Shown here piece after piece: positions 1 through 64,000 of a stretch of 64,000 nt of DNA. Origin of the DNA: Anaeromyxobacter paludicola (lineage in GTDB: Bacteria > Myxococcota > Myxococcia > Myxococcales > Anaeromyxobacteraceae). The notes under the pieces are model-generated. The model was given only the letters and a program-made list of their open reading frames with translations. It had not been told where the DNA came from and made no database searches. Both the position numbers and the translations under genes were made by a program. Location: the NCBI RefSeq assembly GCF_023169965.1, contig NZ_AP025592.1, positions 806,001 through 870,000 on the forward strand. The letters are read 5' to 3'. Each line of letters begins with the position of its first letter. The first letter of the stretch is position 1.

Positions 1-107
1 TCGCGCGGGACCGTCAACGAGCTGTCGACGGCCATGTGGCTCGAGGACTCGGCCCGCAGCGGCACCTGGTGGGTGAGCATCACGGGGTACTTCTTCGCGT
101 CGTTCAT
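1..107 (-). CDS. Hypothetical protein, 5' part only (runs off the left edge)
   Basis: A minus-strand frame opens with ATG at 107 and stays open to the window edge (35 codons). It begins MNDAKKYPVML and matches no family I recognise. Its ATG overlaps the TGA of the gene upstream (ATGA, 104-107), so the two are probably translationally coupled and cotranscribed. Too little is present to assign a role. Confidence 0.45.
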   Translation of the reverse strand, partial: MNDAKKYPVMLTHQVPLRAESSSHMAVDSSLTVPR

Positions 108-571
108 CGGACCCCTCCGTTCCTGGGAACTCGCTGGTGTTCCGGAACGAGCGGCTCGAGCTCGTCCGCGGTGGCCTCGTCGCCGGCGAGGACGGCGGCG
201 AGGTAGGCAGCTCGCACGCCGTCGGCGGCGCTCTGCTCGGTCATCAGGGCGGTGGCCTGGCGCTGCGCCATCGCGTTCTCGCGGACGGCGAAGAGCTCGG
301 CCGCGAGCGCGTCGAGCGCGAACTGGTGGCGCAGCCTGGCGGCGCGGAGCGCAGCCTCGGCGTCGGCGCGCGCGATGCTGCCGACGAGCTCGGCGCCGGC
401 GGTCTCGGCCGCGGCGATCGCGTCGGCAAGGGCGAGCTGCACCTCGACGACCTCGGGCGGCTGAGCAGCCACCCGGGCGATGTTCACGGCGGCCGCCTTC
501 GCGGCGCGCACGTTGTAGGAGGCCCCGGCCGCCTGGGGGGCGGCCGCGACCACGGGGCACGGGGCGCGCAT
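104..571 (-). CDS. Small Ala-rich helical protein, unrecognised
   Basis: This 155-residue ORF starts at ATG 571 behind a good ribosome binding site (GGGAGG, 6 nt upstream on the minus strand). The product is rich in Ala, Glu and Arg, with long stretches predicted by eye to be helical. It has no signal peptide, no membrane segment and a single Cys near the N-terminus. It overlaps the next gene by ATGA, and a third frame ends in TAA immediately before its ATG. Strings of short coupled hypothetical genes like this are common in prophage or accessory islands, but nothing here proves a phage origin. The function is unknown. Confidence 0.5.
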   Translation of the reverse strand: MRAPCPVVAAAPQAAGASYNVRAAKAAAVNIARVAAQPPEVVEVQLALADAIAAAETAGAELVGSIARADAEAALRAARLRHQFALDALAAELFAVRENAMAQRQATALMTEQSAADGVRAAYLAAVLAGDEATADELEPLVPEHQRVPRNGGVR

Positions 572-1041
572 TTAGCGCCTCCCGTCCGGGAATTGCCGCG
601 CAATCGGCCGGTGCGCGGCTGGATTGCGCGGAGCAAACGGGCGCGGGACCTGGTGCTCGGGGAGTCTCGCCGCGGCGGCGACGAACGGCAGGGCGCTCGT
701 GCGGACGGTGGCGCCCACGCTCGAGCCTACAGAGCGGAGCACGCGGCGGCAGCTCGGGCAGGTTACGAGCTCGCCCGGCCGGACGCCGGCCGAACAGGCG
801 GCGTGCGAGCTCGCGCAGGTGCCGGAGCTGCCAGGTCCCCCGCGGACTGAGGAACTGACAACTCCGGCACCCCCCCGGGACGCGAGATATCGACCCCGCG
901 CACTCCCGCCCCCCGACTCGGGATTCCGGCCGGGGGGGTTAACCCCCTGTGACCGTGAGTCCGATAATATGGATTATGTCAACTAGGCGCGGGGCCGGGT
1001 CGGCGCGGAGAACCGCTGGAAACACGGGCCCTTCCGCCGGC
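572..1041. other. 470-bp gap between the left-edge ORFs and the MerR gene
   Basis: On the minus strand a frame ending in TAA at 574-572, directly abutting the ATG at 571, stays open back past 900. In this frame a CPSC motif near 750 follows other Cys and His residues, as in a zinc ribbon. The only start I find is GTG at 742, downstream of that motif, so the ORF is unproven. The rest is GC-rich, except for an AT-rich palindrome near 970. I see no tRNA or insertion sequence. Confidence 0.3.
964..977. promoter_or_regulatory. AT-rich palindrome, possible operator or promoter of the left-edge ORFs
   Basis: ATAAT-N4-ATTAT forms a perfect dyad in otherwise very GC-rich DNA. A TTGACA hexamer on the minus strand (982-977) overlaps its edge and points toward the small ORFs at 571 and below. 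No well-placed -10 follows at 17 nt, so calling it a promoter is a guess. A repressor binding site is equally possible. Confidence 0.25.
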
Positions 1042-1542
1042 TCAGCCGTCCTTCCCCGGTCGCCTGCCCCGGTGCTCGCAGAGCCCGTCGCGCGCCAGCA
1101 CCTTCACGATGCGCGGCGTGCCGTGGGCGTCGGCGACGGCGCACGGGCAGCGGCCGGCGGTCTCGCAAGCGAGCCGCTCCTCCATCGCCGCGAGCGCGTC
1201 GGCGAGCTCCCGCTTCACGCGCCGCAGCCGCTCGATCCGCTGCTGCGCCTGGTCGAGGTGCGTGCTCAGGAGCTCGTGGCAGCGGCCGGCGAACTCGGCC
1301 GCGGTGGCGCACCCGGAGCGCAGGTCGAGCACCGCCTTGATCTCGCCGAGCCCGAGTCCGAGCTCGCGCAGGTCCCCGATGAGCCGGAGCCGCTCGAGAT
1401 CCTCGCCGGTGTAGCGCCGGTGGCCGCCCTCCGACACCTGGGCCGGCTTGAGCAGCCCCTGCTCCTCGTAGAAGCGGATGGTCCGCACCGTGGCGCCGGT
1501 CGCCCGGGCCAGGTCGCCGGACGTGAGCTGGGCGCCTCCCAT
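1042..1542 (-). CDS. MerR-family transcriptional regulator
   Basis: The product is 166 residues with an N-terminal winged HTH (about 5-75) containing the MerR signatures TIRFYEEQGLL and GGHRRYT. A dimerising coiled coil (about 88-125) and a Cys-containing tail follow. Cysteines lie at 78, 88, 126, 132, 134 and 155, and the CETAGRCPC stretch recalls metal- or thiol-sensing MerR proteins. It lies 55 bp downstream of, and collinear with, four beta-oxidation genes. That is the context of LiuR-like MerR regulators of acyl-CoA catabolism, so both a metabolic and a metal/thiol role are open. The MerR family is certain; the ligand is not known. Confidence 0.9.
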   Translation of the reverse strand: MGGAQLTSGDLARATGATVRTIRFYEEQGLLKPAQVSEGGHRRYTGEDLERLRLIGDLRELGLGLGEIKAVLDLRSGCATAAEFAGRCHELLSTHLDQAQQRIERLRRVKRELADALAAMEERLACETAGRCPCAVADAHGTPRIVKVLARDGLCEHRGRRPGKDG

Positions 1543-1597
1543 GCGCCGGGATCGCTAACCGGGCCCGCGCGCCCTGTCAACGCTGGCGCGGGGCGGC

Positions 1598-2740
1598 TCA
1601 GCTCCCGCGGAGCAGGTCGCGGGCGATGACCAGCCGCTGGATCTCGCTCGTCCCCTCGTAGAGCGTCTGCACCCGGGCGTCCCGGAACAGCCGCTCGACC
1701 GGGAAGGCGTCGGTGTAGCCGTAGCCGCCGTGCACCTGCACGGCGCGCGTCACCGCCCGCTGCGCCGCCTCGCTCGCGAAGAGCTTGGCCATCGCCGCCT
1801 CGCGGGTGAACGGCGCGCCGGCCTCCTTCCGCGCCGCCGCGCGCAGCGTGAGGAGCCGCGCCAGGTCGTGATCGGTGGCGACGTCGGCGAGCGCGAACCG
1901 GATCGCCTCGTGCTCGGCGATGGGGACGCCGAAGGCCCGGCGCTCCCGGGCGTAGCGGACCGAGGCCTCGAGGGCGGCCCGGATGGTCCCGGTGGCCTGG
2001 GCGGCGATGCCGATGCGCCCGCCGTCGAGGGCCGCCATGGCGATCCGGAAGCCCTCGCCCTCGGCCCCCAGGAGCGCGCCGTCCGGCACGGCGCAGCCGT
2101 CGAGGGCGAGCGACACGGTGGTCGAGGCGCGGAGCCCCATCTTCTCCTCGTGCCGCTCCACCACCAGCCCGGGGGCGCCGCGCTCGACGAGGAAGGCCGA
2201 GATGCCCCCGGCGCCCTCCCCGCCGGTCCGGGCCCAGACCACGAGCACCCCGGCCACGTCGCCGCTCGTGATCCACTGCTTGCGCCCGTCGAGGACCCAG
2301 CCGGACGCGGTGCGCCGGGCCCGGGTGGCGAGCGACGCCGCGTCGGAGCCGGCCTGCGGCTCGGAGAGCGCGAAGGCGCCGGCGACGAGCGCGCCGGAGG
2401 CGAGCCCCGGGCAGTAGCGCTCGCGCTGCGGCCCGGTGCCGAACCGGGCGATTACCTCGCCGACCATGTTGGTGACGGCCATCGTCACCGCCACCGCGCA
2501 GTCGCCCCAGGCGATCTCCGCGAGCGCGAGCGCGTAGGCGACGGGCCCCGCGCCGGCGCCCCCGAGCGCCTCGGGCACGTTCACCGCGAGCAGCCCGAGC
2601 TCGGCCAGCGCGGCGATCTCCTCGCGCGGGAAGCGCCCCTCGCGATCGCGGCGGCCGGCGCCGGGCCGCAGCCGCTCCTCGGCGAACCGCCGCGCCAGCG
2701 CCTCGATCGCCCGCTGCGCCTCGCTCGGCTCGAAGAGCAC
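1598..2740 (-). CDS. Acyl-CoA dehydrogenase (second copy)
   Basis: This 380-residue FAD enzyme carries out the first, alpha-beta desaturation step of acyl-CoA degradation and passes electrons to ETF. The family signatures are FALSEPQAGSDAASL (FAD/substrate loop) and YEGTSEIQRLVIARDLL near the C-terminus, which carries the catalytic Glu of short-chain ACADs. I chose GTG 2740 because it lies 8 nt after the stop of the preceding dehydrogenase and gives the family length. A much longer open frame upstream only shadows the first dehydrogenase. It is about as long as its neighbour and clearly paralogous, so the pair probably differ in chain length or branching preference. Confidence 0.93.
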   Translation of the reverse strand: MLFEPSEAQRAIEALARRFAEERLRPGAGRRDREGRFPREEIAALAELGLLAVNVPEALGGAGAGPVAYALALAEIAWGDCAVAVTMAVTNMVGEVIARFGTGPQRERYCPGLASGALVAGAFALSEPQAGSDAASLATRARRTASGWVLDGRKQWITSGDVAGVLVVWARTGGEGAGGISAFLVERGAPGLVVERHEEKMGLRASTTVSLALDGCAVPDGALLGAEGEGFRIAMAALDGGRIGIAAQATGTIRAALEASVRYARERRAFGVPIAEHEAIRFALADVATDHDLARLLTLRAAARKEAGAPFTREAAMAKLFASEAAQRAVTRAVQVHGGYGYTDAFPVERLFRDARVQTLYEGTSEIQRLVIARDLLRGS

Positions 2741-2748
2741 GGCCGGAC

Positions 2749-3891
2749 CTAGTCCTTCAGCACCGAGGCCGAGATCACCAGCCGCTGGATCTCGCTCGTC
2801 CCCTCGTAGATCTCGGTGATGCGGCTGTCGCGCCAGTGGCGCTCCACGTCGTACTCCTTCACGTAGCCGTAGCCGCCGTGGATCTGGATGGCCTTGCTCG
2901 TCACGCGCTCCGCCATCTCCGAGGCGTAGAGCTTCGCCATGGCGCTCTCGGCGGTGTGGCGCCCGCCCCGGTCCTTCATGGCGGCGGCGCGCCAGACCAG
3001 GAGCCGCGCCGCCTCGAGCTCGGTCGCCATGTCGGCCAGCATGAACTGGATCGCCTGGTGCTCCGCGATCTTCTTGCCGAAGGAGTGGCGCTCCTTGGCG
3101 TAGGCGACCGCCTCCTCGTAGGCGGCGCGCGCGATCCCGAGCGCCTGGGCGGCGATGCCGATCCGCCCGCCGTCGAGGGTGGACATGGCGATCTTGAACC
3201 CCTCCCCCTCCTGCCCCAGCCGCAGCCGCTTCGGCAGGGCGCAGCCCTCGAAGAAGATGGAGCAGGAGCCCGAGGCCCGGATGCCCACCTTCTCGTCCGG
3301 CTTGCCCCGGCTGAAGCCGGCCACGTCGGTGGGCACGAGGAAGGCGGTGATGCCCCGGTGCGCCTTGGCCCGGTCGGTCACCGCGAAGACCAGGATGGCG
3401 TCGGCCTGGGGGCCGTTGGTGATGAAGTTCTTGGTCCCGTCGAGCACGTACTCGTCGCCGCGGGCGACCGCGACCGTGCGCATCTCGGCGGCGTCGGAGC
3501 CGCTCATCGGCTCGGTGAGCGCGAAGGCCCCGAGCTTCTCGCCGCGCGCGAACGGCGCCAGGAGCTCGCGCTTCTGCTCCTCGGTGCCGTACTTCAGCAC
3601 CGGGTCGCAGTAGAGCGAGTTGTTGACGCTCATGATGACGCCGGTCCCGGCGCAGCCGCGGGAGATCTCCTCCATGGCGACGGCGTAGGTGACGGCGTCC
3701 ATCCCGGCGCCGCCCCACTCGGACGGGACCGCCACGCCGAGGAGCCCCATGTCGGCGAGCTTGCGCACGGCGTCCCGCGGGAAGGTGTGCTCCACGTCCC
3801 AGCGCCGGGCGTTGGGGCGGAGCTCCGCCTCCGCGAACTCGCGGCAGAGGTCGCGGACCTGGCGCTGCTCCTCGGTGAGGTCGATCTGCAT
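2749..3891 (-). CDS. Acyl-CoA dehydrogenase (first copy)
   Basis: The 380-residue protein opens with the typical MQIDLTEEQRQVRDLCREF helix. It contains FALTEPMSGSDA and DGGRIGIAAQALG, and ends in IYEGTSEIQRLVISASVLKD with the catalytic Glu. This layout matches butyryl- or short-chain acyl-CoA dehydrogenases (tetrameric, FAD, ETF-dependent). It follows the enoyl-CoA hydratase by 12 nt and precedes a paralogous dehydrogenase by 8 nt, so it is the third gene of a beta-oxidation operon. No etfAB genes are visible nearby, so the electron acceptor must be encoded elsewhere. Substrate range cannot be read from sequence alone. Confidence 0.95.
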   Translation of the reverse strand: MQIDLTEEQRQVRDLCREFAEAELRPNARRWDVEHTFPRDAVRKLADMGLLGVAVPSEWGGAGMDAVTYAVAMEEISRGCAGTGVIMSVNNSLYCDPVLKYGTEEQKRELLAPFARGEKLGAFALTEPMSGSDAAEMRTVAVARGDEYVLDGTKNFITNGPQADAILVFAVTDRAKAHRGITAFLVPTDVAGFSRGKPDEKVGIRASGSCSIFFEGCALPKRLRLGQEGEGFKIAMSTLDGGRIGIAAQALGIARAAYEEAVAYAKERHSFGKKIAEHQAIQFMLADMATELEAARLLVWRAAAMKDRGGRHTAESAMAKLYASEMAERVTSKAIQIHGGYGYVKEYDVERHWRDSRITEIYEGTSEIQRLVISASVLKD

Positions 3892-3903
3892 CGGGTGTCC
3901 TCC

Positions 3904-4695
<792 letters not shown>

Positions 4696-4699
4696 GCGG

Positions 4700-5554
4700 T
4701 CACCCGTCGTACCGGTAGAAGCCACGCCCGGCCTTGCGGCCGAGCCACCCCGCCGCGACGTGCTGCCGCAGCAGCGCCGCCGGGCGGTACTTGTCCTCGC
4801 CGAGCTCCCGGTGGAGCACCTCGGCGATGTAGAGGCAGGTGTCGAGCCCGATGAAGTCGGCGAGCGTGAGCGGGCCCATGGGGTGGTTGAGCCCGAGCTT
4901 CACGGCGGTGTCGATGTCCTCGGCGCTGGCGAGCCCCTCCTGCAGCGCGAAGCAGGCCTCGTTGATGAGCGGGATGAGCACCCGGTTCACGATGAACCCG
5001 GGCACGTCCCTCGAGGTCACCGTCACCTTGCCGAGCCGCTTCGCGAGCGTCGTGACCGCGGCCCAGGTCTCGTCGCTCGTCTGCAGCCCGCGGATCACCT
5101 CCACGAGCTGCATCACCGGCGGCGGGTTCATGAAGTGCATCCCGATGAACCGGTCCGGCCGCCGCGTGGCCGCGGCGAGCGCGGTGATGGAGATCGAGCT
5201 GGTGTTCGAGGCGAGGATGGCGCGCGGCCCGAGGTGCGGCTCGAGCCGCTGGAACAGCTCCCGCTTCGCGTCCTCCTTCTCGACGATGGCCTCGATGGCG
5301 AGGTCGGCCCCGGCGCAGGCCTCGAGCCCGGGGGCCGCCTCGATGCGCGCCAGGACGGCCTCGCGCCCCGAGGCCGGGAGCTTCCCCTTCTCCACCAGCT
5401 TGCCGAGCCCGGCGGCGATGCGGGAGAGGCCGCGCGCCGCCAGCTCCGGCGTCGCGTCGGCCAGCACCACCGAGAGCCCCGCCTGGGCCGCCACCTGGGC
5501 GATCCCGCCGCCCATCTGCCCGGCGCCGATCACCGCCACCCGCTCGATCGCCAT
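4700..5554 (-). CDS. 3-hydroxybutyryl-CoA / 3-hydroxyacyl-CoA dehydrogenase
   Basis: The 284-residue NAD-dependent dehydrogenase has an N-terminal Rossmann motif (VIGAGQMGGGIAQVAA). The SNTSSISIT segment and catalytic His (GMHFMNPPPVMQLVE) follow, then the helical C-terminal dimer domain (PGFIVNRVL, NHPMGPLTLADFIGLD). ATG 5554 is preceded by AGGGAGA. It is the promoter-proximal gene of the operon that continues with a hydratase and two acyl-CoA dehydrogenases, so the cluster covers three of the four beta-oxidation steps and lacks only a thiolase. Length and motifs match single-domain Hbd proteins rather than FadB fusions. Confidence 0.95.
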   Translation of the reverse strand: MAIERVAVIGAGQMGGGIAQVAAQAGLSVVLADATPELAARGLSRIAAGLGKLVEKGKLPASGREAVLARIEAAPGLEACAGADLAIEAIVEKEDAKRELFQRLEPHLGPRAILASNTSSISITALAAATRRPDRFIGMHFMNPPPVMQLVEVIRGLQTSDETWAAVTTLAKRLGKVTVTSRDVPGFIVNRVLIPLINEACFALQEGLASAEDIDTAVKLGLNHPMGPLTLADFIGLDTCLYIAEVLHRELGEDKYRPAALLRQHVAAGWLGRKAGRGFYRYDG

Positions 5555-5716
5555 GCCGTCTCTCCCTGGGCGCGCCGCGGCGCGCCGAGGCCTGGGCGCC
5601 ACACCAGGGGTCAACCCGGACGGCGCCGCGTGCAGGTCCGAATGTGCCACGCCGCCGGGGCGGGCGCGCGCCGAAAACGGAGTTCCCGGGCGTCCCATCG
5701 GGAGCCCGGCGGTCCG

Positions 5717-6061
5717 TCAGGGGGCGACGTTCACCACCACCGGCCCGCTCTCGTCCACGGTCAGCGGCCGCTCCACGGTGGCCACCGGCCGCCCGGGCGC
5801 CTCGAGCCGGAACCGGAGCGTGTAGCTCCCGTCGGTCAGCTTCACCGGGTGGCGGACCTGGGCCGGCGCGCCGCGGGCGAACCGGAACTCGGCGTGGCGG
5901 ATCGTCTCGCCGTCGCGGAGCACGTCCACCGCCACGCCGGTGGGGCGCGGCTGCTCGTCGATGGCGTAGACGAGCACGAGGTCGCGCGGCGCGGCGCGCA
6001 GGAGGAAGAAGCCGATGGCGATGGCCCCGGCCAGGAACAGCATGCGGGCGGCCAGCTTCAC
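5717..6061 (-). CDS. Small membrane-anchored protein, unrecognised
   Basis: This 114-residue protein has one N-terminal hydrophobic helix (about 5-23), which may be an uncleaved signal anchor. A beta-rich exported region of about 85 residues follows, resembling a small Ig-like fold. Its ATG overlaps the stop of the upstream gene (ATGA, 6058-6061), so the two are made together. I recognise no family motif. It may sit in the inner membrane with its C-terminal domain in the periplasm. The next 160 bp downstream hold nothing I can name. Confidence 0.65.
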   Translation of the reverse strand: MKLAARMLFLAGAIAIGFFLLRAAPRDLVLVYAIDEQPRPTGVAVDVLRDGETIRHAEFRFARGAPAQVRHPVKLTDGSYTLRFRLEAPGRPVATVERPLTVDESGPVVVNVAP

Positions 6062-6510
6062 GCCTCGCCGCCGCCCGGGTCCTCTTCGCCGCGGCGCTTG
6101 CGGAAGCGGGGCTTCACCTCGGTCCCCTCGACGTGCGCCTTCACCTTCCCGGGCCCGGCCTCGCGGAGCCGGATCTCGGCCTTTACTTCGATCGACATGG
6201 AGGTGAGGAGCTTCAGGAACTCGCGCCGGAGCGCCTCCGACTCCATGAACTTGCGGGTCTCCTCGCTGAAGACCCGCAGGATCTCCTGCTTCGCCGAGGC
6301 AGCCTGGCCGAGCACGTAGGTGAGGACGTCCTTCGGGAGCTTCCAGTCGCGGGCCAGCTTCTTCGCCCCCTCCTCGGTGAGGAAGAGCGCGCCCACGCCG
6401 GCCAGCACCGCCTTGCGGACGGCGTCGGCCACGAAGCCGCGAGAGGCCGTGGGATCGCCCGGCGCCTCCGGGTCCTCGTGCAGCGCCTCGGGGTCCTTGA
6501 AGTCGGACAT
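6058..6510 (-). CDS. Hypothetical helical protein, phasin-like in composition
   Basis: The 150-residue soluble protein has an acidic N-terminus and a short hydrophobic stretch (KAVLAGVGALFLTEEGAKKL). A long amphipathic helix (about 60-110) and a basic tail (FRKRRGEE) follow. The layout resembles small phasin-like or regulatory helical proteins found in myxobacteria, but I cannot assign a family. It begins 22 nt after mrp and overlaps the next gene by 4 nt, so it belongs to the rtcA-mrp transcription unit. Confidence 0.65.
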   Translation of the reverse strand: MSDFKDPEALHEDPEAPGDPTASRGFVADAVRKAVLAGVGALFLTEEGAKKLARDWKLPKDVLTYVLGQAASAKQEILRVFSEETRKFMESEALRREFLKLLTSMSIEVKAEIRLREAGPGKVKAHVEGTEVKPRFRKRRGEEDPGGGEA

Positions 6511-6532
6511 GTCGAGCCCCCCTCCTCTCCGC

Positions 6533-7618
6533 TCAGGCGCGCGGCTGCGCGCCGATCACCGGCAGGCGCGGGGCCTTCATCACCTGCGTGCTCACCGCGC
6601 CGGCCACGTTGCGCGCCATGGCGAGGAAGGCCTGGGCCTGCGGCCCCTCCGGCTGGCCCGCCACGATGGGCACGCCGGCATCGCCGCCCTCGCGCACCGC
6701 GAGGTCGAGCGGGATCTCGCCGAGGAAGCGGATGCCCATCTTCTCGGCCGCCGCCCGGGCGCCGCCGTGGCTGAAGACCTGCGTCTCCTGCCGGCAGTGC
6801 GGGCAGATGAAGGAGGACATGTTCTCGACGATCCCGAGCACCGGGATGTTGACCTTGTCGAACATGAGCTTCGCTCGGATCACGTCGGCGAGCGCCAGGT
6901 CCTGCGGCGTCGAGACCAGCACCACGCCGGCGGCGCGGACGTTCTGGGCCAGGGTGAGCGGGACGTCGCCGGTCCCCGGCGGCAGGTCGAGCACGAGGTA
7001 GTCGAGCTCGCCCCAGTTCACGTCGCGCAGCAGCTGCACCAGCGCCGAGGTGACCATCGGCCCGCGCCAGATGAGCGCCTGGTCGGGGTCGATGAGGAAC
7101 CCGATCGACATGACCTTGATGCCGTGCGCCTCGAGCGGCTCGAGCCGCGCGCCGTCCTTCGACTCGGGCTTGCGGTCGAGGCCGGTCAGGATGGGGACCG
7201 AGGGGCCGTAGATGTCGGCGTCGAGGATGCCGACCTTCGCGCCGCTGCGGGCGAGCCCGATGGCGAGGTTGATGGCGACGGTGCTCTTGCCGACGCCGCC
7301 CTTGCCGGCGCCGACCAGCACGATGTTCTTCACGCCGGGGGTGAGCTGGCTCTGCGAGGTGCCGGGGGCGGAGCGGACGTTCGCGCCGAAGCGGAGCGCG
7401 ACGCGGGTGAACCCGGCGCCGCGCAGCGCGGCCTCCACGTCCTTGCCGATGGTCTCGCGCAGCGGGCAGGCCGGCGTCGTCAGCTCGACCGTGAGGGAGA
7501 CCGCGTCCCCCTCCACCCGGAGGTCCTTCACCATGCCGAGGGTCACGAGGTCGCGGCGGAGCTCGGGGTCCTGCACCTTGCGGAGCGCGTCGAGGGCTGT
7601 CTGGTTGTCGAGGGCCAT
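6533..7618 (-). CDS. mrp: Mrp/ApbC-type P-loop ATPase, iron-sulfur cluster carrier
   Basis: The 361-residue protein has an N-terminal MIP18/DUF59 domain (about 1-90, with the TTPACPL Cys) and a C-terminal ParA/MinD-type NTPase. The deviant Walker A GKGGVGKSTVAINLA and DADIYGPSVP are present. The CPHC motif within MSSFICPHC binds an Fe-S cluster at the dimer interface in this family. Its role is transfer of [4Fe-4S] clusters to apoproteins. It follows rtcA by 10 nt and precedes two small genes, forming a four-gene minus-strand unit. Confidence 0.93.
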   Translation of the reverse strand: MALDNQTALDALRKVQDPELRRDLVTLGMVKDLRVEGDAVSLTVELTTPACPLRETIGKDVEAALRGAGFTRVALRFGANVRSAPGTSQSQLTPGVKNIVLVGAGKGGVGKSTVAINLAIGLARSGAKVGILDADIYGPSVPILTGLDRKPESKDGARLEPLEAHGIKVMSIGFLIDPDQALIWRGPMVTSALVQLLRDVNWGELDYLVLDLPPGTGDVPLTLAQNVRAAGVVLVSTPQDLALADVIRAKLMFDKVNIPVLGIVENMSSFICPHCRQETQVFSHGGARAAAEKMGIRFLGEIPLDLAVREGGDAGVPIVAGQPEGPQAQAFLAMARNVAGAVSTQVMKAPRLPVIGAQPRA

Positions 7619-7628
7619 GAACCGTTTC

Positions 7629-8723
7629 TTATAGCGAAGGCGGGTGCCGCGGGCCAGCCGACACGGCGCCCTCCTGCCCCGGCTCGCCGCTCACCGTGAC
7701 CTCCACGTCGAGGAAGCGCCGGATCACCTCGGCGTTGGTCAGGAGGTGCGGCGTCACCCGGGCGACGGTGAACTGCGTGAGCGGCACGACGCCGGGCGGC
7801 GGCGAGAGGAGGCCGGCGGCGGCGAGGGCGGCCGGGAGGAGCAGCTGGTCGCCGAGGTGCACGTCCACCGCCCCGGCGCCCGAGAGGAACTCGTGGAACT
7901 CCCCCACCGCCTCGTCGGCGGTCCGCTCCGGCGACTCGCCGCGGCCGCCGAGCGCGCCGTGACCGGAGCTGCAGCGCTCGAAGTGGCCCACCACGATGAG
8001 GTGCGCGCCGGTCGAGAGCCGGGCCGGGGCCGGCACGCAGCTCGCCTCCGCCGGGACGCCCTGGTCGCGCAGGCGCCGGACCGCCCGGGCGGCCTGGCGC
8101 TCCGCCACCGCGAACTCGAGCCCCGCCACCATCGAGACCACCTCGACCTCGCGCAGCGTGCCGCGCTGCCGCAGGTCGAGCGGGGGCATCGCGTGCGCCG
8201 GCTCGACCACCGCGGTGAACTCGCCCCCGCCCTCCGGGTAGAAGCCGGCGGCCCGGAGGCCGAGCTCGAAGCGGAAGCCGAGCCGCGCCACCGCGGGCGC
8301 CCAGACTAGCGCCAGGTAGTGGAAGGTCGGGCTGTAGTCCTGGTGCGTGCCGCCGCGCAGCGTGAGGTGCGAGGCCTCGCCGGCGAGGGCGAGCGGCCAG
8401 CAGAGCGTCTGGAACAGGAGCGGCGTCGAGCCGGCGGTGCCGACGTCGAAGGTGTGGTCGCCGGGCCGGACCGGCCCGCCGGGGCGGAAGCGGAGGTGCG
8501 AGGAGCCCACCTCCGCTCCCTCCACCCCCCCGCCGGTCACGAGGGCGATCGCCCGCGCCGCCTCGCGGTGCTGGGGGCGGAGGCCGGGCTTCAGCCGGTT
8601 GGCCCGCAGCTGGTGGATCTCGAACGGGCGGCCGGTGATGGCCGACAGCGACAGCGCGGTGCGGAGGATCTGCCCGCCTCCCTCGCCGGCGCTGCCGTCG
8701 AGCACGATCGATTGGTCCATCAC
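7629..8723 (-). CDS. rtcA: RNA 3'-terminal phosphate cyclase
   Basis: The 364-residue enzyme converts RNA 3'-phosphate ends to 2',3'-cyclic phosphates via an adenylylated His. Signatures are DGSAGEGGGQILRTALSLS at the N-terminus, RGGTHQDYSPTFHYL in the middle and HLGDQLLLPAAL near the C-terminus, which carries the nucleotidyl-acceptor His. Two ATGs are adjacent at the start; either serves. There is no rtcB or rtcR beside it, so it is not in the classical rtc operon and instead leads a unit with mrp. It is divergent from the permease gene. Confidence 0.93.
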   Translation of the reverse strand: MMDQSIVLDGSAGEGGGQILRTALSLSAITGRPFEIHQLRANRLKPGLRPQHREAARAIALVTGGGVEGAEVGSSHLRFRPGGPVRPGDHTFDVGTAGSTPLLFQTLCWPLALAGEASHLTLRGGTHQDYSPTFHYLALVWAPAVARLGFRFELGLRAAGFYPEGGGEFTAVVEPAHAMPPLDLRQRGTLREVEVVSMVAGLEFAVAERQAARAVRRLRDQGVPAEASCVPAPARLSTGAHLIVVGHFERCSSGHGALGGRGESPERTADEAVGEFHEFLSGAGAVDVHLGDQLLLPAALAAAGLLSPPPGVVPLTQFTVARVTPHLLTNAEVIRRFLDVEVTVSGEPGQEGAVSAGPRHPPSL

Positions 8724-8828
8724 GAGCCCACTCTAGTCCCTGCGTCCCGGGGTGAACACGACGCGCACGGGCCCACTCGGGGTGCGAGAAGGCTCCCGCC
8801 GCGGCGCGGGAGCGGATAGAAGGAGCCC

Positions 8829-10067
8829 GTGGCCGCGCTCCTCGTCTTCGTCCTCACCTACGTCGCCATCGCCGCCGGCCGCTTCCCGGGCCTCTCGCTC
8901 GATCGCCCGGCCGCCGCGCTGCTGGGCGCGGCGCTCATGGTGGCCCTGCGGGTCCTGACCCCGGCCGAGGCCGGGGCCGCGATCAACGGCGACACCATCG
9001 GCCTCCTGCTCGGGATGATGATCCTCACGGCCTATCTCACCGAGGCCGGCTTCTTCCGCTGGGCCAGCTGGAAGGTGGTCACCTCGGTCCGCACGCCACG
9101 GGCGCTGCTCTGGGCGGTGGTGCTCGGCGCGGGCGGGCTCTCGGCCTTCCTCGTGAACGACACCGTCTGCCTCATGATGACGCCGCTCGTGCTGCGGGTA
9201 GTGGACGAGGCCGAGCTGCCGCCGACCCCGTTCCTGCTGGCGCTCGCCTTCGGCGCCAACGCCGGGAGCAGCGCCACCCTCACCGGCAACCCGCAGAACA
9301 TGATCGTGGGGACGCTCTCCGGGATCCCCTACGCGCGCTTCGCGGGCGCCCTCGCCGCGCCGGCGCTCTTCTCCCTCTGCGCGGTGGCGCTCCTGCTGCA
9401 GTGGCGCTTCCGGGCCGAGCTCGTCGAGCGGCCGCTCGCGGGCCGCCGGCTCCCCCGCCCGCCCATCCAGCCGCGCCCGCTCCGCCGCGCCCTCGCCTGC
9501 ACCGCGCTCGTGCTCCTGGGCTTCCTGGCCGGCCTCCCGCTCTCCTGGACCGCGCTCTTCGGCGCGGCGCTCTGCATGGCGATCTCCGGGCGGGCGCCGC
9601 GCGAGGCGCTGCAGCGCGTGGACTGGCCGCTCCTCCTCTTCTTCGCCGGGCTGTTCGTGGTCGTGGCCGGCGTGGGCAAGGCCGGGCTCGCCGACCGGAT
9701 GCACGGGGCCATCGCGCCCTGGCTCGGCGCCGGCCCGGTCCGGCAGACGGCGGTCTTCTCGCTCTTCACCGTCGCCGCGTCGCAGGTGGTCTCGAACGTC
9801 CCCTTCGTGGTGCTCGCCGGCCACTGGGTGCCGCGCCTGGCCGAGCCCGGGCTGGGCTGGCTCGTGACCGCCCTCGCCTCGACCCTGGCGGGGAACCTCA
9901 CCGTGGTCGGCTCGGTCGCCAACCTCATCGTCCTCGAGATGGCCGGGCCCGGGCGGCGCATCCCTTTCTGGCCGTTCCTGCGGGTCGGCGCGGTCGTCAC
10001 GGGGGTCACGCTCGCGGGATCACTGCTGATTCTGCTGGCCGAGCGAGCGCTCGGCGTGCTCCCATGA
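8829..10067 (+). CDS. SLC13/ArsB-like anion permease
   Basis: This is a 412-residue integral membrane protein with about 10-11 hydrophobic helices. It carries the two inverted re-entrant signatures of the ion transporter superfamily: GANAGSSATLTGNPQNMIVGTLSG near the middle and TLAGNLTVVGSVANLIVLE near the C-terminus. These match the ArsB/NhaD/SLC13 group that moves anions (arsenite, carboxylates, sulfate) with Na+ or H+. The start is GTG 8829, behind AGAAGGAGCCC. Nothing in the context points to arsenic, and the substrate is open. Confidence 0.85.
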   Translation: MAALLVFVLTYVAIAAGRFPGLSLDRPAAALLGAALMVALRVLTPAEAGAAINGDTIGLLLGMMILTAYLTEAGFFRWASWKVVTSVRTPRALLWAVVLGAGGLSAFLVNDTVCLMMTPLVLRVVDEAELPPTPFLLALAFGANAGSSATLTGNPQNMIVGTLSGIPYARFAGALAAPALFSLCAVALLLQWRFRAELVERPLAGRRLPRPPIQPRPLRRALACTALVLLGFLAGLPLSWTALFGAALCMAISGRAPREALQRVDWPLLLFFAGLFVVVAGVGKAGLADRMHGAIAPWLGAGPVRQTAVFSLFTVAASQVVSNVPFVVLAGHWVPRLAEPGLGWLVTALASTLAGNLTVVGSVANLIVLEMAGPGRRIPFWPFLRVGAVVTGVTLAGSLLILLAERALGVLP

Positions 10068-10140
10068 GGCTCACCGCCCCGGCGAGAGGCGGGGCGGGGA
10101 TTCGCCTGAAATAGACGGGGTGCGCGACCGTACTTCCGGC

Positions 10141-10788
10141 ATGGTGGCCGCCGTCGCACTGACCGTCTGGGAGTGGGGGGCCTTTGGGGAGCTCGACCGC
10201 GGCGTGACGCTCGACCTGGACGACGAGGCCGCCGTCGCGCGCGCCGCCCGGCAGGGAGATCAGCGGGCCTTCGCCCGCCTCGTGGACCTGCACCAGCGCG
10301 CGGTCTACGGCCTCTGTCTGCGCGTGCTGCGCCAGCCGGAGGAGGCGCGCGACGCGGCGCAGGAGAGCTTCGTCCGCGCCTGGGCCTCGCTCCCGGGCTA
10401 CGACCCGGCCCAGCCCTTCGCGCCGTGGCTCCTGCGCATCGCCCGCAACCACTGCATCGACCTCGTCCGCCGGCGGCTGCCCGCGTCGCGCACCGTCGAG
10501 CTCGACGCCCCGCCCCGCGACGGCGCGGAGCGCCCCGAGCTCGCCGACCCGGCCGCCCCGGCCGACGTCACGCTGGCCACCGCGGAGGGCGCGCGGGCCG
10601 TCGGCGCCGCGGTGGCGACCCTGCCCGAGAACTACCGGCAGGTCATCCACCTCTTCCATGTCGAGCACCTGAGCTACAAGGAGATCGCCGTGACGATGGA
10701 GGTCCCCATCGGCACGGTGATGACCTGGCTGCACCGCGCCCGCGCGAGGCTGCGCGAGGCCCTGGGGCAGCAGGAGGAGCGGCCATGA
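10141..10788 (+). CDS. ECF-family RNA polymerase sigma factor (sigma-E like)
   Basis: The 215-residue product has region 2 (RAFARLVDLHQRAVYGLCLRVL, DAAQESFVRAW) and region 4 (LPENYRQVIHLFHVEHLSYKEIA, IGTVMTWLHRARARLREAL), separated by an acidic/Pro linker. That is the ECF layout. The start is uncertain: ATG 10141 is used here, but GTG 10120 is in frame. Its stop overlaps the ATG of a zinc-type anti-sigma factor by 4 nt, so sigma and anti-sigma are produced in balance. It probably drives this operon in response to an envelope signal. Confidence 0.93.
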   Translation: MVAAVALTVWEWGAFGELDRGVTLDLDDEAAVARAARQGDQRAFARLVDLHQRAVYGLCLRVLRQPEEARDAAQESFVRAWASLPGYDPAQPFAPWLLRIARNHCIDLVRRRLPASRTVELDAPPRDGAERPELADPAAPADVTLATAEGARAVGAAVATLPENYRQVIHLFHVEHLSYKEIAVTMEVPIGTVMTWLHRARARLREALGQQEERP

Positions 10789-11306
10789 GCCACGCGCACC
10801 TGACCGACGAGACCGCCCAGCTCCTCGCCGACGGCGTCCTGCCGCCCGCCGAGGCTGCCGGGCCGGAGCGTCACGCCGCCGCCTGCGAGGCCTGCGCCGC
10901 GCTGGTCGAGTCCTACCGCGCCCTCGCGGCGGCGCTCGAGGCCGAGCTCCCCGCCCCGCCTCCGCCGCCCGGCTTCACCCAGGGCGTCATGTCCCGGATC
11001 GCGGCGGTCGAGGAGGCCCGCGCCTTCGAGCGGCGGCTCGCCCTCGGCATCGCCGGCGTCGCCGCCCTCGCCGCGGCGGCGCTCTTCGCGCTCGCCGGCG
11101 CGAGCGCCTGGGCCCCGGTCCTCTCCCGCGGCGGCTCCCTCCTCGCCGACGGGGCGGAGGCGATCCGGATCGGCGGGGACGTCCTCTCGCCCATCCTCCA
11201 CGCCCTGCGGCTCCAGATCGCGGTCGCCGCCGCGTGCGCGGTGCTCCTCGTCTCGCTCCTGCTCCGACCGCTCGTGCCGGCCCGCGCCGCGGCGCCCGCC
11301 GCCTAG
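10785..11306 (+). CDS. Zinc-type anti-sigma factor, membrane-bound
   Basis: The 173-residue protein carries the ZAS signature H-x3-C-x2-C (ERHAAACEAC, about residues 26-35), which binds the cognate ECF factor. A proline-rich linker and two hydrophobic segments follow (about 84-110 and 145-165). ATGA overlap with the sigma gene makes it the partner. A site-2 protease gene exists at 17125-17769, but a link between the two is only a guess. A membrane protein with an STN domain follows 9 nt later and may transmit the signal. Confidence 0.88.
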   Translation: MSHAHLTDETAQLLADGVLPPAEAAGPERHAAACEACAALVESYRALAAALEAELPAPPPPPGFTQGVMSRIAAVEEARAFERRLALGIAGVAALAAAALFALAGASAWAPVLSRGGSLLADGAEAIRIGGDVLSPILHALRLQIAVAAACAVLLVSLLLRPLVPARAAAPAA

Positions 11307-11315
11307 AGGACCACC

Positions 11316-12785
11316 ATGCTCACCTCCGCCCTGCTCGCCGCCACGCTCGCCCTGCTCGCCCCCACCGGCGGCGGCGTCGGTGCCGGCCTCCCCCCTCCCG
11401 CTCCTCCGGCCCCGCCGGCCGTGCCGGCCGCGCCCGCGCGCGTCGCCGGGCGGCTCGCCGGGGACTGGCCGAGGCAGGACGCCCGCAAGGTGTCGCTCTC
11501 GGGCGCGATGAAGCTCGACGCGGCGCTGCAGCGGATCGCCGGCGCCGGCGGGTTCAACCTCGTCGCGAGCACCGGCCCCCTCGGGGAGCGGTCGGTGACC
11601 CTGGCGTTGAAGGACGTCCCGGTGCAGGACGCGCTCGAGGCGGTGCTCGAGGGCACGCCGCTCGTGGCCACGCGCAAGGGCAGCATCGTCACGGTGGCGC
11701 CGGGCGCGAGCGCGGTGCTGGAGGCCGGGAAGCGGCGCCTCGTCTACCAGCTCGGCCCGCCGGATCGGGAGCAGCGCCGGCGCTCGAAGGCGGAGCTCAA
11801 GGAGGGGCCGCAGGGCGCCCCCGACGCCGGCCGCGGCGCCGACGAGCCGGACGGGGACGCGGACGAGGCCGACGACGAGGGCGACGGCGGCTCGGGGCGG
11901 GACCAGGTGTCGCACGGGGACGTCACGGTCCCCGCCGGGCAGCACCCGCGCAGCGTGGTGGCGCTCCGCGGCAACGTGCGCTTCGAGCCGGGCAGCGGGG
12001 CGCGTGAGGCGACCGCGGTGATGGGCTCCGTGGACCTCGGCCCCGGCGCGGAGGTGGAGCGCGAGGTGGTGGCCATCGGCGGCGACGTCCACGTCGGCCC
12101 CGGGGCGCGCGTCGGGCGCGACGCCGTCTCGATCGGCGGCAAGATCGTGGTGGACCCGGGCGGTGAGGTGGAGGGGCAGCAGACCAGCATCGGCGTCCCC
12201 GGGCTGGCCGGGATCGCCGCCCTGGCCGGCTCGAAGCCCTTCCTCTTCTCCGGGTCCCGCTCGCCGGTGTTCGGCGCGGCGCGCGCCCTCACCGAGTTCG
12301 TGATCTTCTTCCTGCTCGGGCTCGTGCTCTGGGCGATCGCCCCTCGCCGCGTCGAGGGGGTCGGCGCCGGGCTGTTCGGCCAGCCGCTCAAGGTGGTGCT
12401 GGTGGGGCTCCTCGGGACGCTCGCCCTGCCCCTCCTGGCGCTGCTCCTCACCGTGACCGTAGTGGGGATCCCGCTCGTGGCGGTGCAGGTCCTGGCGGTG
12501 CTCGCGGCCGCGGTGCTGGGGTTCACCGCGCTGGCGCTGGCCCTCGGGCGCCGGCTGCCGGTCCACCCGCGCCGCGGCCAGGCGGTGGTGCAGCTCGCCC
12601 TCGGCACGGCGCTCCTCGTGGCGGTGACCCACGTCCCGGTGCTGGGCGGGATGGTCTGGGTGACGGCCTGGCTCTTCGCGTTCGGCGCGGTGCTCCGGAC
12701 CCGCTTCGGCGGGGAGCGGGCGCTCCCGACCACGCTCCCGCCGGCCACCCCGGCCGCGCCGCCGCCCGGCGCGCCGGTGGCGTAG
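11316..12785 (+). CDS. Membrane protein joining an STN domain to a bactofilin-like repeat
   Basis: The 489-residue protein has, in order, an N-terminal hydrophobic segment and a Pro/Ala-rich linker (about 1-50). Next come an STN-like secretin/TonB short domain (about 58-128, VTLALKDVPVQDALEAVLEGTPL) and a strongly acidic linker (about 175-193). A beta-solenoid of GDV/GPGAxV-type repeats (about 200-292) resembles bactofilin, and four or five membrane helices (about 325-460) end the protein. It starts 9 nt after the anti-sigma gene. STN domains bind envelope partners, which suggests an envelope sensor or stress effector for the ECF pair. I do not recognise this domain order as a named family. 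Confidence 0.8.
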   Translation: MLTSALLAATLALLAPTGGGVGAGLPPPAPPAPPAVPAAPARVAGRLAGDWPRQDARKVSLSGAMKLDAALQRIAGAGGFNLVASTGPLGERSVTLALKDVPVQDALEAVLEGTPLVATRKGSIVTVAPGASAVLEAGKRRLVYQLGPPDREQRRRSKAELKEGPQGAPDAGRGADEPDGDADEADDEGDGGSGRDQVSHGDVTVPAGQHPRSVVALRGNVRFEPGSGAREATAVMGSVDLGPGAEVEREVVAIGGDVHVGPGARVGRDAVSIGGKIVVDPGGEVEGQQTSIGVPGLAGIAALAGSKPFLFSGSRSPVFGAARALTEFVIFFLLGLVLWAIAPRRVEGVGAGLFGQPLKVVLVGLLGTLALPLLALLLTVTVVGIPLVAVQVLAVLAAAVLGFTALALALGRRLPVHPRRGQAVVQLALGTALLVAVTHVPVLGGMVWVTAWLFAFGAVLRTRFGGERALPTTLPPATPAAPPPGAPVA

Positions 12786-12809
12786 CCGCTCGGGATCGCC
12801 CCTCCCCTG

Positions 12810-12832
12810 CCCTCCCCACGCGGTGGGGAGGG
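12810..12832. terminator. Bidirectional hairpin between convergent genes
   Basis: A perfect 10-bp stem (CCCTCCCCAC / GTGGGGAGGG) with a 3-nt loop sits between the stop codons of the convergent STN-protein and rluB genes. No clear T-run follows on either side. A shared terminator is likely from position and strength of the stem. Confidence 0.55.
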
Positions 12833-12848
12833 AGAGGCCGCCGGTACT

Positions 12849-14006
12849 TCAGCGCGAGCGGGGGGGCTTCCCGAGGCGGGAAGGCTTGCCGGAGCCGGGG
12901 CGCTTGCCGGGCGAGAAAGGCTTGCCGGCGCTGGGGCGGTTTCCGGAGGAGAAGGCCCTTCCGGAAGAGGTGGGCTTCCCGGAAGAAGAGGCCTTTCCGG
13001 GAGCGGCCGGCTTTCCGGAGCCAGGGCGCTGGCCCGACGGAGCGGGCCTGCCCGGCCGCGCGGCGACCTCCGGCGGCTGGCGCGAGGGCGCGGCCAGCGG
13101 CTCCGGCCTGGGCTTCGGCTCCTGGCCCCGCGGGGCCGGCGGGCCGTGGCCGTGGCGCCGCGCCGCCTTGGGCAGCGGGCGCTTCACGGGCGCCTCGCGC
13201 GCCTCGGGGATGTCGGAGAGGTCGTGCTCTCCCCCCCGCCCCTCGAGCCCGACGAGGGCGCGCATCGCGCGCAGCTCCTCCGGCGCGAGATCGCGGAAGT
13301 GGCCGGACCGGAGCCCCTGCACCGAGACGCCGCCGAACTCGGGGCGGAAGAGCCGCAGGACGGTGAGCCCCACCGCCTCGCAGAGCCGCTTCACGAGGTG
13401 GTAGCGACCCTCCCCGACCTCGATCCGGAGCCAGACGTTCTTCTCGGCCTTCTCGTGGATCTCGCAGGAGAGCGCCTTCGCCGGCCCGTCCTCGAGCCGC
13501 ACCCCCTCGCGGAGCCGGGCGAGCGAGTCCTCGAGCCGGGGCGCCAGCGCGGCGGCGCTGCCGGGGGCGGCGCCCGCCGAGGCGTCGCCCTTCACCTTCA
13601 CGAGGTAGACACGCCGGTGGCCGTAGCGCGGGTGGGCGAGCCGGTTCGCGAGCTCGCCGTCGGTGGTGAAGAGGACCGCGCCCTCGGCGTCGTAGTCGAG
13701 CCGCCCCACCGGGAAGACCCGCTCCTTCACGCCGGTGAGGTACGAGGCGGCGGTCGGGCGGCCCTGGGGGTCGCTCATGGTGGTGACGCACCCCGGGGGC
13801 TTGTAGAGCAGCAGGTACCGCTGCCCCTGCCGCGCCCCGACCGGCTTGCCGTCGAGGAGCACCACGTCGGTCTCGGGATCGACCTTGGTGCCCTGCTCGG
13901 TGACCACCGCGCCGTTCACCTTCACCCGGCCCTCGGCGATGATCTCCTCCGCCTTGCGGCGGGAGGCGACGCCGGCGTTGGCGAGGTACTTCTGCAAGCG
14001 CTCCAT
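12849..14006 (-). CDS. rluB: 23S rRNA pseudouridine synthase, RluB family, with a long Gly/Lys/Pro tail
   Basis: The 385-residue protein has an S4 RNA-binding domain (about 1-60) and an RsuA/RluB-type catalytic core (about 60-245). The core includes GRLDYDAEGAVLFTTDGE with catalytic Asp104 and the KRLCEAVGLTVLRLFR motif. The last 130 or so residues are extra: a basic, low-complexity tail with many SGKP/PGK units about eight residues apart. The tail probably adds non-specific RNA affinity. Its ATG directly abuts the scpB stop (TAGATG), the common scpAB-rluB order. Confidence 0.9.
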   Translation of the reverse strand: MERLQKYLANAGVASRRKAEEIIAEGRVKVNGAVVTEQGTKVDPETDVVLLDGKPVGARQGQRYLLLYKPPGCVTTMSDPQGRPTAASYLTGVKERVFPVGRLDYDAEGAVLFTTDGELANRLAHPRYGHRRVYLVKVKGDASAGAAPGSAAALAPRLEDSLARLREGVRLEDGPAKALSCEIHEKAEKNVWLRIEVGEGRYHLVKRLCEAVGLTVLRLFRPEFGGVSVQGLRSGHFRDLAPEELRAMRALVGLEGRGGEHDLSDIPEAREAPVKRPLPKAARRHGHGPPAPRGQEPKPRPEPLAAPSRQPPEVAARPGRPAPSGQRPGSGKPAAPGKASSSGKPTSSGRAFSSGNRPSAGKPFSPGKRPGSGKPSRLGKPPRSR

Positions 14007-15176
14007 CTAGCTCTCCGGCTTCGGCGGCGGGGGGGCGCCGTCCGCGGGCGCGAGCGGGAGCTCTCCCCCCTCGGGCGGCGGGGGCTTCGGGTCGAGCGCC
14101 TGGGCGGCGACGCGCGTCTTCTCCTCGGCGGCCGCCATCGCCTTCTCGAGCTCGTCGAGGGCGGCGTCGCTCTCGGCCTGGCTCGCCTCGAGGGCGGCGC
14201 GCAGCGCCGGGTCGGTGAGCTCCGCCACGATCCCCTCGATGCCGGGGGACTCGGGCTCCGGGGCCTCCTTCTCGACGATGTCGCGGTGCTCCTCGGAGAG
14301 CTCGTGGAACTCGCGCAGCGTCGGTAGCGAGGCCAGGTCCTTGAGGGCGAAGAACTCGAGGAACTCGCGGGTGGTCCCGTACAGCATGGGGCGGCCCGGC
14401 TCCTCCTTCTTGCCCAGGATCTTGATGAGCTTGCGCTCGAGGAGCGCCTTCACCACCGCGCCGCAGTCCACGCTCCGGATCTCCTCGATCTCGGGGCGGG
14501 TCACCGGCTGGCGGTAGGCGATGATGGCGAGCGTCTCGAGGGCGGCGCGGGTGAGCCGCTGCGGCTTCACCTTGAGGAAGCGCCGGGCGTAGTCGGCGGT
14601 GTCGGGGCTGGTGCGGAGCTGCCAGCCGCCGGCCACCTCGTGGAGCACGATGCCCGAGACGCCCTCGCGGTACTGGCCGGAGAGCTTGTCGAAGGCCTTC
14701 TCGATGCGCGCCGGCTCGAGGCCGGTGGCGCGGCGGACGTCCTCGACGGCGAGCGGCTTCTCGGAGAGGAACAGCAGGGTCTCGAGGATGGCCCGCACCC
14801 GCTCCGGGGAGAGCTTCTTGGCGGCGGCCTGGAGCTTCTCGAACGGCTCCTCCTTCTCCGCCTCCTGGACGTCGATGCTGGCCGCCTCGACCTCGTCGAG
14901 CTCCTCGTCTCCCTTGGCCTCCTCGGCGGCCTGGAGCGCCTGCAGCTCGTCGGCGGAGACGCCGGGCGAGGCGCGCGGCGGCGCCGGCGGGGGCGGCTCC
15001 TCGCCGGCGGGCGGCACGTCGGCGACCGGGGCGTCCTCCCCGGCCGGCTCGGGCGCGCCCTGCGCCTCGGCGCCGGCGTTCGCGGCGCTCCCCTCCCCGG
15101 CCGGCGCGGCCTCGGGGGCCGCCTCGGCGGGCGCCTCGCCCTCGGGGGCGGCGGGATCCTTCTGCTCCTCGGTCAT
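14007..15176 (-). CDS. scpB: Segregation and condensation protein B
   Basis: The 389-residue protein is larger than usual because of an acidic Pro/Ala/Glu-rich N-terminal extension (about 1-105) and a Glu-rich tail. The core (about 115-290) is the tandem winged-helix ScpB domain, with ILETLLFLSEKPLAVEDVRRATG and ETLAIIAYRQPVTRPEIEEIRSVD. ScpB dimerises and binds ScpA in the SMC-ScpAB condensin that compacts and segregates chromosomes. ATG 15176 follows GAGGA and lies 14 nt after scpA. The longer frame upstream is only a shadow of scpA. Confidence 0.93.
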   Translation of the reverse strand: MTEEQKDPAAPEGEAPAEAAPEAAPAGEGSAANAGAEAQGAPEPAGEDAPVADVPPAGEEPPPPAPPRASPGVSADELQALQAAEEAKGDEELDEVEAASIDVQEAEKEEPFEKLQAAAKKLSPERVRAILETLLFLSEKPLAVEDVRRATGLEPARIEKAFDKLSGQYREGVSGIVLHEVAGGWQLRTSPDTADYARRFLKVKPQRLTRAALETLAIIAYRQPVTRPEIEEIRSVDCGAVVKALLERKLIKILGKKEEPGRPMLYGTTREFLEFFALKDLASLPTLREFHELSEEHRDIVEKEAPEPESPGIEGIVAELTDPALRAALEASQAESDAALDELEKAMAAAEEKTRVAAQALDPKPPPPEGGELPLAPADGAPPPPKPES

Positions 15177-15190
15177 CGAGCGGTCCTCGT

Positions 15191-16096
15191 TCAGCGGTAG
15201 TCCACGTCGGCGGAGACGTCGCCGGCGAGCAGGGAGTCCTTGGCCTCCACCAGGATCTCCGCCCCCGGCCCCTCCTCCTCGACGCCCGACTGGAAGATGC
15301 GGATGAGCTTCAGCTTGCCCATCTCGAGCAGCGCCAGGAAGGTGGCGATGATGCTGGAGCGGGTGCGCGGGGCCTCGCCCTCGGTCCCCTCGAGCAGCTC
15401 CGAGAAGGTGGCCTGGCGACGGGCCCGCAGGAGGTCGGCCACCCGCGAGATGGCGTCGGTGATGCTGAGCCGGTCGGTCACCACCTCGTGGCCGAACTCG
15501 GGCTTGGCGTTCTTGAGCGCGCGGTCGAGCGCCTGGATGAGCTTGAACACCGAGATGTCGGCGAGCCCCTCGGGCCCCTCCGGCGCCTCGGGCGGCGGCA
15601 GGCGCACCTTGCGCGTGAAGACGTCGCGCTCGAGCACGTCGCGCTGGCCGAGGTCCTCCCCGGCCGCCTTGTACTTCTGGTACTCGAGCAGCCGGCGGAC
15701 CAGCTCGGCGCGCGGGTCCACGCCCGACGCGTCGTCCACCGGCGCGTCCTCGGCCACCTCGGTGCGCGGCAGGAGCAGCTTGCTCTTCATGAGCATGAGC
15801 TGCGCCGCCATGTGGAGGAACTCGCCGGCGATGTCGATGTCGAGCTCGCGCAGCCGCTCCAGCGTCGCGAGGTAGCCCTCGGTGATGCGCGCGATCGGGA
15901 TGTCGAACAGGTCGAGCTGGTGCTCCTTCACGAGGTGCAGGAGCAGGTCCAGCGGCCCCTCGAAGGGCGGCTCGCCCGGCTTCGCGGCCGGGAGCGTGAC
16001 CTTGAAGGCGTCGAGCGCGGCGCGATCGGCGGCCGACGGCGGCGGCGCCACCGGCTCCTCGGCCTCTCGCCGCTTCTGTGAAGGCGCCTTCGCCAC
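15191..16096 (-). CDS. scpA: Segregation and condensation protein A (kleisin)
   Basis: The 301-residue kleisin links the SMC heads with ScpB. It contains the N-terminal signature FEGPLDLLLHLVKEHQLDLFDIPIARITEGYL and the next helices (FLHMAAQLMLMKSKLLLPR). The C-terminal winged helix includes TFLALLEMGKLKLIRIFQ. GTG 16096 is used; no strong ribosome binding site is visible, and trpS ends 25 nt upstream, so reinitiation is likely. It is followed by scpB and rluB, a conserved bacterial order. Confidence 0.93.
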   Translation of the reverse strand: MAKAPSQKRREAEEPVAPPPSAADRAALDAFKVTLPAAKPGEPPFEGPLDLLLHLVKEHQLDLFDIPIARITEGYLATLERLRELDIDIAGEFLHMAAQLMLMKSKLLLPRTEVAEDAPVDDASGVDPRAELVRRLLEYQKYKAAGEDLGQRDVLERDVFTRKVRLPPPEAPEGPEGLADISVFKLIQALDRALKNAKPEFGHEVVTDRLSITDAISRVADLLRARRQATFSELLEGTEGEAPRTRSSIIATFLALLEMGKLKLIRIFQSGVEEEGPGAEILVEAKDSLLAGDVSADVDYR

Positions 16097-16120
16097 GCGA
16101 GGAGTCCCGGACCGCCGGGG

Positions 16121-17113
16121 CTAGAGCTTCATCGCCTCGCGCACCTCGGCCATGGTGCGCTGGGCCTCCGCGCGCGCCTTGCCGGTGCCGATCCGGATGA
16201 GCTCGTCGAGGTCGCCGGGGCGCGCGAGCAGCGACTCGCGCCGTTCCCGGAGCCGCTCCTGGTCGGGGGCGAGCTTCTCGAGCAGCTTCTTCTTGCAGTC
16301 CACGCAGCCGATCCCGGCCGAGCGGCAGCCGGTCGCCGACCACTCGAGGACCTCCGGCGGCGAGTAGACCTTGTGCAGGTCGTAGATGCCGCAGACGTCG
16401 GGGTTGCCCGGGTCCTGCCGCCGCTTGCGCGACGGGTCGGTCACCATCCCCATGATCTTCTTGGTCGTGGACTCGGCGCTCTCGCCGAGGTCGATGGCGT
16501 TGCCGTAGCTCTTCGACATCTTGCGGCCGTCGGTGCCGAGCACCTTGGCCGCCTCGGTGAGGAGCGGCTTCGGCTCGGGGAAGACCTCGCCGAAGTGGAA
16601 GTTGAAGCGGCGCACGATCTCGCGCGAGAGCTCGAGGTGCGGGATCTGGTCCACGCCGACCGGCACCGCGTTGGCCTTGTAGAGCACCACGTCGGCGGTC
16701 ATCAGCACCGGGTAGCCGAGGAAGCCGTAGAGGTTGAGGTCGCGGTCGGTGAGCTGCTCCTTCTGGTCCTTGAAGGTGGGGCAGCGCTCCAGCCAGCCGA
16801 GGGGCGTGATCATCCCGAGCAGCAGGTAGAGCTCGGCGTGCTCCTTCACCTGGCTCTGGATGAAGAGCGAGGCGCGCTCCGGGTCGATGCCGGCGGCGAT
16901 CCAGTCCACGAACATCTCGCGCTGGGACTCGCGGATCACCTCGGTCCGGTCGTAGCTCGTGGTGAGCGCGTGCCAGTCGGCGCTGAAGTAGAAGCAGCGG
17001 TGGTTCGACTGCAGCTTCACCCAGTTGGCGATGGCGCCGTGCAGGTGGCCGAGGTGGAGGCGCCCGGTGGGGCGCATCCCCGAGACCACGATGGGCTGGA
17101 GCGGTTCGGACAT
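16121..17113 (-). CDS. trpS: Tryptophanyl-tRNA synthetase with a probable [4Fe-4S] cysteine motif
   Basis: The 330-residue class I synthetase has the HIGH-type motif PTGRLHLGHLHG (about 15-26) and KMSKS (199-203). Four cysteines, C241, C263, C270 and C273, have the spacing C-x21-C-x6-C-x2-C. Thermotoga maritima TrpS, which binds a [4Fe-4S] cluster near the anticodon site, has nearly the same set (C-x22-C-x6-C-x2-C). ATG 17113 is used because the longer frame upstream shadows the site-2 protease gene. It sits 11 nt after that gene in the same operon. Confidence 0.95.
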   Translation of the reverse strand: MSEPLQPIVVSGMRPTGRLHLGHLHGAIANWVKLQSNHRCFYFSADWHALTTSYDRTEVIRESQREMFVDWIAAGIDPERASLFIQSQVKEHAELYLLLGMITPLGWLERCPTFKDQKEQLTDRDLNLYGFLGYPVLMTADVVLYKANAVPVGVDQIPHLELSREIVRRFNFHFGEVFPEPKPLLTEAAKVLGTDGRKMSKSYGNAIDLGESAESTTKKIMGMVTDPSRKRRQDPGNPDVCGIYDLHKVYSPPEVLEWSATGCRSAGIGCVDCKKKLLEKLAPDQERLRERRESLLARPGDLDELIRIGTGKARAEAQRTMAEVREAMKL

Positions 17114-17124
17114 GGAGGGCGCCT

Positions 17125-17769
17125 CTAGGCGATGACGTTCACGAGCCGGAAGAGCAGCGAGAGGAGCAGGTCGGACGGGCCGGCGATGAGGCGCGGGCCG
17201 AGGAAGATGACGCCGATGAGCAGGAACGGCGAGAACGCCGCGAAGCGCTCCCAGCCGGGCCGCCACCGGTACGGCAGGAGCCCCTCGAGCACCCGGCTGC
17301 CGTCGAGCGGCGGGACCGGGATGAGGTTGAAGACCGCGAGCGTGACGTTGAGGCTCACGCACATCGAGAGGAGCGCCGCGCCCGGCGAGTGGCGCCCCAC
17401 GAGCTCGGGGGCGAAGCGCAGCCCGAGCGCCAGCAGGAGGAGGCAGACGAAGGCGAGGGCCACGTTGGCGAGCGGCCCGGCGCCGGCCGTCAGCATGGTC
17501 CCGGTGCTCACCTTGACGCTCCGGCGGAACCGCGACGGATCGATGGGCACCGGCTTCGCCCAGCCGAACGGGATCCCGAGCAACGGCAGCAGGATGGTGC
17601 CGAACAGGTCGATGTGCGCGAACGGGTTGAGCGTCAGCCGCCCCATGCGCTCCGCCGTGTCGTCGCCCAGCCTGGAGGCGCTCCAGGCGTGGGCGAACTC
17701 GTGGACGGTGAGCGACAGGATGAGGGGGACGAGCAGCATCGCCCCCTGGCGGAGTTGATCCAGATTCAA
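17125..17769 (-). CDS. Site-2 protease family (M50) membrane metalloprotease
   Basis: The 214-residue protein has five or six membrane helices and the zinc site HEFAH (His23, Glu24, His27). The partner motif NLIPVPPLDGSRVLEGLLP supplies the third ligand. It has no PDZ domain, so it belongs to the short YwhC-like group. Such proteases cut membrane-spanning substrates. It precedes trpS by 11 nt, a frequent neighbour pair that need not mean shared function. An anti-sigma factor elsewhere in the window (10785-11306) is a conceivable but untested substrate. Confidence 0.9.
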   Translation of the reverse strand: MNLDQLRQGAMLLVPLILSLTVHEFAHAWSASRLGDDTAERMGRLTLNPFAHIDLFGTILLPLLGIPFGWAKPVPIDPSRFRRSVKVSTGTMLTAGAGPLANVALAFVCLLLLALGLRFAPELVGRHSPGAALLSMCVSLNVTLAVFNLIPVPPLDGSRVLEGLLPYRWRPGWERFAAFSPFLLIGVIFLGPRLIAGPSDLLLSLLFRLVNVIA

Positions 17770-17892
17770 GCGTAAGCCTCGATAAGGGAAGGAGGTTCTT
17801 AGCAGCGCAGGGGCGCGGGGTCAACGCGCTCGGGCGCCTGCCTGGACCCCCGGTACGAGCTTGAATTTCAAGGAGATATCGCCCGATGCCGG

Positions 17893-18789
17893 TCAGGCGC
17901 GGGGGTGGGTCCGCGCGTACACGCGCTGGACCTGGCTGCGCTCCACGTGGGTGTAGATCTGCGTGGTCGAGATGTCGGCGTGGCCCAGCATCGCCTGCAC
18001 CGCGCGGAGGTCGGCGCCGCCGGCGAGGAGGTGGGTCGCGAAGCTGTGGCGCAGCTTGTGGGGAGAGATGCGCCGGGCGATGCCCGCCGCCCGCGCGTAC
18101 CGGTTCACGAGCTTGTAGAAGCCCTGCCGCGTCATCCGGGCGCCGCGGGGCGTGACGAAGAGATCCTTGCTCCGCCGGCCGTGCAGGAGCTTCTCGCGGG
18201 CGGCGGCCAGGTAGAGCTTCACCGCCTCCGCCGCGGGGGCGCCGAGCGGGACGATCCGCTCCTTCTTCCCCTTCCCGCGCGCGAGCAGCACCCGGGTCTC
18301 GAGGTTGACGTCGTTCACCCCGAGCCCGACGAGCTCCGAGACGCGCAGGCCGGTGGCGTAGAGCACCTCCAGCATGGCCCGGTCGCGGATCCCGGCGGCG
18401 GTCCGGAGCGGCGGCGCCTCCACGAGCCGCACCACCTCGTCGCGCGAGAGCACCACCGGCAGCCGCCGCTCCTTGCGCGGCGAGTCCACCTCCTCGGTCG
18501 GATCGACCTGCGAGATCCGCTCGGAGACGAGGAGCCGGTGCAGGCCCCGGATGGCGGAGAGCGCCCGGGCCTGGCTGCGCGGCGAGAGCCCCTTCGCGGT
18601 GAGCGCGGCGAGGTGGGCGGCGAGGTGGCGCCGGGTGACCGCGGCCCAGTCCGAGACCCCCTGCCCGTCCAGGTCGTCGAGGTAGCGGCGGAGGTCGCGG
18701 CCGTAGCCCTCGACGCTGTGCTCGGAGAGCCCCTTCTCCACCCGGACGTGGGCGAGGAAGAGGTCCAGGGCCGGGTCGAGCGCGCTCAT
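17893..18789 (-). CDS. xerD: Tyrosine recombinase XerD
   Basis: The 298-residue recombinase has an N-terminal SAM-like domain and a catalytic domain with the full set of active residues. These are Arg in TGLRVSELVGL, Lys in RGKGKKERIVPL, the HKLRHSFATHLL block, GHADISTTQIYTHV with its His, and the Tyr nucleophile. It resolves chromosome dimers at dif with XerC. The length fits XerD/XerC, and no phage genes surround it, so it is housekeeping rather than an integron or phage integrase. I chose ATG 18789 over a longer in-frame start. Confidence 0.9.
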   Translation of the reverse strand: MSALDPALDLFLAHVRVEKGLSEHSVEGYGRDLRRYLDDLDGQGVSDWAAVTRRHLAAHLAALTAKGLSPRSQARALSAIRGLHRLLVSERISQVDPTEEVDSPRKERRLPVVLSRDEVVRLVEAPPLRTAAGIRDRAMLEVLYATGLRVSELVGLGVNDVNLETRVLLARGKGKKERIVPLGAPAAEAVKLYLAAAREKLLHGRRSKDLFVTPRGARMTRQGFYKLVNRYARAAGIARRISPHKLRHSFATHLLAGGADLRAVQAMLGHADISTTQIYTHVERSQVQRVYARTHPRA

Positions 18790-18883
18790 CCCGCCGACGA
18801 TAGCGCGCCGGCCCATCTGGTCCAGTTCCAGGCGGCTGCCGGGAGGGGCCCCAGCGAAGCTGGGGAGGGCGCAGCCCCCTAGG

Positions 18884-19507
18884 TCAGGTCAGGAGGTCGG
18901 AGACGTCGCCCTTGCCCTCGCGCACGACCACCGGCTCAGGCCCGCAGAGGTCCACCACGGTGGACGGCTCGTTCGGCTGGTACCCGCCGTCGAGGATGAG
19001 GTCGAGCCCGTGGCCGAGCCGCTCCTTGATGTCGCGCGGGTCGATGAGCACCTCGCCGTCCGGCGCCGCCGCGGAGGTGGAGATGATCGGGTGCGCGAGC
19101 CCCTTCACCAGGGCGAGCGCGATGGGGCTGTCGGGGATGCGGATGCCCACCGTCTTCTGGCGGCGGAGCACGAGGTCCGGCACGAGCCGGGTCGCCGGGA
19201 GGATGAAGGTGTACGGGCCGGGCGCCTTGCGCCGCAGCACCCGGTACGCGGTGTTGTCCACGATGGCGTAGCGCGAGATCTCGGCCAGGTCGGCGCAGAT
19301 GAAGGAGAGCTCGTGCTCCTTCGGCATCTGCTTCAGCAGGTAGATCCGCTCGATGGCGCGCTTGTCGAAGAGGTCGCAGCCGAGCCCGTAGTAGGTGTCG
19401 GTCGGGAAGGCGACGAGGCCGCTCGAGGCGAGCACGGAGACGGCGCGCTCGACCGCGCGGGGCTGCGGATGCTGGGGGTCGATCTCGAGGATGGGCGCGG
19501 CAGCCAT
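18884..19507 (-). CDS. L-threonylcarbamoyladenylate synthase (Sua5/YrdC/YciO family)
   Basis: The 207-residue single-domain protein carries FPTDTYYGLGCDLF, the KQMPKEHELSFIC region and PGPYTFILPATR, then GIRIPDSPIALALV and ISTSAAAPDGEV. The family makes threonylcarbamoyl-AMP for t6A37 of ANN-decoding tRNAs. Its length fits YciO/YrdC-type proteins without the Sua5 C-terminal domain; YciO-type members have a less certain role. It begins the minus-strand run leading to xerD. A strong terminator upstream separates it from the KGG genes. Confidence 0.88.
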   Translation of the reverse strand: MAAAPILEIDPQHPQPRAVERAVSVLASSGLVAFPTDTYYGLGCDLFDKRAIERIYLLKQMPKEHELSFICADLAEISRYAIVDNTAYRVLRRKAPGPYTFILPATRLVPDLVLRRQKTVGIRIPDSPIALALVKGLAHPIISTSAAAPDGEVLIDPRDIKERLGHGLDLILDGGYQPNEPSTVVDLCGPEPVVVREGKGDVSDLLT

Positions 19508-19538
19508 GGCGCGGTTTTCTACCAGACTTCCGGCCCGC

Positions 19539-19574
19539 CGGAAACGAAACGCCCGCCCGGGGACCGGGCGGGCG
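19539..19574 (-). terminator. Rho-independent terminator after the KGG genes
   Basis: A perfect 11-bp stem (CGCCCGCCCGG / CCGGGCGGGCG, arms 19550-19560 and 19564-19574) has a 3-nt loop. On the minus strand it is followed by the T-rich stretch TTTCGTTTCC. It ends transcription from the gene at 19611-19817 before the sua5-type gene. Confidence 0.75.
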
Positions 19575-19610
19575 CCGTTCGCTCGCGCGCGGCGAGTCCC
19601 GCGCGGCGGC

Positions 19611-19817
19611 TCAGGTCCGGGTCTTGCCCCGGTTGATGAGCTCCCGCACCTTCTGGCCGCCCTTGCGGCCGATCTCCTCGTAGAAGGCGTGCCCGCGCTC
19701 GTCTCGCACGGTGATGCCGCCCTTCCGCCCCGCCTCCGCCACCGTCATCGCGCGGCGCGGCGCCGCTCCGTCCAGCTCCGGTTGGGACCCGCCCACCTTC
19801 CCGTCTTCCATCGCCAT
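19611..19817 (-). CDS. KGG-motif stress protein, single repeat (YciG/Con-10 type)
   Basis: This 68-residue hydrophilic protein contains AEAGRKGGITVRDERGHAFYEEIGRKGGQKV, the KGG unit of YciG/Con-10 stress proteins. It is also close to the 20-residue motif of plant group 1 LEA proteins. It lacks Cys and hydrophobic stretches and is probably disordered until it binds partners or dries. ATG 19817 follows GGGGGGAAGC. It is a short paralog of the tandem-repeat gene just upstream, with which it shares the SEAGRKGG start and KGG-KVRELI end. Confidence 0.85.
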   Translation of the reverse strand: MAMEDGKVGGSQPELDGAAPRRAMTVAEAGRKGGITVRDERGHAFYEEIGRKGGQKVRELINRGKTRT

Positions 19818-19884
19818 GCTTCCCCCCTTCCCAAACCGGGCTTCGGCCGATCACCGGCGCGAGCCGGCGCCCGGCCTCCACCGG

Positions 19885-20268
19885 TCACTTCTCGTGATCC
19901 GTCACGGCCGTCTCCTCGGCGCCGGCCTTGCCTTTCTCGATCAGCTCGCGGACCTTGTGTCCGCCCTTCCGACCGATCTCCTCGTAGAAGGGCGTGCCGC
20001 GCTCGGCCTTGATGGTCTCGCCGCCCTTCTTGCCGATCTCCTCGTAGAAGCGGGGCCCGCGCTCGGCCTTGACCGTGTCGCCGCCCTTCTTCCCGATCTC
20101 CTCGTAGAACTTCCGGCCGCGCTCGGCCTTGACCGTCTCGCCGCCCTTCTTCCCGATCTCCTCGTAGAACTTCCGGCCGCGCGTCTCGCGCACCCGGACG
20201 CCGCCCTTGCGTCCCGCCTCCGACACGGTCATCGCGCCCTTGTTGCCGCCCTTCTTCTCCTCAGCCAT
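19885..20268 (-). CDS. KGG tandem-repeat stress protein, four 20-residue units
   Basis: The 127-residue protein is built from near-identical 20-residue units, KKGGETVKAERGRKFYEEIG and variants. They are flanked by the entry MTVSEAGRKGG and the exit RKGGHKVRELIEKGK. The units match the KGG/Con-10 family and resemble group 1 LEA hydrophilin repeats, so a desiccation or stress role is likely. ATG 20268 follows GGGAG and overlaps the last codons of an ATP-grasp ligase gene by 8 nt, so the two are translationally coupled. That linkage is unusual for a stress protein and raises the question of whether the ligase modifies the repeats. Confidence 0.88.
   Translation of the reverse strand: MAEEKKGGNKGAMTVSEAGRKGGVRVRETRGRKFYEEIGKKGGETVKAERGRKFYEEIGKKGGDTVKAERGPRFYEEIGKKGGETIKAERGTPFYEEIGRKGGHKVRELIEKGKAGAEETAVTDHEK
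19981..20190. repeat. 60-bp tandem repeat inside the KGG gene
   Basis: Units beginning CTCGTAGAA recur at 19981, 20041, 20101 and 20161 with a period of exactly 60 bp (20 codons). The last two share an unbroken run of more than 15 bases. The repeat is coding, and copy number may vary between strains by slippage or recombination. Confidence 0.85.
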
Positions 20269-21247
20269 GTGTCGCTCCCGTCTCTTGCAGCTTCGACTTG
20301 ACGCCGCGCCGGAGCCGGCACGTGGCCCTCGCGAGCACGTGATCGGCGATCCGCTCCGCCATGTCCTGCCCGGTGGCCTCGAGGATGCCGCGCCAGCTCG
20401 GGTTTCCGTTCACTTCGAGGACGGTCATGCCTTCCCCGCCGTCCGCCAGGTCCACTCCGGCATAGTCGAGCCCGAGCGCCGCCGCCGCGCTCTCGGCGAC
20501 CGCGCGCACCTCGCCCGCGGCCTCGTAGGCGCGGACGCGCGCCCCCTGCGCCACGTTGGTGCGCCACTCCCCCGGAGGCGCGACCCGCTCCATGGCTCCC
20601 ACCACCGCGCCCCCCACCACGAAGAGCCTGAGGTCGGTCCCGCCGGTCGGCACGAACTCCTGGAGGTACACCGCCCCGTCGCGGGCGAGCCGCTCCCGGA
20701 GCGCCTCGCGCCCGGCGGCGTCGTCGCGGACCCGCAGCAGCCCCTCGCCGAGCGATCCGGTGACGGGCTTCAGCACCGCGTCGCCCAGGGCCTCGAGGGC
20801 GGCGTCGGCCTCCTCCGGCCGCTGCGCCACCGCCGCGCGGGGGGTCGGCAGCCCCGCCCGAGCGAGCAGGCAGGTCGTGCGGAACTTGTCCTGGGCAGCC
20901 AGGAGCGCGTCGATGGCGTTCACCACCACCGCCCCGGACTCCTCGAGGGCGCGGTAGATCTCGAACTGCACGTCGGGGTCCCCGGCCCGGCCGAGGCCCC
21001 GCACGAGGACGAAGGCGTCGAAGCGCCCGGCCGGCTCGCCTCCTGCTCGCACGTCGACACCTTCCTCCACGAAGGCCGAGAGGCTCGCGGGGTCCACGGC
21101 GCTGGCGGCCCCGCGCCGGCCGAGCGCCTCCAGGAGCCGCTGGCTGTGCCAGTCCTCCTCCGGCCAGGCCGTCACCACGCCGAACCGGCAACGTTCACCG
21201 CGTCCCAAAAGCCTGCTCCCCTTCCCCTTCCCCGACCGCCTGGGCAT
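20261..21247 (-). CDS. RimK-like ATP-grasp ligase
   Basis: The 328-residue protein has an N-terminal pre-ATP-grasp region (FGVVTAWPEEDWHSQRLLEAL) and an ATP-grasp fold. The fold shows LLAAQDKFRTTCLLARAGLPTPR, VLKPVTGSLGEGLLRV, YLQEFVPTGGTDLRLFVVGG and the metal-binding end VLEVNGNPSW. It is closest by eye to RimK/MptN ligases, which add Glu or similar amino acids to a protein or cofactor. The start (ATG 21247) has no clear ribosome binding site and may lie further in. The stop overlaps the KGG-repeat gene by 8 nt. The natural acceptor is unknown. Confidence 0.85.
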   Translation of the reverse strand: MPRRSGKGKGSRLLGRGERCRFGVVTAWPEEDWHSQRLLEALGRRGAASAVDPASLSAFVEEGVDVRAGGEPAGRFDAFVLVRGLGRAGDPDVQFEIYRALEESGAVVVNAIDALLAAQDKFRTTCLLARAGLPTPRAAVAQRPEEADAALEALGDAVLKPVTGSLGEGLLRVRDDAAGREALRERLARDGAVYLQEFVPTGGTDLRLFVVGGAVVGAMERVAPPGEWRTNVAQGARVRAYEAAGEVRAVAESAAAALGLDYAGVDLADGGEGMTVLEVNGNPSWRGILEATGQDMAERIADHVLARATCRLRRGVKSKLQETGATHG

Positions 21248-21389
21248 AACGCTGGGCACGGTGTTCCGGCCGGACAAGGGAGCGGTTTTGCCCAAGCTCA
21301 GGCGACCGGCCCCCTCCCGAGCGCGGGGGAGGCCACGCCTGGGGCGAGAGCAGCCCCGTGAGAGCGCTGCGCCGGAGGGAGCCCGGCCG

Positions 21390-24158
21390 TCAGCTTCGCG
21401 CGGCGAGCGCCGCCTGGACGGCCTCGACGACCCGGCGGGCGTGCTCCGGCTCGAGGTGGCCGCCGCCCGGCGCGCGGACGTAGAAGGCGTCGGCGGCGCG
21501 GTGGCCCTCGGTGGTGATGCGGGCGAGGTCCACCGAGAGCCCGAGCTCGAAGAAGGCGCGGGAGAGCCGCCAGAGGAGCCCGACCCGGTCCGCGGTGAAC
21601 ACGTCGATGACGGTCCGGTCGCGGGCGCTGTCGTCGTCGATGACGACCTTCGTCGGCACGCTCGGCAGCGGCTTCTCCAGCAGGCCCGACGCGCGGAGGC
21701 GGCGGGCGAGGAGGGCCTCGAGCGACTCCTGGCCCGAGAGCACGCGGCGCAGGTCGGCGCGCGCGGCGCGCCACCGGGCCGGGTCGAGGGCGCCCTCCTC
21801 CGGCCCGCGCACCTCGAAGTAGTCGAGCGCGCGGCCGGAGAGCCAGCCCAGCGCCGGCGCGTCCGGCGTCGTCGAGTAGACCTCGGCGTGCTGGATGTCG
21901 ATCCGGTGGGCGGCGAGCACCCCGGCGACGAGCGACAGGAGCCCGGGCCGGTCCGGCGCGGTCAGCGTCAGCTCGGAGTAGCCGAGCTGCGGGTGGTGGC
22001 GCATCGCGGCGGCGAACGGGAGCGCGCGGCTCCGCCGCAGGAGGCGCAGGTGGGTGGGCGCCTGGCGCGGCTCCACGGTGACGAAGTAGCGCGCCGGCAT
22101 GGCGGCGAGGAAGCGCGTCCGCTCCCGCTCGGTGGCGCGGGCCTGGAGCGCCTGCGCCACCCGCGCCCGGCCGGAGGACTCCGCCGCCCCGGGGTCGGCG
22201 CGCCGCCGCCCCTCGCCGGCCGCCAGCGCGGCGCTCGCCTTCTCGTACAGCTCGCGCAGGAGCCGGGCCTTCCACTCGGTCCAGGTGCGCGGGCCCACCG
22301 TGGCGATGTCGGCGTAGGTGAGGAGGTACAGCTTGTCGAGCCGGTCGGTCGAGCCGCACTCGGCGGCGAAGGAGTGGATGAGCTCCGGGTCGGAGAGGTC
22401 GCGCCGCTGCGAGATCGCGGCCATGCGCAGGTGCTTCGCGACGAGCCACTCCACGTCGGCGGCGTCGGCGGGGTCGATCCCGAGCCGCACGCAGGCCTGG
22501 GCGGCGATCTCTGCCCCGCGGGCGGCGTGGTCGGCGCCGCCGCCCTTGCCGATGTCGTGGAAGAGCGTGCCGAGGTAGAGCGAGAGCGGCCGCTCGAGCC
22601 GCTGCATGAGCGGGGCGAGCGACTCCTCCTTCACGTCGCCGGCGCGCAGCGCGAGCAGCCGCCGGACGGCGAAGAGGCTGTGAACGTCCACGGTGTACAC
22701 GTGGTAGACGTCGATCTGGCGCCGGGCGGTGATGCGCGCGAACTCGGGCACCAGCCTGGGCAGCACGCCGAGCTGGTGCATCACCGAGAGGAACCGGCCG
22801 CGGGTGCCGGGGCGCAGCATCGCCGAGAGGAGCTCCTGGTTGAGCTCCGGGTCGTCCGCCGCCTCGGGCGGGAGCTCGGCGGCCACCGACGCGGCCTGGT
22901 CGCGGGCGTACGGGTAGAGCTCGAGCCCCTCGCGGTCGGCGGTGGTGAAGAGGCGCAGGAGCGCCGCCGGGGACTTCTGGAGCACGTCGCTGCTCGCGAC
23001 GGTGAGCCGGCCGCGGAAGACCTTGAACTCGCCGCCCGGCAGCGCCCACTCCGCGCTCGGCGGGCCGGCGCGCCGCTCGGCGCCGGTGAGCGTGGCCGGC
23101 GCCGGCACCTGCCGCCAGCCGGTGGAGTTGGCCGGCTCGAGCGCCCGGTCCACGATGGCGTCGCAGGCCACGCGGATGGTCTTCGCGGCGAGGTAGTAGT
23201 GCCGCATGAACTCCTCGACCGCCGGCTTGCCGTCGGGCTCGACGTACCCCATGAACCGCGCCACCTGCGGCTGGACGTCGAAGGTGAGCTGGTCGCTCTT
23301 GCGGCCCGCGAGGTAGTGGAGCTCGTTGCGGACGCGCCAGATGTAGTCGCGGGCCCGCCGCATCTCCCGGATCTCGCGCTCCGGGAGGAGCGCCCGGGCG
23401 AGCAGCTCGGTGACGCCCGCCACCTTGAAGCGGACGCGCGCCACCCAGAGCGCCGACTGGAGATCCCGCAGCCCGCCCTCCGACTGCTTCACGTTGGGCT
23501 CGAGCAGGTAGAGCGAGTCGCCGAACTTCTCGCGCCGCTCCCGCATCTCGGCGAGCTTGTCGGTGACGAAGCCCTCGGCCCGCGCCTGGGAGAGCCCGTG
23601 GAGCTGCTCGCGCTCGAGCTCGCGGTAGAGCGCCCGGTCCCCCGCGAGCCAGCGCAGGTCGAGGAGCGCCGTGCGGGCGGTGTGGTCCTCGGCGGCGAGC
23701 GACTCGCAGCTCGCGAGATCGCGGACGCCGTAGCCCACCTCGAGCCGGAGGTCCCAGAGCGAGTAGAGGAACTTCTCGCTGGCGGCCTTGGCGAAGGCGT
23801 CGGGCGCGCCGCGGCCGTGGAGCACGAGGAGGTCGAGGTCGCTGTACGGCGCGAGCTCGCGCCGGCCGTAGCCGCCGAGGGCGACGAGCGAGAGCGGGCT
23901 CGGGGGCGCGGCGCGGGCGCCCTCCTCGAGGGCCCGCTCCCAGAGGTGGGTGACGAGCCCGTCCATGGCGGTGCTCTGGAGGCGGACCACGGTGTGGCCG
24001 CTCGCGCCGGCGCGGTGGGCGCCCTCGAGGAAGGCGCGCAGGGCGGCGAGGTCGGCCTTGGCGTCCCCGGTCAGGGCGGGGATCCGGGCCGAGTAGGTCT
24101 CGAGCTCGTACGGGGCGGCGGCGGGGAGCGCGGGAGCGGAGGGGGCGAGCTCGGGCAT
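21390..24158 (-). CDS. glnD: [Protein-PII] uridylyltransferase / uridylyl-removing enzyme
   Basis: The 922-residue bifunctional nitrogen sensor has a nucleotidyltransferase domain (GGYGRRELAPYSDLDLLVL, about 95-113). A helical linker, an HD domain (TLFHDIGKGGGADHAARGAEIA) that removes UMP, and two C-terminal ACT domains that bind glutamine complete it (YSELTLTAPDRPGLLSLVAGV and KVVIDDDSARDRTVIDVF). The length is normal. It uridylylates PII proteins when glutamine is low. ATG 24158 is chosen over a longer frame. No PII gene is adjacent. Confidence 0.95.
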   Translation of the reverse strand: MPELAPSAPALPAAAPYELETYSARIPALTGDAKADLAALRAFLEGAHRAGASGHTVVRLQSTAMDGLVTHLWERALEEGARAAPPSPLSLVALGGYGRRELAPYSDLDLLVLHGRGAPDAFAKAASEKFLYSLWDLRLEVGYGVRDLASCESLAAEDHTARTALLDLRWLAGDRALYRELEREQLHGLSQARAEGFVTDKLAEMRERREKFGDSLYLLEPNVKQSEGGLRDLQSALWVARVRFKVAGVTELLARALLPEREIREMRRARDYIWRVRNELHYLAGRKSDQLTFDVQPQVARFMGYVEPDGKPAVEEFMRHYYLAAKTIRVACDAIVDRALEPANSTGWRQVPAPATLTGAERRAGPPSAEWALPGGEFKVFRGRLTVASSDVLQKSPAALLRLFTTADREGLELYPYARDQAASVAAELPPEAADDPELNQELLSAMLRPGTRGRFLSVMHQLGVLPRLVPEFARITARRQIDVYHVYTVDVHSLFAVRRLLALRAGDVKEESLAPLMQRLERPLSLYLGTLFHDIGKGGGADHAARGAEIAAQACVRLGIDPADAADVEWLVAKHLRMAAISQRRDLSDPELIHSFAAECGSTDRLDKLYLLTYADIATVGPRTWTEWKARLLRELYEKASAALAAGEGRRRADPGAAESSGRARVAQALQARATERERTRFLAAMPARYFVTVEPRQAPTHLRLLRRSRALPFAAAMRHHPQLGYSELTLTAPDRPGLLSLVAGVLAAHRIDIQHAEVYSTTPDAPALGWLSGRALDYFEVRGPEEGALDPARWRAARADLRRVLSGQESLEALLARRLRASGLLEKPLPSVPTKVVIDDDSARDRTVIDVFTADRVGLLWRLSRAFFELGLSVDLARITTEGHRAADAFYVRAPGGGHLEPEHARRVVEAVQAALAARS

Positions 24159-24261
24159 CCGTCGAAGTATACCGGCCGGGGGGTGGCGCGTGCCGCACCT
24201 TCGGCGCCGGGCGCGCGCCACGCTCGTCGCGGCGGCGGGGCGGCCGCCCTGGCCGGTGCGC

Positions 24262-25884
24262 TCAGCGCGCGGCGGCGACCCGGTCGTCCCGGCCGGTGTA
24301 GGAGACCACGGCGCGGGAGATGGCCTGGGCCACCTCGTCCTGGTAGCGCGCGCTCTGGAGCCGCTGCTCCTCCACCTTGTTCGAGATGAAGGCCGTCTCG
24401 ACCAGCACCGCCGGCATGCGGGCGCCGACGAGGACGTAGAAGAGCGCGCTCTTCACGCCGAGGTCGCGGACGTCGCCCACCCGCGCGCGCACGCCGGCGC
24501 AGACCTCGCGCTGGACGAGCCGGGCGAGCTTGCGCGAGGCGCCGGCGCTCACCTTGGCGTCGAGGTCGGCGAGGATGCGCCGCACCGCGAGGTCCTCCCC
24601 GACCTCCTGCTCCTCCGGGAAGGCCCCGTTCTCGCGGGCGGCGAGCCGGTTGGCGTAGCGGTCGTCGGAGACGTTCAGGACCCAGCTCTCCACGCCGGCC
24701 CGGTCCCGCCGCGGGTGGGCGTTGGCGTGGACGGAGACGAAGAGGTCGCCCTTGGCCCCGTTGGCGATGGCCGTCCGCTCGGCCAGGGAGACGAAGCGAT
24801 CGTCGCTGCGGGTGAGCACCACCTGGAAGCTGGCGGCGCGCAGCTTGCGCGCGAGCCGCTCCGCGATCTGGAGGGTGACGTCCTTCTCGCGGACGCCGCG
24901 CGGCCCGATGGCGCCGGTGTCGTGCCCGCCGTGCCCGGCGTCCACGATGATCCGTCGGACCGGGCGGGCGTCGCCCTCCCCCTCCCCGTCGGACGGGGCG
25001 GGGCCGGGGCGCGCGCCGGCGACGCGCTCCGGCGGCTCGGCCGGCGCGCGCGCCGGGGCCGTCACCCCGGCCACCTTGGGCGCGGGCGGCGGGGCGGGCG
25101 CGGTGGGCGCGACGGGAGTAGCGGCGTCGGCGGGCCGGGGCGCGAAGGGGCTGGGCTCGGCGCGCGGCGCCGGCGTGGGGAGCGCCAGCGCCGCGCCGGT
25201 CCGGCCCGGCGCCAGCGGCGTGCGCACCTGGGCCGGCGCCGGGGCGCCGATCACCTCGCGCACCGCCTGCTCCAGCACCGGATCCTCGTCCTCGTCGTCC
25301 TCGTCGGACGGCTCCGGCCGGGCGGCGCGCGGGGGCGGCGGGGGTCCGATGAAGGGCGCGCGGGGGCGAGCGGCGCGGGCCACCGCCGGCGCGGGCGAGG
25401 GCTCGTCCCTGCCCGCCTCGCGCCGGATGGCGGCGGCGAAGGCGGCGGCCTCGGTCGAGCCCGCCTTGCGGGCGCGGGCCGCGAGCCGGAGGGCCTGATC
25501 GCGGTCGGCCTCCACGGCCGAGAAGCGGTACAGCGCGTAGCGGGCGTGGGCCGCCTCGAGCAGCGCGACCGGCGCGTCCCGGCCGACCGCGGCCCGCTCG
25601 AGCGACGCGATGGCCTTCTCCCAGTGGTGGCGATAGCGGCGGCGCGCCGGGTCGCGCTTGATCTGCGACAATTGATCGAGCGCCCGACGAAGTGCCGGTC
25701 CGGGGCGCGGCGCCTTGTCCACACGTCCAATCGCGGCAACCGGCGCGGGGGCGGCATGGGCGCGGCCCGGCTTCGCCGCGGCCGCGGCGGGCGCCGCGCT
25801 TTTCCCTGTGCCCCTGGGGTTGGAGCGCTGGGGGGCCGCCGCGAGCAGGAGCGCGGCGGCGAGCGCACAGGAGAGGCCGGACAT
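24262..25884 (-). CDS. N-acetylmuramoyl-L-alanine amidase (Amidase_3) with long N-terminal region
   Basis: The 540-residue exported protein starts with a signal-peptide-like helix (about 1-19). Next come a helical repeat-like region (about 55-170) and a Pro/Ala linker with an acidic run (SDEDDEDEDP). The C-terminal amidase_3 domain (about 325-540) shows VDAGHGGHDTGAIGPRG, the Glu and His zinc ligands, VSVHANAH and VETAFISN. It cuts the amide between MurNAc and the stem peptide, usually for daughter-cell separation. ATG 25884 fits the signal peptide. The long linker resembles periplasmic amidases that need an activator. Confidence 0.9.
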   Translation of the reverse strand: MSGLSCALAAALLLAAAPQRSNPRGTGKSAAPAAAAAKPGRAHAAPAPVAAIGRVDKAPRPGPALRRALDQLSQIKRDPARRRYRHHWEKAIASLERAAVGRDAPVALLEAAHARYALYRFSAVEADRDQALRLAARARKAGSTEAAAFAAAIRREAGRDEPSPAPAVARAARPRAPFIGPPPPPRAARPEPSDEDDEDEDPVLEQAVREVIGAPAPAQVRTPLAPGRTGAALALPTPAPRAEPSPFAPRPADAATPVAPTAPAPPPAPKVAGVTAPARAPAEPPERVAGARPGPAPSDGEGEGDARPVRRIIVDAGHGGHDTGAIGPRGVREKDVTLQIAERLARKLRAASFQVVLTRSDDRFVSLAERTAIANGAKGDLFVSVHANAHPRRDRAGVESWVLNVSDDRYANRLAARENGAFPEEQEVGEDLAVRRILADLDAKVSAGASRKLARLVQREVCAGVRARVGDVRDLGVKSALFYVLVGARMPAVLVETAFISNKVEEQRLQSARYQDEVAQAISRAVVSYTGRDDRVAAAR

Positions 25885-26027
25885 TGCCCGGCACTGTCCC
25901 GCCGGCCGATATCGCCGTCCAGTTTTTGGCCGGCGCCACGCCCTCGAAAAAAACTCTCGACCTGACTTCGAAGGGTGTAACTTGCGCCGACCGGCGGGAT
26001 GATCCGCCATTCTCGAAGGAGTAACAC

Positions 26028-26300
26028 GTGAAGCTCTTCGCTTTCCTTGCCGCCCTCGTCATCGCCGCTCCTGTCTTCGCCGCTCCCCCTGAGTCGGTCA
26101 CCCTCAAGGCCAAGAACGGCGACGTCCAGTTCCCGCACAAGACCCACCAGGCGCTGGGCTGCAAGAAGTGCCACGAGGGCGCCCCCAAGAAGATCGAGTT
26201 CACCAAGGACAGCGCCCACAAGCTCTGCATCAGCTGCCACACCGAGATGAGCAAGGGCCCGGGCGAGAAGGCCTGCACGCAGTGCCACAAGAAGGCGTAA
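26028..26300 (+). CDS. Periplasmic triheme cytochrome c7 (PpcA-like)
   Basis: The 90-residue product has a signal peptide (MKLFAFLAALVIAAPVFA, cleavage near residue 18). Three heme sites follow: CKKCH (45-49), CISCH (67-71) and CTQCH (83-87). The spacing, the VTLKAKNGDVQFPHKTHQ start and the axial His candidates at 37, 40 and 64 closely resemble Geobacter PpcA. PpcA carries electrons across the periplasm to metal-reducing outer-membrane complexes. The start is GTG 26028 behind GAAGGAGT. It is monocistronic and ends in a terminator. This supports an anaerobic respiratory lifestyle. Confidence 0.93.
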   Translation: MKLFAFLAALVIAAPVFAAPPESVTLKAKNGDVQFPHKTHQALGCKKCHEGAPKKIEFTKDSAHKLCISCHTEMSKGPGEKACTQCHKKA

Positions 26301-26324
26301 CTCGCCTTCCCGCAGGTCGTTGAC

Positions 26325-26360
26325 GAGGGGGGCCCGGGGGAACCGGGGCCCCCCTTTGCC
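26325..26360 (+). terminator. Terminator after the cytochrome c7 gene
   Basis: A GC-rich hairpin (GGGGGGCCCGG against CCGGGGCCCCCC, with one bulged base) closes about 25 nt after the stop and is followed by TTTGCCTTT. It looks rho-independent in + direction and also separates the gene from convergent mutS. Confidence 0.7.
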
Positions 26361-26440
26361 TTTCCGGGCGCCGCCGCGGAGCCCGCGCGGCGATTGGCCG
26401 CGGCGCCGGCGCGAGCCCCCCCCGCGCGCCGGCCGGGCCC

Positions 26441-29083
26441 CTAGCGCAGCTTCGCCTTCCAGCCGGCGAGCAGGTTGAGGGCGTCGAGCGGCCGCAGCGC
26501 GTCCACGTCGAGCGCGCGCAGCTCGCGGGCCACCTCCTCTAGCTTCTGGTCGGTGGCCGGCCCGGCGAACAGCGCGAGCTGCGGCGCGGCGCCCGCGGGG
26601 CGCTTGCGCCCGCTCCGCGAGATGGCGGCGTGGCCGGAGTCGTCCACCTCGAGCGACTCGAGGTTCCGCAGGATCTCCCGCGCCCGGGCGAGCACCTCGG
26701 CGGGCAGCCCGGCGAGCTTCGCCACCTCGATGCCGTAGCTGCGCGACGCGCCGCCCTGCACCAGCTTGCGCAGGAACACCACCCGGTCGCCCACCTCGCG
26801 CACCGCCACGGTGAGGTTCTTCACCCGGGGCCGCTCGCGGGCGAGGTCGGTGAGCTCGTGGTAGTGGGTCGCGAACAGGGTCCGGCAGCCGGTCTCGTCG
26901 TGCAGGTGCTCCGCCACCGCCCAGGCGATGGAGAGCCCGTCGAAGGTGGAGGTGCCGCGGCCGATCTCGTCGAGCACCACCAGGGAGCGGCGGGTGGCGT
27001 TGTGGAGGATGGCGGCGGTCTCCGTCATCTCGACCATGAAGGTGGAGCGCCCGCGCGCGAGGTCGTCCGAGGCGCCGACGCGGGTGAAGATCCGGTCCAC
27101 CAGCCCGACGCGGGCGCGGCGGGCCGGGACGAAGCTCCCCACCTGCGCGAGCAGCGCGATGAGCGCCGCCTGCCGCATCACCGTGCTCTTGCCGGCCATG
27201 TTCGGGCCGGTGATGACGAGGAGCTGCCCCGCCCCGTCCGCCGCGCTCGACCCGAGCGCGAGGTCGTTCGGCACGAAGCCGCCCGAGTCGGCCGGCAGCA
27301 TGGCCTCGACCACCGGGTGGCGCCCGTCCTCGATCTCGAGCACCTCCGAGTCGTCCACCACCGGCCGGGCGTAGCCGCGCTCCGCGGCCACGCGCGCGAG
27401 CGAGAGGAGCGCGTCGGCGTCGGCCACCGCCGAGGCCGCGTTCCGCAGCGCCCCGGCCCGGGAGACCACCGCCTCCCGCAGCCGCTCGAAGAGCTGCTCC
27501 TCGAGGGCGAAGCGCCGCTCCTCGGCGGTGAGCACCTGCTCCTCGAACTCCTTCAGCGCCGGGGTGATGAAGCGCTCGCCGCCCACCGTGGTCTGCCGCC
27601 GCTGGTAGTCGGGCGGGACGAGGTGGAGGTTCGCCTTCGTGACCTCGATGTAGTAGCCGAAGACGCGGTTGTAGCGGACCTTGAGCGAGCCGATCCCGGT
27701 GCGGGCGCGCTCCTCCTGCTCCAGCCGCGCGATGTAGCCCTTGCCGTCCTCGGCGATGGTCGCGATCCGGTCGAGCTCGGCGTCGTAGCCGCGGCGGATC
27801 ATCCCGCCTTCCTTGAGCGTGGGCGGCGGCTCGTCGGCGACCGCGGCCCCGAGCAGCGCGGCCAGCTCCTCGAGCCCGCGCAGCGCCGCGCCGGCGGCCC
27901 GCAGGCGCGCGGCGGCCGCGCCCTCGAGGGCGTCGGCGAGGGGCGGCAGCGCGCCCAGGCCCACCGCGAGCGCCCGCAGGTCGCGCGCGTTTCCCTGGCG
28001 CAGGGCCAGCCGGGAGAGGAGCCGCTCGAGGTCGCCCACCGGCCGGAGCCGCTCGGCGAGGTCGTCGCGCAGCAGCGTCGAGCCGAAGAGCTCACCGACC
28101 GCGTCGAGCCGCGCCTCGATGGCGGGGACGTCGCGCAGCGGGTACCGGAGCCACTCCGCGAGCCGCCGGCCGCCGAGCGGCGTCGCGCTCCGGTCGAGGA
28201 GCCCGAGCAGGGAGCCCTTGCGCTTGCCGCCGAGCTGGGTCCGCTCGATCTCGAGGTTCTGGCGGGTGCTCTCGTCGAGCACCAGCACGTCCTCCACCGG
28301 CAGGCGGGAGAGCCGGTCCACGTGGATCGGCGCCGCGCGCTGGGTGTCCTGCAGGTAGGTGAGCGCGGCGGCGGCGGCCGCGAGCCCCGGCCCGAGGTCC
28401 CCCACCCCGAAGCCGTCGAGCCCCGCCACCCGCAGGTGCCTGCAGAGCTTCTCCGAGGCCCGCTCGAAGTCGGCGTCGTCGCGCTCGGAGACCGGCGCCC
28501 CCACGGCGCGGGCCAGCGCCTCGCCGCGCGGGGTCCGGGCGGCGCCGCGCGCCAGGAGCAGCTCCCGGACGCCGGCCCGCCGCAGCTCGTCCACCAGCCG
28601 CGCGTCGGTCCCGGCCTCGCCGCAGCCGAGCGCGCCGGTGGAGGCGTCGAGCAGCGCGATCCCGCCGCCCCCGCCCTCCGCCAGCGCCACCGCCCCGAGG
28701 AAGCTCGCCTCGCGCGGGTCGAGCACCTGGTCGTCGAGCACCATGCCCGGGGTGACCACCCGGGTGACCTCGCGCTTGACCAGCGCCGACTTGCCGGGCT
28801 CCTCTACCTGGTCGCAGATCGCCACCTTGAACCCGGCCTCGAGGAGCCGCGCCACGTAGCCGCGCGCCGCGTGGTAGGGCACGCCGCACATCGGGATCTT
28901 GTCGTCGCCCTTGGAGCGCGAGGTGAGCGTGATCTGCAGCGTCTCGGCCGCCTGGCGGGCGTCGTCCAGGAAGAGCTCGTAGAAGTCGCCCAGCCGGAAG
29001 AAGAGCAGCGCGTCGGGGTACCTCGACTTCATCTCGAGGTACTGCCGCATCATGGGGGTGGCCTGCGTCGCGATCTCCGCCAT
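26441..29083 (-). CDS. mutS: DNA mismatch repair protein MutS
   Basis: The 880-residue protein has the mismatch-reading Phe-x-Glu motif in LGDFYELFLDDA (N-terminal domain). The connector, lever and clamp domains follow, then the ATPase with Walker A TGPNMAGKST, Walker B LVVLDEIGRGTSTFDGLSIAWA and the TLFATHYHELTDL switch. The length matches MutS1. ATG 29083 is chosen because the longer frame is a shadow of the divergent kinase gene. mutL lies in the same window at 43939-45765 but is not linked to it. It is divergent from the UbiB gene with about 70 bp between. Confidence 0.96.
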   Translation of the reverse strand: MAEIATQATPMMRQYLEMKSRYPDALLFFRLGDFYELFLDDARQAAETLQITLTSRSKGDDKIPMCGVPYHAARGYVARLLEAGFKVAICDQVEEPGKSALVKREVTRVVTPGMVLDDQVLDPREASFLGAVALAEGGGGGIALLDASTGALGCGEAGTDARLVDELRRAGVRELLLARGAARTPRGEALARAVGAPVSERDDADFERASEKLCRHLRVAGLDGFGVGDLGPGLAAAAAALTYLQDTQRAAPIHVDRLSRLPVEDVLVLDESTRQNLEIERTQLGGKRKGSLLGLLDRSATPLGGRRLAEWLRYPLRDVPAIEARLDAVGELFGSTLLRDDLAERLRPVGDLERLLSRLALRQGNARDLRALAVGLGALPPLADALEGAAAARLRAAGAALRGLEELAALLGAAVADEPPPTLKEGGMIRRGYDAELDRIATIAEDGKGYIARLEQEERARTGIGSLKVRYNRVFGYYIEVTKANLHLVPPDYQRRQTTVGGERFITPALKEFEEQVLTAEERRFALEEQLFERLREAVVSRAGALRNAASAVADADALLSLARVAAERGYARPVVDDSEVLEIEDGRHPVVEAMLPADSGGFVPNDLALGSSAADGAGQLLVITGPNMAGKSTVMRQAALIALLAQVGSFVPARRARVGLVDRIFTRVGASDDLARGRSTFMVEMTETAAILHNATRRSLVVLDEIGRGTSTFDGLSIAWAVAEHLHDETGCRTLFATHYHELTDLARERPRVKNLTVAVREVGDRVVFLRKLVQGGASRSYGIEVAKLAGLPAEVLARAREILRNLESLEVDDSGHAAISRSGRKRPAGAAPQLALFAGPATDQKLEEVARELRALDVDALRPLDALNLLAGWKAKLR

Positions 29084-29155
29084 CGCCCCGCCTTCTAGCA
29101 CGGAGCCGGCGAAGGTTGGGCCGGCGCTCCCCGGCTCTGCTACATTCGCGCCCCG

Positions 29156-30886
29156 ATGCTCCGAGAGGCGTTCCAGGACCTGAACCGGCTGCGGCAGATC
29201 GCGCAGATCGTCGCCCGGCACGGATTCGGCGCCTACCTCGACCGCACCCGGCTCGGCGAGCTGCTCCGGCGGGAGGGCGTGCCGGTCCCGGTGGTGGAGG
29301 GCGCCGGCGGGCCGGGCGAGCCGGTGCCGCCCCCGGAGGACGAGCCCGGCCGCAAGACGGCCGCGCGCTTCCGGCGGCTCCTCGTGGACCTCGGCCCCAC
29401 CTTCATCAAGCTCGGGCAGCTCCTCTCCTCCCGCCCCGACATCCTCCCCTCCCACTGGGTGGACGAGCTCTCGGAGCTGCAGGACGCCGTCCCGGCCATC
29501 CCGCTCTCCGAGGTGCGGGCCGAGATCGAGCGCGGGCTGAAGCGCCGGGTCGAGGACTGCTTCGCCTCGCTCGAGGAGGCGCCGCTCGCCTCGGCCTCGA
29601 TCGCGCAGGTCCACCGGGCCACCACGCACGAGGGGGCGCAGGTGGTGGTGAAGGTGCAGCGGCCGCACATCCGGCAGCGGATCGAGGCCGACCTGCAGCT
29701 CCTCTACACGCTCGCCCAGCTGGTCGAGTCGGTGATCGAGGAGACCGGCATCTACACGCCGACCGGGATCGTCGAGGAGTTCGACCGGGCCATCCACGAG
29801 GAGCTCGACTTCGCCAACGAGGCCGAGAACGCCCGGCAGATGGCCGAGGCCTCGCGGGCGCGGGCCTACGTCGTCATCCCCAAGGTCCACGACGCGCTCT
29901 CGTCGAGCACCGTGCTCACGCTCGACTACGTGGAGGGCGTGAAGCTCTCCGAGGTGACCGCCGAGGCGGGCTACGACGTCGAGGCCGTGGCCCGCACCAT
30001 CATCGAGGTCGCCTTCCGGCAGCTCTTCGAGGACGGCCTGTTCCACGGCGACCCGCACCCGGGCAACATCCTCGTGCTCCCGGGGAACCGGATCGCCCTG
30101 CTCGACTTCGGCCTGGTGGGCCGGCTCACCCGCCCGATGCAGGAGTCGCTCGTCACCCTCATCATGGCGGTGGCGCTGCGCGACCCGAACACGGTGGCGC
30201 GGGTGCTGAACCGGATCGGCGTGCCGGCCGACCACACCCCCATCACCGCCTTCCGCGCCGACATCGGGGCCATCCTCGACCGCTACCTCGGCCTCAAGCT
30301 CGAGGAGATCCGGACCTCCACGCTGCTGCGCGACCTCCTCGATCTCGCGGTGAAGCACAAGATCCGGATCCCCAAGGAGTACGCCGTCCTCTCCAAGGCC
30401 TCCGTGACCGTGGAGGGGATCATCCGCCGCCTCTACCCGCGGCTCGACATCCTCGAGGTGGGGATGCCCTACGCCCGGGAGCTGCTCCTCTCGCGCTTCA
30501 ACCCGACGGACGCCTCCGGCACCCTCATGAAGTCCCTGCTCAAGCTGCAGGGGCTCGCCGAGGATCTCCCGGCCCAGCTCTCGCAGATCCTGATGGACCT
30601 CGAGTCGGGCAAGTTCCGGGTGAACGTCCGCTCCGAGTCGCTCGACCGGATCGCCGAGAACGTCTCCACCCTCTCGCTCACCCTCTTCCTCGGGCTGGTG
30701 GCGTCGGGGCTCTCGGTGGCGGCGTTCCTGGTCTTCTCGCGCGCCCTGGCGGGCTGGCCGGGGCTGCCCCTCGTGGCCGGCGCGGCGCTGGTGCTCTCGG
30801 GCGTGCTCTTCGGCGGCGGCCTCGTGCTCTGGCTGTCGAGCCGGCCGCGCCGGAAGATCTCGGTCCGGCGCCTCTTCAAGCACTGA
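29156..30886 (+). CDS. ABC1/UbiB-family atypical kinase (AarF)
   Basis: The 576-residue protein carries the ABC1 hallmark [14 protein letters not shown], the Ala-rich nucleotide loop region ([14 protein letters not shown]) and the KVQRP lysine. [12 protein letters not shown] and [10 protein letters not shown] form the catalytic and metal-binding loops. Two C-terminal membrane helices (about 510-560) anchor it. UbiB-type proteins support quinone biosynthesis or lipid handling through an ATPase activity. It lies 55 bp upstream of lexA, but the LexA operator separates the two. Confidence 0.9.
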
Positions 30887-30902
30887 GCGCTTTCCTGGCG
30901 GA

Positions 30903-30933
30903 CTGAACGGGGAGCCAGTATACTCCCGTTCAG
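30903..30933 (+). promoter_or_regulatory. Probable LexA operator and promoter of lexA
   Basis: Dyad arms CTGAACGGGGAG (30903-30914) and CTCCCGTTCAG (30923-30933) flank an excellent -10 hexamer, TATACT (30919-30924). The GTTCAG end matches the Myxococcus xanthus LexA box as I remember it (CTRHAMRYBYGTTCAGS), with about 15 of 17 positions agreeing. LexA bound here would cover the -10 and lie next to the ribosome binding site AGGAGG (30932-30937), giving autoregulation. Confidence 0.65.
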
Positions 30934-30941
30934 GAGGCGTC

Positions 30942-31631
30942 ATGAACGGACTGACCGACCGCCAGCTCGAGGTGCTCCGCTACATCGCGCGGCAGATCGA
31001 GGCTCACGGCTACCCGCCCACCATCCGCGAGATCGGCGAGGCGCTCGACATCCGCTCGACCAACGGGGTCAACGACCACCTCAAGGCGCTCGAGCGCAAG
31101 GGGTTCCTCACCCGCGATCGCGTCAAGTCGCGCGCCCTCATCCCCACCGGGCAGGCCCGCCAGGCGCTCGGGGAGCAGGAGGACGAGCGGCCGAGCAACG
31201 TCATCTCGCTCGAGTCGCGGGCCGGGCGCGGCGCGCGCACGGTGTCGATCCCCATCGTCGGCCGGGTCGCCGCCGGGCAGCCCATCCTGGCGCAGGAGCG
31301 GATCGAGGACACCGTCGAGGTGGACTCGTTCTTCCTCGGGACCAACAAGAAGGTCTACGGGTTGCGGGTCCAGGGCGACTCGATGATCGGGGACGGGATC
31401 CTCTCCGGCGACTACATCTTCGTGAAGAAGCAGCTCCACGCCGAGGACGGCGACATCGTGGTGGCCCTCATCGACGAGGAGGCCACCGTGAAGCGGGTCT
31501 ACTTCGAGGGCGACCGCGTCCGGTTCCAGCCCTCGAACCCGCGCATGGCGCCCATCTACGTCCGCCGCGAGGACTTCCGCAGCACCATGCTCCTCGGCGT
31601 GGTCGTCGGGGTCTACCGCAAGCTCTCCTAG
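30942..31631 (+). CDS. lexA: LexA repressor
   Basis: The 229-residue SOS repressor has an N-terminal winged helix (about 1-65, [33 protein letters not shown]) and a C-terminal S24 self-cleavage domain. Cleavage would fall at Ala111-Gly112 ([12 protein letters not shown]); the catalytic dyad is Ser147 ([10 protein letters not shown]) and Lys184. It is 25-30 residues longer than E. coli LexA because of the linker. RecA-ssDNA stimulates cleavage after DNA damage. The strong AGGAGG site fixes ATG 30942. Confidence 0.97.
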
Positions 31632-31699
31632 CCGCGCGGGATCCTCACTCCTAGATTGCAGGGGCGTTTTTGGACCACCTGCGACGTGGGGGAGAGAGG

Positions 31700-31918
31700 A
31701 TGCCCAAGGTGAATGCCCGGCTCGAAGCGGCGCGACTGGCCTACCGGGAGGCCCTGGAAGCGGCTCGCCGCGAGCCGTCGTCCGAGTCCTGGGCGAAGCT
31801 CCTCGCGGCCGGCAAGGAGCTCTCCGCCTGCGAGGAGGCCGGGCGGGGCGGCCGGCGCGGCAAGGGGGCCCGGAGCGAGCCGGGGGAGCTCGTGCCCGAC
31901 ATCGAGACGCTGGAGTAG
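31700..31918 (+). CDS. Small hypothetical protein
   Basis: The 72-residue protein starts at ATG 31700, behind GGGGGAGAGAGG. It has an Ala/Arg/Glu-rich helical N-terminal half, a basic GGRRGKGARS patch and an acidic end (ELVPDIETLE). No family is recognised. It lies 68 nt after lexA on the same strand and could be cotranscribed, and it converges with the coiled-coil gene at 31944-33251. Coding potential is fair because codon use matches neighbours. Confidence 0.6.
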   Translation: MPKVNARLEAARLAYREALEAARREPSSESWAKLLAAGKELSACEEAGRGGRRGKGARSEPGELVPDIETLE

Positions 31919-31925
31919 CCGGGGC

Positions 31926-31942
31926 CGGGGCGCCCTGCCCCG
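31926..31942. terminator. Short hairpin between convergent genes
   Basis: A 6-bp stem, CGGGGC / GCCCCG, with a 5-nt loop lies in the 25-bp gap between convergent stop codons. It has no T-run and could act weakly in both directions. Confidence 0.35.
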
Positions 31943-31943
31943 C

Positions 31944-33251
31944 TCAGGCCTGCCGCGTCTTGGCCTGCCGCACGTACCGGTCGAGGTCCTCCCGGTCGAT
32001 GAGCGAGAGGATCTCGACCGCGTTCTGCCGCTCGCCGCGGCGGTAGAGCAGCCGAACGTCGGTGGCGACGCGGACCCGGTAGTAGCCGGGCAGCCCCTCG
32101 AGCGGGAGCGCGCGCAGGCTCGGGTGGCGGTGGTCCTGGGCGAGCAGGTGGGCCTGCTTGAAGGCGGCCCGCTGGATGCGCCGGTCCCACCCCTCGAGCG
32201 AGTCGTAGAACTCCCGCGTGTAGATCGGGAAGAGCCAGCTCGCCGCGGCCTCGGCCTCGCTCGCCTCCTCCTCGGCGCCCGTGCTCGCCCCCGCGGGCGC
32301 GCTCGCCGTCGCGCTCCGCGAGTCCCGCAGCGCGCGCTCGAGCTCCTCCTCGCGCTGCCGCGCCCGCTCGAGGCGGGACTCGACCGAGGCGAGCCGCGCC
32401 TCCGCGTCCTTGAGCGCCGCCCGGGCGCGCTGCGCCTCGACCGCCTCGGCCGAGCCGCGCGCCGCCCGGAGCTCGGCGTCGAGCCGCTGCCGCTCCGCCT
32501 GCGCGCCCTCGAGCGCGGCGCGGGCGCGGGCGGCGTCGTCCACCGCCTGGGCCTCGCGGGCGCGGGCCGACTTGAGCCACTCCTGGAGCTTCGCCTCGCG
32601 CTCCTCCGACTTCCGCCGGGCCTGGGCGAGCCGCTCCTCCGCCCGGCCCAGCTCCGCCGCGGCCTCGGCGAGCTTGCGCCGCAGCGCCTCCGGCTCGTCC
32701 TCCTCCGGCCGGGGCTTCGCCGGCTGCGGCCCCTCCTCCCCTTCGACCGGACCGTAGAGCTCCCGGGCGAGCTGCGCGAGGAGCGGCAGCGCCGTGGCGC
32801 GCACCTCCGGGGCCGGGTCGCAGAGCACGCGCCAGAGGGAGAGCGCGAGGCCGTGCTCGGAGTCCCCGACGGCGAGGAGGTCGCCGGCCGCGACCGGGTC
32901 GAGGGGGGCCGCGGCGAGCGGGGGGCCGCCGAAGGCCTTCCGGAGCAGGGCCAGCGGCCGATCGCGGACCTCCGGACGGTACCGGATCTCGTCGGCGAGG
33001 GCGTCGCATCGCTGCACGTCCCCGAGGGCCTCCTGCCGGAAGCCGGGGACCTGCAGCCCGAGCTCCTTCACGAGCGCGCGGCTCTCCTCCGGGGTGATGG
33101 CGAGGTAGAGGAAGACCGAGAGCGGGTCCCGCTCGAGCTCGTGGAGGGGCGCGTCGCCCGACGGGTCCGGGAGGCGCGCCGCCGCCTTCTTCGGCCGGGA
33201 GGGCTTCGCGGCGGGCTTCTTCCTGGGCTTCGGGGGCGAGACCTTCGGCAC
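31944..33251 (-). CDS. Coiled-coil protein with a RelE/ParE-like C-terminal domain
   Basis: The 435-residue protein starts with a Lys/Pro-rich basic tail (1-27), followed by an unrecognised helical domain (about 35-165). A long Ala/Arg/Glu coiled coil spans about 185-312. The C-terminal domain (about 345-430) includes HPSLRALPLEGLPGYYRVRVATDVRLLYRR and ends ILSLIDREDLDRYV. That domain has the pattern of RelE/ParE/YoeB ribonuclease or gyrase-toxin folds. No antitoxin gene precedes or follows it in the same direction, so a classical toxin-antitoxin pair is unlikely. The fold may serve as a binding module here. Confidence 0.7.
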   Translation of the reverse strand: MPKVSPPKPRKKPAAKPSRPKKAAARLPDPSGDAPLHELERDPLSVFLYLAITPEESRALVKELGLQVPGFRQEALGDVQRCDALADEIRYRPEVRDRPLALLRKAFGGPPLAAAPLDPVAAGDLLAVGDSEHGLALSLWRVLCDPAPEVRATALPLLAQLARELYGPVEGEEGPQPAKPRPEEDEPEALRRKLAEAAAELGRAEERLAQARRKSEEREAKLQEWLKSARAREAQAVDDAARARAALEGAQAERQRLDAELRAARGSAEAVEAQRARAALKDAEARLASVESRLERARQREEELERALRDSRSATASAPAGASTGAEEEASEAEAAASWLFPIYTREFYDSLEGWDRRIQRAAFKQAHLLAQDHRHPSLRALPLEGLPGYYRVRVATDVRLLYRRGERQNAVEILSLIDREDLDRYVRQAKTRQA

Positions 33252-33339
33252 GGCGCGAGCCTATGCGGCCCGGCCTCGGCGCCACAAGCAAAAGGCGGGG
33301 CCGGGTTGCGGCCACCGCGCCTCCTCCCTATCAAGACGC

Positions 33340-33570
33340 ATGAGCCACCACCCACGGGCCTGGTCTCCGGCGGACGGCCCGCCCGCCGCCCCGCAACAGA
33401 GGGTCGCACCCTCGAGCCGGTACGCCGGCGACGGCACCACCGAGCGGTCCGCGGGCGGCCTCTGGGCGCCCAGCAACGGCCCCGTCCGGTCGGATCCGGG
33501 CGGCCCGGGTGGGGAGCCCGACGGCGAGACCGTCCCCATCCCCGGGAGGACGGCGCTCAACGAGAGCTAG
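33340..33570 (+). CDS. Possible small Pro/Gly-rich ORF
   Basis: A 76-codon ORF from ATG 33340 encodes a Pro, Gly and Ser-rich peptide ending in PGRTALNES. There is no clear ribosome binding site, hydrophobic segment or known motif. It is kept because its codon choice is not unlike that of neighbours, but it could be spurious in GC-rich DNA. Confidence 0.3.
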
Positions 33571-33696
33571 CGCGCCTGCAGGGCCATCCCTCCCGCCGCC
33601 GCGGCGACCGGCTCGGCCCGGGGATTCCCTCCCAGGCCCCGCCCCCCGGCGGCAGGCGTTTCCGGCCGTACCTCTCCGTCTGCCCGAAGGTTTCTG

Positions 33697-33725
33697 TTGC
33701 CTTGGTGGGGGGCGGTCGGTATCCC
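33697..33725 (+). promoter_or_regulatory. Candidate promoter of lon
   Basis: TTGCCT (33697-33702) and TATCCC (33720-33725) are separated by exactly 17 bp, about 40 nt upstream of the lon start. Each hexamer matches the sigma-70 consensus only partly. Position is the main support. No heat-shock sigma-32 motif or CIRCE element is evident. Confidence 0.3.
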
Positions 33726-33766
33726 ATTCACTCACCGGGCGACTGCTCGGGAGAAGGAGCGGCATC

Positions 33767-36256
<2,490 letters not shown>

Positions 36257-36262
36257 GCGCAG

Positions 36263-36289
36263 GGGCGGGGCGGCCGATCCGCCCCGCCC
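36263..36289 (+). terminator. Strong hairpin after lon
   Basis: A perfect 11-bp stem, GGGCGGGGCGG / CCGCCCCGCCC, with a 5-nt loop starts 6 nt after the lon stop. It is followed by GGTCTCCCC rather than a T-run. A terminator or RNA 3'-end stabiliser is the likely role. Confidence 0.55.
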
Positions 36290-36341
36290 GGTCTCCCCTG
36301 GTCCGTTGGGTGGCGGGGGCGCAGGCGCTAGAATCGCCGCC

Positions 36342-37409
36342 GTGCCCCGCATCGCCCTCATCACCGGCTCGGCCGGCGCCCGCAGTGACGCCATCTCGGC
36401 CGAGCTGACGCGCCGCGGCTGGGCGGTGCGCCTCGCGCACGACGCCGAGGGCGTGCTCCCGCCCATGGAGCAGGCGGCCGCGGGCGTCGAGGCCCTCTTC
36501 CACGTCGGGGTCCGCACGCCGCGGCTGATGGACGCCGAGCGGCGCGCCGCGCTCGAGGAGGGCGCCGCGTTCGCCGCCGGGATGGCGGCCCGGCGGGCGG
36601 GCGCGCACCGGTTCGTGCTCGTCTCCACCGCGTCGGTCTACGGCCGCCCGCGCAACCTGCCCTGCGACGAGGGCGAGCTGAAGCGGCCGCGCAGCGCGGC
36701 CGAGCGGGCCCGCTGGCGCGCCGAGCGGGCCGGCTGGCGCGCCTTCCGCGAGGGCGCCCCCCTCACCGTGCTGCGGCCCACGCTGGTGTACGGGCCGGGG
36801 CTCCGCGGCGGCGTCATCCGGGCGCTGTCGCTCATCGCGCTCCTGTCGCAGGGGGCGCGCCGCATCCCCATCATCCGCCGCGGCCCGGTCACGCACCTCG
36901 TCCACGTGGAGGACGTGGCCCGGGCGGCGGTGCACCTCGCCCACCACGGCGACGATCGCGACGTGGTGGGGCGCGCCTTCAACGTCGGGGACGACGCCCC
37001 GCTCCCGCTCGCGGAGCACCTCTCGGCGGCGCTCGCCGCCATGGGCTACCGGCCCGGCCGCGTGCTCCCCTACTCCCCGCGGCTCACCGCCTTCCTGCTC
37101 TGGGGGATCCGGCACCTGCCCGACCGCGTCCTCTCGGAGCGGATCAACGGCCGGCTCGCCGCGGCCTGGGCGAGCCTCATGGGCCAGGGCGGCTCCCCGG
37201 CGCTGGCGCCGCGGGTGGATCGCGAGGCGCTGCAGTGGATGAGCGGCGACCACTACTACGACACCCGCCGCCTGGGCGCCCTCGGCTTCCACCCGGCCCA
37301 CCCCATCTCCACCGCGGCGCTGCCCGCCACCGTGCAGTCGCTCATCCAGAGCGCGCTGCTCCCGGCGCGGCCCACCTCGGTGCTCTCCCGCCTCCTCCCG
37401 GGCGGGTAG
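36342..37409 (+). CDS. NAD(P)-dependent epimerase/dehydratase-type protein (extended SDR)
   Basis: The 355-residue protein starts GTG 36342 (VPRIALITGSAGARSDAISAEL), with a Rossmann start that is imperfect (TGSAGARS instead of TGGxGxxG). It continues with a Ser-Tyr pair in VSTASVYGRPR and TVLRPTLVYGPGLRGGVI, as in extended SDRs acting on sugar nucleotides or sterol-like substrates. The usual YxxxK Lys is not obvious after the Tyr (RPRNL), so catalysis is uncertain. It stands alone between lon and the kinase operon. Confidence 0.75.
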   Translation: MPRIALITGSAGARSDAISAELTRRGWAVRLAHDAEGVLPPMEQAAAGVEALFHVGVRTPRLMDAERRAALEEGAAFAAGMAARRAGAHRFVLVSTASVYGRPRNLPCDEGELKRPRSAAERARWRAERAGWRAFREGAPLTVLRPTLVYGPGLRGGVIRALSLIALLSQGARRIPIIRRGPVTHLVHVEDVARAAVHLAHHGDDRDVVGRAFNVGDDAPLPLAEHLSAALAAMGYRPGRVLPYSPRLTAFLLWGIRHLPDRVLSERINGRLAAAWASLMGQGGSPALAPRVDREALQWMSGDHYYDTRRLGALGFHPAHPISTAALPATVQSLIQSALLPARPTSVLSRLLPGG

Positions 37410-37533
37410 GCCGCGGCGCGACGTTCCCTGCCTCCCGCCATTCGTGTCATAGTGAGGCCCGGGTTCGCGCCACGCCTGTCGCGGTTGCGGAGGCACGCGG
37501 GGAAAGGTCGATGAGAGGCGAGAGGGCGCGCCG

Positions 37534-39315
37534 GTGATCCGGAAGGTGGACCGCTACGAGCTCCTCGAGCAGGTGGGGAGCGGCGGCATGGCCGCGGTCT
37601 ACCGGGGGCGCGACACGGCGCTGCGCCGCGAGGTGGCGGTGAAGCTGCTCCACCCCCACCTCGCCGCCCGCTCCGAGTCGCGGGCCCGCTTCTCGCGCGA
37701 GGCTCGCGCGGTGGCGCGGCTCTCCCACCCCGGTATCGTCGAGATCTTCGACTACTCGGGCGACGGGGCCCTCGAGAGCTGGCTCGTCACCGAGTTCGTG
37801 CACGGGCGCACGCTGCGGGCCTTCTCCGACGAGGTCGGGTTCGGCTTCCCGGAGGTCGGCCTGCTGGTGGCGCGGGCGCTCGCCGATGCGCTCGCCCACG
37901 CCCACGCCGCCGGCGTCATCCACCGGGATCTCAAGCCGGAGAACGTCCTCGTCTGCGAGGCCGGCCCGCGCCGGACCGTGAAGCTCGCCGACTTCGGCAT
38001 CGCGCGGCTCCTCGCCGGGGACGAGCGGATGACGATGACCGGCGCGCTCGTCGGCTCGCCGAACCACATGGCGCCCGAGATCGTGGAGGGGCGCGAGGCC
38101 GACGCGCGGTCGGATCTCTTCTCGCTCGGGACGCTGCTCTACTGGATGGCCACCGGCGCCCTCCCCTTCGCGGCGCCCAACCCGACCGCGGTGCTCCGCC
38201 GGGTCATCGAGGGGGACCAGCAGGATCCGCGCGAGCTCTCGCCCCTGGTCTCGGCCCCGCTCGCGGCGCTGCTCGGCCGCACGCTGGCGCGCGACCCCGA
38301 GGCCCGGCCCCAGACCGCCGCCGGGCTGCGCGCCGAGCTCGACGGGCTCCTGGCGCAGGCGGGGCTCGGAGAGCCGCCGGAGGAGCTGGCGGCGTTCCTC
38401 GCCGATCCCGGGGCCTACAAGGCCGCCCTCCCGGCCCGGCTCGCCGCGGGGTACCGGACCGCCGGCGAGGCGGCGCTGGCGGCGGGCGACCGCGCCGGCG
38501 CGCTCTCCGCCTTCGACCAGGTGCTGGCGGTCGCGCCGGGCGACCCCGCCGTCCTCGCGCACCTCGCCCGACTGACCCGCGGCGCGCGGCTCCGGCGCGG
38601 TGCCACGCTCGCCACCGCCGGGCTGCTCCTGGTCTGCTCGGTGGCGGCGGCGGCGATCGGGGTGCGCTCCATCCGCGAGGAGCGCCGCCGGCGCGCCGAC
38701 GCCGCCGTGAGCGCCCGGCGGCCCGCGGCCCTGCTGCCCGCGCCCCCCGCCGCGAGGTCGGCGCCCGCCCAGGCCGGCGGGGCCCCCGCCCCGGCCGCCC
38801 CGCCGCCGGAGCCGGAGTCGGCCACGGCGCGCCGCAGCGCGCCGCGCCCCGTCGAGCTCTCGCTCCAGGTCCGCCCCTACGCGCAGCGGGCGCTCCTCGA
38901 CGGGGTGGAGGTGGCCCAGGGCGCGCAGCGGATCACGCTGCAGCTCTCGCCCGGGCAGCGCCACCGCGTCCAGGTGGACCACGCCTGCTGCTTCCCCTTC
39001 GTGAAGGACCTCGAGCCCGCGCCCGGCTCGCCGCGCATCGAGCTCCGGGTCCCCCTCGAGCCCCGCCCCGCCTCGCTGCGCGTCGAGGGGGATCCCGCGG
39101 CCCGGGTCTTCCTCGACGGGCGGCTGCTCGGCACCGCCGGCGAGAGCCAGCGGGCGCCCTTCGCCGTCCTCCCGCCCGCGGGCGAGAGCCCGTACGAGGG
39201 CGTGGCGCAGCTCCGCATCGAGCGCGACGGGCGAGAGCCCTGGCGCACCGCCCTCAAGATCCGCGCCGCCGGGGAGATCTCGGTCGCCGCGCCCGCCCTG
39301 GAGCCCACCCCGTGA
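37534..39315 (+). CDS. Hanks-type Ser/Thr protein kinase with transmembrane segment and PEGA-like sensor region
   Basis: The 593-residue protein has a kinase domain (about 6-275) with VGSGGMAAVYRG, Lys37, HRDLKPEN (130-137) and DFG (153-155), so it should be active. A helical/TPR-like stretch (about 300-345), one membrane helix (about 357-377), a Pro/Ala linker and an exported PEGA-like beta region complete it (PASLRVEGDPAARVFLDGRLLG). GTG 37534 is used. Its stop overlaps the next start (GTGA). It leads a four-gene operon that includes an FHA-domain sigma-54 activator, a natural reader of its phosphothreonines. Confidence 0.9.
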   Translation: MIRKVDRYELLEQVGSGGMAAVYRGRDTALRREVAVKLLHPHLAARSESRARFSREARAVARLSHPGIVEIFDYSGDGALESWLVTEFVHGRTLRAFSDEVGFGFPEVGLLVARALADALAHAHAAGVIHRDLKPENVLVCEAGPRRTVKLADFGIARLLAGDERMTMTGALVGSPNHMAPEIVEGREADARSDLFSLGTLLYWMATGALPFAAPNPTAVLRRVIEGDQQDPRELSPLVSAPLAALLGRTLARDPEARPQTAAGLRAELDGLLAQAGLGEPPEELAAFLADPGAYKAALPARLAAGYRTAGEAALAAGDRAGALSAFDQVLAVAPGDPAVLAHLARLTRGARLRRGATLATAGLLLVCSVAAAAIGVRSIREERRRRADAAVSARRPAALLPAPPAARSAPAQAGGAPAPAAPPPEPESATARRSAPRPVELSLQVRPYAQRALLDGVEVAQGAQRITLQLSPGQRHRVQVDHACCFPFVKDLEPAPGSPRIELRVPLEPRPASLRVEGDPAARVFLDGRLLGTAGESQRAPFAVLPPAGESPYEGVAQLRIERDGREPWRTALKIRAAGEISVAAPALEPTP

Positions 39316-40163
39316 TCCCCCTCCTCCTCGCGCTCTCCCTCGCCGCCGGGCCGACGCCGCCGGACCTCAAGCGGGCGCGCGACCGCTACGAGTTCGGCGC
39401 CTACGCCGAGTGCGCCGGCGCCGTCCGCGAGCTGCTGGCCCGCCAGCCGGACCTCCCCGATCCCGAGGCCGCCGAGGCCTACAAGCTGCTCGGGCTCTCC
39501 GAGTACCAGCTCGGGGACAAGGAGCAGGCGCGGGCCGCGTTCGTGAGCCTGCTCTCGCACGATCCCGACTACGCCCTCGACCCGTTCTTCGTGCCGCCGT
39601 CCATCGTCGAGCTCTTCGACCAGGTGAAGAAGGAGCGGGAGCCGGAGCTGGCGCCGCTCCGCGAGCGGAAGCGGCAGCTGCGCGAGCAGGAGCGGCTCGC
39701 CGAGGAGGCCCGCCGCAAGCTCCTCGCCGAGGAGCAGGCGCGCTCCGGCCCGCCCACCAAGGTGATCCGGGTGCAGGAGCGGATCTACCTGTTCAACTGG
39801 CTCCCGCTCGGCGCCGGCCAGTTCCAGAACGGCCAGGGCTCGAAGGGCACCGCCATCGCCGCCGGCGAGGTGGTGATGGGGCTCGTCAACATCGGCGCCA
39901 TCCTCTTCCACAACCAGATCGCGGAGGACCGGAGCCGCCGCTGCTCGGCGAGCCAGCCGACCGGCTGCAGCCACCCGCCCTTCTCCGACGCCGACCGGCG
40001 CCTGCTCGACCGCACCGACGCGGTCAAGTACGCGAGCGCGGCGCTCTTCTGGGCCATCTACGCCTACGGCGTGGTGGACGCCCACCTGAACTACGTGCCC
40101 CGCGTCGAGACCGAGATCACCCCCCAGGGCGGCGGCGCGCTCAAGATGACCTGGGCCTACTGA
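39312..40163 (+). CDS. TPR-like exported/membrane protein of the kinase operon
   Basis: The 283-residue protein has an N-terminal signal-like helix (MIPLLLALSLAAG). A TPR-like region follows (about 15-90, with KRARDRYEFGAYAECAGAVRELLARQ), then a charged coiled coil (about 105-145). A C-terminal part has two hydrophobic helices and the LFNWLPLGAGQFQNGQGSKG segment, seen in DUF5683-like myxobacterial proteins. It starts at GTG 39312, overlapping the kinase stop. It probably acts at the envelope and may be a scaffold or substrate. No enzyme motif is visible. Confidence 0.75.
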   Translation: MIPLLLALSLAAGPTPPDLKRARDRYEFGAYAECAGAVRELLARQPDLPDPEAAEAYKLLGLSEYQLGDKEQARAAFVSLLSHDPDYALDPFFVPPSIVELFDQVKKEREPELAPLRERKRQLREQERLAEEARRKLLAEEQARSGPPTKVIRVQERIYLFNWLPLGAGQFQNGQGSKGTAIAAGEVVMGLVNIGAILFHNQIAEDRSRRCSASQPTGCSHPPFSDADRRLLDRTDAVKYASAALFWAIYAYGVVDAHLNYVPRVETEITPQGGGALKMTWAY

Positions 40164-40171
40164 GGACCCCC

Positions 40172-41979
<1,808 letters not shown>

Positions 41980-41983
<4 letters not shown>

Positions 41984-42564
41984 CCGGGCCCGCTCGCGTC
42001 GCCCTCGCCGCGGCGCTGACGGGGCTCGCCGCCGCCACCCTCGCCGGCTGCCCGCTGCCGCAGCCGCTCGCCGAGGTGAGCCGGGTGGACGGCGGCACCA
42101 TCACGCCGCCGCGCGTCCTCGCCGAGACCGCCCTGCCGGCCGACACCCAGATCCGCGTGCGCAAGGACTGCCCGTCGTCGCCGCGGTTCACGGTGCAGGC
42201 GTCGGTGGTGGACGAGAACGTGGTGGAGCAGGTCGAGGCCCGGTGGTTCCTCGACTACGACGCCGGCTCGTCGGCCGGGGCGGCGCTCCTGCGCCCCTCC
42301 GACGTCCTGGCGCCGCCGGATCCGAACGAGACCTCCACCCTCACCGTCCGGGCGCTCCCGCCCCTGACGGTGGTGCTGCCGCCCTACGACGCGGCCAGCC
42401 CGGCGCACGTCCTCGAGGTGGTGGTCTCGAACGGCTTCTACCAGAGCGGCCAGGAGCCCCCCGGGGTGCCGCCGAACCGCAGCGCGCAGCCCGGGTACGA
42501 GGCCCAGGTGTTCCGGTGGGTCTTCGGGTACGTGGACGCCGGCGGTACCTGCGCCTATCCGTAG
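41980..42564 (+). CDS. Lipoprotein, unrecognised
   Basis: The 194-residue product has a lipoprotein signal ending in the lipobox LAGC (Cys at about 22). A Pro-rich, mostly beta exported domain with two further Cys follows. GTG 41980 overlaps the activator stop (GTGA), so it is the last gene of the kinase operon. Its role is unknown; position suggests an outer-membrane or periplasmic output or sensor partner. Nothing enzymatic is seen. Confidence 0.75.
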
Positions 42565-42676
42565 AACGGGGCTGCGCCCCGCCCCGCCAGGCGAAGCCCG
42601 GCGGGGCCCCACCCTGCTGAGCCGGAGCCGAGCGCGCGGCGCGCCTCGCTCCGCTCGGCGCTTGCGCGCTGTCCGG

Positions 42677-42700
42677 CGGGGAGGGGCGCTGCCCTCCCCG
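42677..42700. terminator. Hairpin in the 181-bp convergent gap after the kinase operon
   Basis: A 9-bp perfect stem, CGGGGAGGG / CCCTCCCCG, with a 6-nt loop lies among further GC-rich inverted repeats (42570-42735). There is no T-run. It sits between convergent genes ending at 42564 and 42746, so a terminator role is reasonable. Confidence 0.45.
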
Positions 42701-42745
42701 CGTTCCGTGGGGCCCCTCCCCGCGCCGCGGTGAGCCGGCGCCCAG

Positions 42746-43267
42746 CTACTCCTTCGCGACCGCCTCGCGGGCGTGGCGGAAGGCCTCGGCCGCGCCGGAG
42801 GCGAGCTGCGCCTGCTCCTCCGCGAAGCGGTTGACCTGCGCCGCGTAGGCGCGGTGCAGGGCCATCATGGCGTCACGCGCGGCGGCCATCTCGCGCCGCT
42901 CGGTGAGCCCGAACTCGCCGGCCCGGTCCACGTCCAGCCGGCAGCGGTCCGAGAGGTCGTCCACCCGGACCTCCCAGTCGCGCGCCCACTGGTTCCAGTC
43001 GCCGAGGGGGTCCCGCCGGTCCACGCCGCTCGCGAGCGCCCAGGCCCGCTGGGATTGCTCGCGATGGAGGGCCTCGAGCTCGGTCAGGCAGACCCGCAGC
43101 ATGGCGCGGGTGGGAAGCTCGGTCTGGGCGAGCTTCTGCCGCGCCGGGCCGCGCAGGTTCTGGACGATGCTGGCAATGAGCAGGGTCGCCGCGACCAGGA
43201 TCACCGCGAAGTAGAAGATCCACATCGCGGCGCGGAAGGGACGGAGCCTCGGGTCGCGCGGCGGCAC
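42746..43267 (-). CDS. Single-pass membrane protein with helical periplasmic or cytoplasmic domain
   Basis: The 173-residue protein has one N-terminal membrane helix (about 15-35, MWIFYFAVILVAATLLIASIV). A charged helical region rich in Glu, Arg and Gln, with single Trp pairs, follows. No catalytic motif or known family is recognised. The start may be M1 (43267) or the inner MWIFYF Met at about 43225. It follows the divergent small gene at 43322-43504 by about 55 bp and is convergent with the lipoprotein gene. Confidence 0.6.
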   Translation of the reverse strand: MPPRDPRLRPFRAAMWIFYFAVILVAATLLIASIVQNLRGPARQKLAQTELPTRAMLRVCLTELEALHREQSQRAWALASGVDRRDPLGDWNQWARDWEVRVDDLSDRCRLDVDRAGEFGLTERREMAAARDAMMALHRAYAAQVNRFAEEQAQLASGAAEAFRHAREAVAKE

Positions 43268-43321
43268 CGCGCGACTGTGCCACCGGGGGCCCGGAGCGTA
43301 AAGGAGATTGGCGGCGAGCCG

Positions 43322-43504
43322 CTACGCGCCCGGGTGTTGTGACCGCGGGTAGAGCACCGCGAGGAAGGTGCTCGGCTGCCGGCTCACCGCCGCGCGCAGG
43401 CAGCGCAGGTAGCAGGCCGGCCCCCAGAGGCGGAGGATGGTGAAGGAGTGACGGAGCACGTCCCGGCCGGTGATGGTTCCCTGCACGGTCCGACTGCTTT
43501 GCAT
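43322..43504 (-). CDS. Small conserved-looking basic protein
   Basis: The 60-residue ORF from ATG 43504 includes DVLRHSFTILRLWGPACYLRCLRAAVSRQPSTFLAVLY. This patterned segment is too ordered for a random GC-rich ORF. It has two Cys and no membrane helix that is certain. I infer from this composition that it is a real small protein, but I know no function. No clear ribosome binding site is seen, and a palindrome sits just upstream of the start. Confidence 0.45.
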   Translation of the reverse strand: MQSSRTVQGTITGRDVLRHSFTILRLWGPACYLRCLRAAVSRQPSTFLAVLYPRSQHPGA

Positions 43505-43507
43505 ACG

Positions 43508-43523
43508 CAATGCCGGGGCATTG
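43508..43523. promoter_or_regulatory. Palindrome upstream of the small ORF
   Basis: CAATGCC-GG-GGCATTG is a perfect 7-bp inverted repeat with a 2-nt centre. It sits 3 nt upstream of ATG 43504. It could be an operator that also overlaps the translation start. Confidence 0.35.
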
Positions 43524-43938
43524 GCCGCGCTGACCCGCTCTTTTCGAGCACCTGGCGCGCGCTCCCGGGCAGGGCGTCGCCGCGACTGTCGAATTTCCCG
43601 TGGGCGCGAAGAAGGGATTACACGCCCCGCGCGGCCCGGAACTTATTTCAGATGTGAAACGCGATTGCGAAATTGAAAGACGTCAACAGCAGCCGCAAGC
43701 CGTAGGAACGACCGAGAACCCCGTGGTGACGGGCGTTTGTACCGACCCGCCGGGGTGGCCTGGCGCTTGCTCGTTATCTGGTCCGAAGCGCAACGTGGTC
43801 GTCGAGGGGACCCCCCCCGCACCTCTCTGACGATCGTTGCGCTTCTTTTTTTTGGGCGCTCCCGGTGCGCGGCTCGACAACTGGCCCGCACCTCTCCGAC
43901 AAGGCCCGCACCGGGAGCGGCCAGCTTCCCCCCCAGCC
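43511..43938. other. 428-bp intergenic region with AT-richer core and repeats
   Basis: The region between the small ORF and mutL is richer in A+T (43590-43740) than the rest of the window. It holds a T-run at 43845-43853. Two near-identical 16-mers, CCCGCACCTCTCTGAC (43816-43831) and CCCGCACCTCTCCGAC (43885-43900), also lie here. A larger inverted repeat is listed next. No ORF of convincing quality is found. Confidence 0.6.
43858..43918. repeat. 12-bp perfect inverted repeat with 37-nt loop
   Basis: GCTCCCGGTGCG (43858-43869) and its complement CGCACCGGGAGC (43907-43918) can form a long stem. The T-run lies on the wrong side for a mutL terminator. It may be a structured RNA, a regulatory element or the 3' end of mutL mRNA. 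Confidence 0.5.
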
Positions 43939-45765
43939 TCAGCGACGCCCGACCCTCCGCTCCAGATCGGCGGGGGTGAGCTCGAACACCACCGGGCGCC
44001 CGTGCGGGCAGCGAGCCTTGAAGCTCACCGCGTCGAGGCCGTCGAGCAGCGCCCGCGCCTCCTCGCGCGTGAGGTCCTCGTGGGCCCGCACGGCCGAGTG
44101 GCAGGCCATGGTGGCGAGGAGGTCGTGGAAGGCCAGGTCCACCGCGGTCCCCTTCCCCACCGTCTCGAGCTGCTGGGCGAGGTCGCGCAGCAGCGACGGC
44201 AGGTCGGCGCCCGCGAGCTGGGCCGGCGCCCCCTTCACCGCGAAGGCGTCGCCGCCGAAGGGCTCGAGGTCGAGCCCGAGCGCGCGGACCTCCTCGGCCG
44301 CCCCCTCGAGCGCCCGGGCGAGCGGCGCCGGGAGCGTCACGATCTGCGGGATGAGCAGCGGCTGCACCGGGATGGCCCGGGCGCGGTGCGCCTCGAGGAG
44401 CTGGTGGAAGAGCTGCCGCTCGTGGCTCGCGTGCTGGTCGATGACCACGAGCGTGCCGCCGGGCGCCTCGCAGAGCAGGTAGGTGCGGGCGTGCTGGCCG
44501 ATGTAGCGGAGCGAGGCGAAGTAGCCGGCCGGGGCGGCCGCCTCGCCGGGCACGGCGGCAGGCGGCGGGTCGAAGCGGAAGGCGTGGTTCGGGCCCGCCG
44601 CGGCCTCGGCCGGCGCGCCGAAGCTCCGCTCGGCGCCGAGTGCGCGGGCCGCCTGGAGGACCTCGGCCACCTCCTCGCCGGCCGCAGGGAGCACGAGCTC
44701 CTCGAGGCCGGAGCCAGGGGACCCCGGCACGCCCGGGAGCGCGGCCGGCCCGGCCGGCGCCCGGTGTCGCAGCCACGGCGCGGTCCGCAGCGCGTCGGCG
44801 ACGACGTGGAAGAGCGCGTCCTGCGCCTCGCGCGGCTCGGCGAAGCGGACCTCCAGCTTCTGCGGGTGGACGTTCACGTCCACGCGGCCGGGGGGCAGGT
44901 CGAGGAAGAGGATCGCCGCCGGGTGGCGGCCCGGCGGGAGCGTCCCGGCGAAGGCCCGCAGGACCGCGTGCGCGGCGCTCCGGTCGCGGACGTACCGGCC
45001 GTTCACGAAGAGGTAGAAGGCGCGGCTCGTCGCCTCCGAGTGGTCGGGCGAGGTGACGAGGCCTCGCACCCGCACCCCCGCCCGCTCGCCGTCGAGCTCG
45101 ACCAGGTGGCGGGCCGCCTCGCGCCCGAGCGCCGCGAGCGCGCGGTCCCTCGGGGAGGCGTCCGGCGGGGAGGAGAAGGCGATCCGGCCGGCGGAGCGGA
45201 GCGTGAAGCCGACGTCGGGGCGGGCCAGGGCGAGCCGGAGCAGCGCCTCCGAGGCGTGGCCGGACTCGCTGGCCGGGGCGCGCATGAACTTGCGGCGCGC
45301 CGGCGTGTTGAAGAAGAGGTCGCGGACCTCGAGGGTGGTCCCCCGCCGCCGGGCGACGGCGGTCGTCTCCACGAGCGCGCCCCCCTCCAGCACGAGCCGG
45401 GTGCCCGCGCCGTCGTCGCCGGCGCAGGTGTCGATCCGCATGCGGCTCACGGAGGCGATGGCCGGGATGGCCTCGCCGCGGAACCCCATCGTCGCGATGG
45501 CGGCGAGCCCCTCCTGATCGCGGAGCTTGGAGGTGGCGTGGCGCTCGAGCGAGAGGAGCGCGTCCTCGCGGTCCATGCCGCTCCCGTCGTCGGCGACGCG
45601 CACCAGCGAGAGCCCGCCGTCCTCGATCTCCACCTGGACGGAGCGGGCCCCGGCGTCGAGGGCGTTCTCGCACAGCTCCTTCAGGACGCTGGCGGGGCGC
45701 TCGACGACCTCTCCGGCGGCGATCTGGTTGACGAGTCCGGGAGGGAGGACGGCGATTCGGGGCAC
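43939..45765 (-). CDS. mutL: DNA mismatch repair protein MutL
   Basis: The 608-residue protein has a GHKL ATPase domain (about 1-330) with the motifs [25 protein letters not shown] and [22 protein letters not shown] linker and a C-terminal dimerisation domain follow. The C-terminal endonuclease site of nicking MutLs is present in altered form, [12 protein letters not shown] (443-454), and CPHGRP is intact. GTG 45765 starts the conserved [23 protein letters not shown]. The longer frame upstream is a shadow of the acyltransferase gene. It pairs functionally with the unlinked mutS at 26441-29083. Confidence 0.95.
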
Positions 45766-45856
45766 GCGCCCTTCTACCACGCGCCCCCGGCGCCCCGGGA
45801 GGTCGCCCTCGAACAGCCTTTGACGGCCTCCGGAGGGGCGTCTATACAGGCAATCC

Positions 45857-47155
45857 GTGGCGGGTCGCCCTCGACAGAAGAAGCCCGCGCGCGCCCGCGA
45901 GAGCGCGCCGCCTTCGCGGCCGGCGCTCGGGAACGACCCGTTCCAGCGCGGCGCGGCGGCGAGGCCGGTCGCGCCGCCGCCTGCGGCCGAGCCGGTGACG
46001 ATCGCGCCGCCCGCGCCCGCCGCTCCGGCCGAGCCGGCGACGACCGCCCCGGCCAGCCCCGCCGCCGCTCCGACCGGTTCCGCCGAGGGCGCGCCCGCCC
46101 CCGGCGCCGTCCCCGCTCCCGCCCCGGTCGAGCGCGCTCCGGCGCCGCCCTCTGCCGCGGTCGCCGCTCCTCCGGCGCCCCCCGCCCACGCTCCCGCGCG
46201 CCCGCCCGGCCCGCCGCGGCCGGCGCTACAGCCCGTCGCGCCCGCCGCCGCGCCCTCCTCGCCGGCCGCCAAGGCCGAGGGGCCCGGCGGCTTCCCTTTC
46301 GGCGAGCTGCGGCGCGTCTTCGCGCAGCTCCTGCCGGCGTTCCGCGAGCGGCTCGCGCAGGCCCGCCACTTCCTCGAGGGCGGGGCCGCGCTCGATCCCT
46401 GGGGGATGGACCCGGAGCTGCCGGAGCGGGCCTTCGCCCTGCTCGACTTCCTCTACGCCGCCTGGTGGCGCGTGGACGCGCGGCACGTGGAGCGGGTCCC
46501 GTCGAAGGGCGGCGCCGTCATCGTGGCGAACCACGGCGGGGCGCTGCCCTGGGACGCCCTCGTGCTCCGGCTCGCCCTGCTCCGCGACCACCCCGCCCAC
46601 CGCGAGCTGCGGCCGCTGCTCGACGAGGCCTCGTTCCGCTCGGTCGTCGTGGGCAAGGCGGCGGCGCGCCTCGGGGCGGTCCCGGCGAGCCCCGAGAACG
46701 CGCAGCGGCTCCTCGCCGACGGGAAGCTGGTCGCGGCCTTCCCGGAGGGGAGCGCGGGCGGCGCGAAGCCCTGGTCCGAGCGGTACCGGCTGCAGACCTT
46801 CGGGCGGGGCGGCTTCGCCAAGGTGGCCCTCCGCGCCGGCGCGCCCATCGTGCCGTGCGCGGTGGTCGGCAGTGAGGAGTCCACCCCGCCCTTCTCGCGG
46901 GCCGGCTGGCTAGGGGACCTGCTCGGGCTGCCGCTCCTGGCGCTCGCGCCGGGGCTGCCGCTCGGCCCGGCCGCGCTGCTGCCCCTCCCCTCCCGCTGGT
47001 CGATCCGCTTCGGCGATCCGATCCCGACCGCCGGGCTGGGCGCCGACAAGGCGTCGGATCCCGCCACGGTGAACGCCCTCGCCGAGGAGGCGCGGGCCGC
47101 CGTGCAGCGGATGCTCGACGAGGACGTGGCGGCGCGCCGCTCGATCTTCCTGTAG
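45857..47155 (+). CDS. Phospholipid/glycerol acyltransferase-type protein with long disordered N-terminus
   Basis: The 432-residue protein begins with about 140 residues of basic and then Pro/Ala-rich sequence. The acyltransferase (PlsC-like) domain (about 150-420) has [10 protein letters not shown] with His226 and Asp233. It also has the FPEGS block, typical of a branch with H-x6-D instead of H-x4-D. It probably acylates lipid or glycerol-phosphate substrates at the inner face of the membrane. The start is GTG 45857. It is divergent from mutL and convergent with pgi. Confidence 0.8.
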
Positions 47156-47172
47156 CGGCGCCGCCCCCGACG

Positions 47173-48555
47173 TCAGCCGAGCACGAGCGCGGGGTCCGCG
47201 GCCGGCGCGCCGAGGAGCTCGTCGCGGTACTTCTCGTACCCGGGCCGGCCGAGGAGCCCCTGCGCGTAGCGCTTCCCCGCCTCCACGCCGGGCTGGTCGA
47301 AGGCGTTCACGCCGTAGAGGCCGCCGGCGTAGGCGGTGGCGAGCTCGAGGAACATGAGGAGCTGGCCGACCGTGCGCGGCTCGAGGCGCGGCAGCTCGAT
47401 GGAGATCGTCGGCCGGCCGTTCTTGCGGAGGGCGGCGCCGGTGGCGCGCCGCTCCGCCTCGAGCAGCTCGCCCATCGTGTGGCCGCCGAGGTAGGCGAGG
47501 TCGGGGTGGCGGGCGTAGCCGGCCGGCAGCGGGATGGTGAGCTCGGCGCGGGGCTCGGCGACCCGCACCAGCGTGACGACCTTGTCGTGCGGCCCCTCCA
47601 TCATGAGCTGCAGGCTCGAGTGCTGGTCGGTGGCGCCCACGGCGCGGATGGGCGTGGGGCCGGTGCCGGGGTTCTTGCCGAGCGACTCGGCCCAGAGCTG
47701 CACGAACCAGTCGCCGAGATCGCGGAGCGCGTCGGCGTACGGCATGAGCACGTGGAGCCGCCGGCCGCGGCGGACGTCGAGCAGGTGCAGCACGGCCGCG
47801 TAGAGCAGCGCCGGGTTCTCGAGGACGGCGCCGCTGCGGCAGCGCGCCTCCAGCTCCGCCGCGCCGGCGAGGAGCGCCGCCGTGTCCACGCCCGCCGCCG
47901 CCGCCGGCAGGAGCCCGACCGGCGAGAGCACGCTGAAGCGGCCGCCGATCGAGGCGCCCAGGGGGAGCGCCCGCAGCCGCTCGTCGGCCGCGATCTGCCG
48001 GAGCACGCCCCGCTGCGGATCGGTGACCAGGACGCAGCGCTCCCGGTAGCCCTCCTCGCCGAAGCGGGCGACCACCCGCTCCCGCAGCACCATGTGCTGC
48101 GACATGGTCTCGGCGGTCCCGCCCGACTTGGTGACGGTGGCGAAGCAGGTCCGCTCGAGGTCGACGGTGTCGAGGAGGGCGGCGAAGGTGGCCGGGTCGG
48201 AGTTGTCCGGGAAGAAGACGCGCAGCCCGCCGCGGCGGTCCTGCGGGAGGAGGTTGTGGAACGGGTGGCAGAGCGCGCCCAGCACCGCCCGCCCGCCCAG
48301 CGAGCTCCCGCCGATCCCGAGGACGAGCAGGTTCTCGAAGCGGCGCCCGAGCTCGGCCGCGAGGGCGCGCGAGGCCTCCGCGGCGGCGGCGTCGGCCGGG
48401 AGGTCGGCGAAGCCCACCTCGCCGGCGCGGCGGCGCGCCTCGAAGCCGTCGAACGCGGCGCGCGCCGGCGCGGCGAGCGCGTCGAGGTCGGCGCGGGCGA
48501 GGCCGCCCGCAGCAGGATCGAATGCGCCGTTGACGTCGAGCGTGAGCCGTTCCAT
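47173..48555 (-). CDS. pgi: Glucose-6-phosphate isomerase
   Basis: The 460-residue enzyme interconverts glucose 6-phosphate and fructose 6-phosphate. It has the SIS-type phosphate-binding motifs LGIGGSSLGGRAVLGAL and TKSGGTAETMSQHMVLRE. The active-site region is VGATDQHSSLQLMMEGP, followed by EAGKRYAQ-type C-terminal helices. ATG 48555 follows GGAGGGG. It is somewhat shorter than E. coli Pgi and close to the compact bacterial form. It stands alone, about 90 bp from the desaturase gene. Confidence 0.93.
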   Translation of the reverse strand: MERLTLDVNGAFDPAAGGLARADLDALAAPARAAFDGFEARRRAGEVGFADLPADAAAAEASRALAAELGRRFENLLVLGIGGSSLGGRAVLGALCHPFHNLLPQDRRGGLRVFFPDNSDPATFAALLDTVDLERTCFATVTKSGGTAETMSQHMVLRERVVARFGEEGYRERCVLVTDPQRGVLRQIAADERLRALPLGASIGGRFSVLSPVGLLPAAAAGVDTAALLAGAAELEARCRSGAVLENPALLYAAVLHLLDVRRGRRLHVLMPYADALRDLGDWFVQLWAESLGKNPGTGPTPIRAVGATDQHSSLQLMMEGPHDKVVTLVRVAEPRAELTIPLPAGYARHPDLAYLGGHTMGELLEAERRATGAALRKNGRPTISIELPRLEPRTVGQLLMFLELATAYAGGLYGVNAFDQPGVEAGKRYAQGLLGRPGYEKYRDELLGAPAADPALVLG

Positions 48556-48646
48556 GAGCCCCTCCGAAAGGTCGGCCCAATCTAGCCGAGCGGCCCGGCC
48601 GCCGACCACGGGAAACCAGGGCGGCGCGCGCTCCCCGCGGCGAATC

Positions 48647-49582
48647 TCAGGCCGAGAGCCGCTCGCCGGCCGCGAGCCGGGCCTCCGGCTCCGGGGCGGC
48701 TTGGCGCGGCGCCTTCGCCGGGCGGTCGAGCCGGTCGCCGTCGCGCACGGCGGAGGGCGGCGTGCGGAGGTCCCGGACCAGGCCCACGAGGGCGAGCCCG
48801 CGCAGGGCGTAGTAGGAGACGTCCACCTCCCACCAGAACCAGCCCTGGTTCGCGGTGGACTGGTAGTGGTGGTGGTTGTTGTGCCAGCCCTCGCCGAGCG
48901 TGAGGAGCGCGAGCAGGAGGCCGTTCCGCGAGTCGTCGGCCGTCGCGTAGCGGCGCCGCCCGAAGACGTGCGCCAGCGAGTTGATGCAGAACGTGCCGTG
49001 CCAGAGGAAGACCGTCGAGACGAAGTAGCCCCAGAGCAGCGCCGGCCAGCCGCCCGCGAGGTAGAGGGCGAGGGCGTAGAGGACGGGCGGGACGACGTGC
49101 CAGCGGTCGAGCCAGCGCAGCTCGGGGTAGCGCGCCATGTCCCGGATCCGGTCGAGCTTCGTCGCGTCGTAGCGCGTCGCCAGCACCCAGCCGACGTGGC
49201 TCCACCAGAAGCCGCGCTGCACCGGCGAGTGGATGTCGTCGGGCGTGTCGGAGAACCGGTGGTGGTCGCGGTGGTGCGCCGCCCACCAGAGCGGGCCCTT
49301 CTGCGTGCAGGTGGCGCCGAGCCAGCCCAGCGCGAACTGGAAGGCGCGCCCGGTGCGGTAGGCTCGGTGCGAGAAGTAGCGGTGGTAGCCGGCGGTGAGG
49401 CCGAACATGCGCAGGGCGTAGCTCGCGGCCGCGAGGGCGGCCCACTTCCACGCGAAGGGCGCGAGGAACGGCGTCGCGAGCGCCACGGCGTGGACGGCGA
49501 AGAAGGGCAGCGACTTGCCCCAGTGGATGCGGTCGAGGTGGCGGTCGTCCGGGGCGGCGGGGCGGAGGGGCTGGCTCGTCAT
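48647..49582 (-). CDS. Membrane fatty acid desaturase (acyl-CoA delta-9 type)
   Basis: The 311-residue protein has about four membrane helices and three histidine boxes that bind a di-iron centre: HRYFSH, HRDHH and HNNHH (in GEGWHNNHHHYQ). These match stearoyl-CoA delta-9 desaturases of myxobacteria, which adjust membrane fluidity using O2 and an electron donor. The C-terminal tail is charged and variable. An O2-dependent enzyme beside anaerobic traits indicates a facultative lifestyle. No ferredoxin or reductase gene is adjacent. Confidence 0.92.
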   Translation of the reverse strand: MTSQPLRPAAPDDRHLDRIHWGKSLPFFAVHAVALATPFLAPFAWKWAALAAASYALRMFGLTAGYHRYFSHRAYRTGRAFQFALGWLGATCTQKGPLWWAAHHRDHHRFSDTPDDIHSPVQRGFWWSHVGWVLATRYDATKLDRIRDMARYPELRWLDRWHVVPPVLYALALYLAGGWPALLWGYFVSTVFLWHGTFCINSLAHVFGRRRYATADDSRNGLLLALLTLGEGWHNNHHHYQSTANQGWFWWEVDVSYYALRGLALVGLVRDLRTPPSAVRDGDRLDRPAKAPRQAAPEPEARLAAGERLSA

Positions 49583-49765
49583 CGAGCGTCAGGTATGACG
49601 GATGGCTGTCACCGCCGCGTCATCCCGCCCGGCGCGCGCGCCGACGCCCCAACCGGTCCGCGGCGCGCGCCCGCCCGCCGGCTCCGACCCGGGGCGCCGG
49701 CGAACGAGCGCGCGTGCAGCCAGGCCCGGCGAGGTGCAGCTTTTCGCGTGGAGGAGGAGGGCGCG

Positions 49766-50167
49766 ATGCTGGGCGAGCAAGCGAGCGGCGGCGCGAACCT
49801 GCCGGTGGAGGGGGCCATCCGGCTCATCGCCGAGACGCTCCCGCTCGCCGGGTACGGGGGGATCCGCGCCGACCTTCCGGGCTGGGACTCGCCGGAGGTG
49901 ATCCACGGCGCCATGCGGGACCACCGCCCCAGCCTCTCCGCCGAGTCGCCCAAGACCGTCTACTTCGACGTGCTCGCGGCGGCGGGGCCGGTGAGCCTGG
50001 AGGACGTGGCGAGCCGCTGGCAGCTCTTCGCGAGCGCCGCCGAGCTCACCGAGGGGGAGTTCCACGTGGTGGTGCCGCGCTGGATCGGCGGGCGGGACGG
50101 GCGGCTCGTGGTGAAGCAGATCGCGGACCTGGTCGGGGTCCGCATCGGCTTCATCTGGGCGATCTGA
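49766..50167 (+). CDS. Hypothetical protein
   Basis: The 133-residue soluble protein starts at ATG 49766 behind GAGGAGGAGG. It has a VEGAIRLIAETLPLAGYGGIRADLPGW start and a WIGGRDGRLVVKQIADLVGVRIGFIWAI end, with no Cys. I recognise no family. It lies about 180 bp from the divergent desaturase gene and 24 bp before a convergent cytochrome gene. The ordered sequence and good ribosome binding site make it a real gene. Confidence 0.7.
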   Translation: MLGEQASGGANLPVEGAIRLIAETLPLAGYGGIRADLPGWDSPEVIHGAMRDHRPSLSAESPKTVYFDVLAAAGPVSLEDVASRWQLFASAAELTEGEFHVVVPRWIGGRDGRLVVKQIADLVGVRIGFIWAI

Positions 50168-50190
50168 CCCCTGCCCGCTCGCTCGGCCGC

Positions 50191-51039
50191 CTACCAGGGG
50201 CTGCGGAGCGGCCCGGCGGGGGGCTCCTCCTCGCGCCGCTCCTCCTGGCGCGGCAGCGGTCCGGCGGCGTCGATGGCGACCAGGAAGGCGGCGATCCGCG
50301 CCGGGGCGCCCTCCGCCGGTGGCGCGGCCCCGAGCCGGTGGGCCTCGGCGAGCCCGTGGGCCTTGATGCGCGGCTCGAGCCCGGCGCGCAGGCGCTCGGC
50401 CACCCGCGTCAGCTCCGGGCCTCGCTCGCCGCCCACCCCCCGGACGCGGTGGCACCCGAGGCACTGCCCGGCGAAGTCGTCGGCGCCGAGCCGGGCGGCG
50501 TCCCCGGTGCCGGGCGGCAGGCGGAGCGCCCGCCCGAAGCTCCGGTCCCACGCGAGCACGTCCACCTCGACCGCCCCCTCCACCCACCAGAAGCGGATCC
50601 GCGGGTCCGTCTCGAGGCCCGGCCAGTCGAGGTTGGGCCAGGCGAGGCGCAGCGCGGGCAGCGGCTTCCCGTCGGCGCGATCCGCGAGGACCGGCTGGAG
50701 CTGGCGCACGACCGAGAGCGGGATCGCGGCCAGGTAGCCGTCGCGCGCGCGCACCGCCGCGGTGTCGGCGCCGCGCTCGAGCGCCACCTCGTCGCGCAGC
50801 ACCGCCGCGAGCGACACGCCCTCCACCTCGACGGCGCGCCCGGTCCGCGGGTCCTGGGCGCGGAAGGCGCGGCGGGGCAGCCGCCCGAGGTCCGAGGTCC
50901 CGAAGACGAAGGGGCCGTTCTCCACCCGCCCCTTCACGGTGAGGGCCGGGGCGCCGGAGGGCGGGCGCGGGCGCGGCGCGCCGCAAGCGAGGAGCGCGCC
51001 GGCGGCGAGCGCGGCGGCGAGCGCGGAGGGCTTCCTCAC
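50191..51039 (-). CDS. Cytochrome c lipoprotein with a molybdopterin-domain-like N-terminal half
   Basis: The 282-residue protein has a lipoprotein signal (lipobox LLAC, Cys19). A central beta-rich region (about 33-170, ALTVKGRVENGPFVFGTSDLGRLP) resembles the sulfite-oxidase-type molybdopterin fold. A single heme-binding CLGCH (about 190) follows, with a short cytochrome tail. The middle region has no Cys that could ligate Mo, so it may be a non-catalytic version of the fold. It would sit in the periplasm attached to a membrane. A MoaB-like gene is two genes away. Confidence 0.7.
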   Translation of the reverse strand: MRKPSALAAALAAGALLACGAPRPRPPSGAPALTVKGRVENGPFVFGTSDLGRLPRRAFRAQDPRTGRAVEVEGVSLAAVLRDEVALERGADTAAVRARDGYLAAIPLSVVRQLQPVLADRADGKPLPALRLAWPNLDWPGLETDPRIRFWWVEGAVEVDVLAWDRSFGRALRLPPGTGDAARLGADDFAGQCLGCHRVRGVGGERGPELTRVAERLRAGLEPRIKAHGLAEAHRLGAAPPAEGAPARIAAFLVAIDAAGPLPRQEERREEEPPAGPLRSPW

Positions 51040-51099
51040 CGCGCGCCTCCCGGGTTATCTTCGCCGCGAGTCAAGCCCGCGAACGGAGGAGCAGCGCGA

Positions 51100-51309
51100 A
51101 TGGCCCGTGCATTCATCGGCGACCTGGAGTGCCAGGTGAACGTGGACAAGGACCTCGGCGACAGCTGGGCGGTCTCGGTGGTCCCGCCGCCCCGCTCCGG
51201 GAAGGCGCCGCTGGTCGTGAAGCTGCAGGGCGAGGACCGGGAGAAGGTCGCCAAGGGCGCGCTCGAGGTCCTGCAGAAGGCCGGACAGATCGACCGCTTC
51301 GAGCCGTAG
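51100..51309 (+). CDS. Small conserved-looking hypothetical protein
   Basis: The 69-residue protein starts at ATG 51100 behind GGAGGAGC. It reads like a compact alpha/beta domain (ECQVNVDKDLGDSWAVSVVPPP, APLVVKLQGEDREKVAKGALEVLQKAG). It has one Cys and no hydrophobic segment. No family is recognised. It is divergent from the cytochrome lipoprotein and its stop lies 2 nt from the convergent MoaB-like gene. Confidence 0.7.
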   Translation: MARAFIGDLECQVNVDKDLGDSWAVSVVPPPRSGKAPLVVKLQGEDREKVAKGALEVLQKAGQIDRFEP

Positions 51310-51310
51310 C

Positions 51311-52060
51311 TCACGGCCCCTCGCTCCGGATCACCGCGCCCGGCGGCAGGAGCGCCAGCAGGGCCTCCCGGGCCGACGCCACCCGCGCCGCGTCCTTCGA
51401 CTCGATCGTGACCTTGACCCGGTGGTCGGCCCCGTCGAAGCGCGGGTAGCTGCCGATCTCCACCTCGGGGTGCGCCCGCACCACCTCGTCGAGGAAGGGC
51501 GCGAGCCGGTCCTCGCCGAGCCCGAGGTAGAGGCTCGCGAGGCGGAAGGGCGCCGTGGCGAGCGCCGGCAGGAAGCGGTCGAGCTGCGCCCGGAAGAACT
51601 GCGGCACGCCCGGCAGCATCACCACGTTCTCGACCTGCAGGACCGGGAAGCCGCCGCCCACGAGCACGGTGCCCTCGGGCACGTCGGCCATGCGGAGGAC
51701 CGGCTCGGGCGCCTCGGCGCTGCCGGTCCACTTCTCGTGCCCGGCCCGGAGGAGGTCCACGAGCGCGGGATCGCGCCGGAGCGGACGGCCGAGCGCGCGC
51801 GCCACCGCGGGGACGGTCACGTCGTCGTGGGTGGGGCCGATCCCGCCGGAGGTGAAGACCCAGGCGCGGCGGCGCCGCTCCCGGTCCACCGCCTCGACGA
51901 TGTCGTCCAGGTGATCCGGCAAGGTGCAGATGACGGCGAGCCGCACGCCGGCCGCGCGCAGGGCGCGGGTCGCGTAGGGCCCGTTCTCGTCCTGCACCTT
52001 GGCGGTGAGCACCTCGTTGCCCACCACCAGGAGCGCCGCGGTCGGTGTCTCCCGGTCCAC
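51311..52060 (-). CDS. MoaB/CinA N-terminal-type molybdopterin-binding domain protein
   Basis: The 249-residue protein matches the N-terminal (COG1058/MPTb) half of CinA: LLVVGNEVLTAKVQDENGPYATRALRAAGV, VFTSGGIGPTHDDVTV and VVMLPGVPQFF. It lacks the C-terminal nicotinamide-nucleotide deamidase half. Related proteins bind molybdopterin or act as pyrophosphatases on NAD-type nucleotides, so either role is possible. GTG 52060 is used. It precedes nothing obviously related to molybdenum except the heme lipoprotein at 50191-51039. Confidence 0.8.
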   Translation of the reverse strand: MDRETPTAALLVVGNEVLTAKVQDENGPYATRALRAAGVRLAVICTLPDHLDDIVEAVDRERRRRAWVFTSGGIGPTHDDVTVPAVARALGRPLRRDPALVDLLRAGHEKWTGSAEAPEPVLRMADVPEGTVLVGGGFPVLQVENVVMLPGVPQFFRAQLDRFLPALATAPFRLASLYLGLGEDRLAPFLDEVVRAHPEVEIGSYPRFDGADHRVKVTIESKDAARVASAREALLALLPPGAVIRSEGP

Positions 52061-52093
52061 GCCTTCGTGGATAGCGCAGGCCCGCGCGGCCGG

Positions 52094-52738
52094 CTACCGC
52101 AGGCCGTCGATCGACTCCAAGAGGGCGGCGGTGACCGCCTCGGGCGTGCCCTCCCCGTCCACCACCGCCACCCGCTCCCCGGACGCCTCCACCCGGGCCA
52201 GGGCGAGCCGGTAGGCGCGGGCCACCTTCCGCTGGAAGGCGGGGACCTCGAAGATCTCGCGCTCCGCCGACGCGGCGTAGCGGCGGGCCAGCGCGGTGCG
52301 CGGCGAGACCTCGAGGAAGAGCGTCAGGTCGGGGGGCCGGGCGCGGGCGTTCAGCGCCGCCACCCAGGCCATGTCGCCCGTGGTGATCGACTGGTACGCC
52401 AGGCTGGACAGGGTGTAGCGGTCGCAGACCACGTCGGCGCCGCGCGCCAGGGCCGGCAGGATCTCGGCCTGGAGGTGGTCGAGCCGGTCCGCGGCGAAGA
52501 GGAGCGCCAGGGCGGACGGATCGAGCTCCTCGCCCCCGCCGCCCCGCAGCCGCCCCGAGAGCACGAGCCGCGCCTGCTGGCCCACCGGCCCGCGCGAGGG
52601 CTCGGCCGTGACCCGCACCTCGCGGCCGCGGGCCCGCAGCGCCTGCGCGAGCCGCTCGGCCTGGGTGGTGGTCCCGGAGCCGTCGAGCCCCTCGAGGACG
52701 AGGAAGCGCCCCGCCCCCTTCCCCCGTCCCCGGCTCAC
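52094..52738 (-). CDS. tmk: Thymidylate kinase with an atypical P-loop
   Basis: The 214-residue protein phosphorylates dTMP to dTDP. Family signatures include FLVLEGLDGSGTTTQAERL, the DR motif in VCDRYTLSSLAYQ and the LID region with SAEREIFE. The P-loop reads GLDGSGTT where GxxGxGKT is expected, so Walker lysine is replaced by Thr23; the codon (ACC) is clear. GTG 52738 overlaps the stop of the small membrane protein upstream (GTGA). Whether other residues compensate cannot be judged from sequence. Confidence 0.88.
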   Translation of the reverse strand: MSRGRGKGAGRFLVLEGLDGSGTTTQAERLAQALRARGREVRVTAEPSRGPVGQQARLVLSGRLRGGGGEELDPSALALLFAADRLDHLQAEILPALARGADVVCDRYTLSSLAYQSITTGDMAWVAALNARARPPDLTLFLEVSPRTALARRYAASAEREIFEVPAFQRKVARAYRLALARVEASGERVAVVDGEGTPEAVTAALLESIDGLR

Positions 52739-53100
52739 GCGTCGAGCCTCAGCTCGCGCCGGAGCGCCTGGAGCCGGACGAACTCGGCGTCCTCGACGCG
52801 CATCAGCGCGCGCGCCCGCAGGAAGGCGGCCGTGGCGAGGGCGGCGAGCACCAGGGCCGCCGCCAGCGCGAGGTAGAAGAAGAGCGGCGGGCCCTTGAAG
52901 AAGACCTTGTGCCGCGGCCCCCAGCGGTCGTAGGCGAGCTTGATCGACAGCCCGGCGGAGATGAAGGCGGCGAAGCCGACCAGGGCGCCCTTGCGGACGA
53001 AGTCGATCGAGCGGCGGGTGGAGAGGCGCGCGGCCAGCGCGTCGTGCTCGGCGCGCAGCGAGGCGGCGCCGGTGGCCTGCGAAGATGGGGTGGTGCTCAT
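52735..53100 (-). CDS. Small membrane protein, two helices
   Basis: The 121-residue protein has two hydrophobic helices (about 38-55 and 73-95). A charged N-terminus and a short charged C-terminal helix flank them (FVRLQALRRELRLDA). It overlaps tmk by 4 nt. No family is recognised. It is coupled to tmk and 12 nt downstream of thrC, giving a thrC-membrane protein-tmk transcription unit. Confidence 0.7.
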   Translation of the reverse strand: MSTTPSSQATGAASLRAEHDALAARLSTRRSIDFVRKGALVGFAAFISAGLSIKLAYDRWGPRHKVFFKGPPLFFYLALAAALVLAALATAAFLRARALMRVEDAEFVRLQALRRELRLDA

Positions 53101-53112
53101 TCGGGGCGGACT

Positions 53113-54471
53113 CTACCCGCGGCCGAAACGAGCCGCAATCGCGTCCTCGACGCCGGCCAGGGTCGGCGCGACCCGGACCGAGCGGTTGGCGAGGCGCGGC
53201 GCCACGCCCTCGAGCGTCCCCTCGTGGTAGCCGACCTTGAACTCGGAGAACTTGAGGCCGTGCGCGGTGCTGATGACCACCACCCGCTCGCCCCTCCGGA
53301 TCGTCCCGCGGGCGGCCAGCTTCTCCAGCACGGCCAGCGCCACCCCGGTGTGGGGGCAGGCGAAGGCGCCGGCGCGGTCGGCGCGGGCCGCGGCGTCGGC
53401 GAGCTCCTGCTCGCTCGCCTGCTCGACCAGCCCGTCGAGCGCGGCGAGGGCCCGCAGCGCCCGCTTCGCCGACACCGGCGCGCCGATCTGGATGGCCGAG
53501 GCGAGGGTCTTGCGGGCCTGCACCGGCACCACCTCCACCTCCGGGCCCGGCTTGCGGCCCGCCGCCGTCACGGCGAGGTAGAGCGGGTTGGCGTGCTCGG
53601 CCTGCGCCACCACCAGCCGCGGCAGCCGCTCGACGAGGCCGAGCTCCTTCATCATCGCGAAGCCCTTCCCCACCGCGCTCGCGTTCCCGAGGTTGCCGCC
53701 GGGGATCACGATCCAGTCGGGGGAGCGCCAGCCGAGCTGCTGGGCGAGCTCGAGCGAGAGCGTCTTCTGCCCCTCGATCCGGAGCGAGTTCATCGAGTTG
53801 GCGAGGTAGATGTCGGGGGTCTGCGAGAGCTCCTGGACCACCTTCATGCAGCCGTCGAAGTCGGTGTCGAGCTCGAGCACCAGCGCGCCGTTGGCGATGG
53901 GCTGGACGAGCTGCGCGGTCGAGACCTTGCCGCGCGGCAGGAGCACCACGCTCGGGATGCCGGCCGCGGCGCAGTAGGCGGCGAGCGCGGCGCTGGTGTC
54001 GCCGGTCGAGGCGCAGGCCACGGCGCGGATCGCCTTCCCGCGGGCCCGCATCTCCTTCACCGCCGAGACGAGGACCGTCATCCCGAGGTCCTTGAACGAG
54101 CCGGTGTGGGTGACGCCGCACTCCTTGAGCCAGACGTCGTCGAGCCCGAGCTCCGCGGCGTAGCGGTCGAGCCGGAGCAGCGGGCTGCCCCCCTCGTACA
54201 TCGAGACCACGTTCTCCTCGGCGAGCTGCGGGTAGACCCACTCCTTCTTGCCCCAGACTCCGGAGCCGAGCGGCCAGGCGCCGCCGCGGAACCGCGCCTC
54301 GAAGAGCGCCTTCCAGGCCTCGGCCGGGCGCTGCTTCAGGGCGTCGAGGTCGTGCTCCACCTCGAGCAGCCCGCCGCAGCGGGCGCACCGGTAGACCACC
54401 TCGGTGAGGGGGGCGTGGAAGTCGCAGCCGTCGGCGCAGCGGAAGCGGGCGGAGAAGGTCGGGGTGGGCAT
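53113..54471 (-). CDS. thrC: Threonine synthase
   Basis: The 452-residue PLP enzyme converts O-phosphohomoserine to threonine. An N-terminal zinc-ribbon-like piece carries paired Cys ([25 protein letters not shown]). The PLP-binding Lys is in [14 protein letters not shown], and the phosphate-binding SxxN/GGN region is in [16 protein letters not shown]. The 450-residue length matches the longer thrC class. ATG 54471 gives the natural start; a longer in-frame ORF begins 20 residues earlier. A small membrane protein follows in the operon. Confidence 0.93.
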
Positions 54472-54589
54472 GCGCGCTCCGGGAGAACGGTGGGGGTCGG
54501 ACACTTTGCCGGGAGCGGAAAGCGAGCGCAAGGGGGTCCCGCGCGGCCCTGCGCGGGGGCGGTCGCGGCGCCGCCGCGGCCGCGGCGCG

Positions 54590-55132
54590 CTAGCCGGAGC
54601 GGCTCCGCCGCGCCCCGCAGGCGATACAGCGCTCCCCCTCGCCCGGCGTGCCGCAGCTCGGGCACGGGACCGGCGCGGCGCGCGGCGCGACGGGCGCGAC
54701 CGGGTGGAGCACGGGGAGGCGCATGCCGCAGCGGCCGCAGAGCAGCTCGCCCGGGCTGGCCGGCGTGCGGCAGTACCGGCAGACGAGCACCGCCGGCACG
54801 GCCGTGGGCCGGTCGCCCGGGATCACGTCGGCGAGCGTGGGCTCGAAGTCGGCCAGCCGCTCGGCCGGGACCTCCACCGCCGCCGCGGCCGTCGGCTCGA
54901 GGTCGGGGATGGGCGCCGGCGCGGCGGCGCTCGCCTCGAAGCGGGTCGGCTCGAGCTCGGCGATCGGGGCCACCGCTCCCGACCGCGCCTCGTCGAGGGC
55001 GGTGGGCTCGAGCCACGCCTCGGGCGGCGCGGTCACCTCCCCGCCGGCGGGCCCGGGCCGGAACCGCTTGCCGCAGACCTCGCACTCGTCGGGCGAGACC
55101 TGGGCGTGCTCGCAGACCGGACAGACGATCAT
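54590..55132 (-). CDS. Zinc-ribbon protein with four EPT repeats
   Basis: The 180-residue protein has three C4 zinc ribbons (Cys 4/7/17/20, 118/121/132/135 and 157/160/169/172). Between the first two is a Pro/Ala linker holding four (L/F)EPT motifs with Thr at 44, 63, 81 and 99, spaced 18-19 residues apart. Regular EPT motifs look like phosphothreonine docking sites for FHA domains, but this is inference. Its ATG 55132 is 9 bp downstream of the pcm stop, and both genes run on the minus strand. The role may be a scaffold or a regulatory adaptor. Confidence 0.8.
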
Positions 55133-55141
55133 GGCGCCATC

Positions 55142-55789
55142 CTAGCAGAGCCCCGCCCCCGGACCGGTTCCCCCACGGGTGAGCGGCACGAACCGCACCG
55201 GGATGGTGCTCTTGACGGTGAGCTCGCCCGGCCCCGAGCGCTCGACCAGCGCCAGCACCTGGGAGTCGGCCTCCTGGCTGCCGATCGGCACGACCATCAC
55301 GCCGCCGGGCGCGAGCTGGGCGGCGAGCTCCTCCGGCAGCTCGTCCGGCGCCGCGGTCACCAGGATCCGGTCGAAGGGCGCCTGCTCCGGCCAGCCCCGG
55401 CTGCCGTCCCCGATCCGGAGCCGCACGTTGCGGAGCCCGAGCTCGCCGAGGAGCACCTGCGCCGCCCGGGCCGCCAGCTCCGGCACGATCTCGACGGAGA
55501 AGACCTCGCGGGCGAGCAGGGCGAGGACCGCGGTCTGGAACCCGGAGCCGGTGCCGATCTCGAGGACGCGCTCCTCCCCGCCGAGCCGGAGGAGCTGGGT
55601 CATGTAGCCCACGATGAAGGGCTGCGAGATGGTCTGGCCGTGGCCGATCGGCAGCGGCCGATCCTCCTCCACGTCGGAGCGGCGGGCGCCCGGGACGAAG
55701 CGGCCGCGGTCGAGCCGCGCCAGCGCGTCGAGCACGCGCTCGTCGGCGATGCCCTGCGCGCGCAGCCGCTCGATCTCGTGAGGCCCCAC
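55142..55789 (-). CDS. pcm: Protein-L-isoaspartate O-methyltransferase
   Basis: The 215-residue SAM-dependent enzyme repairs isoaspartyl damage in proteins. It has the PIGHGQTISQPFIVGYMTQLL substrate motif. SAM-binding VLEIGTGSGFQTAVLALL and the later ILVTAAPDELPEELAAQL motif are also present. GTG 55789 (VGPHEIERLRAQGI) gives the family length; an upstream in-frame GTG at 55822 is also possible. It sits between recG and the zinc-ribbon gene. Confidence 0.92.
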   Translation of the reverse strand: MGPHEIERLRAQGIADERVLDALARLDRGRFVPGARRSDVEEDRPLPIGHGQTISQPFIVGYMTQLLRLGGEERVLEIGTGSGFQTAVLALLAREVFSVEIVPELAARAAQVLLGELGLRNVRLRIGDGSRGWPEQAPFDRILVTAAPDELPEELAAQLAPGGVMVVPIGSQEADSQVLALVERSGPGELTVKSTIPVRFVPLTRGGTGPGAGLC

Positions 55790-55853
55790 GCCGGGAGCAT
55801 AACGCGCCCGCCCCGCCCCCACCCCTCACCCCTCGGCGGGGCAGCCCGGGACC

Positions 55854-58589
55854 CTACCCCACCTGCGCCAGCGAGAGCCGCTGGGCCCAGCGCTCCGCCA
55901 GCGCCTCCGCGGCGGCGGCGTGCTCGGGGCGGGCGAGCTCCGGGTCGCCGGCGACCAGGGCGAACGCCTCCTCCCGGGCCTCGTCGAGGATGGCCTCGTC
56001 CCGGTAGAGGTCCGCCACCTCGAGGAAGCGCTGCCCCGACTGGCGGGTGCCGAGGAGCTCGCCGGGGCCGCGCAGCTTCAGATCGACCCGGGCGATCTCG
56101 AAGCCGTCCTGGGTGGCGGCCATGGCCTCGAGCCGCTCGCGCGCCTCGTCCCCGGCCTTCTTGAAGTGGGCGATGAGGAGGCAGTGGCTCTTCGCCGCCC
56201 CGCGCCCGACCCGACCGCGGAGCTGGTGCAGCTGGGAGAGCCCGAACCGCTCGGCGTGCTCCACGATCATCACCGAGGCGTTCGGGACGTCCACGCCCAC
56301 CTCGATGACGGTGGTGGCCACCAGGATCCGCAGCTCGCCGGAGCGGAACCGGCCCATCACCGCGTCCTTCTCCTCGGCCTTGAGCTTGCCGTGCAGCAGG
56401 CCGACCGGGTGCGGCGCGAAGAGCTTCGCGATCTCCGCCGCGCCGCTGGTCGCGTCGGCGAGGTCGCTCTTCTCCGACTCGGCCACCAGCGGGTAGACCA
56501 CGTACACCTGCCGGCCGGCGTCGAGCTCGCCGCGAGCGACCTGGTAGGCCTTGCGCCGCTGCGAGTCGCCGAACACCGCCGTCTCGACCGGGGTCCGGCC
56601 GGGCGGGAGCTCGGTGATCTTCGACTGGTCGAGGTCGCCGTAGAAGGCGAGCGCGAGGGTGCGGGGGATGGGCGTGGCGGTCATGACGAGCACGTCCGGC
56701 CGCCGCCCCTTCCCGATGAGCCCGGCCCGCTGCAGCACGCCGAAGCGGTGCTGCTCGTCCACCACCACGAGGCCGAGCCGCTCGAAGGAGACGTCCTCCT
56801 CGAGCAGGGCGTGGGTGCCGACGGCGATGCGCGCCCTCCCCTCCGCCACCGCCTGCCGCACCGCCTTCTGGCCCTTGCCGCGAGCCTGCGAGGTGACGAG
56901 CGCCACCTCCACCCCGGAGCCCTCGAGCCAGCCCGAGAGCGTGCGCGCGTGCTGGGCGGCCAGGATCTCGGTCGGCGCCATGAGCGCCACCTGGTAGCCC
57001 GAGCCGACGGCGAGCATCGCGGCCGCGAAGGCGACCGCGGTCTTCCCGGAGCCGACGTCGCCCTGGAGGAGCCGGTTCATCGGCTCGGGGCGCCCCATGT
57101 CGGCGGCGATCTCGCCGAGCGCCCGGGCCTGGGCGGCGGTGAGCGTGAACGGCAGCCGGGACACCGCCCGCGCGAGCGCGTCCGGCCCGGCGGCGAAGGC
57201 GATCCCGCTCTCCTGGCGCACGCCCTGCCGCTTGCGGGCGAGGGCGAGCTGCAGGAAGAAGAGCTCCTCGAAGATGAGCCGGCGGAAGGGGGCGCTGCCG
57301 CGGGCCGCGGCGGCGGCGAGGTCGGCGCCGGGCTCCGGGAAGTGGATGGCGCGGAGCGCCTCGGCCCGGCCGGCGAGGCCGCGCCGGCTGCGCACCGCAG
57401 CCGGGAGATCGTCCACCGCCTGCCCGGCGTACTCGTCGCAGAGCCGCTTCATCAGCTTGCGCAGCGCCGGGTGCTGGTAGTCGGCCGGGCCGGGGTAGAC
57501 GGGCACCACCCGGCCCACGTTGGCGGAGTCGCCCGCCGAGAGCTTCTCGACCTCCGGCTGCGTCATCTGCCGGGCCCCGCCGAACCCCTCCGTCACCTTG
57601 CCGGTGGCGAGGATCGACTCGCCGGCGGCGAACTGCCTGGCGCGCCAGGGGGGCGGGTTGAAGAAGACGAGCTCGAGCTTGCCGGCGCCGTCGCTCACGC
57701 CGACCTTCAGCATCGGCTTGCCGGAGCGCATCCGCTGGGTCCGGACGTAGGTCACCTGGCCCGAGGCGGTCCCCTCCGCGCCGGGCCGCAGGGCGGCGAT
57801 GGGATCGACGCGCGTCCGGTCCTGCCAGGCGCGGGGGAGGAACTCGAGCGCCTGCTCCACGGTGAGGTAGCCCCGCTCCTCGAGCAGCGCGCGGGGCGCC
57901 GGGTGGACCCGGGGGACGCGCGCGAGCGGCGTCTGCAGCAGGTGGCGCCGCTCGGCCCGCTCGGCGGCGGTGCGCGGGTCGGGGAGGATGGGCGCGGGGG
58001 CGGACGGGGGCCCGAGGGACGGCGGGACGGCGGCGGCTCCCGCGGCGGCGGGCGGGGCGCGCGTCGCCTCCCGTCGCGGCGCCGGCGGGGGGCCGACGGG
58101 AGCGGCGGGGCTGGCGGGAGCGGCGGGGCTGGCGGGAGCGGCGGGGCCGATGGGAGCGGCGGGGCTGGCGGGGCTGGCGGGGCTGGCGGATGCCGCCGGC
58201 CGCGCGCTCCGCGGGGCCGGGCCGGCGCGCGCGGCCGTGAGCCCGATGCGGGCCTTCCGCGCCAGCTCCTGCAGGTCGCCCGGGACCGGCACGAGCGCGG
58301 CGAGGTGGGCGGCGATGCGCCCGACCGCCTGCCGGCGGGCGGCGAGGTCGCGCGCCTCGAACGCGTCCCCCTCGCGGGCGAGCGCCAGGAGCTCGGGCGT
58401 GTCGGGCGCGCCGGCGGAGCGGGCGCGGGTCACGGCCCCGCGGACCAGCTCGCCGAAGCCGTGCAGGCGGGGCAGCGCGGCGAAGTCGTCGCGCACGGCG
58501 AAGCGGAGCGGCGCCACGAGCGCCTCGAGCTGGCGCCCCGGCGACTCCCGCGCCCCCTCCTGCAGGAGATCCTCCCCCCGTTCGTTCAC
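55854..58589 (-). CDS. recG: ATP-dependent DNA helicase RecG with a long N-terminal extension
   Basis: The 911-residue protein is about 200 residues longer than typical RecG. The extension includes a helical region (about 1-110) and a Pro/Ala/Ser-rich repeat. The OB-fold wedge domain and helicase core follow, with Walker A QGDVGSGKTAVAF, DEQH box VVVDEQHRFGVLQR, VMTATPIPRTLA, TTVIEVGVDVPNA and QLRGRVGRG. RecG drives fork reversal and branch migration at stalled forks. The chosen start is GTG 58589 (VNERGEDLL). It ends 32 bp upstream of pcm. Confidence 0.93.
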   Translation of the reverse strand: MNERGEDLLQEGARESPGRQLEALVAPLRFAVRDDFAALPRLHGFGELVRGAVTRARSAGAPDTPELLALAREGDAFEARDLAARRQAVGRIAAHLAALVPVPGDLQELARKARIGLTAARAGPAPRSARPAASASPASPASPAAPIGPAAPASPAAPASPAAPVGPPPAPRREATRAPPAAAGAAAVPPSLGPPSAPAPILPDPRTAAERAERRHLLQTPLARVPRVHPAPRALLEERGYLTVEQALEFLPRAWQDRTRVDPIAALRPGAEGTASGQVTYVRTQRMRSGKPMLKVGVSDGAGKLELVFFNPPPWRARQFAAGESILATGKVTEGFGGARQMTQPEVEKLSAGDSANVGRVVPVYPGPADYQHPALRKLMKRLCDEYAGQAVDDLPAAVRSRRGLAGRAEALRAIHFPEPGADLAAAAARGSAPFRRLIFEELFFLQLALARKRQGVRQESGIAFAAGPDALARAVSRLPFTLTAAQARALGEIAADMGRPEPMNRLLQGDVGSGKTAVAFAAAMLAVGSGYQVALMAPTEILAAQHARTLSGWLEGSGVEVALVTSQARGKGQKAVRQAVAEGRARIAVGTHALLEEDVSFERLGLVVVDEQHRFGVLQRAGLIGKGRRPDVLVMTATPIPRTLALAFYGDLDQSKITELPPGRTPVETAVFGDSQRRKAYQVARGELDAGRQVYVVYPLVAESEKSDLADATSGAAEIAKLFAPHPVGLLHGKLKAEEKDAVMGRFRSGELRILVATTVIEVGVDVPNASVMIVEHAERFGLSQLHQLRGRVGRGAAKSHCLLIAHFKKAGDEARERLEAMAATQDGFEIARVDLKLRGPGELLGTRQSGQRFLEVADLYRDEAILDEAREEAFALVAGDPELARPEHAAAAEALAERWAQRLSLAQVG
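58095..58195. repeat. Short GC-rich tandem repeat in the recG extension
   Basis: Units based on GGGGCTGGCGGGAGCGGC and shorter variants recur about seven times. They encode PASPAAP-type residues of the RecG linker. Perfect sub-repeats make it a candidate for length variation between strains. Confidence 0.75.
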
Positions 58590-58665
58590 GCCGCTCGAGT
58601 CTAGCGGGCGGGGGTGACAGCCGCCGTCGGGGCGCCGCGGCCCGGTCATGGCCCGGTCGGAGCCG

Positions 58666-59172
58666 CTACTCCGGCTCCGCCTCGTACTCCTCCTCGATGA
58701 ACTCCACCGAGACGATCTCGTACTTGCGGGCGCCGCCGGGGGCCTGGATGGTCACCTCGTCCCCCTCGCTCCGCCCGATGATGCCGCGGGCGATGGGGCT
58801 CGTGACGCTGATCTTCCCCTGCTTGAGGTCGGCCTCGAGCTCGCCCACGATCCGGTAGACCACCTCGTCGCCGGACTGCGAGTCGTCGAGGGTGACGGTG
58901 GCGCCGAAGACCACCCGCTCGCCCGAGAGCTTCGACACGTCGATCACCTCGGCGCGGGCGATCCAGTCCTCGACCTGGAGGATGCGCCCCTCCACGTGGG
59001 ACTGCTTGTCCTTGGCCGCGTGGTACTCGGCGTTCTCGGAGAGGTCGCCGTGGGCGCGGGCCTCGGCGATCTCCTTCACGATCTTGGGCCGCTCGACGTA
59101 CTTGAGCCGCTTCAGCTCGTCCTTGAGCCGGGCGAGGCCGGCCTTGGTCATGGGAACGCGCGCGTCAGCCAT
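58666..59172 (-). CDS. greA: Transcription elongation factor GreA
   Basis: The 168-residue protein has the N-terminal coiled coil with two acidic tip residues in DLSENAEYHAAKDKQ. The C-terminal FKBP-like domain shows VVFGATVTLDD and SPIARGIIGRSEGDEVTIQAPGG. It stimulates cleavage of backtracked RNA in RNA polymerase. ATG 59172 is used; the longer frame would extend into the leader. A hairpin with a T-run ends only 30 nt upstream of the start. Confidence 0.95.
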   Translation of the reverse strand: MADARVPMTKAGLARLKDELKRLKYVERPKIVKEIAEARAHGDLSENAEYHAAKDKQSHVEGRILQVEDWIARAEVIDVSKLSGERVVFGATVTLDDSQSGDEVVYRIVGELEADLKQGKISVTSPIARGIIGRSEGDEVTIQAPGGARKYEIVSVEFIEEEYEAEPE

Positions 59173-59202
59173 CTCGATGTCCTTCCCAGCAGATCGATGC
59201 TG

Positions 59203-59244
59203 CCAAAAAACTTTAGCGGCCGCCCCGGAGCACGGAGCGGCCGC
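59203..59244 (-). terminator. Rho-independent terminator between carB and greA
   Basis: GCGGCCGC (59216-59223) pairs with GCGGCCGC (59237-59244) across a 13-nt loop. On the minus strand it is followed by TAAAGTTTTTTGG. It would end carB transcription or act as a greA leader attenuator, since greA starts about 30 nt further on. Confidence 0.75.
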
Positions 59245-59279
59245 AACTGCGCAAATAGTGCAGGAGGGGCCCTGCCCTG

Positions 59280-62537
<3,258 letters not shown>

Positions 62538-62615
62538 GGCGGCGGAACCTAGCATGAAGCGGGGCCGTTCCGCAGCGCGGACGGCCCCGGGGGTTGAGCG
62601 GGACGGCGGAGGGGT

Positions 62616-63815
62616 CTAGCCGAGGGACTTCACCATCTCGGCCAGGCGGTCGAGCCCCTTGTCGATCTGCTCCATCGAGGTGGCGAACGAGAGGCGCATG
62701 AAGCCGGGGGCGCCGAAGGCGGAGCCGGGGACGGCCGCCACCTTGTGGGCCTCGAGGAGCTGCGCCACGAAGCGCTCGTCGTTGCCGAGCGGCTCCGCCT
62801 GCCCCGGCGCCTTGCGCGCGAGGAGCGCCCGGACGTCCGGGAAGACGTAGAACGCGCCCGAGGGCTCGTTGCACTTCACGCCCGGGATGGCGTTGAGCCG
62901 CTGGACGATGTGCTTGCGCCGGCCGTCGAAGGTCTGGCGCATCTTCTCGATCTCGGCCTCGAGCGGCAGGGTCAGGGCCGCGAGGGCGGCGTGCTGGGCG
63001 ATGGAGGAGGCGTTGGAGGTGGAGTTGTCCTGGAGCTTCTGCATCGCGCTGACGAGCGCCTGCGGGCCGGCCGTCCAGCCGATTCGCCAGCCGGTCATGG
63101 CGTAGGTCTTGGAGACCCCGTTCACGATGGCCACCTGCTCGCGCAGCGAGGGGTCGAGGTCGAGGACGTTCTCGAACTTCCCCTTGTAGACGAGCTTGTC
63201 GTAGATGTCGTCGGAGACGACGAGGATGTCCTTGCCCTTGACCGCGGCGATGACCGTCTCGAGCGTGCGGCGCGAGAACATGGCGCCGGTCGGGTTGGAG
63301 GGGCTGTTGACGATGACGGCCTTGGTGCGGGCGGTGATGGCGCCCTGGATCTGCGCCGGGGTCGGCTCGAAGTCGCTCTCCGGCCCGGTCTGGACCAGCA
63401 CCGGGGTGCCCTCGGCGAGGCGCACCATGTCGGCGTACGAGACCCAGTACGGGGTGAAGATCACCACCTCGTCGCCCGGGTTGAGGAGCGCCTGGAAGAG
63501 GTTGTAGAGGGCGTGCTTGCCGCCGCAGGAGACGAGCACCTCGGACGGCTTGTAGGCGACGCCGTGCTCGGCCTGGATGCGGGCCGCCACCGCCTCGCGG
63601 AGCTTGGGGATGCCGCCCGTGGGCGTGTACTTCGTGAACCCCGCCCCGATGGCCTTCACCGCCGCGTCCTTGATGGCCTGGGGCGTGTCGAAGTCGGGCT
63701 CGCCGGCGCCGAAGCCCACCACGTCCACGCCCTTGGCCTTGAGCTCGTTCGCCTTGGCGGTGATGGCGAGCGTGGGGGAAGGCTTCACACCGTCGAGACG
63801 CTGGGCAAGCTTCAT
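62616..63815 (-). CDS. Aspartate aminotransferase-like class I/II PLP enzyme
   Basis: The 399-residue enzyme matches the AspC/AspB-like subgroup I of class I aminotransferases. It shows GAGEPDFDTP, YTPTGGIPKLREAV and NSPSNPTGAMFSRR. The PLP Lys lies in NGVSKTYAMTGWRIGW, and GAFYVFPD and MRLSFATSMEQI lie near the end. It transfers amino groups between aspartate or glutamate and 2-oxoacids. ATG 63815 follows GAGGAGAA. It precedes carB in the direction of transcription, separated by 78 bp. Confidence 0.93.
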   Translation of the reverse strand: MKLAQRLDGVKPSPTLAITAKANELKAKGVDVVGFGAGEPDFDTPQAIKDAAVKAIGAGFTKYTPTGGIPKLREAVAARIQAEHGVAYKPSEVLVSCGGKHALYNLFQALLNPGDEVVIFTPYWVSYADMVRLAEGTPVLVQTGPESDFEPTPAQIQGAITARTKAVIVNSPSNPTGAMFSRRTLETVIAAVKGKDILVVSDDIYDKLVYKGKFENVLDLDPSLREQVAIVNGVSKTYAMTGWRIGWTAGPQALVSAMQKLQDNSTSNASSIAQHAALAALTLPLEAEIEKMRQTFDGRRKHIVQRLNAIPGVKCNEPSGAFYVFPDVRALLARKAPGQAEPLGNDERFVAQLLEAHKVAAVPGSAFGAPGFMRLSFATSMEQIDKGLDRLAEMVKSLG

Positions 63816-63941
63816 GGCCGTGGGTTCTCCTCGGGGGGGGCGTGGGGGCCGGTCGCCCGGCCTATGTGGGGAAACGGCCGACCAGATTACCCGATTCCCG
63901 CGGGACCGGGAAGCGGCTCCGAGCGGCGAGGGGCCTGGCCC

Positions 63942-64000
63942 TCAGGGGCGCTTGCCGCCCCGCTCGGCGAAGCGGGCCTTCAGGCCGGCGAGGACGTTCG
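63942..64000 (-). CDS. 3' end of a gene cut by the right edge
   Basis: The last 19 codons of a minus-strand frame, ending NVLAGLKARFAERGGKRP and a TGA at 63944-63942, are present. No family can be assigned from this piece. It is followed by 126 bp before the aminotransferase start. Confidence 0.4.
   Translation of the reverse strand, partial: NVLAGLKARFAERGGKRP

Follow-up and report, generated by a model that had tools for sequence, protein, structure and literature searches.

An unusual gene pair, in which a RimK-type ATP-grasp ligase overlaps the start of a KGG repeat protein, raises the question of whether the enzyme modifies the proteins encoded directly behind it. In the window, which is the whole stretch of 64,000 nucleotides analysed, the ligase, KGG1 and KGG2 genes lie on one strand between glnD and a yrdC/sua5-like gene (Table 1). 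The sequence-only reading had described a ligase that shares 8 nt with a 127-residue protein of four 20-residue KGG units, with a second KGG protein after it, and each part of this description is borne out by the shared ATGGCTGA at the KGG1 start and ligase stop, the KGG1 open reading frame and its exact unit spacing, and the PF10685 match of KGG2. The overlap is identical in 12 of the 13 family genomes that bear the pair and measures 11 nt in the other, at locus L014; an overlap of this kind would couple the making of the enzyme to that of its proposed substrate. Purifying selection acts on both genes, with dN/dS values against the sister genome G001 of about 0.23 for the ligase and about 0.07 for KGG1.

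The end of the ligase gene at 20261 stands as first read, but its start at ATG 21247, which would yield a protein of 328 aa, is open to doubt. This ATG is followed on its 3' side by a strong Shine-Dalgarno stretch, GGGGAAGGGGAAGGGGAG, G001 has no ATG at the corresponding position, the ligases of relatives carry an ATG roughly where TTG 21208 lies, just past the Shine-Dalgarno stretch in most, and residues 1-17 are disordered in the AlphaFold model of the ligase. The start is therefore probably TTG 21208, which fits better and yields 315 aa. Upstream lies a 36-nt block that is conserved across the family, occurs only once in the genome and is probably the promoter of the ligase-KGG unit; scans for sigma-70 promoters and for terminators returned no match.

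Table 1. Coordinates of the ligase-KGG locus and of related features; positions are those of the window unless a locus handle is given.
Feature	Position	Strand	Evidence or remark
RimK-type ATP-grasp ligase	20261..21208	-	PF08443 1.4e-31; TTG 21208 most likely start, 315 aa
8-nt overlap ATGGCTGA	20261..20268	-	ligase stop / KGG1 start; same in 12/13 family members
GGGAG, likely KGG1 ribosome-binding site, within ligase 3' end	20275..20279	-	sequence
KGG1, 127 aa, four 20-residue FYEEIG..KGG units	19885..20268	-	LEA_5 PF00477 1.8e-11, KGG PF10685 6.7e-10
KGG2, 68 aa, one unit	19611..19817	-	PF10685 5.1e-6; conserved in family
Purine-rich Shine-Dalgarno stretch preceding TTG 21208	21216..21232	-	conserved in 12 loci
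Upstream block CGCTCCCTTGTCC..CCCAGCGT, likely ligase-KGG promoter	21249..21284	-	alignment of 12 loci
glnD, upstream neighbour, ancestral block	21390..24221	-	PF08335 3.3e-43; synteny
yrdC/sua5-like gene, downstream neighbour, ancestral block	18884..19507	-	PF01300 2.2e-53; synteny
Candidate acceptor Glu of KGG1	residues 37, 57, 77, 97		second Glu of each FYEEIG unit
Histone-H1-like KGG paralogue	L039:7982-8476, L040:8315-8641, L042:8122-8424, L049:7144-7587		

KGG1 possesses five KGG motifs that bound four exact 20-residue FYEEIG units, with four PF10685 stretches, and the 20-residue spacing was exact in KGG1 taken from all 50 genomes. Both KGG1 (39.5 bits) and KGG2 (27.1 bits) exceed the PF10685 (KGG) cut-off of 20.4 bits, a property shared with the KGG/LEA_5 stress proteins YciG and GsiB, for which, unlike KGG1 and KGG2, no ligase partner was found described in the literature search. 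The AlphaFold model of KGG1 is of low confidence (pLDDT 50) with a helical tendency. The whole KGG1 protein was used as the query in place of the Pfam KGG profile, whose 22-position model is too short for genome-scale E-values and found no match in the genome of origin; a plasmid search with KGG1 returned only Gram-positive general stress proteins, and one with the ligase returned no match. Other KGG genes were seen along the way. A paralogue with a Lys/Ala/Thr-rich, histone-H1-like N-terminus fused to one KGG unit, possibly a nucleoid protein, lies in the same array in families f6, f8 and f7. An array of five tandem KGG genes of 1-4 units each (L040:8315-10121) suggests repeat-gene expansion, and a second KGG/LEA gene in the genome of origin (L057, G000:C1:277991-278335) is plant-Em-like, with units of the GGEARKGQLG type.

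To which enzymes the ligase is related bears directly on its substrate. It exceeds the cut-off of TIGR00768, the subfamily model for RimK family alpha-L-glutamate ligases (183.5 bits, cut-off 143.4), and falls below those of the equivalogs for RimK S6 ligase (NF007764; 99.6 bits, cut-off 331), MptN (NF040720; 224.8 bits, cut-off 350) and LysX (TIGR02144; 150.4 bits, cut-off 275.6), and of the GAK system ATP-grasp model (TIGR04356; 138 bits, cut-off 300). The best structural match of its AlphaFold model (pLDDT 86.6) is RimK (Z 30.6, rmsd 2.3, 286 residues), followed by LysX (Z 29.0) and ArgX (carrier protein LysW; Z 28.6), with glutathione synthetase and the graspetide ligase PsnB (Z 23.7) lower; the modelled fold is that of protein/peptide ligases. 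Residues K121, K160, R207, D266, E278 and N280 are invariant in 15 orthologues and, matched by eye on printed alignments, align with RimK, the ATP-grasp catalytic residues being intact. Pseudomonas RimK contacts its glutamate chain through R64, R189 and N262 (PMC10092738), and by the same matching these align with the invariant R83, R207 and N280, whereas S68, a serine that also contacts the chain, is not conserved.

RimK, the ribosomal protein S6:L-glutamate ligase of Pseudomonas and E. coli, is known to act on a protein, and the likeness to it extends from the fold to the catalytic and glutamate-contact residues; however, the ligase is only about 27% identical to RimK and, unlike RimK, has KGG gene neighbours. 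The sequence-only reading had placed the ligase among enzymes of the RimK kind, and this option, taken as C-terminal tagging, is disfavoured, given that a RimK S6-type substrate has a conserved C-terminal Glu, whereas the C-termini of KGG1 and KGG2 are variable (HEK, EHH, DDR, GER, RT, RS, RG) and lack one. In LysX/ArgX with LysW, too, an enzyme of the RimK fold works on a small protein dedicated to it, but the KGG proteins are not LysW-like and the ligase does not sit beside lysine or arginine pathway genes.

On a phylogenetic tree, the 17 KGG-linked ligases tested form one clade (support 96/97) that excludes RimK-like paralogues, including the two in the genome of origin, and whose sister group consists of planctomycete and archaeal MptN-like enzymes, with which it has an EWRTN loop in common. 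This placement, together with MptN as the best NCBIfam score, counts in favour of the main rival, in which the enzyme would synthesise or extend a small molecule, such as a glutamyl metabolite or a poly-alpha-glutamate protectant, and the KGG genes merely belong to the same stress cassette, their products untouched. The alpha-glutamyl ligases MptN and MyfB act on small coenzymes, and MyfB, which shares 33% identity with MptN, produces free polyglutamates (PMC8141765). A cassette of this kind would also accommodate the persistence of KGG without the ligase, and in A. vinelandii one stress sigma factor is required for both RimK and LEA-1 (PMC10651043). Nevertheless, the MptN score lies far under its cut-off, the MptN-like relatives examined have no KGG neighbours, and a small-molecule product accounts neither for the ligase being found only alongside KGG nor for the Glu co-variation described below. 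We consider this explanation unlikely, if still a serious contender.

The distribution of the ligase was surveyed in 195 genomes of the phylum. Orthologues are present in 21 of them, within one myxobacterial branch, in families f1, f2, f3, f6 and f8, and form a discrete clade (315-503 bits, the next best match scoring 191 bits). KGG genes lie directly downstream on the same strand of all 21, the G044 locus being assembled from two contig ends, and no genome among the 195 has the ligase without KGG. The pairing is thus not a one-genome accident. A ligase neighbourhood free of KGG genes in most relatives, which the sequence-only reading had named as evidence against its proposal, was not what the survey found. 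No KGG genes were found around other enzymes of the RimK family (18 loci, flanks of roughly 1 to 6 kb), and the ligase clade was absent beyond the phylum in one peptide-pattern scan of genome contigs whose reach is close relatives only. A literature search found no paper combining KGG with ATP-grasp; most subscription papers lay outside its reach, and the pairing may have been described elsewhere.

The dependence runs in one direction. Four families have KGG but no ligase: in f7 the gene sits within the ancestral block, in f9 it follows glnD directly, and in f4 and f5 it is found near yrdC, amiC or both; KGG1 in these families is 71-82% identical. KGG proteins therefore do not need the ligase and, given that these genes lie at or near the same locus, the ligase-KGG adjacency is partly inherited synteny. 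The ancestral order, mutS-amiC-glnD-(ligase)-KGG-yrdC-xerD-(M50 protease)-trpS, is shared by members of the order whether or not they have the ligase, as would be expected if the ligase entered the old mutS-amiC-glnD-KGG-yrdC-xerD-trpS block and was inherited passively with it, its substrate being unrelated. However, the pair survives disruption of the block: it lies apart from both glnD and yrdC in f8 and in genus g15 of f3, whose two genomes have one new context in common, and no KGG is found at the yrdC loci of these genomes. Several lineages, conversely, lack both genes while the block stays. In genera g5 and g6 of f1 and in genome G007 of g2, glnD directly adjoins yrdC and both genes are absent; G002 of g2 has a 1.7 kb gap between glnD and yrdC with neither gene; and G041 of f3 also lacks both. 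Passive linkage is thus quite improbable. On the MutS tree, the ligase requires 8 changes and KGG 7, and an independent-pair test gave 3-5 concordant and 0 discordant pairs (p 0.06-0.25). Loci L107-L112, from related genera, show a clean absence of the cassette between glnD and yrdC and offer natural comparison strains.

Of the 21 genomes that carry the ligase, 20 have the second Glu of FYEEIG in every one of the four KGG1 units, the exception being f8 with one EQ unit; none of the 29 genomes that lack the ligase does, T, Q, A or S occupying the position in at least one unit. The family-level contrast at this position (0.53) is the largest of the 20 register positions, the next being 0.19. Its permutation p of 0.016 precedes correction for 20 positions or phylogeny and is not significant after correction; the data had drawn attention to this position before it was tested, and the 29 ligase-less genomes represent four families only. 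The co-variation, drawn from aligned repeats, is therefore suggestive, a lead rather than a result. The Glu of KVRELI behaves in the same way, except in f9.

The repeat composition also bears on a graspetide-like reaction, an option raised by the sequence-only reading, in which the ligase would form side-chain lactam or ester links from repeat Glu to Lys or Thr and so staple each unit. As with PsnB and MdnC, an ATP-grasp enzyme lies beside a repetitive candidate precursor, PsnB is a structural relative, and each KGG1 unit has a conserved Glu and Lys. The repeat Lys and Thr are, however, equally conserved in ligase-minus genomes, and the ligase scores far below the cut-offs of the maturase models (28.9 bits against an MvdC cut-off of 425; 48.6 bits against an SAV_5884 cut-off of 350). 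The conserved N-terminus of KGG1 has no Pro and so lacks the Pro-hydrophobic-hydrophobic leader motif, although this motif occurs in only about half of known graspetide precursors (PMC8939145). Stapling of this kind is disfavoured and very unlikely.

The reading that we favour is that the ligase is a putative dedicated RimK-type protein-modifying enzyme acting on the KGG repeat proteins encoded downstream, because of its one-way dependence on KGG genes, its protein-ligase fold and the Glu lead. The enzyme would activate a carboxylate with ATP and attach to the KGG repeats an amino acid that is most probably glutamate; within each FYEEIG unit the second Glu would be the likeliest acceptor or recognition residue, with the Glu in the terminal KVRELI element as the alternative, and ligation would alter the charge of a disordered, stress-type protein. 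KGG genes without the ligase would be accounted for in this proposal because KGG proteins can also work unmodified. Our confidence nevertheless stays somewhat below one half because the ligase diverges faster than KGG1 (61-66% against 93-98% identity to the window in f1 genera) and because KGG is widely distributed without it. The suggestion of the sequence-only reading that gene coupling points to action on the repeat protein thus gains from the invariable adjacency and from the pair being kept outside the block, but is tempered by inherited synteny and by a Glu signal that is only suggestive.

Proteins of the KGG/LEA type are generally regarded as disordered protectants that carry no modification. 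Their post-translational glutamylation, or a related carboxylate ligation, with a RimK-type enzyme modifying each 20-residue repeat once, is a candidate modification that we regard as rather doubtful in this specific form. If true, it would describe a hydrophilin with its charge tuned by a partner enzyme, would lengthen the short list of proteins on which enzymes of the RimK type are known to act, and would allow direct tests in bacteria of what the modification does to such a protein, since natural relatives exist with and without the ligase.
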